DNA from: a virus
Virus record (IMG/VR): IMGVR_UViG_3300005663_000125
Location: 1-36,877 of that record
Strand: one strand, 5' to 3'
Length of the DNA: 36,877 nt
Shown: in pieces, positions 1 to 36,877 of the stretch
Position numbering within the stretch: position 1 is the stretch's first letter
Layout: every line of letters starts with the position of its first letter
Position numbers and translations under genes: made by a program
Notes under the pieces: generated by a model
The model's database searches: none
Told to the model about the DNA's origin: nothing
What the model saw: only the letters and a program-made list of their open reading frames with translations

Positions 1-2
1 CC

Positions 3-140
3 TTTAATGAGTTCACCAAGGACAAGCTTGCCGATGTCAAAGCTGAAGTTGACAAGCTGAAACAGATGATAATCAGCGGTGAAATAACCGTACCGGATCA
101 CGACTCCCAGCTGCCAGATTGGATGGCTAAGACCTTTTAA
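3..140 (+). CDS. C-terminal fragment, possibly BMP/PnrA-family lipoprotein (5' end outside window)
   Basis: A reading frame is open from the left edge and ends at TAA 138-140, giving 45 residues. The segment KLKQMIISGEITVPD resembles the C-terminal end of basic membrane protein (BMP/PnrA) substrate-binding lipoproteins of ABC transporters, which usually finish with a helix followed by IxxGEIxVP. Those proteins bind nucleosides or similar ligands outside the cytoplasmic membrane. The last 14 residues, ending WMAKTF, are not typical of the family. A strong terminator follows 16 bases later. If the call is right, this is a host gene and the phage begins between here and 219. It could equally be the end of an unrecognised phage gene. 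Confidence 0.45.
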   Translation, partial: FNEFTKDKLADVKAEVDKLKQMIISGEITVPDHDSQLPDWMAKTF

Positions 141-156
141 CTTAGCATAAAAACTT

Positions 157-190
157 AAGGCGGGGCCGGCTTTGACTGGCCCCGCCTTTT
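157..190 (+). terminator. Rho-independent terminator
   Basis: A perfect 11-bp stem (157-167 with 178-188, AAGGCGGGGCC pairing GGCCCCGCCTT) encloses a 10-base loop and runs into TTTTATT. It closes the partial gene that ends at 140. The first phage-like gene starts 31 bases downstream, so that gene needs its own promoter or readthrough. Confidence 0.9.
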
Positions 191-218
191 ATTGAAACCC
201 TTATTGGAAGGAACAGTT

Positions 219-488
219 ATGGCAAAAAGAAAACCAAGACCAAGAAAATCAGTTTGTTATTTGTACCTTGACCATGAGAACTACGGAATCTTTTGCAAAG
301 AAAAGACGAAAGAACTCAAAAGAAATGGCAGACCATTCGCAGGGAAAAACATAATTACACCGGCTTGTTCGTATTACATTGGAGAGAGCTTCAGGGCAAT
401 GGTGGGTTACCCGTCAAAAGCGCGGGACCGGTACAAAATAACGATAGAACGTATATACCAGAAACCGAAAAAGGCGAAAAGGAAATAA
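219..488 (+). CDS. Small basic protein, unknown function
   Basis: It encodes 89 residues and is strongly basic at both ends (KRKPRPRK at the start, KKAKRK at the end), which would suit nucleic-acid binding. That is inference only. The start at 219 is chosen because GGAAGG lies 7 bases upstream; a longer frame from 192 has no ribosome site. There are three cysteines but no paired CxxC motif. It is the first gene after the terminator and heads the plus-strand run of small genes. I do not recognise the family. Confidence 0.7.
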   Translation: MAKRKPRPRKSVCYLYLDHENYGIFCKEKTKELKRNGRPFAGKNIITPACSYYIGESFRAMVGYPSKARDRYKITIERIYQKPKKAKRK

Positions 489-535
489 GTCAAGGTACTA
501 ACAGGGCGTGTCCCTGCTTTTTGGAAGGAATTGTT

Positions 536-583
536 ATGGGTGTTCAATATAAAGATATTAGCTACAACGAAAAAACCTTTTGA
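536..583 (+). CDS. 15-residue mini-cistron
   Basis: ATG 536 to TGA 583 encodes MGVQYKDISYNEKTF. It is preceded by TTGGAAGGAATTGTT, nearly the same translation start signal as the one before 219. The stop lies 11 bases before the next ATG at 595. It may be a leader peptide that couples translation to the next gene, or a decayed gene that kept its ribosome site. Confidence 0.35.
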   Translation: MGVQYKDISYNEKTF

Positions 584-594
584 AAGGATAAGCC

Positions 595-900
595 ATGAGT
601 GAAACAATAACCATTAAAACATCAAGCAATGACTGTTTGAATCAAATATCAGTACAAGAGGTAGTCGAATACTACCTAAAAGCACAACAGTACGAACTAC
701 TCGACGAGCTAATCGATGCATTGGAAATGCCGGGCAGAAAGTACATACTTAATGCTTTAATCAATGAACGACTAATGAACGAGGAGGCAATCAAAGCCCT
801 CGGCGGCATTGACCAGATACTTGAGGACCACCCAGGGGCCGTCCAGGACCATGTTGCCAACACTAACGCAAGCCAAGAAGAAAGTGCAAGGGAGTATTGA
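595..900 (+). CDS. Acidic helical protein, unknown function
   Basis: It encodes 101 residues with an AAAGGATAAGCC ribosome site. The middle is a run of amphipathic helices rich in Glu, Leu and Ala (about residues 18-80) with no membrane segment and no cysteine pair. The family is not recognised. Its stop codon at 898-900 is immediately followed by the ATG of the YopX gene (TGATATG), so the two are probably translated together. Confidence 0.7.
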   Translation: MSETITIKTSSNDCLNQISVQEVVEYYLKAQQYELLDELIDALEMPGRKYILNALINERLMNEEAIKALGGIDQILEDHPGAVQDHVANTNASQEESAREY

Positions 901-901
901 T

Positions 902-1294
902 ATGAGAAAGATAAAGTTTCGCGGACAACGAAAAGATAACGGCGAATGGGTATATGGTTATTTTATGCAGCACCCATTCTCTGACGATCCAAACTTAGAC
1001 AAATCTGTCATTGTCCAAGATCAACGGCCCTATGAAGTTGACCCTGATACAGTTGGTCAACTCACCGGCCTCTGCGATAAGGACGGCAAAGACTTGGATT
1101 GGTGGGAAGGGGACGTCTTTGATGATGCGGGTACATTGAAAGTTATCATTAAAGATAAAGGCTGTTTTTGGTTTGAAAACGTAAAAAGCAAACGGCGGTT
1201 TCTTTGCTACCGGATCGCTGAATCCTCAGACGATTGGGCGCACCATATTAAAAAAGTCGGCAACATCCACAAATTACTGGAGCAATCGACATGA
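902..1294 (+). CDS. YopX-family protein
   Basis: It encodes 130 residues. The N-terminus MRKIKFRGQRKDNGEWVYGY, the central VGQLTGLCDKDGKDL, the following WEGDVF and the terminal VGNIH are the signature of the YopX domain (PF09643), a beta-rich domain common in phages and prophages whose role is unknown. The start at 902 fits the family's usual beginning; a frame from 809 would overlap the previous gene by 92 bases. The gene is coupled to its neighbours on both sides (TGATATG before, ATGA after). Confidence 0.88.
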   Translation: MRKIKFRGQRKDNGEWVYGYFMQHPFSDDPNLDKSVIVQDQRPYEVDPDTVGQLTGLCDKDGKDLDWWEGDVFDDAGTLKVIIKDKGCFWFENVKSKRRFLCYRIAESSDDWAHHIKKVGNIHKLLEQST

Positions 1295-1548
1295 GGAGAA
1301 CAATCTATATGTTACTCGTAGGCGTCGGCTTATTCTTCGCAGGGGCTGGCTGGGAGTACAAGAAGCACACTTGCGTAGTCCCTGAGACGGCAATCAATTA
1401 TGACAGTAACGACTGGCCCGTTCCATCGCTTGAACAAATACAGCAGCGATGTGGCGTTAAGCCAGACGGTATTTACGGGGACATAACAAAAATTGGCTGG
1501 AATTATGTTTTATTTAACCAGTCGGCGGCTAAGTATTTTAAGGATTGA
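1291..1548 (+). CDS. Membrane-anchored protein with short peptidoglycan-binding-like motif
   Basis: It encodes 85 residues and starts inside the YopX stop (ATGA). Residues 4-20 form one hydrophobic segment after a basic start, so it is either anchored or exported. Residues 46-70 (SLEQIQQRCGVKPDGIYGDITKIGW) resemble the first helices of a PG_binding_1 domain, where PDGxxGxxT is typical, but the domain is short. A role at the cell wall is an inference; no catalytic motif is present. It lies far from the lysis-like genes at 11.6-12.7 kb. Confidence 0.65.
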   Translation: MRRTIYMLLVGVGLFFAGAGWEYKKHTCVVPETAINYDSNDWPVPSLEQIQQRCGVKPDGIYGDITKIGWNYVLFNQSAAKYFKD

Positions 1549-1551
1549 ACA

Positions 1552-1722
1552 ATGGAAAAATTAAAACCATGTCCGTTTTGTGGCGGCGAAGGCAAAATCA
1601 AAGGAACAATAGTGGGAGAGCTTCGATATTTCATATCTTGCAAGATATGTGATTTAGAAACAGCGCTGTTTGATACCAAAATAGTCTTAACGCGTTATTG
1701 GAACAAGAGGATTAAGCCATGA
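1552..1722 (+). CDS. Lar-like zinc-ribbon protein
   Basis: It encodes 56 residues. The start MEKLKPCPFCGGEGKI, the CxxC later in SCKICDLETA and the ending TRYWNKR match the Lar family (restriction alleviation) as found in many phages: KPCPFCGG, then a second cysteine pair, then a WN motif. Lar proteins are linked to relief from type I restriction, but most phage copies are untested. It overlaps the next gene by ATGA at 1719-1722. Confidence 0.8.
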   Translation: MEKLKPCPFCGGEGKIKGTIVGELRYFISCKICDLETALFDTKIVLTRYWNKRIKP

Positions 1723-2192
1723 CAATCCAGCAACTACTTGATATGAAATTGTACGAAGAGGCCAATGGCTTTAGGCTAACAGTTAAACACACGCACAAGA
1801 TAACTAAAGTACAAGGCGGCTATACTCAGGAGCTTACCTTTACGGATGATACCGGTGATATACTGGCTGATATGGCAATGGAGACCTATAGTCCGTTTGT
1901 CCGCCGACAAGAAATTATTATTTTAGATTGTGAAATACAGCCATCCACCAAAGGCAAAAAACTACTTGTGAAAAAATGGGAGAAAGTTACCTGCACTGCC
2001 GACGAACTACCCCAGAGAGACCCGCTTCGCCAAAATGGCCCTGACTGGGAAGCTATTGGCAGGGGTAAGGTCAAGCATGGATTGCTTTGTGCATATATTC
2101 AGGCCCGAATTAGCAAGATTGATGACGAGCTTTTGCGCAATATAGCCAAACTCGCTGATTGGGTAATGGACCCAGAGGATAAATGGACATGA
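1719..2192 (+). CDS. OB-fold nucleic-acid-binding-like protein
   Basis: It encodes 157 residues. The first 95 read as alternating beta strands with the pattern LTFTDDTGDILADM followed by a hydrophobic strand and KKLLVKKWEKVT, which suits an OB fold as in tRNA_anti/YhaM-type domains. The C-terminal part contains DWEAIGRGKVKHGLLCAYIQA, a segment I associate with phage proteins next to single-strand-binding or recombination genes. The next recognisable gene is SSB-like, which supports a role in DNA replication or recombination. Binding is inferred, not shown. Confidence 0.6.
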   Translation: MTIQQLLDMKLYEEANGFRLTVKHTHKITKVQGGYTQELTFTDDTGDILADMAMETYSPFVRRQEIIILDCEIQPSTKGKKLLVKKWEKVTCTADELPQRDPLRQNGPDWEAIGRGKVKHGLLCAYIQARISKIDDELLRNIAKLADWVMDPEDKWT

Positions 2193-2368
2193 AAGCACAA
2201 ACCCCAATAGACTTTATAGCATCAATGGTAACACCTGAGCAACGGGCCGAAGCCCATGCTTGGATAAACGAACACATAGCTAAGTTAGAAGCTAACCGCC
2301 AACGCCAGCGCCGGCAGGCAACGGCACAAAACGAACTTGAATTTACTGGAGAAAACCATGAATATTGA
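2189..2368 (+). CDS. Small charged helical protein, unknown function
   Basis: It encodes 59 residues if the ATG at 2189 is used, which overlaps the previous stop as ATGA; an ATG at 2183 would add two residues. The end is very rich in Arg, Gln and Glu and probably helical. It overlaps the SSB-like gene by 11 bases, so the three genes 1719-2891 look like one translational unit. The family is not recognised. Confidence 0.6.
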   Translation: MKAQTPIDFIASMVTPEQRAEAHAWINEHIAKLEANRQRQRRQATAQNELEFTGENHEY

Positions 2369-2891
2369 AGGTACAATCACAAACACAGCGCCATCGGCAG
2401 CGCCAGACGCAAACCAATGCTGTAGGCAGAAGATACAAATAACAAATGCCAGCGGCACGGAATTTGTAGGCTTCATAAACTGGAAAAAGCAAGCCTATGC
2501 AGTAGGTATGCCAATACTTGTCGAAGCCACTGCGAACCAGGATGGTTCATTTTACTTCAAAAAGATAAATCCAAGATTTGCGCAAGGTGGCAACCAGCAG
2601 CAAGGCGATCAGCAATGGCAACAGCCACCGCAGCAAGCTCAACAACAGGCATACAGGTATCCAGACGCCAAAGACATCGGCATTATTCGTCAATGCTGTA
2701 TCAAGGCTGCTGCGCGACTTAGTTTAAATGAACCCGAAGAGGTTATACTTTATGCCAGAAAGTTTGAGGCATATTGTTTAGGCAGAGAGGCAACGTCACA
2801 GCCGTCAGGCTCTAACCCAAGTTATGAGGCTAACCCCGACTACAATCCTAACCCTCAACCGACAGCGGACGGCGATGGCATCCCTTTTTAG
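2358..2891 (+). CDS. SSB-like OB-fold protein with acidic DGIPF tail
   Basis: It encodes 177 residues. Residues 1-75 form a beta-rich OB-like domain, followed by a Gln-rich linker (about 80-105), a helical segment (YPDAKDIGIIRQCCIKAAARL), then a Pro/Asn/Ser linker and a C-terminal tip DGDGIPF. Bacterial SSBs end in DDDIPF, which docks partner proteins, so this tip is strong evidence for a single-strand-binding role. The order OB fold, helix, disordered tail is longer than in classical SSB. The start at 2358 is chosen over the in-frame ATG at 2337 because the latter would overlap the previous gene more deeply. Confidence 0.75.
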   Translation: MNIEGTITNTAPSAAPDANQCCRQKIQITNASGTEFVGFINWKKQAYAVGMPILVEATANQDGSFYFKKINPRFAQGGNQQQGDQQWQQPPQQAQQQAYRYPDAKDIGIIRQCCIKAAARLSLNEPEEVILYARKFEAYCLGREATSQPSGSNPSYEANPDYNPNPQPTADGDGIPF

Positions 2892-2902
2892 AGGTAAGCG
2901 TG

Positions 2903-3022
2903 ATGAGGCAAATAATAAATTCTTATCATGTTCAATTCGGGGCAGCAATGAGGGCAACGAGCTTGGGGCTGTGTAAGCGCTGCATTAAACATGCTTTAGA
3001 AGACGAACAAAAACTGAGATAA
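2903..3022 (+). CDS. 39-residue small protein
   Basis: ATG 2903 to TAA 3022 encodes 39 residues containing GLCKRCIKHALEDEQ, with one CxxC pair followed by His. GAGGT lies 8 bases upstream. The stop is 3 bases before the next ATG at 3026, so it fits the compact gene spacing. Function is unknown; a half zinc-binding site is possible. Confidence 0.55.
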   Translation: MRQIINSYHVQFGAAMRATSLGLCKRCIKHALEDEQKLR

Positions 3023-3025
3023 ACC

Positions 3026-3451
3026 ATGAAATTCCAATTTACAAAACGAACCGCCTCGACATTCTTCATGCAGCTTGGAGGCTTGACGCCTTACAAGATG
3101 CAGGCATATCTGGACACTATTCCAGAAGGCGAAGAAATGGAATTGATATTCCGCAAGAAAATCAGGTGGGATATAGGCCGAATGCGCAAGTTTTTCGAGG
3201 GGCCGGTGGTTGATTTCGTTAAAAATCAATATACTGAGTTGGGTCATACTTATGGCAAGCCGGAAGTACGGCAATTCCTCAAAGCGAAGTTTCTCGGTAC
3301 GGTCGTAGATGATCCTATATGGACACCTATAAGTACAACCACGCTGGATTTCGAGAAATGGAAAACCTTTTTAAGAGATATTGGTGACTTTTGCATGGAT
3401 ACCTTCGGCTGTGGCTTGCCAGAGCCCGAAAATGTTGACGAAGGCGATTAG
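3026..3451 (+). CDS. NinB-like recombination protein (tentative)
   Basis: It encodes 141 residues. The pattern, a basic start with charged strands, then GKPEVRQFLKAKFLG, ISTTTLDFEKWKTFLRDIGDF and an ending LPEPENVDE, resembles phage NinB-type proteins. In those a helix near HEYLKxxFL is followed by an STTxL motif and a terminal helix ending in PxP. NinB binds single-stranded DNA and helps recombination in lambda. The likeness is by pattern only. The position just after the SSB-like gene fits a DNA-metabolism role. Confidence 0.45.
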   Translation: MKFQFTKRTASTFFMQLGGLTPYKMQAYLDTIPEGEEMELIFRKKIRWDIGRMRKFFEGPVVDFVKNQYTELGHTYGKPEVRQFLKAKFLGTVVDDPIWTPISTTTLDFEKWKTFLRDIGDFCMDTFGCGLPEPENVDEGD

Positions 3452-3454
3452 AAT

Positions 3455-3479
3455 ATTAACCATTAGTAGGAGTACGAAG
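3455..3479 (+). promoter_or_regulatory. Repeated translation leader, copy 1
   Basis: TTAACCATTAGTAGGAGTAC lies just before the start at 3480. The same 20 bases occur at 3979-3998 and a close variant at 4220-4242, each time directly before a start codon. It supplies the ribosome site AGGAG and may also be a control element. Confidence 0.6.
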
Positions 3480-3950
3480 ATGTGCTTGAATGAAATATGT
3501 TCTTCAAAGGAAAAGAAACAGTATTTGAAAAGACGGGGCGATATGTTCAAAGTTTATAAAGTTGTCCGGAGGGGAAAATGGGGGATGCGCCATTATTTGC
3601 CTGAACTATATGGTGCCTTTTCCTTTAGATTTAGATTTAGACTGGGACTGAATATCGATGAAACAACACGAAAGTTTATTTATTTGGATCAGAATTACAA
3701 TACAAGGTATCCTGCCGGTTTCCATGCTTTTACTACAAAAAAAGGTGCACAGCGCTGGGTGGGAAACTACGGAAGAGTAGTGGCCTGTTATGTCAAAAGT
3801 TCATGGATTCATACGCTCGGAAGGCAAAGTTGTGGACAAGTCATTGTCACAAAAAAAATCATTATGCCAGGATTCGGTAAATTAGAGCCTTCAAAGAGCC
3901 TGTTAAAGAAAGCTCTGGCCAAAGCAAAACGAAGTGGCAGCCAACTATGA
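3480..3950 (+). CDS. Basic protein, unknown function
   Basis: It encodes 156 residues with many Arg, Lys and aromatic residues. AGGAG lies 9 bases before the ATG at 3480; a frame from 3381 would overlap the previous gene. After residue 20 the text reads MFKVYKVVRRGKWGMRHYLPELYG, a possible alternative start at 3543. The segment HAFTTKKGAQRWVGNYGRVVACYV (taken as two parts, FTTKKGAQRW and VVACYV) looks like a compact alpha/beta domain. I do not recognise the family. It is preceded by the repeated leader motif. Confidence 0.6.
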   Translation: MCLNEICSSKEKKQYLKRRGDMFKVYKVVRRGKWGMRHYLPELYGAFSFRFRFRLGLNIDETTRKFIYLDQNYNTRYPAGFHAFTTKKGAQRWVGNYGRVVACYVKSSWIHTLGRQSCGQVIVTKKIIMPGFGKLEPSKSLLKKALAKAKRSGSQL

Positions 3951-3977
3951 CATTCAATATATACCAAATATGTAAAC

Positions 3978-4003
3978 ATTAACCATTAGTAGGAGTACAG
4001 GAT
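3978..4003 (+). promoter_or_regulatory. Repeated translation leader, copy 2, with CsrA-like site
   Basis: The same leader as at 3455, followed by GTACAGGATAT at 3995-4005, which overlaps the start codon at 4004. That stretch is close to the known CsrA high-affinity consensus RUACARGGAUGU, with one base missing. A csrA homologue lies at 5251 in this window. Confidence 0.45.
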
Positions 4004-4192
4004 ATGGGATGTGACAGAGAAGGCCGCGAAAGCGAAAGGTGTTTTGATAAAGTGTGGATGCAAATGAAGAACCTTGCAAATTGCGTCTGGCATGGCAGGG
4101 GTTTATTAGAGGCAGCAAAAGAGGAAGCGGAATGTATCAAAAAAGGCTTAGATGAAACAATTCGCCTTATGGAAACTGAAGAAGAATCCTAA
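4004..4192 (+). CDS. Small helical protein, unknown function
   Basis: It encodes 62 residues: CDREGRESERCF at the start, then a long charged helix ending LMETEEES. There is no membrane segment. The repeated leader with AGGAG directly precedes it. Its family is unknown. The next gene begins 55 bases later behind the third copy of the leader. Confidence 0.55.
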   Translation: MGCDREGRESERCFDKVWMQMKNLANCVWHGRGLLEAAKEEAECIKKGLDETIRLMETEEES

Positions 4193-4219
4193 AGCATGGA
4201 TGCGCCCGGACGAACCAAT

Positions 4220-4247
4220 ATTAACACTTAGTAAAGGAGTACGAAGC
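4220..4247 (+). promoter_or_regulatory. Repeated translation leader, copy 3 (variant)
   Basis: ATTAACACTTAGTAAAGGAG followed by TACGAAGC precedes the RyR gene. It differs from copies 1 and 2 by a swapped CA/AC and a two-base insertion that improves the ribosome site to AAAGGAG. Confidence 0.5.
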
Positions 4248-4595
4248 ATGAGTATTGAAAAAATTGCAGAAGTAGCACACGAAGCAAATAGGGCCTATTG
4301 TTATACTTTGGACGATAACAGTCAGGTCGGTTGGAATATTGCTCCTGGTTGGCAACGAACAAGTGCTATCAATGGCGTAAAGTTCCACATAGACAATCCA
4401 GATGCAAATTGTTCGGCGTCACATGAGAATTGGTTAAAAGAAAAGTACGCCGAAGGCTGGAAATACGGCAAGACAAAAGACATAGAGAAAAAAGAGCATC
4501 CTTGTTGCGTACCTTATGACGAACTTCCAATAGAACAAAGAGTAAAAGATGCGTTATTCGTGGGCGTAGTAAGAGCCATGAAGAAATTACTTTAA
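4248..4595 (+). CDS. RyR-domain protein
   Basis: It encodes 115 residues. The text IEKIAEVAHEANRAYC at the start, then SAINGVKFHIDNPDA, SHENWLKEKYAEGWKYG and HPCCVPYDELP with a terminal helix, is the RyR domain (PF02026), first described in ryanodine receptors and common in phages and bacteria. In bacteria it is a short stand-alone domain of unknown biochemical role, possibly nucleotide or ligand binding. The domain is complete with no fusion partner. The start at 4248 follows AAAGGAG; the frame from 4152 would run through the previous gene. Confidence 0.88.
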   Translation: MSIEKIAEVAHEANRAYCYTLDDNSQVGWNIAPGWQRTSAINGVKFHIDNPDANCSASHENWLKEKYAEGWKYGKTKDIEKKEHPCCVPYDELPIEQRVKDALFVGVVRAMKKLL

Positions 4596-4694
4596 TCACG
4601 GACGACCCGGCGGCGAAGTGCCAAGGATGGGAAATACGGTTGGCTGTTAGTTACCGGTTGTTAAACGATCTTCGCCGCTATTATTGGAGTAGTA
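4596..4694 (+). promoter_or_regulatory. Structured leader with long-range stem
   Basis: This 99-base gap contains a 9-bp perfect stem, GCGGCGAAG (4610-4618) with CTTCGCCGC (4670-4678), closing a 51-base loop. The loop holds CAAGGATGGGAAA with two GGA triplets. The ribosome site TTGGAG lies just after the stem. It may be a protein-binding or regulatory leader for the gene at 4695; no U-tract follows, so it is not a terminator. Confidence 0.4.
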
Positions 4695-4982
4695 ATGATT
4701 CTTGATGAACTTATAAAGATAACGCCGCAACGCGAATTATTATCAGTCGCTATGGAATGCGGTATTGTCTTCGCAGACCATTGCAACCCGCAGAAGATTT
4801 CCGATGTGCAGTATGTTTTAGATCCTCTTCGATCGGCCCTGGATCATGTTAAGGAAAATAGAAACGATACTGCTTTGGTTATACAGGATTCCTGGTTTAC
4901 GAAAGTGAGTTGGGGTCCGAATTGGATGCGAGGATTGCAACTATGGAATGAAATTCAGACCGAACGGGCAAGAAAACAATGA
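4695..4982 (+). CDS. Hypothetical protein downstream of structured leader
   Basis: It encodes 95 residues, mixed helical, with single cysteines and a C-terminal half rich in Trp (SWFTKVSWGPNWMRGLQLW). The ribosome site TTGGAG lies 7 bases upstream. The family is not recognised. It overlaps the next gene by ATGA (4979-4982), so the two are coupled. Confidence 0.6.
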   Translation: MILDELIKITPQRELLSVAMECGIVFADHCNPQKISDVQYVLDPLRSALDHVKENRNDTALVIQDSWFTKVSWGPNWMRGLQLWNEIQTERARKQ

Positions 4983-5236
4983 GTAAAGAAACCGACTACA
5001 AAGAAGCCTTAGAAGGCATGTGTTACCAATTCGCAGGCTGGGCGCGTGGTGGACTTATGACCAATGGCCTTTCGGCCCTTGAGGGCGCTTTTGAGGTTTT
5101 GGGCTGGAAAGAGCCTCATGTAGTTAAAGAGATGCAATGCGACGAGTCCGGCTGCAATAAGCAGATAGTTTGCGGTTGGCCGTCCGATGCAAGCTACCGG
5201 TCAACATGCAGCGAGCACCATAAAGGCAACAGATAA
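4979..5236 (+). CDS. Cys-rich small protein, unknown function
   Basis: It encodes 85 residues. Residues 10-45 read as two helices (GMCYQFAGWARGGLMTNGL, ALEGAFEVLGW). The C-terminal part MQCDESGCNKQIVCGW with a later CSEHH has four cysteines and a His pair that could hold one zinc ion. I have seen this helical start with a cysteine-rich tail in phage proteins of unknown role. It is coupled to 4695 and lies 14 bases before csrA. Confidence 0.6.
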   Translation: MSKETDYKEALEGMCYQFAGWARGGLMTNGLSALEGAFEVLGWKEPHVVKEMQCDESGCNKQIVCGWPSDASYRSTCSEHHKGNR

Positions 5237-5250
5237 GTAAAGGAGTAAAT

Positions 5251-5448
5251 ATGCTTGTTATAGGCAGACGCGAAGGCGAAGAAATTCGCATCGGCGATGA
5301 TATAGTAATTAAATTCATCGGTTTTTACCGAGGGAGAAAGGCTATTCAAGTAGGCATAACTGCCCCCAGAGAGATTCCCGTACACCGTCAGGAAGTCTGG
5401 GAAGCTATACAGGCTGAAAAAAAGGCAAGCAATGAGCAAAGGAGTTGA
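5251..5448 (+). CDS. csrA: CsrA-family RNA-binding regulator
   Basis: It encodes 65 residues, the usual size. MLVIGRREGEEIRIGDDIVI, then GITAPREIPVHRQEV and a terminal helix EAIQAEKK match CsrA throughout, including the key Arg of VHR (residue 46, Arg44 in Escherichia coli). The loop after strand 3 (FYRGRKAIQV) is about two residues longer than in E. coli. CsrA dimers bind GGA motifs in mRNA leaders and block or change translation. A phage copy could redirect host or phage mRNAs. AAAGGAG lies 7 bases before the ATG. Confidence 0.93.
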   Translation: MLVIGRREGEEIRIGDDIVIKFIGFYRGRKAIQVGITAPREIPVHRQEVWEAIQAEKKASNEQRS

Positions 5449-5451
5449 CGC

Positions 5452-5754
5452 ATGAATAGTGAAGAAATGGAATTATTGTTATCGCTCAAATTAAGGTGGC
5501 GCAGATGGCTTGGCCAAATGACCCGAAACGACAAACCCAACTGGACCAAATTGCTTAATAATGAGTGGTTTGGGTGGCCAAGCAATGTATTAGGAGATGA
5601 TTATGCCAATCCATTGCTTTGGGGCCGGGAAAAAGTCAAGGCGTACTATTCCAAGGCCATAGACAAGTCAACAATTAGAGACTTTTTGAAGCTGGATAAT
5701 ATATATTGTGCCGAAGTTCTTGTGAAAAAGGCAACAGATGAGCAAGGAATTTGA
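5452..5754 (+). CDS. Hypothetical protein
   Basis: It encodes 100 residues: a helical, Leu- and Arg-rich start (LLLSLKLRWRRWLGQM), a Trp-rich centre, and an ending KKATDEQGI that overlaps the start of the next gene by 17 bases. No motif is recognised. The AAAGGAG for it lies within the last codons of csrA, so it is probably co-translated with csrA. Confidence 0.55.
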   Translation: MNSEEMELLLSLKLRWRRWLGQMTRNDKPNWTKLLNNEWFGWPSNVLGDDYANPLLWGREKVKAYYSKAIDKSTIRDFLKLDNIYCAEVLVKKATDEQGI

Positions 5755-5756
5755 CA
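5733..5756 (+). repeat. 24-bp direct repeat, copy 1
   Basis: Identical to 6302-6325. It begins AACAGATGAGCAAGGAAT and covers the ribosome region, the start codon and the first codons (MSKEFD) of the cytosine methyltransferase. A 14-base part recurs at 8029-8042. Confidence 0.85.
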
Positions 5757-6310
5757 AAGTAATTTTAGATCTGTGTGCCGGGACTGGCGCATGGTCAAAG
5801 CCCTATGCCGACGCTGGTTACGATGTGAGGCTTATTACATTGCCGGAATGGGATGTAAACAATTACGACACGAGACTATTGCTTGCCGCGACGAAACCAT
5901 ACGGGATACTGGCAGCCCCACCTTGCACTATGTTCAGCCTTGCCAGGCAAAACGCAAAGACGCCCCGTGATTTACGGTCAGCTATGTATGTTGTCAGGTC
6001 TTGTATGGAAATAATTTGGGAATGTCGATGCGAACACCAGCTTATATTCTGGGCTCTCGAAAACCCAACAGGGTACTTACGACAGTTTTTGGGAAAGCCG
6101 GCATTTACTTTCAAGCCTTGTGACTTCGGCGACCCAATGGCAAAAAGAACCGACTTGTGGGGTTATTATAATTTTCCAAAAAAACAGAAAAGCCCTGCGG
6201 TAGTTCCAATCGGCCATCATCGCAATTCGGCCAACTATCCACGAAATCCCGTTAAGCGTGCTATAACCCCACCGGGCTTCGCCAAGGCTTTTTTTGAGGC
6301 TAACAGATGA
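5738..6310 (+). CDS. Compact DNA cytosine-5 methyltransferase
   Basis: It encodes 190 residues. Motif I is DLCAGTGAW (11-19, SAM binding), motif IV is PPCT (61-64, with the catalytic Cys), motif VI is ENP (108-110), and DFGDPMAKRTDLW (129-141) matches the segment before the target-recognition part in phage enzymes. It is much shorter than Dcm-type enzymes (over 300 residues), so the target domain is minimal or partnered. It would methylate cytosine at C5 in DNA, probably against host restriction. A 24-bp direct repeat covers its start and the start of the next gene. Confidence 0.78.
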   Translation: MSKEFDKVILDLCAGTGAWSKPYADAGYDVRLITLPEWDVNNYDTRLLLAATKPYGILAAPPCTMFSLARQNAKTPRDLRSAMYVVRSCMEIIWECRCEHQLIFWALENPTGYLRQFLGKPAFTFKPCDFGDPMAKRTDLWGYYNFPKKQKSPAVVPIGHHRNSANYPRNPVKRAITPPGFAKAFFEANR

Positions 6311-6325
6311 GCAAGGAATTTGACA
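6302..6325 (+). repeat. 24-bp direct repeat, copy 2
   Basis: Identical to 5733-5756. It covers the start of the N4/N6 methyltransferase, so both methyltransferases begin with MSKEFD. The two copies flank the cytosine methyltransferase gene exactly. Confidence 0.85.
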
Positions 6326-8025
6326 GCCAGGTGAATACTATCATCTGCGGTGACTGTCTGGAAGTAATGAAGGATTGGCCAGATGGGGTTATCGACTGTT
6401 GTGTAACAAGCCCACCTTACTGGGGCTTGCGTGATTACGGCGTAGCCGGTCAACTTGGCCTTGAGAAGTCGCTGGAAGAATATGTTGTTAAAATGATCGA
6501 GGTTTTCCGTGAGGTCAGGCGGGTACTCAAGCCGGAAGGTACGCTGTTTTTGAACCTCGGAGACTCTTATTTTGGAGGAGGGCGTGGCGGTGGCGGCTCT
6601 TTTTCCTCTGAGCGACCCGGCTGGCGTGAAATCCCTTGTGGCACTTCCGGCAAAGAACCTGCAAATTCTCAAGGTCGTGATTGTCTTTGCGAAAATCTTT
6701 GTGATGCGTGTCGGCTGGTTTATCAGAGCCACAGACTTCGCAATGATGGTTTGCTCGTTGCCATGCTATCTGCTTCACTTTCCTTGCCCATCCCGGAGCG
6801 TAAGGAATCTGGGAACGGCCATTCTCCCACATTGGATTTTTCTGTCCTGGAGAACCACATTTTAGCCGCCATTCAGCATTTTGGGAATTATCAATCCCTC
6901 GCTGACGAGCAGCTTCTCTCATTGCGGGAGTCCATGCCTGACGAATTTTCTCGGCAACTTCTGGACGGTTGCTGGCAGAGGGGTAGTGTTTCTTCTTGCC
7001 TTTTGTGCGGTCGCTCATCAGCTTCTTATGCTCCGGCGTCCGAACATAAGACGGTTTGCACCTGCGGCACTGAAGAGAACGGCCATCCATCAGGCTATTA
7101 CAAGTCGGACATTGCTTCTTTGCGTAAGGCATACCCACATTATACCATAACGCACCCTGCGAGTCAAACATTAAAACCTAAAGACCTATGCGGCATACCA
7201 TGGCGCGTAGCCTTCGCTCTGCAAGCCGACGGCTGGTGGCTAAGGCAGGACATTATCTGGCACAAGCCAAACCCCATGCCGGAAAGCGTTACCGACCGAT
7301 GCACTAAGGCGCACGAATATCTTTTCCTGCTGACCAAGAGTCCTCGTTATTTTTATGATGCTGATGCGATAAGAGAGCCAATACAATTATCACCCGAAGC
7401 GTATAAACGTAAATATAAGATGAAGAATCCAACAGCGAAGGGTAGTGCATTAGAATCTGGTGCGGGGTCAAAGAAAGATGGGTTCAATAAATATCTTGTG
7501 GGTAAGGAAATATATGTACCCAGTGGCCGCAACAAGCGCTCCGTCTGGACGGTAGCCACAGCCCCCTACTCCGACGCCCACTTCGCCACGTTCCCGCCTA
7601 AGCTGATTGAGCCTTGTATTAAGGTGGGCTGTCCGAAGCAGATATGTAAAAAGTGCGGGGAGCCGAGGCGGAGGATTATCGAGAACCAAAGCAGTAAGCG
7701 GTATGCCACAGGCAAGTCTGAAACTAAAAACAAAGCGGGGCTTGTTACTGCGTTTTCTGGTTACGAAGACGGGTCATCATGCCCTGTTCATATTACTACC
7801 GGCTGGACCGACTGTGGCTGTGGTGAAGGCTTTAGTCCGGGCATAGTGCTTGATCCCTTTGGTGGCGTTGCTACGACCGCCCTTGTAGCCTATAAGAACC
7901 TGTGTGACTATGTAATGATCGAATTAAGCCCCGAATATGCAAAGATGGGCAAATTACGACTTAAAAAGGAAAAAGACAATTTTGGTTTATTTGAAAATAA
8001 TACTTGTCAAGCTGGCACTATTTGA
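6307..8025 (+). CDS. Beta-class DNA N4/N6 methyltransferase with Cys-rich insert
   Basis: It encodes 572 residues. Motif IV TSPPYW is at 34-39 and motif I DPFGGVATT at 516-524; this IV-to-I order defines beta-class amino-methyltransferases. The segments NLGDSY (83-88), LKPKDL (289-294), then GIPWRVAFALQADGW and IIWHKPNPMPESV are typical of phage and bacterial enzymes that methylate adenine N6 or cytosine N4. Between residues about 90 and 285 lies an extra region with cysteines at 126, 128, 132, 135, 231 and 234 that short homologues lack. This insert coincides with an HNH gene on the opposite strand. The target sequence cannot be predicted. Confidence 0.85.
   Translation: MSKEFDSQVNTIICGDCLEVMKDWPDGVIDCCVTSPPYWGLRDYGVAGQLGLEKSLEEYVVKMIEVFREVRRVLKPEGTLFLNLGDSYFGGGRGGGGSFSSERPGWREIPCGTSGKEPANSQGRDCLCENLCDACRLVYQSHRLRNDGLLVAMLSASLSLPIPERKESGNGHSPTLDFSVLENHILAAIQHFGNYQSLADEQLLSLRESMPDEFSRQLLDGCWQRGSVSSCLLCGRSSASYAPASEHKTVCTCGTEENGHPSGYYKSDIASLRKAYPHYTITHPASQTLKPKDLCGIPWRVAFALQADGWWLRQDIIWHKPNPMPESVTDRCTKAHEYLFLLTKSPRYFYDADAIREPIQLSPEAYKRKYKMKNPTAKGSALESGAGSKKDGFNKYLVGKEIYVPSGRNKRSVWTVATAPYSDAHFATFPPKLIEPCIKVGCPKQICKKCGEPRRRIIENQSSKRYATGKSETKNKAGLVTAFSGYEDGSSCPVHITTGWTDCGCGEGFSPGIVLDPFGGVATTALVAYKNLCDYVMIELSPEYAKMGKLRLKKEKDNFGLFENNTCQAGTI
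6527..7132 (-). CDS. HNH homing-type endonuclease, antisense inside the methyltransferase
   Basis: It encodes 201 residues from ATG 7132 (214 if ATG 7171 is used). It has a zinc ribbon (C8, C11, C22, C25: CPTC and CRRC), a NUMOD3-like Lys/Arg/Ser-rich stretch, the segment GQKNPMWENG often seen before HNH domains, then a full HNH core: CEVC (131-134), THH (142-144), DLENLQVLCRKCH (153-165) and a later His169. This is far too regular to be a shadow of the other strand. HNH proteins nick or cut DNA and often spread their own gene. The whole gene lies within methyltransferase codons 74-276, on the other strand. Confidence 0.82.
   Translation of the reverse strand: MPYAKKQCPTCNSLMDGRSLQCRRCKPSYVRTPEHKKLMSDRTKGKKKHYPSASNRPEVAEKIRQAWTPAMREAARQRGIDNSQNAEWRLKCGSPGQKNPMWENGRSQIPYAPGWARKVKQIAWQRANHHCEVCGSDKPADTHHKDFRKDNHDLENLQVLCRKCHKGFHASRVAQRKKSRHRHALLQNKSLRGSKTAYLPA
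7139..7167 (-). promoter_or_regulatory. Sigma70-like promoter for the antisense HNH gene
   Basis: On the minus strand, TTGACT (7167-7162) and TATAAT (7144-7139) are separated by exactly 17 bases. Transcription would begin near 7132, which is the ATG of the HNH gene, so the message would be leaderless or nearly so. The match is 11 of 12 consensus bases. Confidence 0.6.
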
Positions 8026-8034
8026 GATTAACAG

Positions 8035-8172
8035 ATGAGCAATCCAGTTTACATAAAATGCCCTAAATGCGGCAGCATACGAGCTAAAAAACGTGGCCAT
8101 GACAGGTTTGTCTGTAAAAGGTGTGGGCATATTCGGGCGAGACGGGGCTCTAAATTAGCAAGGATGCAATAG
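8035..8172 (+). CDS. 45-residue zinc-ribbon protein
   Basis: It encodes 45 residues with KCPKCGS (about 9-15) and CKRCGH (about 27-32), two CxxC pairs 15 residues apart, followed by a basic tail RARRGSKLARMQ. This is a complete small zinc ribbon, as found in DNA- or RNA-binding phage proteins. Its start shares 14 bases with the starts of both methyltransferases. The stop codon is directly followed by the ATG at 8173 (TAGATG). Confidence 0.75.
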   Translation: MSNPVYIKCPKCGSIRAKKRGHDRFVCKRCGHIRARRGSKLARMQ

Positions 8173-8580
8173 ATGGCAAAAAGATTCGTACCACCGACAC
8201 TTGAGCAATGCGAGGCTTATGTAGCCGAGAAGGGCTATAAGTATGTTGACGCTGCGACTTTTTGGTATTGGTATGATGCAATAAACTGGGTAGTCGGCAA
8301 ATCTGGGACAAAAATGGTACGTTGGCGCTCTTCTATAGCAGGCTGGGAAGCAAGAAAAGCAAAGGAAATGAAATGCGAAAAAGAGTCCCAAGCTAAAACA
8401 TGCCTTGTTTGCAAGCAGCCGGGCAAAAAGTTTCAAACTAACGACAAAGGCCAGGAAGTGTGGTTGTGTGAGATTTGTTTAAAGTGCATCAAGGCAACGG
8501 GGAGAACAGCATGGGGTTATCTGCCTGTAAGTATAATTGAAAGAGAAGTGCAAAACGGCAAGGCTAAACTGAGACATTGA
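8173..8580 (+). CDS. DnaT-like replication/helicase-loader protein with C-terminal zinc pairs
   Basis: It encodes 135 residues. FVPPTLEQCEAYVAEKGY, then ATFWYWYDAINWVVGKS and MVRWRSSIAGWEARK match the C-terminal DnaT/DnaD-type domain (F-PPT-EEV-Y, F-YY--GW, M--W--A---W) that phage replication proteins use to bind single-stranded DNA or a helicase. After it come CLVCKQPGKKF and LCEICLKC, two CxxC pairs that look like a zinc site. Having the domain at the N-terminus with a zinc tail, rather than at the end of a longer protein, is unusual. Confidence 0.65.
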   Translation: MAKRFVPPTLEQCEAYVAEKGYKYVDAATFWYWYDAINWVVGKSGTKMVRWRSSIAGWEARKAKEMKCEKESQAKTCLVCKQPGKKFQTNDKGQEVWLCEICLKCIKATGRTAWGYLPVSIIEREVQNGKAKLRH

Positions 8581-8594
8581 AAAGGGTATGAGTT

Positions 8595-8858
8595 ATGGGT
8601 TACAGAAAAAGATATAAAAAGCAGTTGGCTCTTTGGGTTGAAGGAAAATCGATACACGTTCATAATGGTATTTGCTGTCCAGATTTTTCGTGTTGTGTGC
8701 CAGAACTAAAGGCCACTAAAGAAGAACGGGAGTTGTTCCAAGAATTGTACTTAGCTAAGAAACACAATGAATATGAATGTATGTTAATGATGTTTTTGGG
8801 TAAGGCCATACCTTTTATGACAGACAAGAAAGTTTATATAGCTGGCGGCAAACCTTGA
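8595..8858 (+). CDS. Phage protein with CCPDFSCC motif
   Basis: It encodes 87 residues. Residues 27-34 read CCPDFSCC, followed by a helix (ATKEERELFQELYLA) and a short hydrophobic end. The CCPDFSCC-P motif with a following E-R-F helix recurs in many phage hypothetical proteins, as I recall. Its function is unknown and metal binding by the cysteines is possible. An AAAGGGTATGAGTT ribosome region precedes the ATG. Confidence 0.65.
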   Translation: MGYRKRYKKQLALWVEGKSIHVHNGICCPDFSCCVPELKATKEERELFQELYLAKKHNEYECMLMMFLGKAIPFMTDKKVYIAGGKP

Positions 8859-8865
8859 AAGGCAT

Positions 8866-9045
8866 ATGAATATGGTTTATAACGAAGATTGCTCAGATGT
8901 AATAATACATACTGAATATGGACCGGGAACAGGCGATGAAACACATAAAACTGCTGATGGTCGATGGTGGAAAATATGGGACGGTATTGACCGAACAGGC
9001 CAAGAATTGAAAGTATTGCGGTGGCCACAAGACACGAGAAATTAA
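8866..9045 (+). CDS. 59-residue acidic protein
   Basis: It encodes 59 residues, beginning MNMVYNEDCSDVIIHTEYG and including GRWWKIWDGIDRTG. It appears beta-rich with several Trp residues. GAAAGG lies close before the ATG. It is 7 bases behind the previous gene and shortly before the next, so it fits the operon. The family is unknown. Confidence 0.6.
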   Translation: MNMVYNEDCSDVIIHTEYGPGTGDETHKTADGRWWKIWDGIDRTGQELKVLRWPQDTRN

Positions 9046-9058
9046 AAGGAGTATGAGT

Positions 9059-9355
9059 ATGGATTGTACAAATTGCAGTGAAGGATTAATCGGGGTTTGC
9101 TTCGAATGCGTTACGCAATTGCGGACCGAGAATAGACGGCTGAGGGAAGCAATAGAGAAAATCCAACAATGGCAACAGGCTTACCCTCTTGACATATTTC
9201 CCGAACCGGACCTCAAGAAAGCACACAAAGTATTAAAGGTCGCTGGAATGACCCTTGATGCTATTTCGGCATCCAATACACGGCACGTTATAAACGGGGT
9301 AAGGGATATAGTCGAGCAAGCCCTGAAAGGAGATGTCAAGGATGGCAAAGGATAA
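9059..9355 (+). CDS. Small protein with Cys pairs and helical body
   Basis: It encodes 98 residues with CTNC (3-6) and CFEC (14-17), then a helical segment (LRTENRRLREAIEKIQQWQQ) that may form a coiled coil. The start at 9059 has AAAGGAG at a proper distance; an ATG at 9053 is too close to it. Its end overlaps the start of the 18-residue remnant at 9342. The pattern of a zinc-like knuckle followed by a coiled coil is common in small phage proteins of unknown role. Confidence 0.6.
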   Translation: MDCTNCSEGLIGVCFECVTQLRTENRRLREAIEKIQQWQQAYPLDIFPEPDLKKAHKVLKVAGMTLDAISASNTRHVINGVRDIVEQALKGDVKDGKG

Positions 9356-9398
9356 AATGGGCTTTGGTCTGGCCGAAGATAAGTTACGTAAATTATAA
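9342..9398 (+). pseudogene. Orphaned 5' end of the PD-(D/E)XK nuclease gene
   Basis: ATG 9342 to TAA 9398 encodes MAKDKMGFGLAEDKLRKL, with AAAGGAG at a proper distance upstream. The intact nuclease at 10034 begins MEKLGFGKDKLFRM, so GFG followed by DKL is shared. The remnant stops exactly where an inserted segment with an HNH-AP2 gene begins. I read it as the old start of the nuclease gene, cut off by the insertion, with a new start downstream. Confidence 0.55.
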
Positions 9399-9406
9399 AA
9401 AAAGAC

Positions 9407-9435
9407 TTGACAGATCAGGGACAATAGGATATTTT
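9407..9435 (+). promoter_or_regulatory. Sigma70-like promoter for the HNH-AP2 gene
   Basis: TTGACA (9407-9412) and TATTTT (9430-9435) are 17 bases apart, matching 10 of 12 consensus bases. It lies between the orphaned start and the HNH-AP2 gene, so the inserted gene seems to bring its own promoter. Confidence 0.5.
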
Positions 9436-9481
9436 GAGATTATGGACAGTGAGTTATACAATGTGATAGAATTTCAAACTA

Positions 9482-9540
9482 ACCGCCCAAAGCAGAGCAT
9501 TTCATCTTGTATGGCTTGCTGTCCAACTGCTTCGGGCGGT
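9482..9540 (+). promoter_or_regulatory. Long hairpin before the HNH-AP2 gene
   Basis: ACCGCCCAAAGCAG (9482-9495) pairs with CTGCTTCGGGCGGT (9527-9540) over 14 positions with one mismatch, enclosing a 31-base loop. The downstream ATG is at 9559. No U-tract follows, so a role in translation control or in the mobile unit is more likely than termination. Confidence 0.5.
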
Positions 9541-9558
9541 ATTATTTCGGGTGCTATC

Positions 9559-10023
9559 ATGTCTAAGAAAATATCTTTAACTCAAGGCAAATTTGCGATT
9601 GTCGATGATGGGGACTACGAAGAATTATCAAAACACAAATGGTGTGCTACGAAGGGCAGAAGTACATATTATGCGAGAAGGGCTGAATATCGCGAATATA
9701 TATATATGCACCGACAGATACTCTCACAGCCAGATGGAATTTTGACAGATCATAGAGACGGCAACGGTCTTAATAACACAAGAGACAATTTGCGAATATG
9801 CACAAAAGGGCAGAACTCAATGAACCAAAGACCGCAAAAAGGCGGTTCAAGCTGCTACAAGGGCGTCAGTTGGCATAAAGCCAGAGGAAAATGGCACGCA
9901 CGGATAGAATTAAATCAGAAAACGAAACACCTCGGAATTTATGACAATGAGATAGAAGCAGCAAAAGCATACGATAATGCAGCAAGCGAGTTGTTCGGTG
10001 AATTTGCATATACGAATTTTTAG
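9559..10023 (+). CDS. HNH-AP2 homing endonuclease
   Basis: It encodes 154 residues. The HNH core is MHRQIL (50-55), DHRDGNGLNNTRDNLRICT (64-82) and SMNQRP, as in phage HNH_3-type nucleases. Residues about 99-147 (CYKGVSWHKARGKWHARI, then HLGIYDNEIEAAKAYDNAA) form an AP2 DNA-binding domain. HNH followed by AP2 is a standard homing-endonuclease layout. The start at 9559 is chosen because the domain begins there; the frame is open from 9364 but the upstream 65 residues look non-coding and contain the promoter and hairpin. It sits between a nuclease gene and that gene's orphaned 5' end. Confidence 0.87.
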   Translation: MSKKISLTQGKFAIVDDGDYEELSKHKWCATKGRSTYYARRAEYREYIYMHRQILSQPDGILTDHRDGNGLNNTRDNLRICTKGQNSMNQRPQKGGSSCYKGVSWHKARGKWHARIELNQKTKHLGIYDNEIEAAKAYDNAASELFGEFAYTNF

Positions 10024-10033
10024 GAAATTGATT

Positions 10034-10513
10034 ATGGAAAAACTTGGTTTCGGCAAAGATAAATTATTCAGAATGAAATATCGCAACGAGCCGCGCCATG
10101 TAATGATCGGCGAGCGTGAATTTCGTTTCAAGAGCAAGCTGGAATACAGATATGCTCAATATTTGGAGATACTGCGAGGGCAGGGGCATTATACAAGTTG
10201 GGATTACGAACCAGATGTATTTACATTTGAGGACGAAGTGAGGGGAGCGAAGGTATATACACCAGATTTTCGCATTATTACAGCCAAAGGCAACACCGAA
10301 TACCATGAGTGCAAAGGCTTGTTGACGGGAAGCGACGTCACTAAGTTCAAGAGAATGGCTAAGTATTACCCTATGGTTGATATTACCCTGGTCTTTATGA
10401 AAAGTAATAAGCGACAAGCAAACAGGATCAGGACGGCAATGAAATATGTTCGAGATGTTAAATATATCGGGCCCACGCTAAGAAAGCTTGCGGGCCTAAT
10501 TGATATGAGTTGA
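10034..10513 (+). CDS. PD-(D/E)XK phage nuclease (DUF1064-like)
   Basis: It encodes 159 residues. FKSKLEYRYAQYLEIL has the conserved Glu37, YTPDFRI gives Asp78, and EYHECKG gives Glu92-x-Lys94. These are the E, D and ExK catalytic positions of PD-(D/E)XK nucleases in the phage DUF1064 group. Members are thought to act on branched or recombining DNA, perhaps in place of RusA, but that is inferred. The start at 10034 follows AGGA; the longer frame from 9977 overlaps the HNH-AP2 gene. Its true ancestral 5' end seems to lie at 9342. Confidence 0.75.
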   Translation: MEKLGFGKDKLFRMKYRNEPRHVMIGEREFRFKSKLEYRYAQYLEILRGQGHYTSWDYEPDVFTFEDEVRGAKVYTPDFRIITAKGNTEYHECKGLLTGSDVTKFKRMAKYYPMVDITLVFMKSNKRQANRIRTAMKYVRDVKYIGPTLRKLAGLIDMS

Positions 10514-10527
10514 AGGAGATTAGCGAA

Positions 10528-11121
10528 ATGAGCGAAGCAAAGACAGCAAGAGAACTGATTGAAGAAGTAATTGTAATTATAAGCCCGCCGATAGACCAAA
10601 TAGGAGTAAGCTCAGTAGGTCTGCTCAAAGAAGCCCTTACCGCCCTCGACGCCGAGCAGAAGATTGTTATATGCACTGGTTGTGGGCGAACGGCAAACTG
10701 GTTTGACGAGGATGACTTCGGTTCGCTTGGCTCAGAGAGCGGTATATGCTGTCATGACTGCGGCAAGGAGGAGTTTCTGACTATTAAGGAGTTGCGCACA
10801 AAGTTATTAATAGCTGAGCAGACTACAATAAGATATGCGAGTGATGGCATACAGGCATTGACGATGAACTGGGACGATAAAGAGAAAATTAAAGATATAC
10901 AAGCAGTCAAGAAGGTGCTTGACGAAGCCCTTAGTGCTGAGCAGACCCTCGCCGCCCTCAGCATTGAGCAGAAGATTGTAGAAGAAACGGCAGCTAATCT
11001 CTTGTGTTATATGATAGATAACCATGAAGGAGAACCCTTGTTTGAGCAACAATTACAAGATATTGGTATAAGATTTTTGAAGTCTAAGTACAATCAAGCC
11101 CTCAAGAAAGGAAGTGAATGA
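10528..11121 (+). CDS. Protein with central zinc pairs, unknown function
   Basis: It encodes 197 residues. Residues about 49-78 carry CTGCGRTANWF and CCHDCGK, two CxxC pairs suitable for a zinc ribbon. Around it, ALTALDAEQKIV (38-49) and TLAALSIEQKIV (about 140-151) are near repeats, hinting at internal duplication of a helical unit. AAGGAG lies 9 bases before the ATG at 10528, preferred to the ATG at 10510. It overlaps the next gene at 11118. Function is unknown. Confidence 0.6.
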   Translation: MSEAKTARELIEEVIVIISPPIDQIGVSSVGLLKEALTALDAEQKIVICTGCGRTANWFDEDDFGSLGSESGICCHDCGKEEFLTIKELRTKLLIAEQTTIRYASDGIQALTMNWDDKEKIKDIQAVKKVLDEALSAEQTLAALSIEQKIVEETAANLLCYMIDNHEGEPLFEQQLQDIGIRFLKSKYNQALKKGSE

Positions 11122-11444
11122 AGATGACAGGAATACGATCAGCTATATCATCAAGTACCAAATGGGTTTGTGCAACTTGCGAACGGCCAGAGAAAGAATG
11201 TTGGTGCAAAAAAGATAAGCAGAAAGCCCTTGCAGATAAGGAGCGAAAAATGCAAATAGCAGTTGAATACATAAGCTGGCTACAGGAAGAACGAGCGAAG
11301 ATAAACCGTACCGAACTAGAAGACATTGAGTTTTTCAAGGACGGAATGAAGTTGGACATACGAAAAGAAGCAATGGAGGCGTGGGATTTAACCGGCCTGA
11401 ACAATGTAGATTTTATTACATCGGGTGAGTATAAGAGGAAGTAA
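11118..11444 (+). CDS. Small Cys-containing helical protein
   Basis: It encodes 108 residues. CATCERPEKECWCKKDKQK (18-36) has four cysteines that may bind zinc, followed by long charged helices. It starts inside the previous stop region (ATGA at 11118-11121). The family is not recognised. The next gene starts 3 bases after its stop. Confidence 0.55.
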   Translation: MKMTGIRSAISSSTKWVCATCERPEKECWCKKDKQKALADKERKMQIAVEYISWLQEERAKINRTELEDIEFFKDGMKLDIRKEAMEAWDLTGLNNVDFITSGEYKRK

Positions 11445-11446
11445 AT

Positions 11447-11632
11447 ATGACTACGCAAGTATGGCAATGTAAGTATTGCAGTTTAACTTATGAATGCGAG
11501 AAGTGCGCAATGGAACATGAAAATTATTGTCCGAGGAAACCGGGAAATCAAGGCGGCGTAGTTTGGGTTTATATCGGGAGAGGCAAGTGTCCGCATGATG
11601 AGTTTTACATATCAACATTATTAACTTTTTAA
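11447..11632 (+). CDS. Small zinc-finger-like protein
   Basis: It encodes 61 residues. CKYCSLTYECEKCAMEHENYC (8-28) holds two CxxC pairs plus His and Cys, like a compact zinc finger. The rest, VVWVYIGRGKCPHDEF, is beta-like. GAGGAAGTAAAT precedes the start. It ends 12 bases before the secreted-protein gene. Its role is unknown. Confidence 0.55.
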   Translation: MTTQVWQCKYCSLTYECEKCAMEHENYCPRKPGNQGGVVWVYIGRGKCPHDEFYISTLLTF

Positions 11633-11643
11633 GGAACAGTAAG

Positions 11644-12123
11644 ATGAAGATCAAAATTGCGATTGTAGTAATATTGTTATCGAGTCAGGTATTTTCGGCC
11701 AAATTTTTTGTTGGTGAAGGTCCGGTTATAGGGGATTACGGCCCTGTCCATCAATGGGAGGTGGGCGAAAAGGTATTTGACTGGTGGATACCCGTTACGG
11801 ATCCTAACGGGAATTATGTTTTGGTCGATGTCAATGGAATATCTATTCCAAACAGGATAACCTGCGCAGTCAATCCTGATCGAACGACTGGCGGCTTTGA
11901 AATCATTGACGTAAACGAAGTCCCGCGAACTGAATATATTGTTGATCCGAACATATATATTACAGTCAGGGTAGGCGCCGAGTTTGTTCGATACGGAAGC
12001 TACAGGTTTGGCCTTGACAGCAGCGACTTAAAAGGAAATATTGGAATGGGCGATTTTACTGTGGAATATATCGACAAAGAACCACCCGTTTACGAAGGTG
12101 GATGCCGTAAGGCTGGTGAGTAA
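11644..12123 (+). CDS. Secreted beta-rich protein
   Basis: It encodes 159 residues. The start MKIKIAIVVILLSSQVFSAK is a typical signal peptide with cleavage likely after FSA (residue 19). The mature part is beta-rich and Ig-like in appearance, with no catalytic motif that I recognise. It stands directly before the holin and spanin-like genes, where an endolysin or lysis accessory protein might be expected, but nothing in it resembles a muramidase, amidase or peptidase. AAGGAACAGTAAG precedes the ATG. Confidence 0.6.
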   Translation: MKIKIAIVVILLSSQVFSAKFFVGEGPVIGDYGPVHQWEVGEKVFDWWIPVTDPNGNYVLVDVNGISIPNRITCAVNPDRTTGGFEIIDVNEVPRTEYIVDPNIYITVRVGAEFVRYGSYRFGLDSSDLKGNIGMGDFTVEYIDKEPPVYEGGCRKAGE

Positions 12124-12164
12124 CTGTGACGAGACAAGATTATTTTTTATGAAAGGGTAAGACT

Positions 12165-12368
12165 ATGAAGAAGGTAATTGAAGCACTAAAGGGCAGGAAA
12201 ACTTATATAGTGGTTATCGCCGTGATAGCATTGGGGGCATTGCAGGGGCTTGGCATATTCACAATGCCTGAATTTGCCTGGCCCATCATTGCCGCACTTG
12301 GACTTGGCGCAGTGCGTGCCGGTGTCGATAAGGTGGCCAAAACTGTGAAGGAAAGCAAAAATGGGTGA
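12165..12368 (+). CDS. Holin-like membrane protein
   Basis: It encodes 67 residues with a basic start (MKKVIEALKGRKTY), two hydrophobic segments (about 14-33 and 38-53) and a basic tail (VAKTVKESKNG). This matches small two-segment phage holins, which open the inner membrane at lysis. GAAAGGG precedes the ATG. It overlaps the next gene by 8 bases. It is the first of three small envelope genes in a row. Confidence 0.7.
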   Translation: MKKVIEALKGRKTYIVVIAVIALGALQGLGIFTMPEFAWPIIAALGLGAVRAGVDKVAKTVKESKNG

Positions 12369-12543
12369 GTGGGCAGTAGCGATAACGGCAGTGTTTGGTG
12401 TCATATTTATTGTGCTGAAATGGCTTGGTGGGAAAGAACGTATTAAAAAACAGCAGCAGAACGATGCCAGGCAGAAACTAAAGGATTCGCAAAAGACAGG
12501 AGATTCACAGGATGTATTGGATGCGTTCGATAATATCGATTAG
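12361..12543 (+). CDS. Candidate inner-membrane spanin
   Basis: It encodes 60 residues: one membrane segment (about 4-24, WAVAITAVFGVIFIVLKWLGG) and then a charged, Gln-rich helix. This is the layout of a short Rz-type i-spanin. The following lipoprotein gene overlaps its 3' end by 32 bases in another frame, as Rz1 does with Rz. It is shorter than lambda Rz (153 residues), so the span of the periplasm would rest largely on the partner. It could instead be a second holin or antiholin. Confidence 0.5.
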   Translation: MGEWAVAITAVFGVIFIVLKWLGGKERIKKQQQNDARQKLKDSQKTGDSQDVLDAFDNID

Positions 12544-12724
12544 TTTATTATTTATCACTGGGTGCGGGACGACTATCAACGTAATGACACCCGACCATAT
12601 TTTTCGCGTCTGGGCTCCGGCTGTTATTATGGACTGCAACAATGTTACAACTGAGGTTATACATAATGGCTGGTATATTTCAGACCGAACAATGGAAAAG
12701 GTTATGAAAGCGAAAGCTAAGTGA
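12512..12724 (+). CDS. Candidate outer-membrane spanin lipoprotein
   Basis: It encodes 70 residues. MYWMRSIISISLLFITGCGT has a basic/hydrophobic start and the lipobox ITGC with Cys at residue 18. The mature part is about 53 residues. A lipoprotein starting inside the preceding membrane-protein gene is the hallmark of Rz/Rz1-type spanin pairs, which fuse the two membranes at the end of lysis. If so, the host has an outer membrane. Lambda Rz1 is Pro-rich; this protein is not. Confidence 0.55.
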   Translation: MYWMRSIISISLLFITGCGTTINVMTPDHIFRVWAPAVIMDCNNVTTEVIHNGWYISDRTMEKVMKAKAK

Positions 12725-12743
12725 GCAATGAAAGGAGTAACAT

Positions 12744-13229
12744 ATGAAGTACAAAAGGATTTGTAGATGGAAAAGAAAACCTGTTGGCGCTCCAGATGCT
12801 GATGTTGCGATTAAGTACATTGAGGGCATCAAGAGAAAACGTGGTGGTATTACGCCCAAATTGCTTGTTATGGAGGCAAAGACCAAAAAATCCCCTCTGC
12901 ATGATTGTTTCGAGTGGAACAATAACAAGGCAGCCAAAGAATACCGCGAGATACAGGCCCGCAGGATTCTCCGGTTTTTGGTAATCTCTGAGATAGAGGA
13001 CGACGAAGAACCGGAAAGTTTTGTTCGGGCTTTTGTTGCTGCGAGTGAAATTACGGAAAATGAAAAAAGTAGCCGCTATTTGACAATTAAAGAAATAAGG
13101 GACGACGAAGATTTGGATAAGCAGTACAAAGAACAATTGTTATCCGAGTTGTATGAGATTAACCACAGGATAAAGGCTTATGATGAGTTTAGCTTGGTTG
13201 TCCATGCGATCGAACGAGTGAAGATTTGA
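12744..13229 (+). CDS. Conserved phage protein of unknown function
   Basis: It encodes 161 residues. The text LVMEAKTKKSPLHDCFEW, then NKAAKEYREIQARRILR, VRAFVAA and a terminal helix with EINHRIKAYDEF is a pattern I recall from many phages and prophages (SPLHxxFEWD, AAxxYRxxQARxLI). The function is not known. It is strongly basic at the start. AAAGGAGTAAC precedes the ATG. It ends just before the GTC array. Confidence 0.65.
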   Translation: MKYKRICRWKRKPVGAPDADVAIKYIEGIKRKRGGITPKLLVMEAKTKKSPLHDCFEWNNNKAAKEYREIQARRILRFLVISEIEDDEEPESFVRAFVAASEITENEKSSRYLTIKEIRDDEDLDKQYKEQLLSELYEINHRIKAYDEFSLVVHAIERVKI

Positions 13230-13230
13230 C

Positions 13231-13348
13231 AAGTCAGGTCAAGTCCAGTCGTGTCTTGTCTTGTCGAGTCATGTCTTGTCAGTCGCGTCAGGTCCGGTCG
13301 AGTCGAGTCAAGTCGTGTCAAGTCGTGTCGAGTCGTGTCAGTCATGTC
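13231..13348 (+). repeat. GTC pentamer array (24 GTC triplets)
   Basis: GTC occurs 24 times in 118 bases: 22 units of the form NNGTC and two of the form NGTC (13281-13284 and 13340-13343). The two spacer bases vary (AA, GA, GT, TT and others); only GTC and the 5-bp step are kept. Near the end it settles into 10-bp units such as AAGTCGTGTC (twice) and GAGTCGTGTC. It lies in the leader of the gene at 13387 and is not coding, since a 5-base step shifts frame at every unit. Confidence 0.95.
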
Positions 13349-13386
13349 ATGTAAGTTAAATAAATTTTTAAGAAAAGGAGCAAAAA

Positions 13387-14064
13387 ATGGCAAAGAAAAC
13401 AGAAGTAAAAGAAGGTAAGGTAATTGTAATACCGGCAATAGAAAAAAAGATCGCTCGTGTTCGTATTATTGGGGAAACTCCCATAATAATGCACCGTTTT
13501 TCAGAGAAGATACAAAAGGAGATATTAAAAGGAATGACAGGGAGCGCAAAGAAAAAGAAACCGCCCAAAGATCCCGAACAGGAATACAGGGACAGTATGT
13601 ACTGGTTGGATAAAGAAGGTTTTATGATGTTACCTAATGGTGATCCATTAAAGCATAAAACTGGTTTTGGTATGCCGTCGAGGGCATTCAAGAAGGCAAT
13701 GGTTTCTGCGTGTCGGAGTATTGACGGCGTCGATATGACCTTAGCTCGCAACGCTTTTTTTATTATGAGTGAGTTTACTCCTCTACTTAACCATAATTTC
13801 AAGACTTTTGCAAAACCTCGCAGGCGAACTGAGCCGTTACGATTGCCGAACAGGAATACTATGGATATTCGCAGTCGTGGTGAGTTTCTTAGTTGGGCGG
13901 CGATACTGGTAATTGAATATAACGCCAACATCATTAGTCTTGAGCAGATAGTGAATTTAGTAAATGTCGCAGGTTTTGGTGTCGGTGTAGGAGAAGACAG
14001 ACCGGACAAGACCGGTGGAATACAAGGTAGGTTTGAGGTAGCTGGAATCAGCAAAGTAGCTTAA
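13387..14064 (+). CDS. Phage protein with RAMP-like glycine-rich end, unknown function
   Basis: It encodes 225 residues. ARVRIIGETPIIMHRFSEK (23-41) matches a phage family I recall by its TPxIMHRFSEK motif. The C-terminal segment FGVGVGEDRPDKTGG followed by GRFEV resembles the glycine-rich loop of RAMP/Cas7-type RNA-binding folds. Between them are Lys-rich and Arg-rich patches. A nucleic-acid-binding role is inference. It has a good AAAAGGAG site, its leader contains the GTC array, and it is the last plus-strand gene before transcription reverses. No cas genes or CRISPR array are present. Confidence 0.6.
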   Translation: MAKKTEVKEGKVIVIPAIEKKIARVRIIGETPIIMHRFSEKIQKEILKGMTGSAKKKKPPKDPEQEYRDSMYWLDKEGFMMLPNGDPLKHKTGFGMPSRAFKKAMVSACRSIDGVDMTLARNAFFIMSEFTPLLNHNFKTFAKPRRRTEPLRLPNRNTMDIRSRGEFLSWAAILVIEYNANIISLEQIVNLVNVAGFGVGVGEDRPDKTGGIQGRFEVAGISKVA

Positions 14065-14097
14065 AAACTAAATCTCGGTTTTGGGGCAGACAAGAGG

Positions 14098-14140
14098 TCA
14101 AGAGGGCGTTTCCGGCAAAGGTGTCGGTTCGCTCTCTTGA
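14098..14140. other. Hairpin at the convergence of the two operons
   Basis: TCAAGAGGGCG (14098-14108) pairs with CGCTCTCTTGA (14130-14140) with one mismatch around a 21-base loop. It lies between the last plus-strand gene and the end of the minus-strand operon, inside the 3' end of the 47-residue gene. No U-tract follows on either strand, so terminator activity is uncertain. Confidence 0.35.
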
Positions 14141-14241
14141 TCTTCTTCCAACTGAGCCACTATCTCTGTTACTGCCTTGTGGTTAGCAAGAATATCAAAA
14201 TCCAAAACTATCAATTTTCGTAATATATCTTGTTTATCCAT
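14098..14241 (-). CDS. 47-residue small protein at the end of the virion operon
   Basis: ATG 14241 to TGA 14098 encodes 47 residues, a helical start (MDKQDILRKLIVLDFDILAN) and an acidic, Pro-rich tail. Its ATG overlaps the stop of the preceding membrane/coiled-coil gene (ATGA), so it is translationally coupled. It may act with that neighbour; no family is recognised. It is the last gene of the minus-strand operon. Confidence 0.6.
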   Translation of the reverse strand: MDKQDILRKLIVLDFDILANHKAVTEIVAQLEEDQESEPTPLPETPS

Positions 14242-14486
14242 CATTTGTCCAGCTTGGTTTCTATACGATCAAGGGTTTCCTTGATATGTGATACATCTTT
14301 CCGCTGTTCGATTACAGCCGTCTCAACAGCCCTTATTCTTATTTCATGGTCAGTGAGTTCCTTATAGTTATCTTCAATTTCCTCACTGTTTGTAACGAAT
14401 CCAGCAACAATCGTTGCAAATAACGCTAATAATCCCACAATGGATACGATGGTCTTTATCTTGGTTGCTGTGTTGTTCTTCGCCAT
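14241..14486 (-). CDS. Membrane-anchored coiled-coil protein (XhlA-like layout)
   Basis: It encodes 81 residues: a membrane segment at about 10-30 (KTIVSIVGLLALFATIVAGF) and then a long charged heptad region (about 32-80) ending HIKETLDRIETKLDK. The layout recalls phage XhlA-type proteins, which help holins and endolysins at lysis, although in XhlA the membrane segment is C-terminal. An i-spanin role is another option. It follows the appendage genes at the operon's end. Confidence 0.6.
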   Translation of the reverse strand: MAKNNTATKIKTIVSIVGLLALFATIVAGFVTNSEEIEDNYKELTDHEIRIRAVETAVIEQRKDVSHIKETLDRIETKLDK

Positions 14487-14496
14487 GTTGATTTCC

Positions 14497-15363
14497 TTAT
14501 TTAGATGTTGCAGTTCTTGTGCCTATAGTGTCGGATTCGATATGGATGCCGATCTCGGTAAGAAACGGGTCAGCCGAAGGCTCCGAACCCGTCGATGCTA
14601 TTCGTCTTATTCTACCCTTAATTATAGCTCCCTGGACAAAGCTACCCGATGTGTCATCGCCCATATCTACGCTAAATGCCGTAAGGTCTGTAGTCGATGC
14701 GGATATTGTCAATTCGGCGGTAATGGTAGTCGTGGCAGGATAAACATCACCAAAACCACTTTCAGCCGGAAGGTCTGCGATTGTATATTCTATTTCAAAC
14801 TTAACAGTCCTGTCGTCCACGTCAACGCCGTTTACTGCGCCGTGAACGTGAAACTCTATAGTAGCGGCATCTTTATAGGAGTGCATCAACTCGGTGGAAA
14901 ACTCTTGAAAATCATTCACTGCGTAAGTATAGGCATTTAAGTTGCCAATGAAGCTGTCCCACGAAGGAGCATTGACTGCCGGAACTTTCGCACTTGATAA
15001 TGGAACGACTATATCATTAAAAACAGTAGCCGCGCCGTTAAACTCTATGGTCCCGTCGGCTTCTATTTTAAGAAAATTGGTCGCGCCACCTATCCACCCA
15101 CCACCTTGTACTTCAAGTGCATCGGCGATAAGAAGATTGTTCCCCGAATCAGGAACGTGATTAGGACTAACATTGCCTGTGCTAAGTATATGTATAGCTG
15201 TTGTCGTTACGCCTGGAGTTGCCGGAGCTATTCCGGCGTAAAGACCTGTGATATGTTCGCGGTCAACGGCGCCAATAGTCCCGTCCGCAAGCGGAGGCAT
15301 GGTCAGGAACATCAATCCCATGCCCAAAACAGAACGTCTTTTTGTCTCAGTATCTATTGCCAT
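14497..15363 (-). CDS. Tail-appendage-like beta-rich protein
   Basis: It encodes 288 residues. The start MAIDTETKRRSVLGMG, followed by LADGTIGAVDREHITGLYAGI, is a pattern I recall from a widespread phage protein near tail genes (RxxxLGxG, DGxxxxxDRxHxxGLYxGI). The rest is beta-rich and may form a jelly-roll. It probably belongs to the tail fibre/appendage set at the end of the virion operon. The exact role is unknown. Confidence 0.6.
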   Translation of the reverse strand: MAIDTETKRRSVLGMGLMFLTMPPLADGTIGAVDREHITGLYAGIAPATPGVTTTAIHILSTGNVSPNHVPDSGNNLLIADALEVQGGGWIGGATNFLKIEADGTIEFNGAATVFNDIVVPLSSAKVPAVNAPSWDSFIGNLNAYTYAVNDFQEFSTELMHSYKDAATIEFHVHGAVNGVDVDDRTVKFEIEYTIADLPAESGFGDVYPATTTITAELTISASTTDLTAFSVDMGDDTSGSFVQGAIIKGRIRRIASTGSEPSADPFLTEIGIHIESDTIGTRTATSK

Positions 15364-16455
15364 TTATGCTCCCGATACCATTTCGCCCTTTGTAAAAATT
15401 GACCCATCATCACTTATCGTTGACTTAGAAAGTGCTGTGCTTCCGTCGTCTTTCAGTAAGGTAAATAACGTTGCCGTCGTCGTAGATTTATTCCTGAACG
15501 CCTCGTACATCCAGTTTATGGCGTCAAGAACGGAGGCCGTTGCGCTTGGCGCACCTTGTGCAAGGTCTTTCATAGCCTTCGCCCAAATTTCAGTCACAGC
15601 GTCAGCTTTCAGGGCATCGGCATCTACAGCATCGGTGTCTATAAGCACACCAGTTGCGCCGGTAATAGTATCGAGGTCGGATTGAGCGGTTGCTATAAGT
15701 GCCGGAATATCCGTAGTGGTATCGGCGGCAATGATGTCGAGGATTAAATCTAACCGCCCCCCATTTATCCAGTCTGTTAATGCGCCTGCTCTTGCTGCTG
15801 TTAATCTCGCCGCGTCTGTGGCAATTGTGTTCAGCGTACCATCATCATCAGCACCATCAGACGAACCCATAAATTTATTTGTTGGCAATTTTCCTTGAAT
15901 TTCGTTCGTATCTATTAGTATGGCATTTATGTCTGCCCCATTATCATTGGCGGTTTGGGCAGTGCCGTTGACCTCTTTTGTGTTGACATGGAAACCTGTA
16001 GGATCAGCCTGAGACTGTGTCTCAAACTCGTCTATGATCTCTGTCGCCGTAGGCGCTACACCGGCTGCGTCGGGAACCGTAGTATTGGCTCCATCTGTAC
16101 CTCTCATAGACCTATTTTCAATACTAAAGGTTCCTACCCACGCATTGATCGTGCCAGCATCGACAGTTGTGCCATTTATGCGTACTTGGTAATCTGCCCC
16201 GGTTACATAAAACCCGCCGTCTGTCGTATTGCTTGTGTCAATAGCTATCAAGTGCGATCCGTTATTAGCTCCAAGGTTAAGTGATAGTGTAACACCCGCT
16301 CCGGGAGTTGTTTGTATAACACCGTCCTTGAATATTTGCACATCGCCAGCGACAAGGTCGGTTATCGTGACCGAGGCACTTGGATCGTTAGAATCAAAAG
16401 TATTAAATGTTACATAAACAATCGCATTTTCTACAAAATCGCCTACGTAATTCAT
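15364..16455 (-). CDS. Phage tail-fibre-like protein
   Basis: It encodes 363 residues. Residues 1-120 form a beta domain (ITDLVAGDVQIFKDG, then GSHLIAIDTSN, GFYVTGADYQVRI and VGTFSIE), a pattern common in phage proteins of this position. Residues about 150-210 (ILIDTNEIQGKLPTN, then GSSDGADDDG) and 230-300 are helical, Asp/Ala-rich and probably form a trimeric stalk. The end carries LFTLLKDDGSTALSK. A fibre or appendage role is inferred from this layout. It is adjacent to the 288-residue gene without a gap. Confidence 0.65.
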   Translation of the reverse strand: MNYVGDFVENAIVYVTFNTFDSNDPSASVTITDLVAGDVQIFKDGVIQTTPGAGVTLSLNLGANNGSHLIAIDTSNTTDGGFYVTGADYQVRINGTTVDAGTINAWVGTFSIENRSMRGTDGANTTVPDAAGVAPTATEIIDEFETQSQADPTGFHVNTKEVNGTAQTANDNGADINAILIDTNEIQGKLPTNKFMGSSDGADDDGTLNTIATDAARLTAARAGALTDWINGGRLDLILDIIAADTTTDIPALIATAQSDLDTITGATGVLIDTDAVDADALKADAVTEIWAKAMKDLAQGAPSATASVLDAINWMYEAFRNKSTTTATLFTLLKDDGSTALSKSTISDDGSIFTKGEMVSGA

Positions 16456-16467
16456 TGTATTAGGCTC

Positions 16468-17289
16468 CTAAAATACTGGTCCTGATAAAGGCCCCCAGAG
16501 AGGACCTGCTAAATGTGCTGTGGGTACATTGGCTGCCGGAGGTGCCCCAGTCACCCACAATTCAACAGGGTCACGCTCAAACATTGCAAACGGATTACGG
16601 TAGAGTTGGGCAATTTCAGATGCTGAGAGGGCACGGTTGTAAATCATTACGTGGTCGATTAAGCCATTAAAAGGCCTTCGGTCGGCAGTTCCTAATTCTC
16701 CGATTAAACCCGTTGTAGCTGTAATCCCGTCCCCAAGTGGCCCTACAGTTCTTCCTACAGTTAAATCTTTTATTCCGTTGACATACCCGATAAAGGACAG
16801 GTCATCTACGGTCGCAACTACCTGCTGCCATACATTTCCTACGATTTTATTTAATGATACCGAAACATTTTGAGAGGAACCTGAATTACTGACTATTAAA
16901 TTGAGGTCATTACTAGACAAGCCAAGATAATAGATAATGCTGGTAGTGGAATTTATGCCTCTCGTTATAATACCCTCAAGCCCTGTTGCATCTGTTGGTT
17001 TTACCCAAGCAATAATAGTGAGATTATTCATACCTAAAGAGCTACCCGCTCCGATACTAACATAATCCCCAGATGCCGCTCCACCAAAACTCAAGGCAGA
17101 ACCAAACTTTCCAACATCAAAATTAGTACCTGCTGAGAGAGTGCCTATATTCCCATTCCTGCTCAAATCCTGAACGATATTACCACTACCCTCGTTCATC
17201 AGCCATAGGCCGACGAGACCCTTGGCGAATGGGTGGGCAGAGTTTAGAGGAACTCCCAACCAGGGTTTATTATGATGAATCCAATTCAT
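16468..17289 (-). CDS. LamG/concanavalin-like domain protein
   Basis: It encodes 273 residues. GLVGLWLMNEGSGNIVQDLS, then NNLTIIAWVKP, WQQVVATVDDLSFIGYVNG and FNGLIDHVMIYNRALSASEI are the hallmarks of a LamG/Laminin_G_3 jelly-roll (about residues 23-235), which binds sugars. In phages such domains occur in fibres or tail tips and may bind host glycans. The tail after residue 240 is Pro- and Gly-rich. Its ATG overlaps the previous stop by one base (TAATG). Confidence 0.8.
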   Translation of the reverse strand: MNWIHHNKPWLGVPLNSAHPFAKGLVGLWLMNEGSGNIVQDLSRNGNIGTLSAGTNFDVGKFGSALSFGGAASGDYVSIGAGSSLGMNNLTIIAWVKPTDATGLEGIITRGINSTTSIIYYLGLSSNDLNLIVSNSGSSQNVSVSLNKIVGNVWQQVVATVDDLSFIGYVNGIKDLTVGRTVGPLGDGITATTGLIGELGTADRRPFNGLIDHVMIYNRALSASEIAQLYRNPFAMFERDPVELWVTGAPPAANVPTAHLAGPLWGPLSGPVF

Positions 17290-17945
17290 TAAGCGTCAGC
17301 ACCTACTTCTGTTTGATAAATGATTTCACTATCGGCTACAACGGTATTCTCGACGAACTTGAACTTGCCGACGTTGTCAAGATTGTTAGCGACAGGATTG
17401 GCTATTGCTATAACTGTTTCACCTGCTGGTTCGGTGGCCGCAAATGCGTTTGATATTGCCGTTCCTGTTGGGCCAATAAACCTCGCTACGTCCGTCCAGG
17501 AGCCATCGACGCCCGCTTCAGAAGAAATCTGAACTATAATCTCCGTTCCCGTATGAGCAGTTGTACTCGACAAAGCACAATCAATATGCAATGTTGTTTC
17601 AAAAGAAGCGCTAACATCGATAGAGCCTGTCTCTTTGAACATCGTGTCATCACCTGCGTTACCGGCAATTTCAAACCATGCCAAAGGTTCGGTGTTTTCC
17701 GTCTTGGTTGGAGTTGTGTTAGATGTTACTTTTGTTAATCTAACTCTTACATGAACCGAAGAACCGTTAGGGTCGTAATTGTTATTAAACAAAACCCTTA
17801 CCTGTTTTGCCGTTACAGGAATGGCAACTGCATACGTTCCCACCGCCTCGGCAGTTGCACTATCTATGTCGTATATTATAGAAGTGGTTATATCCTGTTC
17901 GTGGTCTAAGCCATCCAAAATTTCAATCGTATCTATAGCAGCCAT
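17289..17945 (-). CDS. Beta-rich virion/appendage protein
   Basis: It encodes 218 residues from ATG 17945, which immediately follows the previous stop; a frame from 17987 would overlap that gene and looks artificial. It reads as alternating strands rich in Thr, Val and Asp, with SIDVSASFETTLHIDCAL and SWTDVARFIGPTGTAIS, like a beta-sandwich. No family is recognised. Its position between small appendage genes suggests a fibre-associated role. Confidence 0.55.
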   Translation of the reverse strand: MAAIDTIEILDGLDHEQDITTSIIYDIDSATAEAVGTYAVAIPVTAKQVRVLFNNNYDPNGSSVHVRVRLTKVTSNTTPTKTENTEPLAWFEIAGNAGDDTMFKETGSIDVSASFETTLHIDCALSSTTAHTGTEIIVQISSEAGVDGSWTDVARFIGPTGTAISNAFAATEPAGETVIAIANPVANNLDNVGKFKFVENTVVADSEIIYQTEVGADA

Positions 17946-17946
17946 T

Positions 17947-18216
17947 TTACTCGCGAGCCTCCAAATTTGTTTTTGCCTGCGTCTCAAGAGTTCCTATAAA
18001 AGCCGAGATAACCGTTTCGGCATTTAATTCCGCTTGATATTTTTCCCATATCTCATCCATTATCGCCAGTTTTTGTTCGGTTGTTTCTACCGGCGCTCTT
18101 GGTACTGTATATGTTTTAACCTCGCCGGAAACATCGTCCGTTCTGGTAGCAATCACAGAAACTTCTTTCGTTGGAATCGATATGATTGTTATTTCTACTT
18201 CCCATGTAATTGCCAT
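17947..18216 (-). CDS. Small phage protein, unknown function
   Basis: It encodes 89 residues: a beta-hairpin-like first half (WEVEITIISIPTKEVSVIATR) and a helical second half (LAIMDEIWEKYQAELNAE). I associate this layout with a small protein found among tail-appendage genes of uncultured phages. Function is unknown. It directly precedes the 218-residue gene without a gap. Confidence 0.6.
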   Translation of the reverse strand: MAITWEVEITIISIPTKEVSVIATRTDDVSGEVKTYTVPRAPVETTEQKLAIMDEIWEKYQAELNAETVISAFIGTLETQAKTNLEARE

Positions 18217-18227
18217 AATTTAACCCC

Positions 18228-18461
18228 TTATTCTGTAATACCACCTGCCAATAATCTTTTCACGGTAACAGTTCCATTTACATCTAACGTACTTGTGGGC
18301 ACGGCCTGATTTATACCCATTTTTTCATTTAAAAAGACTAATTCAGAAGTTTCGGTATGCACCCACTTATTCAGGGTAGCATCCCAAAACTTCATCTGCC
18401 CCTGAGCCGTACCATGCTCAGAATGACTCGGTGTATATCGCCCTCTAACCGTCATTACCAA
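18228..18461 (-). CDS. Small tail-fibre-tip-like protein
   Basis: It encodes 77 residues. KMGINQAVPTSTLDVNGTVT resembles the GIGTxxPxxTLDVNGxV stretch that usually precedes an intramolecular chaperone in phage tail fibres, and GQMKFWDATLNKWVHT resembles a fibre repeat. No chaperone domain follows, so the protein is short for this type. It overlaps the previous gene's end by 7 bases. Confidence 0.6.
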   Translation of the reverse strand: MVMTVRGRYTPSHSEHGTAQGQMKFWDATLNKWVHTETSELVFLNEKMGINQAVPTSTLDVNGTVTVKRLLAGGITE

Positions 18462-19033
18462 TATCCAAAATATACAGATATATCGCCGGCCTCGGTTCCC
18501 GTTGAACCATCAGCATCGGTAATCTCTATTTTCCAAAACCTGTAGCCCGCATCGTCAACCCATATACTTGATACCGAATTATTACCCACAGAATCAGTTG
18601 ACTCTATGCCCTTGGGCCAATTCCTTGCAGTCACAACTAATGTATCGGCCCAAAACTTGTTCGTTGCTAGCGCCGTTCCACCACCGGGAATAAGCGGATA
18701 TGTTACTACCGCCTGAGTACCGAGTATGCCGGTTCCAACGGCTATAAGTCGCGCAGGACCATTTGCCGTTTTCCACGCCAATACTCGCCAGCCAAAGGTC
18801 TTATCGGCGGCAGAACCACCGGAGAACATGAACTCAATGCCATTGACTATCATCTCAGTGGCGCCGTCATATTTGTCCTTCAAGAGGTCAATTACACCTA
18901 CTCCAGTATTGCCGAGAACGGACGGTATGCTTGCGTAGTCACCTTCGGTAGTCAGGTCAAGCAGCGAAACGTCCTCATCGGCCTCGTTACGAGCTATTAA
19001 CAAACCATGAGCTAATGTAGTGAGGTTATTCAT
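18455..19033 (-). CDS. Beta-rich appendage protein, paralogue of the 30214-30885 gene
   Basis: It encodes 192 residues. The second half (TFGWRVLAWKTANGPARLI, GTGILGTQAVVTYP, FWADTLVVTARNWP and GTEAGDISVYFGYW) matches the protein at 30214-30885 segment by segment. Its own N-terminus, MNNLTTLAHGLLIARNEADE, has no signal peptide, unlike that paralogue. A structural beta-sandwich role is inferred. It starts inside the stop of the 1325-residue gene (ATGA). Confidence 0.65.
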   Translation of the reverse strand: MNNLTTLAHGLLIARNEADEDVSLLDLTTEGDYASIPSVLGNTGVGVIDLLKDKYDGATEMIVNGIEFMFSGGSAADKTFGWRVLAWKTANGPARLIAVGTGILGTQAVVTYPLIPGGGTALATNKFWADTLVVTARNWPKGIESTDSVGNNSVSSIWVDDAGYRFWKIEITDADGSTGTEAGDISVYFGYW

Positions 19034-22000
19034 TTGGCGATCTCTCTTTTCAACTCTTCAAGATAACCTTCCTCGATTAGTTCTTGCCCTGCTTCTTTTA
19101 GAGCAGCATTGTAATTCTTCTCCCACTTTTTCAACAAAGCCACTATCTCAAGTTGGTTTTCCTTTGAATAACTGGAAATGAATTTTATAGCATCTTCGTT
19201 TGACATATTGCCAATTGGAGAACGGTTCCTTGCTGATTGCCTGAATACCTGCGATAAGTTTTTCAAGTCTTCAGGCGGTGTATCTCTGACAATTCCCTTT
19301 ATATATTCGGCAGCATCGTCAATATCCCCTACAAGAACCTGCCTTGCTATCAATTCGAGGCTTAAAGACCTTGGGCCCGGAATGCCTTTAGTAAATCCTA
19401 ATAATGACCGGCTTATAGTTTGCTTGACTACCCCAACTTGTTTACGATCCTTCTCTTGTTGGAAACGATATGCCCTGTCTCTCCATTTCACATAATGCTC
19501 GGTTAAATTATTTTCCTCAAAAAATGTTCGATCTATTTTGTCTAATATGCCTTGTGCTTGTTTTGCTGCTGGTACATCTTTTAAGAGAAATTTCTTTGTC
19601 GCATCCCTTAGCGTAGCAGGATCATTCATGGCTTCTATGCCGCCAACTGTTATATTTTTCAGTGAACCTATAGTTGGTCCAAATGCCCAATTAGTAATTC
19701 CATAAGTCAAATCCCATACGAGGCCGACTATGCCACCGTCTATTAAAGAATTTGCAATAGACCTTGATATATCTTTTGCATTTCTGCCATCAGGATCTCT
19801 CAGTGTTGATAATAAGGATTCGTCTTTATCTGTAATAAAATCGCGGGCGATATTGTAAATCTCACCGGCAAGCCAAGTGGCTATTATAAATCTTGCCAAT
19901 CTGGAAGCATCGCCCGTAGCCAAAGTATATTTCAATACATCTTTATATATGAATCTTAGTTGATCTGCCGACCATACCTTAAACTGTGCAGCAACTTGCA
20001 CAAAAGGCCTGTTGCCCCACCACATGCGTTTACTCGCCAAAGTCAATGGGAAAGCAGAATCAACGACTGTGCGATGCAAAACCTCAGACATAATTTCATC
20101 TGATATTTCTCCGGTTTCGGTAAATTTATCCACCAACTTTTCATTAGATATATCTTGCAAAACCCTGTTCCGCGTGGCAGATTGCGACTTACCAATAATG
20201 GTCAATAGCCGATTATATACTTTACCAACTGTGCCAGATTCTCCTCCCATCCGATGTAATATCCTAATATCGGCTTCGAGTTGCATTTGTTTGACCAAGG
20301 CAATATATGTTTGATTTCCTCTTTCACTTGCTATAAATGGTTTGCCAACAATTTGTATTACAGTCCCACCTTGACCTATACTTTCAGATAATTGACCATG
20401 TCCCATTACAGCGCCACGCCTTATCATCTCATCTTGTATTTTGCGAGATGTTTTCATCCACTTATTCAAAAAAGGCGGAAACTTGATAGTGGCCCTTATA
20501 TTAGTCCCTATTGTACCCTGAGAACTCTTTGTATATCTATCGAGCATATTGCGAGTAATAGTAAGCATAGATAGCGGAAGTTTTTCAATAAACTGTATCG
20601 CCCTCGCTCTTTTACTCCATTTTCTCGCTACTAACGAAGCTCTTGATTGTCCGTATTGAGCCTTAATATAATCTTCAAGTATATTGGCCTGATCTGGTCC
20701 TACTTCTTCCCTGAGACGTTCGATTGTTGTCTTTATACTCTTAAAATTACCATCTTTCGTTACACCCCATTGCCTTGCTCCCTCAATAGCTTCCCATCCA
20801 CCTTCAATTACACCGGGAAGCACTTTATCGGGATTCCACTCTCTCATGTCATTATCGAGAAATATCGTTCTCTCGCCCTCAAGATATGCTTCCGTATTGC
20901 GAAGTCGCTTTCTCCTGTATTCTTGCAAGGCCGCCACTGCCGCATCTACGTTCTTGAACCTTCCCCTGCTAACTTGTTCTTGTGCCCAAGCAAATACACG
21001 TTGCGATTTCAAACCTTGTGTTTCAGCCTCCTCTAAAAACTTAATACCCTTTTTATTTGCAACCTGCGGAAATGCCCTTCCTGTCAATTCTCCCTTGCGC
21101 AATCCAACATCAATAGCCTCGTTCTGCATAATATCAAGTTGTTCTTTAATTGATTCCGCTCTTTTAATAAGCCTATCAGGTATGGCGGTTCGATCTATTG
21201 CCCCATCAATAAGTTGAGCAACAATAACTTTATCTTTCCCATTTAACCCTTTGAGAGATGACTTTATATTTTGAGTAGTTGTTCCAACATTCGTAGCCGT
21301 GCGAAACGAAATCTCGTCAAACTCTCTTGCAATCTTTTTACCGACACTGCCCCAATGCAACACAGCGTCTTTTACCCTTAAAACATTACGACGAATAGCA
21401 TCTACCGTACTTGTAGGTTCGACAGTAGAAGATTTTTGCACTCCATCTATTGCTTTAGATTTAGTATCAGCAGTACGTTGACTTACCGGATCAGCTTCTA
21501 CTTGTTTTAATGTAGGTTCTGCCGGAACTAATGGCTCTTCTAATGCCGCCTCAAATTCAACATCTGACACTTTCCCTAAATCACGCTCTATTTTTGGCCT
21601 TGGACCATCTATGCGAAATATCTTGTTAGCAGCAAGACTGGTAACTCCTGGTACAGAAAATATACCAGCCTCAACAAGCAAATCTTCCATGCTTGGCAAT
21701 ATTTTATTAAAATCCTGTAATCCAGTCGCAGATCGAATAATTCTACCAAGTTGTTCTTCCCCCATTTCCTGAAGAATACCATCATAACCAACTTTAGAAG
21801 CACTTGCTTTCAGGAAATCCCCCATAGTTCTTGTTAATCCCTTGGCCTTGCCGCTTGTTATCCATTTCTGGGCTAATTCTTGTGCATATTTCGTCAATAC
21901 AGGAAACTGTTTCGCAAGTTTCCCTCCAGTAAATTTCACCACTTTACTCGTTCCCGTGCCTATCGCTTTACCAGAAATTTCTGTCAAGTTTTCAATATAT

Positions 22001-23007
22001 AAATCTACAAAACTTCGACCAAGGGCGGTAAATGGTCTGTCTGCATCGGCAAAAACAATAGCACCATCATCCGTTATTTGAATACCCTCTGCCATTTGAG
22101 AAACAGCACCTTCCATAACCCTTGGTATATTCACTGCTGTTCTTGCTAATGTCCCAAATCCAGCGGCAGCAACTCTCGTTGCAAACTTACCAACGCCATG
22201 ATCCGCAAATCTACCAAGTATTTTAGTTGCTACCCTTTTCGTTACAGCACTTCCCGTTCTAAATATTGGGCCTGTTAGAAGAAACTCTATCATAAATGCA
22301 GGCAACTCAACAACGCCTTCGGCTATTCTACCACCAACCGATATTCCCCTCTCTTGCCGTTCATTAAGTTCCTGTATCCATTCTTCAACAATTTCCATGT
22401 CTTTCTTTCTGAACTTCTCTACTGCCACTTTATCATAAATAAGCGAACCACCCAAAGCTAAAGGAGTACCAACGGGAACAGCACGCCCTGTTCTTTCATC
22501 ATCTACCATTGTTCCATCAGGTTGGTTAAGTCGCCATGCAGAATCGAAAACTTCCGTTATACGTTCAATCTTAAATATTGGACCAACAAACGGCAATAGT
22601 TCTAATGGCCTTGTATTCTTGATCGTTTCAACAAAACCAATTTTATTGGCCTCTCTATTTTCCGGTATATAACCACCCCATATTGTATTGTCACCTTTGA
22701 ATTTTTCGTAGTCCATGTATATATCATGGAATGGTACATTATTGGCCAATCCCCACGATAAATACATATCGGAAACGCCTTTATCTCTATCAAATTCATC
22801 TTGCGGTCTAAGGCCGGTAGGAATTGACGGTTCTTGTGGAGGCGATTCTGTGCCAATTTCATCCAGTCGATCAAGCAATTGTTGCTCTCTCATATCCAAT
22901 CCGGCAGGAGATAAATCATTAACGCCTGAAACCCCAAGAAGTTGCGATTCACGCTCTTCAAGTTCAGCAATTGATAATGAATTTAGTTGTTCATCCGTAA
23001 TTGGCAT
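19030..23007 (-). CDS. Large internal virion protein, T7 gp16-like ejection protein
   Basis: It encodes 1325 residues, almost the length of T7 gp16 (1318). It is the last of three ejection-type proteins, as gp16 is in T7. It is mostly helical with hydrophobic stretches around residues 200-340 and 420-470 and again after 1000 that could insert into membranes while DNA enters the cell. I see no transglycosylase motif at the N-terminus, unlike T7 gp16. The start overlaps the previous stop (TAATG) and the end overlaps the next start (ATGA). The call rests on length, order and composition. Confidence 0.65.
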   Translation of the reverse strand: MPITDEQLNSLSIAELEERESQLLGVSGVNDLSPAGLDMREQQLLDRLDEIGTESPPQEPSIPTGLRPQDEFDRDKGVSDMYLSWGLANNVPFHDIYMDYEKFKGDNTIWGGYIPENREANKIGFVETIKNTRPLELLPFVGPIFKIERITEVFDSAWRLNQPDGTMVDDERTGRAVPVGTPLALGGSLIYDKVAVEKFRKKDMEIVEEWIQELNERQERGISVGGRIAEGVVELPAFMIEFLLTGPIFRTGSAVTKRVATKILGRFADHGVGKFATRVAAAGFGTLARTAVNIPRVMEGAVSQMAEGIQITDDGAIVFADADRPFTALGRSFVDLYIENLTEISGKAIGTGTSKVVKFTGGKLAKQFPVLTKYAQELAQKWITSGKAKGLTRTMGDFLKASASKVGYDGILQEMGEEQLGRIIRSATGLQDFNKILPSMEDLLVEAGIFSVPGVTSLAANKIFRIDGPRPKIERDLGKVSDVEFEAALEEPLVPAEPTLKQVEADPVSQRTADTKSKAIDGVQKSSTVEPTSTVDAIRRNVLRVKDAVLHWGSVGKKIAREFDEISFRTATNVGTTTQNIKSSLKGLNGKDKVIVAQLIDGAIDRTAIPDRLIKRAESIKEQLDIMQNEAIDVGLRKGELTGRAFPQVANKKGIKFLEEAETQGLKSQRVFAWAQEQVSRGRFKNVDAAVAALQEYRRKRLRNTEAYLEGERTIFLDNDMREWNPDKVLPGVIEGGWEAIEGARQWGVTKDGNFKSIKTTIERLREEVGPDQANILEDYIKAQYGQSRASLVARKWSKRARAIQFIEKLPLSMLTITRNMLDRYTKSSQGTIGTNIRATIKFPPFLNKWMKTSRKIQDEMIRRGAVMGHGQLSESIGQGGTVIQIVGKPFIASERGNQTYIALVKQMQLEADIRILHRMGGESGTVGKVYNRLLTIIGKSQSATRNRVLQDISNEKLVDKFTETGEISDEIMSEVLHRTVVDSAFPLTLASKRMWWGNRPFVQVAAQFKVWSADQLRFIYKDVLKYTLATGDASRLARFIIATWLAGEIYNIARDFITDKDESLLSTLRDPDGRNAKDISRSIANSLIDGGIVGLVWDLTYGITNWAFGPTIGSLKNITVGGIEAMNDPATLRDATKKFLLKDVPAAKQAQGILDKIDRTFFEENNLTEHYVKWRDRAYRFQQEKDRKQVGVVKQTISRSLLGFTKGIPGPRSLSLELIARQVLVGDIDDAAEYIKGIVRDTPPEDLKNLSQVFRQSARNRSPIGNMSNEDAIKFISSYSKENQLEIVALLKKWEKNYNAALKEAGQELIEEGYLEELKREIAK

Positions 23008-24632
23008 TACTCTTTCAACCTCAATTGCTCTTTCCTTTTTCTTATGCGTTTCAGTTCTGCTCTTGCATCTTCTGCTGACAAATTATCGACCGGTGGCAAA
23101 GTAGGAATTGGTACTGTAGTTGGTGTAAGTATAACACGAGCCTGTTCCTCTTTTACAGTTTGCTCAAGTTCGTCGAGAGTCAGTTTTAAGCGTCTTTGGT
23201 ATTGTAATAATATTGCAAGTGATTCTTTCGCTATATCATTAGCCGAGACATCCTTTTTGGCCCTCATCTCACGTACGCGTTCATCGACTGCTCGTTCATA
23301 TAAATCTCTATTGTTTACTTCGGCCATAAATTGCCTATTGATATTTCTCTTGTCTTCTTCTGATAATCCAGATGCTCTAAGAAAATCAAGCAAATCTTCT
23401 TCACTCCGTACACCAACAAATCTCCTACTCATTAAACTCCGCCCATCCGCATAAGCATTTTTTACTGCTGTTGCTATAGATTTACTGTAAGCCTCTTCTA
23501 TACCTACGATAGCTGATTCTCTGTCTTCCAAATCTAACTTTGAGTATTCCCTAAGAAGAACTTGATCCGCTTGTTGACGATCAATGGCCCCTGCTGCCAA
23601 ATCAAGGGTTTGCCTGCGAACTTTTCCAACAGAAAATGGATCAGATTTCTCCGGGGCTACTCTTTGTAAATCTTTCATCATACTCTTAAAATCTGTATCT
23701 CTTATAAGACCAGCATCATGTTGCCTTTGCAGTTCTGTTAGACTTAAAGTTCCTTTGAAAAAATCTCCTATTGCCTTGCTGGTAGTTGTATTTATCAAAT
23801 CACGCTTAACTTCTTTTGCCCTTGCCTTGCCTATTTCAGCTACCGTATTGGCATGAGAGATAATATCAGTTATATCTTCATTTGACAAAGCCTCTTCGCT
23901 AATGACACCCCTGTCATCTTTTCTATCAGCACGCTCATCTTCAAGAACGCTTATGGTCAATTCTGGATTAGCCGAAGCAAGGTTTCTGAAATGTTCAACA
24001 TTAGCATTATTAAACTGCCTCTTGCCCCTTGCTACTGCGTCGTCATGGGCTTCTTTGGCCAATACTTTATTTGGGAATAGCTCCGGCCACATTAAATTCC
24101 ACGCATCTTCGGCTATTGCCTGGTCACTCTTACTGCCCGTACTATAAGCCATTTCAAGACCGGCAAGGATTGTCTTTTGTCCTGTATCGACAATAGTTCG
24201 CGCCTGTTGCAAGTTAAGTTGAGAAATCCATTCTGTATTCTTAGCTTCCAAACGAGCCATTGAAAGACTTTTCTCTTTGTCTGACATCAAATTATTGCCA
24301 GATATACTATTCTGCAAAGCCTTAAATTCTTCTTCTCTAAAACCGTCCCATTTTGTGTAATCCGGTTCGGTCTCTATTTTGGTCTGAATATTTCTGCCAG
24401 AAGCGTTCATCAAAGAAGTTGCGTTTATCCTCTCTGTCATATCCGCAATATCCTGGCGTTTTTGTGCTGCTTGTTTCAGGGTTATACCTATATTAGTTAC
24501 ACCTGCACCAAGCCGCTGCAATCCCTGCCCTATGGCCTCTGCCCCTGTATCGGCAATATCCAAAGGCAAAGGTGCCTGGCCAACTGTAGCCGGTTTAGTT
24601 ACTTGTCGTCTGTGTCGTGGTATCGGAGGCAT
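23007..24632 (-). CDS. Internal virion protein, T7 gp15-like
   Basis: It encodes 541 residues. Residues 1-30 are Pro-rich (MPPIPRHRRQVTKPATVG), followed by GAEAIGQGLQRLGAGVTNIG and long charged helices to the end, which is very basic and helical (RIRKRKEQLRLKE). This layout matches gp15-type ejection proteins in T7-like and related podoviruses, although T7 gp15 is longer (747 residues). It lies between the gp14-like and gp16-like proteins. In T7 these leave the head first and form a channel across the envelope. Confidence 0.65.
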   Translation of the reverse strand: MPPIPRHRRQVTKPATVGQAPLPLDIADTGAEAIGQGLQRLGAGVTNIGITLKQAAQKRQDIADMTERINATSLMNASGRNIQTKIETEPDYTKWDGFREEEFKALQNSISGNNLMSDKEKSLSMARLEAKNTEWISQLNLQQARTIVDTGQKTILAGLEMAYSTGSKSDQAIAEDAWNLMWPELFPNKVLAKEAHDDAVARGKRQFNNANVEHFRNLASANPELTISVLEDERADRKDDRGVISEEALSNEDITDIISHANTVAEIGKARAKEVKRDLINTTTSKAIGDFFKGTLSLTELQRQHDAGLIRDTDFKSMMKDLQRVAPEKSDPFSVGKVRRQTLDLAAGAIDRQQADQVLLREYSKLDLEDRESAIVGIEEAYSKSIATAVKNAYADGRSLMSRRFVGVRSEEDLLDFLRASGLSEEDKRNINRQFMAEVNNRDLYERAVDERVREMRAKKDVSANDIAKESLAILLQYQRRLKLTLDELEQTVKEEQARVILTPTTVPIPTLPPVDNLSAEDARAELKRIRKRKEQLRLKE

Positions 24633-24635
24633 AAT

Positions 24636-25115
24636 TTATCTTGATGCTCCTGCCGCTCCTGTTAATAACGAACCACCGGCAGCAAGGAATGAACCTTTTT
24701 CTGCCGCCTTTCCTCTTGCCCTTGCCGCCGCTCCCTGGAATCTTAGACCGAAAGCCTCGGACTCTCTAAAGTCGCCACGAAGGAAACCTTCCCTTAGAAT
24801 ATTAAGCCTGTCCTCTTCGAGGTCCTTGATAGTTTCGGCCATAACCAATAGCGGAGTACCCTCTGTCGCAAGGACTCCGCCTCTGGCAAAAGCTACTCTT
24901 TGGGCGCCTGTTATTCGCTTACCCTCTTTTTCAAATACTCTCGCTGCGTCTGTGGCGGCGTCCCTTTCGGCCTTGGCCCGTCGCTCGGCAAGAAGGGCGT
25001 TCTGCTCAAGTATTTCCTGCTGGAGCTTTGCCTGCTGCGCAGCGGCTGCGCCCTGCTGTATAGCACCAGCAGCGGATATGGCCGCGCCTGCTATCAATAA
25101 TGCTGCTCCACCCAT
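24636..25115 (-). CDS. Internal virion protein, T7 gp14-like
   Basis: It encodes 159 residues from ATG 25115. That start has GGAGG 7 bases upstream; the frame from 25172 overlaps the preceding gene and lacks a ribosome site. The protein begins MGGAALLIAGAAISAAGAIQ (a hydrophobic Ala/Gly segment), continues with an Ala/Gln/Glu-rich coiled coil (about 20-70), then VAFARGGVLATEGTPLLVMA, typical of gp14-type proteins, and ends with an Ala/Gly-rich stretch. T7 gp14 has 196 residues and forms the outer-membrane part of the ejection channel. Confidence 0.75.
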   Translation of the reverse strand: MGGAALLIAGAAISAAGAIQQGAAAAQQAKLQQEILEQNALLAERRAKAERDAATDAARVFEKEGKRITGAQRVAFARGGVLATEGTPLLVMAETIKDLEEDRLNILREGFLRGDFRESEAFGLRFQGAAARARGKAAEKGSFLAAGGSLLTGAAGASR

Positions 25116-25116
25116 A

Positions 25117-25443
25117 TCAACCTCCAAGCAAAGAAGAACCTGTTTGACCTGGCCCACCCAGAACCGAGCCACCCGTTAAAATAGTACCCTGCCTGCCAGC
25201 GGCGTTTATTCTCTGTCTGCGTCTTGCCCGTTCTTTTTGTAAAGTAGCTTGATCTAATGGCGTTGGCGCTGGCGCAGGGGCAGGCAAAGGTGGTATTTTA
25301 ACTTCCGGTGGCGCAGTTATATCGGCTAAAAAATCAGCACCCAGAACTTCGGCAGATGCCCCTATTTTAGAAAAGCCAACAACATCTTTGCCTAATCCTA
25401 CGCTTTTTTGTATTTTTTTGGCTCTTGGTAATCCACCTGTCAT
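25117..25443 (-). CDS. Small Pro-rich protein of the ejection module
   Basis: It encodes 108 residues. The middle is Pro/Ala-rich (IPPLPAPAPAPTPLDQATLQ) and the end is Gly-rich (GTILTGGSVLGGPGQTGSS). A small protein with a Pro-rich centre, a basic RRRQ stretch and a GTxLTG ending is often found directly before the gp14-like gene in podovirus-like phages, as I recall. Its role is unknown. It overlaps the end of the GNAT gene by 4 bases. Confidence 0.6.
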   Translation of the reverse strand: MTGGLPRAKKIQKSVGLGKDVVGFSKIGASAEVLGADFLADITAPPEVKIPPLPAPAPAPTPLDQATLQKERARRRQRINAAGRQGTILTGGSVLGGPGQTGSSLLGG

Positions 25444-25859
25444 AATATTTTCCCATAAATATATACATCTGTTCCATCTCTTGAGTGTTTTCTCTTACAA
25501 CCTTCGTATTCAAAACCTAAATGCTCAAGCATATTCTGGCCCGGAAGGAAATCAGCCCTTGACGATGCCTCTACCCGGCGCAATTGTTTTTCTTTAATTA
25601 GAACATCAAACATTTCATGCAGACATCTATAAGACTCGATTAAATTATCGCGCACGTCTTCGGTCATAAATGCCCATACTTCGCCGACACCTTCCCACTT
25701 CATCATTACACCGCCGACCATTAGTATTTTGCCGTCGAGCAGGGCGGTATATCCGTCAATCAAATCATAATTAAAATCTTCCATCTTCGGCTCGTTCTCA
25801 ATAGCGCGCTCCATAGCGTATTCCAAATCGCCTTCCTGTATTTTTCTTATCTCAATCAT
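25440..25859 (-). CDS. GNAT-like protein, T7 gp13-like position
   Basis: It encodes 139 residues. The strand-helix pattern MIEIRKIQEGDLEYAMERAI, then GKILMVGGVMMKW, EVWAFMTEDV, RRVEASSRADF and HLGFEYEGCKRKHS is that of GNAT acyltransferases as found just before the ejection proteins in T7-like phages, where gp13 assists assembly. The acetyl-CoA loop RxxGxG/A is not clear, so enzyme activity is doubtful. The start codon overlaps the stop of a 33-residue NUMOD4 fragment. Confidence 0.65.
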   Translation of the reverse strand: MIEIRKIQEGDLEYAMERAIENEPKMEDFNYDLIDGYTALLDGKILMVGGVMMKWEGVGEVWAFMTEDVRDNLIESYRCLHEMFDVLIKEKQLRRVEASSRADFLPGQNMLEHLGFEYEGCKRKHSRDGTDVYIYGKIL

Positions 25860-25957
25860 GCCAACTTTCTTTTTTTAGATATTACTTTTCCATAATTAGA
25901 AATAATATAATCTGGGTGGCAAACTACATCTTTCCATTGTTCTTGTAATTTTCTCAT
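25856..25957 (-). pseudogene. 33-residue NUMOD4-like fragment
   Basis: ATG 25957 to TGA 25856 encodes 33 residues. QWKDVVCHPDYIISNYGKV followed by ISKKRK matches the NUMOD4 motif that begins many HNH homing endonucleases (W-D-----Y-VS--G-VRS--R). Everything downstream of that motif is missing; instead the frame stops in ATGA with the GNAT start. AAGGGA lies upstream, so it may still be translated. It looks like the relic of an HNH gene. Confidence 0.5.
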
Positions 25958-25967
25958 AATATATCCC

Positions 25968-26633
25968 TTAATCGTTTCTGACGCCTAAATCAAAGGTGAA
26001 AGAAAGAACCGTCATTGGCTGTGGGTCGGTCTGTTTCACCATGACATCGCCACTTCTTCCATATCCGCCGGGCAGAGTTTGTTCGACATCTCCGGTAAAG
26101 TAAGGAAATTCGTCGCCCGTTCCGCCCGCATCCCGGTATTTGATATTGTCGAGGTGTTGAGCATCAGTGCCAATTTGACCTCCTACCGTTTTATTCAGAC
26201 TCGCAATTACTTTGGCCACCTTTTTGGTTGTTGCCAGACCCAGTCCTGATATATCCAGTTTCATGGGTTGCAATGTCGATTCGTACGCCAAACCGACGGA
26301 ATAACTAAATACCTCCGAAAGAACGGTAACACTGCCACCGGATACGGTATGCAATCCCAAAGATACCCCATTGGACAATACATAAACCTGCTCTCCCTCA
26401 AGATGGTCTAAGCCGGTTATGGTTGTAACCGCACTTTCGGTCTCTTCTCTAACAGAACCGCTTATAATTGATTCGGAAAATTGAATGTAAGTAGCGCCAC
26501 CCGATGTTGTAGTCAATTTGAAAGAATTGGCTGTCTTGTCCGATACGTAATGATTCGCATCGAGCCACGATATATACAGAAAATCCGTATTGGAGTATCC
26601 ATGATCCGGTATGTAAACGATCAAATCGGGCAT
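25968..26633 (-). CDS. C-terminal part of tail tubular protein B (gp12-like), separate cistron
   Basis: It encodes 221 residues. Residues 1-60 form a small beta domain (DHGYSNTDFLYISWLD, TANSFKL) of the kind inserted in phage tail proteins. TGLDHLEGEQVYVLSNGVSL (72-91), then GLAYESTLQPMKLDI and TGDVEQTLPG, and finally TDPQPMTVLSFTFDL are the C-terminal hallmarks of tail tubular protein B, normally in one chain with the part encoded at 27079-29364. Here a third gene separates the two parts. The product must assemble with the N-terminal protein if the nozzle is to be complete. Confidence 0.75.
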   Translation of the reverse strand: MPDLIVYIPDHGYSNTDFLYISWLDANHYVSDKTANSFKLTTTSGGATYIQFSESIISGSVREETESAVTTITGLDHLEGEQVYVLSNGVSLGLHTVSGGSVTVLSEVFSYSVGLAYESTLQPMKLDISGLGLATTKKVAKVIASLNKTVGGQIGTDAQHLDNIKYRDAGGTGDEFPYFTGDVEQTLPGGYGRSGDVMVKQTDPQPMTVLSFTFDLGVRND

Positions 26634-26657
26634 TTACTCGTGTCCTATCTTTTTCAT
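26634..26657 (-). CDS. 7-residue leader peptide (possible)
   Basis: ATG 26657 to TAA 26634 encodes MKKIGHE. AAGGAA lies upstream and the TAA is directly followed by the ATG of the tubular B C-terminal cistron. It may couple translation between the inserted gene and that cistron. Evidence is position only. Confidence 0.25.
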   Translation of the reverse strand: MKKIGHE

Positions 26658-26670
26658 TATATTATTCCTT

Positions 26671-27069
26671 TTAATATCCCCAAACCCACCAGTATATGCT
26701 TCTTGTACTTACCGAATCACTATTCGTAACTCGAAGTATAGATGTTTCTGAACCTGATTTTGGTGATACATTTGCTGGCTGGTCTATATTAGTAGCAGCG
26801 GTGGAATAACTTACTTGTGCGGTTTTAACTCCAGTAGGAAAAGCTACGCCATAAGTAACTTCGACAGTTGTGTTCGTTCCCACACTAACAGTTCCTTGTT
26901 TTAATATAAGTCCATTTGGAAATGTAACACTTTCTCCTCCCGTGTAAGAAGCAGGGGTCCAATCCTCTTGGTTATGTGTACCGTTCGCGCTATGCCCCAC
27001 TAAAAGAAAAGCATTGTATAAAGTAGCCCAAACGCCTTCACTTCCGCCATCAGTTGGTAAACTTGCCAT
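26671..27069 (-). CDS. Tail-tip-like protein inserted in the tail tubular B gene
   Basis: It encodes 132 residues. TFPNGLILKQGTVSVGTNTT, then FPTGVKTAQVSYSTAA and a final SIYWWVWGY are like the C-terminal receptor-binding domain of phage tail fibres (gp53-type: GLxLQxG, aFPT, ending YWxxxGY). AGGAG lies 6 bases before the ATG. It has the same frame as the upstream tubular B part, separated by one TAG and three codons, so readthrough would fuse the two. It may display a receptor-binding tip at the nozzle; this is inferred. Confidence 0.65.
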   Translation of the reverse strand: MASLPTDGGSEGVWATLYNAFLLVGHSANGTHNQEDWTPASYTGGESVTFPNGLILKQGTVSVGTNTTVEVTYGVAFPTGVKTAQVSYSTAATNIDQPANVSPKSGSETSILRVTNSDSVSTRSIYWWVWGY

Positions 27070-27078
27070 AACTAACTC

Positions 27079-29364
27079 CTATCCTGCGTAATTGCCGCCG
27101 CAAAACGACGAGCCACAGATGCCTGCGCCGCATGTGACCGTATCGCTTGCTAAATTTATATTTCCAGACGGTGCTGTTGACAATACAATTTTAGCACTGT
27201 CAACCATCATTGTCTCATCTAACTGTTCGTAATTTTGATTCGCAAATCGCTCCACATACCTTACCGTCGAACCGTTTATTACTCTCTTTACCGTTACCCA
27301 CACTTCGTCTTCGCTTGCAGAACCGCCATACATGACGGCAACGGATTCATATTCCCCGTCTGTAACGAACCTGCACCAGCTAAAGACATTTTGAGATCGC
27401 TCGTAAACCATAACCGCTATCTGGCCGTCCGACCTGATACACCACAGCATAGGCGTAGGAGTCCGCTGGAAGGCCATAGTGGTAATATTGCCGCCGTCAC
27501 CCGCTATATGCTCAGAGAATACGGTAAGGTCGTCTGCGCGCCACGAGGACATGTCGTTTGTATTTAGTGTATTTAGATTGCTTAATTCTCTTATCTGCCT
27601 GCCGCCACGTTGCAGGAATATGATGGCCTGGTTTATTAGAAAAGCCGCAGGTATTTCACTACCATAAGTCGTTTTGAGCTTTGCAGTTACGTTAGTCGGC
27701 GTAAGGGCCTCTTCCAGATTGGAACCACCGAGTAAGTGTTCGCCGCCTAATGCTCCTATCATCATCGAGGCGTTAGGGACCATCCATTGTATCGTATTTT
27801 GCTGACCGGAACCTATAAGAGTGAAAATAATAGCGTCATCGTCCAAAGTACCTGTTTTCATACTGGTAAAATCACCGACAATACTACCCCATACTGTTAG
27901 GGGTTTTGAGGCAGAACCGGCAAATGTAAGTCTTTCTTCCGGCGATATACCGACTGTTTTCGGCCAGCCCCTGTAATTAGACCATGCACCTTCGGACCAG
28001 CGATGAGTCTTGTCGGTCGAACCAAGAGTTGTCAATACTGTGGCCGTCGCACTTGTCGTCGATGCTACAGCAGTTATTTTGACTATACCTATATGCGAAG
28101 TGTCCCTAATAGAAATCTGAATACTGGCAGTACCGGTCCCGGCTCCATCAGTCACCCTTGCCCGAATTTTCGCATCGGCAAATTCTTCCGTCCCCGAAGT
28201 TACACGATTATAATTCGCCAAAGAGGTAACGGTAACTAATGTCTCTTTGGTCGTAAAATTATCGTAGCTTCTTTCTAAAACAATAGTAGAAGGACCACCT
28301 GTCCCCCATGTTCCCGTTGTCGTGAAATCCCATGTTACCCCTTTGGGTACGACAAGGGCAGTAGTAGTAGCATCAACCATCGTAGAATCAAGCGACTCAC
28401 CTACGCTTGGAGTTCCAGTAGCATGAATCAGCTTAAACAAAGCTCCTGTCTGGCTCTTGGAAGTTGCTACAGACCCGCTCGGTGAATGACCAGCCGTTGT
28501 ACCCAAAACGAATGGCGTGTGCCCAACCGCTGTTAATGTTACCGAACCGGTTGTTCCATTTGCCACAATCGTTGCCGCTATAGTCGTATTCTCCGTCCTG
28601 AATGGACCATCCGCAAACGCCGATACTACGAGAGTCCAACTCGTATCGCCAGTTCTCGATAGCTTACGCCCCTCGTAGCTGCCGTGAGTTATAAACATCA
28701 CATCGGCACTTTGCTTAATATCGAGACTAAGTAGATCTGCCGTCAAATAAGGCGTGACAATCTCGTATATGAAATTGGCTATTACGAAATCGTCGGCCTT
28801 GGAATCCGGGTCCGCCCCATCTGTCAGTCTTACATAAACAGTATCATAGCCAAGTGAATCGTTATCGCCATAACCATATTCTGTAACAGAAAGTGAGCCA
28901 AGCGTACCGGAAGTCATATCCGAACCATCTTCTGTAACGACCTGTACTGTCCCTATGGAAGGATCGCCGCCCCCGGTAAGTTCTACGTAAAACTCAGCCG
29001 TACCGGAACCAGAGGCCGTCCATTTATAAGTAGAATTAACAAGACTCAGCGTATCGACGGAACCAGATGTTCTTACCCTGTCGCCGCTCTTGAAGAACCT
29101 CAACACCTGGTTCTCGAAGCATAGCATATATACATCATCGACCGAATGTTCAAAAGCAACGACCATACCTTTTGCAGATGACGACTTTTGCGTCGCAATA
29201 TATTCGGTTCCCGGCCTGCGTTTTGCCGCTCCAAAAATAAGAGGATAAAAATTCTCCATTATTCGGCAGCCGAATTTGTACTTATCCTGATCGATTCGAG
29301 AATCCATTAAGGGACTCAACTCGCCGGCATTGAACGACTGGACTATCTTATTAACTTTGGGCAC
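27079..29364 (-). CDS. Tail tubular protein B, N-terminal and central part
   Basis: It encodes 761 residues from a GTG start at 29364. NKIVQSFNAGELSPLMDSRI (5-24), MENFYPLIFGAAKRRPGTEY and AFEHSVDDVYMLCFENQVL are typical of tail tubular protein B (T7 gp12), which forms the tail nozzle. The centre holds Thr/Ser-rich beta insertions (about 100-470). AFQRTPTPMLWCIRSDGQIAV and WCRFVTDGEYESVAVMYG are also typical. The chain ends in an unusual Cys/Gly-rich CGAGICGSSFCGGNYAG, and the expected GLDHLEG part lies in a separate gene at 25968-26633. Confidence 0.85.
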   Translation of the reverse strand: MPKVNKIVQSFNAGELSPLMDSRIDQDKYKFGCRIMENFYPLIFGAAKRRPGTEYIATQKSSSAKGMVVAFEHSVDDVYMLCFENQVLRFFKSGDRVRTSGSVDTLSLVNSTYKWTASGSGTAEFYVELTGGGDPSIGTVQVVTEDGSDMTSGTLGSLSVTEYGYGDNDSLGYDTVYVRLTDGADPDSKADDFVIANFIYEIVTPYLTADLLSLDIKQSADVMFITHGSYEGRKLSRTGDTSWTLVVSAFADGPFRTENTTIAATIVANGTTGSVTLTAVGHTPFVLGTTAGHSPSGSVATSKSQTGALFKLIHATGTPSVGESLDSTMVDATTTALVVPKGVTWDFTTTGTWGTGGPSTIVLERSYDNFTTKETLVTVTSLANYNRVTSGTEEFADAKIRARVTDGAGTGTASIQISIRDTSHIGIVKITAVASTTSATATVLTTLGSTDKTHRWSEGAWSNYRGWPKTVGISPEERLTFAGSASKPLTVWGSIVGDFTSMKTGTLDDDAIIFTLIGSGQQNTIQWMVPNASMMIGALGGEHLLGGSNLEEALTPTNVTAKLKTTYGSEIPAAFLINQAIIFLQRGGRQIRELSNLNTLNTNDMSSWRADDLTVFSEHIAGDGGNITTMAFQRTPTPMLWCIRSDGQIAVMVYERSQNVFSWCRFVTDGEYESVAVMYGGSASEDEVWVTVKRVINGSTVRYVERFANQNYEQLDETMMVDSAKIVLSTAPSGNINLASDTVTCGAGICGSSFCGGNYAG

Positions 29365-29388
29365 TTTTTATATTCCGAGCTAATGTAT

Positions 29389-30189
29389 TCATTCTATTAT
29401 TCCTGTTCTGGCTGCGTCCTGCCAGGAACTACTGGATTCCTGAACATATTGCTCTTTCTCGTCACGCGCAATCGCGCGAGGCAACTGTATTCTCTCTACT
29501 TCGTTTATCAGCCTCTCAAGGAATGTCGCGCTTTGGATAATACTGTAGGCTAATTCAAGCGCAAGAGATAGATACAAGACCTTTGTGAAATACGGCGGGA
29601 ACCTTGTAGTCGTAGTTACCGAAACGACGTACTTCATATCGACTGTAGTATCTTCGAGATTAGTCAGGACATAATCATCTTCCCGCACCCAATCCGATAA
29701 TTCAAAACCGCCTACCTGAACAGATACGAGTTTAAGATTAGTCGGCATAGAATAGCGATACGCATATTGCAATGAAGTCCATCTTACCGTTCCTGTTCCG
29801 GTGGCAGACCAAGTGGCCGTGAAATAGAAAGTATTATCGTCAATTACCGTTACCACATAATCGTCATCGTAACCCGTATCGCCGGACAAATTAGCTCTTT
29901 CGCCCGAATCAAGATTATGTCCCGCCGCGGTGCAACTTACCGTACCGGATACCGTCTCTGAATAATCAGCAAAGGCGGTTATATCGGTTTCGCTAACATC
30001 GACCGCTGTCCTTGTAGTTGCGAACTTCCAGCCCTGCTGCGGCCCCTGCGCAGTCAATTCCTCAAGTATCTGGGGGTACATAGTATCCAACTTGCGCCTG
30101 TCATCGGAATCCTCGGTTATACTATCGAGTCTGTTTGCGCCCAGCCTTGTTAAAGTAAAATTGTATATCTGCAACTTGTCTGTGGCCAT
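29389..30189 (-). CDS. Tail tubular protein A (gp11-like)
   Basis: It encodes 266 residues. LQIYNFTLTRLGANRLDSIT, then RRKLDTMYPQILEELTAQGP, WKFATTR, YRYSMPTNLKLVSV and a helical end match tail tubular protein A (T7 gp11), the adaptor ring between portal and nozzle. Residues about 72-138 are an inserted Ig/beta domain (TAAGHNLDSGERANLSG, then NTFYFTATW) that T7 gp11 lacks. The order A then B is the standard one. Confidence 0.85.
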   Translation of the reverse strand: MATDKLQIYNFTLTRLGANRLDSITEDSDDRRKLDTMYPQILEELTAQGPQQGWKFATTRTAVDVSETDITAFADYSETVSGTVSCTAAGHNLDSGERANLSGDTGYDDDYVVTVIDDNTFYFTATWSATGTGTVRWTSLQYAYRYSMPTNLKLVSVQVGGFELSDWVREDDYVLTNLEDTTVDMKYVVSVTTTTRFPPYFTKVLYLSLALELAYSIIQSATFLERLINEVERIQLPRAIARDEKEQYVQESSSSWQDAARTGIIE

Positions 30190-30213
30190 ATATCACCTGT
30201 AATAGTAAAAAAT

Positions 30214-30885
30214 TTAATAGCGCCGTCCATATACGGCCGTAGAATTTGCCTCACCAGCCTGAGCGCCTAACGAGTCATAGACAACAAATTGAATCCATTC
30301 GAGACCTGTAGTATCTACAACTATCGTAGCTACCTCATTGTCGCCTGAGTTATAGACAGCAATAGATGGCCATTTTGTTGTTTCATCGAGAGTGATAGTG
30401 TCAGCCCACAAACCATCGGTAACTGCTGATCCACGTGGATAGATGACAATATCTTGAGTACCTAAGATGCCATTACCTTCACAGATAATCTGAGCCATGC
30501 CGTTAGTCTTTCCCCATCCTACGAGGTTGAACGAGAAGGTATCGTCGGCCAGACCTACTCCACCAATAGTAAACATCCAGGCCCCGCCAGCCGAGTAACC
30601 TTCAGAGCGACTACTGATAGTAGAACGCGAGGCTATGTGATAAGGACCGCCATTAGCTACCGTAGAAGTATCTTTACTTGCAAAGTCACCTCCATTAGTG
30701 GCAAGGGCAATAACTGCTGCAAAGTTTGCTCCATCTTCGGCTGCTGCTTCTCTGATTACATGCCAGCTTGAGTGATAAGTATCAACCGGTTCGGCAGTAA
30801 CATAATTGACCAGCATTACTCCGACAATAATACCAACTAATACCGCTACACTTGCTGCGATTGTTCTTCCATACTTTTTAACCAT
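30214..30885 (-). CDS. Signal-anchored beta-rich protein, paralogue of the 18455-19033 gene
   Basis: It encodes 223 residues. Residues 7-31 (RTIAASVAVLVGIIVGVMLV then NYVTAEP) form a signal peptide or signal anchor. The mature part shares GNGILGTQDIVIYP, LWADTITLDETTKWP and an ending AGEANSTAVYGRRY with the protein at 18455-19033. The paralogue has no signal. AAGGAG lies 8 bases before the ATG. A surface or periplasmic version of a virion protein is suggested; the function is unknown. Confidence 0.65.
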   Translation of the reverse strand: MVKKYGRTIAASVAVLVGIIVGVMLVNYVTAEPVDTYHSSWHVIREAAAEDGANFAAVIALATNGGDFASKDTSTVANGGPYHIASRSTISSRSEGYSAGGAWMFTIGGVGLADDTFSFNLVGWGKTNGMAQIICEGNGILGTQDIVIYPRGSAVTDGLWADTITLDETTKWPSIAVYNSGDNEVATIVVDTTGLEWIQFVVYDSLGAQAGEANSTAVYGRRY

Positions 30886-30905
30886 TTCTTTGTCTCCTTA
30901 TCAAG

Positions 30906-31325
30906 TTACGGATTGTTGTCGCCGTTTATTATGACAAAATTGGTTCCGTCATAACACAAAAGAGTTATACCTGCTGCATCGATGTGAGCAGTGGGAGGAT
31001 CGCCCCCCAAACCATCTTTTATGTTCTTTGCTCCAAGTGAGTTAATATTAAGCGTACAAGCAGTTGTGTTATCTGTTACAGGATTAAGGAATATCAACAA
31101 CCCGGTATTGTAAGCAGTTATTCCTGGCACTGCCGCAAGATATGTGTCGTTTGAGGCAGTATCAATGGCGTAATTGAATCCTGCGCCAGCCAGGATTGAC
31201 CCTTGGTCATAAGCAATGCCACCTGACACCTGCTTCCAAAATACAGGGGCATATCTACCTCTTGAACCTAAAACAAGAATAAGAATATTTAATAATACTA
31301 TTATAGAAAGCAACTTTTTCATCAT
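30906..31325 (-). CDS. Signal-peptide protein with tail-fibre-like repeat
   Basis: It encodes 139 residues. MMKKLLSIIVLLNILILVLG is a signal peptide. The mature part has YNTGLLIFLNPVTDNTTACT, LNINSLGAKNIKDGLGG and AAGITLLCYDGTNFVIING, a fibre-type repeat normally seen inside phage tail fibres (GLGAxxIK, GxxxLxYDGTNFVL). A secreted version is unusual. AAGGAGTAAAT precedes the first of two ATGs (31325 and 31322). It follows the small membrane protein without a gap. Confidence 0.65.
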   Translation of the reverse strand: MMKKLLSIIVLLNILILVLGSRGRYAPVFWKQVSGGIAYDQGSILAGAGFNYAIDTASNDTYLAAVPGITAYNTGLLIFLNPVTDNTTACTLNINSLGAKNIKDGLGGDPPTAHIDAAGITLLCYDGTNFVIINGDNNP

Positions 31326-31327
31326 AT

Positions 31328-31567
31328 TTACTCCTTATCAACCGGCGATTGAGGAAGAGACTGAGGCATAAGCTGTTTTAACCTTTTCAATTCAGCATTC
31401 TGGGTAATTATTGCAATTTCCACCTGCTGGCGATTGGCAAAATTAACCAGCAACTCGAATTGAGCTTTGGCTTGACGCTCATCCTTCGTAGCAACGAACC
31501 ACCAGATACCAAGACTGGCGCATACTAAAACTACTGCAATAATTGCTTCAGTTTTCCACTTCTTCAC
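31328..31567 (-). CDS. Small membrane-anchored coiled-coil protein (spanin-like layout)
   Basis: It encodes 79 residues from a GTG start at 31567, with AAGGA 7 bases upstream. A membrane segment at about 6-25 (TEAIIAVVLVCASLGIWWFV) is followed by a charged helix (about 28-66) and a Pro/Gln-rich end. This resembles an i-spanin or another envelope-spanning protein. A terminator lies just upstream, between it and the 809-residue gene. Confidence 0.55.
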   Translation of the reverse strand: MKKWKTEAIIAVVLVCASLGIWWFVATKDERQAKAQFELLVNFANRQQVEIAIITQNAELKRLKQLMPQSLPQSPVDKE

Positions 31568-31579
31568 AATCTATTCCTT

Positions 31580-31619
31580 AAAAAAATATAGGGCGAGCAA
31601 CGCGCCCGCCCTTTATATT
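31580..31619 (-). terminator. Rho-independent terminator inside the virion operon
   Basis: On the minus strand AATATAAAGGGCG (31619-31607) pairs with CGCCCTATATT (31595-31585), with two bulged A residues, followed by a run of seven T (31586-31580). It overlaps the stop of the 809-residue gene and would lower expression of the genes after it. Confidence 0.8.
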
Positions 31620-34047
31620 AATCAGAGAAGGTAACGCCTGTGTTAGTGGCAGATATTACCGTACCAGTTAAATACCAGTTAGTACCATCACACCACATTT
31701 CAATAACCGTACCCGCTTGTGGCGTTAGAACTCCAAGAGTGTCGTTACTGTTGCCGTCAGGGTAGTAAGTTACCGTGAGTTCGCCGTCTTCGTCGTGCTG
31801 AACTACGCCGCCAATAAAGTAATTGGCGCCGGCACTGCCAGAAGTAATAATCCAGTCTTGAACGTCAGTCGCATTACTAATAAAGAGAAACTTATAATGC
31901 AAACCATCGGCCTCGGCAGGCAGATTAAACGTAGTGTCCGCGGTCATGTCTCCTACCATATGCACCTGACCGGAATTGTTGGCAAGAACGGTGTACGGAG
32001 AAGAATCCGGCACAATAACAATATCCAGTTCGAACGCGTTGATTATCGCTACCGGCTTTGCGGCGGTCAAAAGAATACCGCCGTCGTCAGATAGTATATC
32101 AATAGAATCAGTCCCGGTGCCTTGATCGTTATGAATCAGGATGTCATTAGTAACTCCGCCATCAGCCCGTAAGACGATAACATCACCGTCGATAGCAGCA
32201 TCAGACTGAATTTGAATACCGCCAGCAGTAGCGGTCAACTGCAAAGCAGCGGCATTTTCGGTTACAGATGTACCCGTTGTCGCAATCAAACGCATCGTAG
32301 TAGAATTTACACCGTCAGTCTGTATGAGTATTGCATCAGTAGCGTCCTCTTCGGCTTTAATAAGGATACTACCGAGTACCGACTGAATATTAACATTGCC
32401 CGCTGCCGCATTAGCCTTGATAGTGATAGCGTCAGCGCCAGTTCCCTGGAGGTTGTTGATTGTGATAAACTCATCGACACCGCCGTTAGTCTCAATCCTT
32501 ACTGCATCTGCAACATTACCTGTCGTGTAAAGACCAATACCACCGGCGTCAGAGTGCAACTGAATAGAAGCATCATGCTGTGTGGTTGCAGAAGCACCTT
32601 CTCCCTGATTGGCATATAGGTTAATACCACCGGCAGAACCACCGTTTTCCTCGATGTGAATCGTGTTACCGGCGTTCTCGGTAGCGGTCAAAAGTATCTT
32701 GCCACCGACAGCGTCAACGTCAATATCGAATGTTGCGGCAGTATCGATGTTAATTCCACCAGCGGAAGCGGCAAGGCTAATAGCATCTGCTCCCGTACCT
32801 GCTGCCTGCAACAAAATACTGGAATTGTTTGCGCCAACCTGTGCTATAACGAGGTCGTCGGCTGCAATCGTGGAAGTAACCTGTAACAGGACATCGTCAA
32901 CAGCCGTTATACTAACTCCACCGGCAGAGGCAGCGAGACTAATAGCATCTGAACCGGTTCCGGCAGCAGCGAGTAAAATACTCGAATTGTTTGCGCCGGT
33001 TTGAGTAATTGTAAGGTCGTCCGCAGTTGTGGTAGAGGCCACCGACAGAATAAGGTCATCAAGTGCGGAAATAGTTACTCCGCCTGTAGATGAAGTATCG
33101 AGCAGGATTGCCGCAGCAGATGTACCCGATGACAATATCTGAACTTGATTGTCACCAGTGCCTGCCTGTTGAAGAATTAAATCCTCGCCGGTCGAATTAC
33201 CCGTCGTTGAAATTGTAAAGTCTTCGGCAAGCCCGGTAATGGTACTCATGTTCTGCAATGTTACAAAATCACCGAAGTCCCATATCGTTCCGCCTGTACT
33301 GTTAGATGTAAACGTCAACTTGTTAGTGCCGGTAGTAAAATCAATCTTCAAATCCTCGTCGCCGGTATCGAACAAAATCGTATCGTTGGTTGCGTTACTG
33401 ATAATGTCGTCGTTTGCCATAATAATAGTACCGGTAGTGTCAATGCCGACACAGACAAATAATCCGGTATTTGCAAGACTGAAATTGTCACCTAACAAGT
33501 CAACTGTGCCGGTTGTACCATTGACATACAAACCGGCGCCTGTGTTACTTGCAGCAACCACAACCTCAATACCATTGGCATTGTTCGTGGCGTCATTTGC
33601 ATTGATAATGAGCGCGGCGTTATTGTCGCCGAGACTTACGGTCAATGTAACTGCCGTACCATCGACATCTATAGCGAAACCGCTATTGTAAGCGTCATCC
33701 AAAGAACCCGACTCACCGGGCGCTATGCCGGCAAGCGATACCCACACAGACGAACCATTGCGATACTTAATAGTATCAGAGGTGGAATCATAGTACATCC
33801 TGCCTTCGGTGGCGGTGGGTGCGGAACCAGGAGTAAAGTAAAAACTCTGATTACCCGTTGTCCCGTCTAATCTGTCTTCGACTTCTTTTGCCCATGTAAG
33901 TAACCCGTCTTTTGGTTTTCCTGTCCAGCGATAACTGTTTTTGTACGTCTTTTTGGTGTCTATACTTTTCGTGAATGTATTTATCGCAGCAAAACAGGGT
34001 TGAACCACAAGAACAATAAAGATTAAAATTAAAAGTAATCTTTTCAT
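31618..34047 (-). CDS. Secreted repetitive beta-helix-like fibre protein
   Basis: It encodes 809 residues. MKRLLLILIFIVLVVQPCFA is a clear signal peptide with cleavage after residue 20. SFYFTPGSAPTATEGRMYYD followed by IKYRNGSSVWVSL (69-105) is a motif of phage tail fibres. Most of the rest is a run of short strands, with a unit of about 54 residues at 342-395 repeated at 396-447 (GANNSSILL, AAGTGSDAISLAASAGG). The end (from about 690) is a compact domain with VLANNSGQVHMVGDM and VIEMWCDGTNWYLTG. It lies directly after the glycosyltransferase and before the terminator. Export of a fibre-like protein is odd for a phage. Confidence 0.7.
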   Translation of the reverse strand: MKRLLLILIFIVLVVQPCFAAINTFTKSIDTKKTYKNSYRWTGKPKDGLLTWAKEVEDRLDGTTGNQSFYFTPGSAPTATEGRMYYDSTSDTIKYRNGSSVWVSLAGIAPGESGSLDDAYNSGFAIDVDGTAVTLTVSLGDNNAALIINANDATNNANGIEVVVAASNTGAGLYVNGTTGTVDLLGDNFSLANTGLFVCVGIDTTGTIIMANDDIISNATNDTILFDTGDEDLKIDFTTGTNKLTFTSNSTGGTIWDFGDFVTLQNMSTITGLAEDFTISTTGNSTGEDLILQQAGTGDNQVQILSSGTSAAAILLDTSSTGGVTISALDDLILSVASTTTADDLTITQTGANNSSILLAAAGTGSDAISLAASAGGVSITAVDDVLLQVTSTIAADDLVIAQVGANNSSILLQAAGTGADAISLAASAGGINIDTAATFDIDVDAVGGKILLTATENAGNTIHIEENGGSAGGINLYANQGEGASATTQHDASIQLHSDAGGIGLYTTGNVADAVRIETNGGVDEFITINNLQGTGADAITIKANAAAGNVNIQSVLGSILIKAEEDATDAILIQTDGVNSTTMRLIATTGTSVTENAAALQLTATAGGIQIQSDAAIDGDVIVLRADGGVTNDILIHNDQGTGTDSIDILSDDGGILLTAAKPVAIINAFELDIVIVPDSSPYTVLANNSGQVHMVGDMTADTTFNLPAEADGLHYKFLFISNATDVQDWIITSGSAGANYFIGGVVQHDEDGELTVTYYPDGNSNDTLGVLTPQAGTVIEMWCDGTNWYLTGTVISATNTGVTFSD

Positions 34048-34048
34048 C

Positions 34049-34681
34049 TTATTTTCCTTTCATAATATAAGTTTTTGCAATGCCCAGCAAACCAACGCTT
34101 TTAATGTGTTCACACTTAACTTTCGGGTCAACCCATAAATCGAATCCGGCATCTCTTGCTTTCATGCAGAAATGTACATCCGCACCGAGTATTTCGTAAC
34201 CACCGGGTTTCCACTTGGATTCCCAATAAGGCCACTCCAATTTGTCAAACACCTCGGTTTTCACAAGCATCATTCCATTGCATATTGTTTTCGCCTTAAA
34301 GATATTATTCGGAATGTCATTGATCGACATGGCCGCAAAAGGTTCTTCTGTCGATAAACACCATACTATCTTCCTGTTTTTGTATATGGGGTAAACACCG
34401 GAAATAATATCCTTATCGTGCGAAAGAAGTCTTTTCAAAGTATTTGGCCTTGGAATAACATCATAATCCAGAAACAAAATATGGGTTGCCCTTGGCTTGG
34501 CATACAATGCAAAATGAACTATCTTGTGTTGTCCACTTTCGGCGGATCGAGTTGTTGGATAATACGATTCAACTCCATCACCGGCAGCATGCCAAGCCTC
34601 GACTTGCGCTACGACCCTTGCATCCGCCATGAAATTAGGCGGAATGGGAACGCCACATAAAATTCGTTTTTCGTCAGGCAT
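34049..34681 (-). CDS. GT-A-type glycosyltransferase
   Basis: It encodes 210 residues. THILFLDYDVIPRPNTLKRL has the DxD-type motif (DYD, 72-74) that binds the metal and nucleotide sugar. ICNGMMLVKTEVFDKL, then GADVHFCMKARDAGFDLWVD and VKCEHI match the second half of family-2-like phage glycosyltransferases. It would add a sugar to a virion protein or to the host surface; the adjacent fibre-like protein is a possible target. It is placed between the capsid cement gene and the secreted fibre-like gene. Confidence 0.8.
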   Translation of the reverse strand: MPDEKRILCGVPIPPNFMADARVVAQVEAWHAAGDGVESYYPTTRSAESGQHKIVHFALYAKPRATHILFLDYDVIPRPNTLKRLLSHDKDIISGVYPIYKNRKIVWCLSTEEPFAAMSINDIPNNIFKAKTICNGMMLVKTEVFDKLEWPYWESKWKPGGYEILGADVHFCMKARDAGFDLWVDPKVKCEHIKSVGLLGIAKTYIMKGK

Positions 34682-34690
34682 AATCGGACC

Positions 34691-35161
34691 TTAAATGTTA
34701 GAATCTGCTACCTGTGTATCGTGGCTCGACTGAGGACCGTGATCTAACCAGGTATCTATTTTGCCGACAGCAGACGTATCTCCGGCGATGGTATATAAAA
34801 CACCCAGATACTGTTGATTATCAATATCTACCGGAAGGGGTATTCTTACGAGCCACGCCTTCTCGGTCATTTCGTCCTCGGTAAATGTCCTTGATCGATA
34901 CATTATCTCCGAGCCACTGTCTATAGTTGTATTGGCTTCGCTTACGAGGTCAACAACGAGGGTACACGCGCCAGCGGTAGAACCATCGGTAGCAGCGATG
35001 GCCTCGGTTCCGATTCGAACATTGAACCAAATAGGTTCACCCTGGCCCATTTCAAGGTCTTCGTCTTTCCAATTAAAAGTATTGGTAGCAGCGTATGTGG
35101 CTGCCGATTGTGCCATTTCCTGGTTGTCACTAAATTCAAGTAATGCGTCAAATAAAGCCAT
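34691..35161 (-). CDS. Bbp16-family capsid cement protein
   Basis: It encodes 156 residues. MALFDALLEFSDNQEMAQSA, then GEPIWFNVRIGTEAIAATDG, TLVVDLVSEAN and PVDIDNQQYLGVLYTIAGDT match the cement protein family named after Bordetella phage BPP-1 Bbp16, which clamps neighbouring capsomers. It follows the major capsid gene directly, as in BPP-1. It has a strong AAAGGAGG ribosome site, in keeping with high expression. Confidence 0.85.
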   Translation of the reverse strand: MALFDALLEFSDNQEMAQSAATYAATNTFNWKDEDLEMGQGEPIWFNVRIGTEAIAATDGSTAGACTLVVDLVSEANTTIDSGSEIMYRSRTFTEDEMTEKAWLVRIPLPVDIDNQQYLGVLYTIAGDTSAVGKIDTWLDHGPQSSHDTQVADSNI

Positions 35162-35179
35162 GATGGCCTCCTTTCTTAA

Positions 35180-36202
35180 TTAAGTTGTAACTAAAGCTTC
35201 GTCCGTAGCAATAGCGTCCATTCGTCTTACCGGCATATCCTGGAACATCAGTTGATGGTCGCCCCACGGACTTGACGGTTGATAATAGACATTGGTTTTG
35301 TCTTTAGCGAGAATATCGAGTTGAGTTCCGAGAGTCTCGTTTACATACATATAAATCGTCCCCATGCCACGCGTACGATAATTGTTACGAATCTGGATGA
35401 CCTTGTCCTCGTCGAGAGTAGCTGGATCAGTACCGGAAACGGTGGAGATGTTACACAGGCGCTTGACAGTTCTCGTATCTTCGATAGCCAAACCTACTGT
35501 CCATTCAAATTCAGTAATAAAGGCCCACAGTTGCTTGTTTCTCTGGCTCGCAGTTCCTGAAGAACTATCAGATAGCGTATAAACAAGACCCTTATCCTCT
35601 TTCCCTATCCCGGTTCCATTACCAAACCGCGGTGTAATCAAATAACAGCCGTCTTCACGCCACTGGATAAACCAGATGGAAGTCAACGACGAACCACCAC
35701 CGCTTGAAGCGCCATTGCTCAGGACGTAACCAGTATTGTCGGTTGATAACGTGTTATACCTCGCCTGCAAACCGTCAAACTCTTCCGGCGCTCCGCCTTT
35801 TGTACTGCCATTGATGAATTTGTTGGAAAATTCCTGCGACATACCCTCTATGTGGGCGCGTTCCTGGTTCGATCTATATTTAGCGGGATTAGGCTGTATG
35901 TCCATCATCTTCTGCGGGGCCAGGAAACGAGAGTGCATATTACCCATCGTTTCCCTTACCTGCTGGACAGTACCAGTAGTAGCATCCCAGCCTGCGCCTA
36001 TTTTTACCCATTCAGGAGCGGGTAATCTCGTCCTTCTGGATACCATGTGAGATGTTATATCTGTCGATCTCTGAACAGGAGCGTCGGCAATAACATCATT
36101 CGTTTCGTTCAAGACCTCGGCAACGCGCATAATCTCGTTGTTGTTGGTCATTCTTGCCGCGATTACCATATTTTCGCGGTCTGTAATTGTTCTATTGGCC
36201 AT
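35180..36202 (-). CDS. Major capsid protein (GP7/BPP-1-like)
   Basis: It encodes 340 residues. RVAEVLNETNDVIADAPVQR (27-46), RRTRLPAPEWVKIGAGWD, TVQQVRETMGNMHSRFLAPQ, then SIWFIQWREDGCYLITPRFG and FEWTVGLAIEDTRTVKRLCN are the landmarks of the GP7-type major capsid protein of podovirus-like phages (HK97 fold). AAGGAG lies 9 bases before the ATG. The leader between 36203 and 36290 is AT-rich. It forms the head shell; the cement protein follows. Confidence 0.92.
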   Translation of the reverse strand: MANRTITDRENMVIAARMTNNNEIMRVAEVLNETNDVIADAPVQRSTDITSHMVSRRTRLPAPEWVKIGAGWDATTGTVQQVRETMGNMHSRFLAPQKMMDIQPNPAKYRSNQERAHIEGMSQEFSNKFINGSTKGGAPEEFDGLQARYNTLSTDNTGYVLSNGASSGGGSSLTSIWFIQWREDGCYLITPRFGNGTGIGKEDKGLVYTLSDSSSGTASQRNKQLWAFITEFEWTVGLAIEDTRTVKRLCNISTVSGTDPATLDEDKVIQIRNNYRTRGMGTIYMYVNETLGTQLDILAKDKTNVYYQPSSPWGDHQLMFQDMPVRRMDAIATDEALVTT

Positions 36203-36290
36203 ATCATAACTCCTTGTAATAAAAATTTATTAAGTTTTTATCGTAGGAGTTATCCGTTCTTGTCGGGCCACTACTGACTTTTAATACCTG

Positions 36291-36434
36291 CTAAGGCAAC
36301 GTGACTTTCACGTTAGCACTGGGCCTTTCGGTTATCCAGAAAGTACCACCTGTTATCCATTTGGGCAGATTAGTATTTATGACCTCTTGCTTCAAAATAT
36401 CTTCTTGCTTTTTGGCACTCTTCACTATCACCAT
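36291..36434 (-). CDS. Possible 47-residue protein overlapping the scaffold gene
   Basis: An open frame on the minus strand from ATG 36434 (or 36440) ends at TAG 36291 and encodes about 47 residues, Lys-rich at the start and ending TGGTFWITERPSANVKVTLP. It overlaps the last 65 bases of the scaffold-like gene in another frame and then fills most of the gap before the capsid leader. The ribosome site is weak (CCGGAAA). The part beyond the overlap reads like real protein. Confidence 0.35.
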   Translation of the reverse strand: MVIVKSAKKQEDILKQEVINTNLPKWITGGTFWITERPSANVKVTLP

Positions 36435-36876
36435 GTGCATACATTTCCGGCGAGTTGGGCGATGTGGGTTGATAGTCCTTGTCTTCATCTCCGCCGGGCG
36501 ATACGCCTTTAATCAGCGTATCGCTGAGCATCTTCAAGCCTATGTTGTGCAAGTCCTTGACTATTGAGGGACTATTTCCGATACCTGTCGCGTTAAAAAT
36601 AGCCTTAGTTTCATCGCTGAATAATTCATTGACGGCCCTTGTCATTATTTCGATATTGGCATCGTATTGGCCCGGTTTCGACCATTCCTCTTTTAGCAAC
36701 GCTTCGCCTTCTGTCTTAGATGCTATCAGATCGTCGCTCTGTCTTTGGTAAAACGTCTTTACCATCGCTTCAAATGTTGCTTTCGGGCAATTACCATTAA
36801 AAGCAACGCCCTTGAGTGCCAATTCGGCGTCCTCGTCTCTCATTACGTTACCGGGAACGTCCTTGATCTCGTAACC
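36370..36876 (-). CDS. Capsid assembly scaffold-like protein (5' end outside window)
   Basis: The frame is open to the right edge and ends at 36370, giving about 168 residues. GYEIKDVPGNVMRDEDAELA, then GEALLKEEWSKPGQYDANIE, MTRAVNELFSDETKAIFNAT and GIGNSPSIVKDLHNIGLKML match the pattern of phage capsid assembly/scaffold proteins (EWG-YE-N---A-RA--ELF, TGLGNxPxxxxxxxxIG). Scaffold directly before major capsid is the standard order. The end is acidic and Ser/Pro-rich. The N-terminus and upstream portal gene lie outside the window. Confidence 0.75.
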   Translation of the reverse strand, partial: GYEIKDVPGNVMRDEDAELALKGVAFNGNCPKATFEAMVKTFYQRQSDDLIASKTEGEALLKEEWSKPGQYDANIEIMTRAVNELFSDETKAIFNATGIGNSPSIVKDLHNIGLKMLSDTLIKGVSPGGDEDKDYQPTSPNSPEMYAHGDSEECQKARRYFEARGHKY

Positions 36877-36877
36877 T

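Follow-up and report, generated by a model that had tools for sequence, protein, structure and literature searches.

The window analysed here, a stretch of 36,877 nucleotides from an uncultivated phage (IMG/VR record IMGVR_UViG_3300005663_000125), carries on its plus strand an intergenic array of GTC triplets between a small accessory gene and a RAMP protein gene. Both genes and the array recall VIPR, a system described in a 2026 preprint (PMC13142463). As reported there, VIPR is a CRISPR-like phage system whose RAMP protein and vrRNAs are aimed at competing elements. Its minimal locus comprises vipr and an accessory vap gene, and its carriers are mostly viral or proviral. The vrRNA alternates GGY "or a related consensus" with NN over 9–16 pentanucleotide repeats, in which the hypervariable NN alone reads DNA with a one-base skip, and ends in an invariable, structured 3′ tail (PMC13142463). 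The features of the window locus are as follows.

12744–13229, + strand: vap-like accessory gene, 161 aa; phrog_15946, E 6.6e-18; adjoins vipr
13230–13281, + strand: predicted vrRNA guide block 1; (AA) AG AA CA GT TT TT GA AT TT between GTC triplets; closed by an A-slip at 13281
13282–13340, + strand: predicted vrRNA guide block 2; GC AG CG GA GA AA GT AA GT GA GT between GTC triplets; closed by an A-slip at 13340
13341–13386, + strand: array end and vipr leader; GTC-AT-GTC-ATG, then A/T-rich sequence and the Shine-Dalgarno sequence of vipr, AAAAGGAG
13387–14064, + strand: vipr; RAMP protein, 225 aa; phrog_4652; C-terminal glycine loop G-V-G-E-x-R-P...G-R-F

By direct reading, 13233–13348 (+) holds 24 GTC triplets; 21 of the steps between them measure 5 bp and the remaining two 4 bp, with starts at 13233, 13238 and onward to 13278 (10 units), from 13282 to 13337 (12 units), and at 13341 and 13346. 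Both 4-bp slips read GTC-A-GTC and are spaced 12 steps apart, and four units read GAGTC. The initial annotation had described the same 24 triplets, two one-base slips and four GAGTC units, and our reading agrees: the pattern (GTCNN)4GTC matches 14 times in the window, always inside the array, and never in 100 dinucleotide-preserving shuffles, and the reversed control pattern has no match in the window. The array starts directly after the stop codon (13227–13229) of the accessory ORF, and 38 bp separate its end from the ATG at 13387. Its spacer dinucleotides are degenerate, the best period-5 consensus matching only 73%; the array is not a microsatellite. The slips set off one block of 10 triplets and another of 12, both within the published range of 9–16 repeats, and the true RNA ends may differ from these limits; the probable content of the window is two guides of about 10 dinucleotides each. 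Searches of the window recognised no 3′ tail, promoter or terminator, the 3′ end of the array has no stable structure beyond that of shuffles, and Rfam returned no family in the window or in nine array loci (L004 and L110 included). The array end parallels, by sequence reading, the GGCAGGCATGGC motif of Gordonia and Mycobacterium phage arrays, and 13341–13386 is a possible candidate for a 3′ tail.

Elsewhere in the window, a major head protein, a tail tube and other virion genes identify the carrier as viral. A CsrA-like regulator lies at 5251–5448 (+; Pfam CsrA, E 3e-18; phrog_9500). In the DNA methyltransferase ORF at 6307–8025 (+; N6_N4_Mtase, phrog_67), the two matched parts are separated by an insert that, read from the other strand, forms a 214-aa HNH endonuclease ORF (6527–7171, −; Pfam HNH; phrog_8446, E 1.7e-11), both strands being open throughout the insert.

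Vipr and its accessory protein

The assignment of the 13387–14064 product to the Vipr family is supported by its family profile, which matches PDB chain 36pp_D, "SUSP1 Vipr protein" (E 2.5e-15), and the SUSP1 gene product (E 3e-15). The single window sequence has no significant PDB chain match and, in its one comparison with the SUSP1 protein, reaches 23% identity (E 4e-5). A Foldseek search with the AlphaFold model (pLDDT 89.7, pTM 0.84) gave Csm3/Cas7-type subunits, namely Csm3 of type III CRISPR complexes, as the best PDB matches (E 2.5e-5). PADLOC has no model for Vipr or the accessory protein at a threshold of 0.001; the accessory protein has a weak match there to UzuA (E 0.018).

The accessory gene belongs to family phrog_15946, to which no numbered vap of the preprint was matched (PMC13142463). 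Its product is homologous to the vipr neighbour in L216 (2e-13), to Mycobacterium phage Brocalys gp46 (9e-18) and to Gordonia phage UmaThurman gp41 (4e-14). Homologues lie close to a vipr in 17 of 17 cases in a first set of loci, and a phrog_15946 gene stands beside vipr in 71 of 75 protein-anchored relatives. The fold is predicted confidently (pLDDT 90) and has no significant PDB structure match; its weak matches include winged-helix proteins.

The VIPR locus of Escherichia phage SUSP1 (type II; PMC13142463; PDB 36pp) resembles that of the window in its homologous RAMP protein, its adjoining accessory gene and its intergenic pentanucleotide arrays of fixed triplet and free NN on the vipr strand. 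The window differs in a GUC rather than GGY scaffold, in an accessory protein with no detectable similarity to the one beside vipr in SUSP1, in an array placed upstream of vipr and between both genes, and in that no pseudoknot tail was recognised. The same pair of vipr and phrog_15946 genes as in the window is found in Mycobacterium phage Brocalys, Gordonia phages UmaThurman and ODay, and IMG/VR loci L216, L562, L608 and L624, where the arrays likewise have an A-slip every 10–12 units; scaffolds in this group are GGY or mixed G(G/U)Y, whereas the window has GUC throughout. Class 1 CRISPR backbones (Csm3, Cas7) share with the window protein the fold and, presumably, assembly into a filament on guide RNA, but their guides pair contiguously, with every sixth base flipped. 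The window itself contains no CRISPR array with direct repeats and spacers, the repeat unit being 5 bp, and no other cas genes.

Arrays and vipr genes in other genomes

IMG/VR, where a scan for (GTCNN)8 returned at least 119 stretches, holds at least 146 degenerate chains of this pattern (spacer entropy at least 1.8 bits), against 4 among the 106 stretches found with the reversed control (CTGNN)8. Among the matches listed, about two thirds of the GTC chains are degenerate and a sizeable minority are simple repeats. Given this proportion and only four such control chains, arrays that keep the triplet and leave the spacers free are a real class. The earlier view that GTC and its step are kept by selection while the dinucleotides vary is upheld. 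In many contigs, consecutive intergenic gaps each carry such arrays.

Which gene accompanies these arrays in other phages was a question left by the initial annotation, and a locus survey with an iterated profile seeded with the window protein 13387–14064 supplied an answer. Among the matches listed, relatives of this protein are present in 49 of 64 degenerate-array loci and in none of 55 simple-repeat loci (Fisher p 2e-20; 50 of 65 degenerate-array loci with the window included). GTDB genomes, a second collection, yielded four relatives, all on contigs with high-entropy arrays.

Among the stretches examined, no vipr was detected beside the degenerate arrays of L014, L018, L021, L035, L047, L061, L075, L076, L081 and L100; L036 and L109 are array stretches without vipr, yet vipr lies on other stretches of the same contigs. 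Some of these vipr-less stretches are short, so that vipr may be located beyond them; alternatively, a more distant RAMP may be the partner. On the bacterial MAG contig of L352 (Gemmatales MAG KatS3mg105), about 350 GTC units fill consecutive arrays at about 4.8–6.6 kb, with frequent GTC-A-GTC slips, adjoining both a vap-like gene and a vipr matched at E 9e-40; this may be either a very large guide store or a set of staggered guides. The period-5 array of L215 (3606–3705), which accompanies a divergent vipr and vap, has a fixed part that looks like (A/G)CA, not GNY. In L004, L015, L044, L105 and L110 a constant sequence of ~35 nt stands between arrays (for example, GTGTTTATCACTCAGACAAGGAGGCTGTTTTTCCT in L004), and these sequences are probably vrRNA tails or processing sites.

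A protein-anchored scan collected 80 loci with 75 distinct Viprs. Strict arrays of at least 8 units occur in 43 of these 75 relatives and always on the vipr strand; the scaffold is GGY in 42 and GTC in a single one (L551, on the same contig as L097). Under a relaxed rule, G(G/T)(C/T) with one missing unit allowed, 75 loci have arrays. The initial annotation had named array-less relatives with the same flanking genes as the contrary case; none was seen, nearly all such relatives carrying an array. The order vap–array–vipr of the window recurs in L562, and vipr comes first in the other 75 loci with both genes. In most relatives the arrays follow vipr, frequently with vap in between, and many arrays occur at some loci.

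The slip anatomy of the window is common to 112 arrays of relatives. In 421 four-nucleotide slips of relatives' arrays the slip letter is A in 79% of cases, A making up 32% of NN letters, and slip spacing peaks at 10–12 units. We infer that the A-slips probably mark boundaries between tandem guides. L113 and L116 provide a direct view of guide turnover: their Viprs are 96.5% identical and their flanks and downstream sequence nearly so, yet the guide directly after vipr is wholly different, with scaffold and tail (AAGAC, TTTTGGTGGC...) kept. A wholesale guide swap within a kept scaffold is the behaviour expected of programmable guides, not of a microsatellite.

A probable guide template and competing explanations

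Like published VIPR loci, the window has a Vipr homologue, a triplet/NN array, repeat blocks within the range of 9–16, an adjacent vap-like gene and a viral carrier. Judged by sequence, it belongs to this known system as a variant with a GUC scaffold, GUC fitting the published wording only as "a related consensus"; the variant may already be listed elsewhere in the preprint (PMC13142463). In all likelihood, the array templates one vrRNA guide, or more probably two, in a phage VIPR locus of the order vap–vrRNA array–vipr, and the variable NN dinucleotides are most likely guide information rather than neutral filler.

For the expression, loading, pairing code and biological role of the window guides we follow the preprint by analogy (PMC13142463). 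The guide RNA would be read from the plus (vipr) strand as (GUC NN)n, and copies of the 13387 RAMP protein would be arranged along it at intervals of five nucleotides, each gripping a GUC and leaving NN unbound. According to the published rule, NN would pair with a double-stranded DNA target as NN-x-NN-x, the skipped base often falling on a codon wobble position, and the guide complex would keep a competing phage or mobile element from being transcribed. The GTC-A-GTC slips would separate tandem guides of about 10 repeats. The initial annotation had proposed a protein stepping five bases at a time, with the RAMP-like gene as partner; we take both points as right. It had overlooked that NN are most likely guide letters and that the slips recur as probable boundary marks.

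A different role for the same protein would be autoregulation, the array serving as an RNA-binding track in the vipr leader through which Vipr controls its own translation, with meaningless NN. The model for such control is TRAP, a protein multimer that recognises (G/U)AG-NN repeats at a 5-nt step with uninformative spacers; triplet-NN layout and step are alike in the two cases, whereas the fold of TRAP is unrelated to that of the window Vipr. The position of the array in the leader, directly before the Shine-Dalgarno sequence, and the RNA-binding nature of the RAMP fold agree with this explanation, but the mostly downstream position of relatives' arrays, often behind vap, and the loci with many arrays do not. 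Free NN would also leave the regular boundary slips and the wholesale guide replacement between L113 and L116 unexplained, and we consider autoregulation as the sole function improbable; a regulatory side role besides the guide role is possible.

Still less probable is a decayed or neutral microsatellite produced by slippage. Pentanucleotide tandem arrays do arise in this way, and simple repeats make up a sizeable minority of the listed IMG/VR (GTCNN)8 chains; here, however, 24 of 24 triplets are intact amid near-random spacers, degenerate chains number at least 146 for GTC and 4 for the control triplet, and the arrays are tightly linked to one protein family. The slippage origin entertained in the initial annotation is further contradicted by guides replaced wholesale in near-identical phages (L113/L116) with the scaffold kept. 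We give equally little credence to a double-stranded DNA site, be it operator, centromere or origin, whose binding protein advances by half a helical turn. Such a site would be compatible with the occurrence of both GTC and GAC arrays relative to the gene, and GC skew turns near 14 kb; that turn, however, coincides with the switch in gene direction at ~14 kb, relatives' GGY arrays keep to the vipr strand, and GAC loci keep their 3′ repeats and tail on that strand. No evidence was found for the replication origin, nucleosome-like site or GANTC methyltransferase link that had also been suggested.

Read as guides under the one-base-skip rule, the array gives AA-AG-AA-CA-GT-TT-TT-GA-AT-TT and GC-AG-CG-GA-GA-AA-GT-AA-GT-GA-GT, whose predicted sites would be AANAGNAANCANGTNTTNTTNGANATNTT and GCNAGNCGNGANGANAANGTNAANGTNGANGT. 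The full 11-unit window guide pattern had no hit in GTDB genomes; four 8-unit IMG/VR scans gave 9–99 hits each, with neighbouring units matching at chance level; and 60 guides (at least 10 NN) compared with 2.9 Mb of DNA at skips of 0–3 showed no excess of matches. A codon-phase test of the NN letters of GTC/GAC guides scored 26.8, where pseudo-guides gave 27.4 ± 5.6 at skip 1, −12 at skip 0, −8 at skip 2 and −3 at skip 3. The score is strong against simple nulls, and shuffling letters among guides within a locus was as high in 56 of 500 trials; since these shuffles remove little of it, composition alone could explain the fit to skip 1.

Scaffold dialects and residue R164

On the vipr strand the scaffold is GGY, GUC or GAC. 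GGY arrays lie on this strand, as do the constant 3′ repeats and tails of GAC loci, and terminator-like sequences, recognised by eye, end some array groups on it (L002, L004, L049). The arrays of L608 and L624 mix GGC, GGT, GTC and GTT and so link GUC with GGY. A tree of 53 Viprs, with several long branches and some uncertain joins, requires 10 changes of dialect label, against a shuffled mean of 19.0. Sister pairs of differing dialect include L097 (GUC) with L216 (GGY) and L217 (GGY) with L025 (GUC); L352 (GUC) is placed beside L073 and L082 (GAC), and GAC proteins occupy three places. In these sequence comparisons, GUC and GAC emerge as minority dialects with repeated origin.

The alignment column of window residue R164 is arginine in 6 of 6 GGY proteins, 80 of 80 protein-anchored relatives and 11 of 14 GUC proteins (the exceptions being M in L352 and F in L033 and L067), and in 0 of 29 GAC proteins; it is the best of the columns scanned and partly follows phylogeny. 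We propose, as a hypothesis from the alignment, that R164 may read the middle scaffold base. A broader proposal is offered only tentatively, as one we find rather doubtful: that VIPR dialects (GGY, GUC, GAC and perhaps RCA in L215) are interchangeable and have switched about 10 times among related Viprs, with R164 alone reading the middle base, arginine going with G or U and never with A.

As a class of RNA-guided system VIPR is only months old, and its code is noncontiguous; the window locus is an example from an uncultivated phage, and its scaffold is not GGY. Across the comparative set of more than 120 loci the scaffold changes while the architecture stays, and this variation gives direct access to the way in which Vipr recognises its guide. 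A degenerate (GNY-NN)n array beside a RAMP gene is a simple signature for finding such loci in raw DNA. If the broader proposal is true, the dialects would be orthogonal guide systems, which may coexist in one cell or exclude each other.
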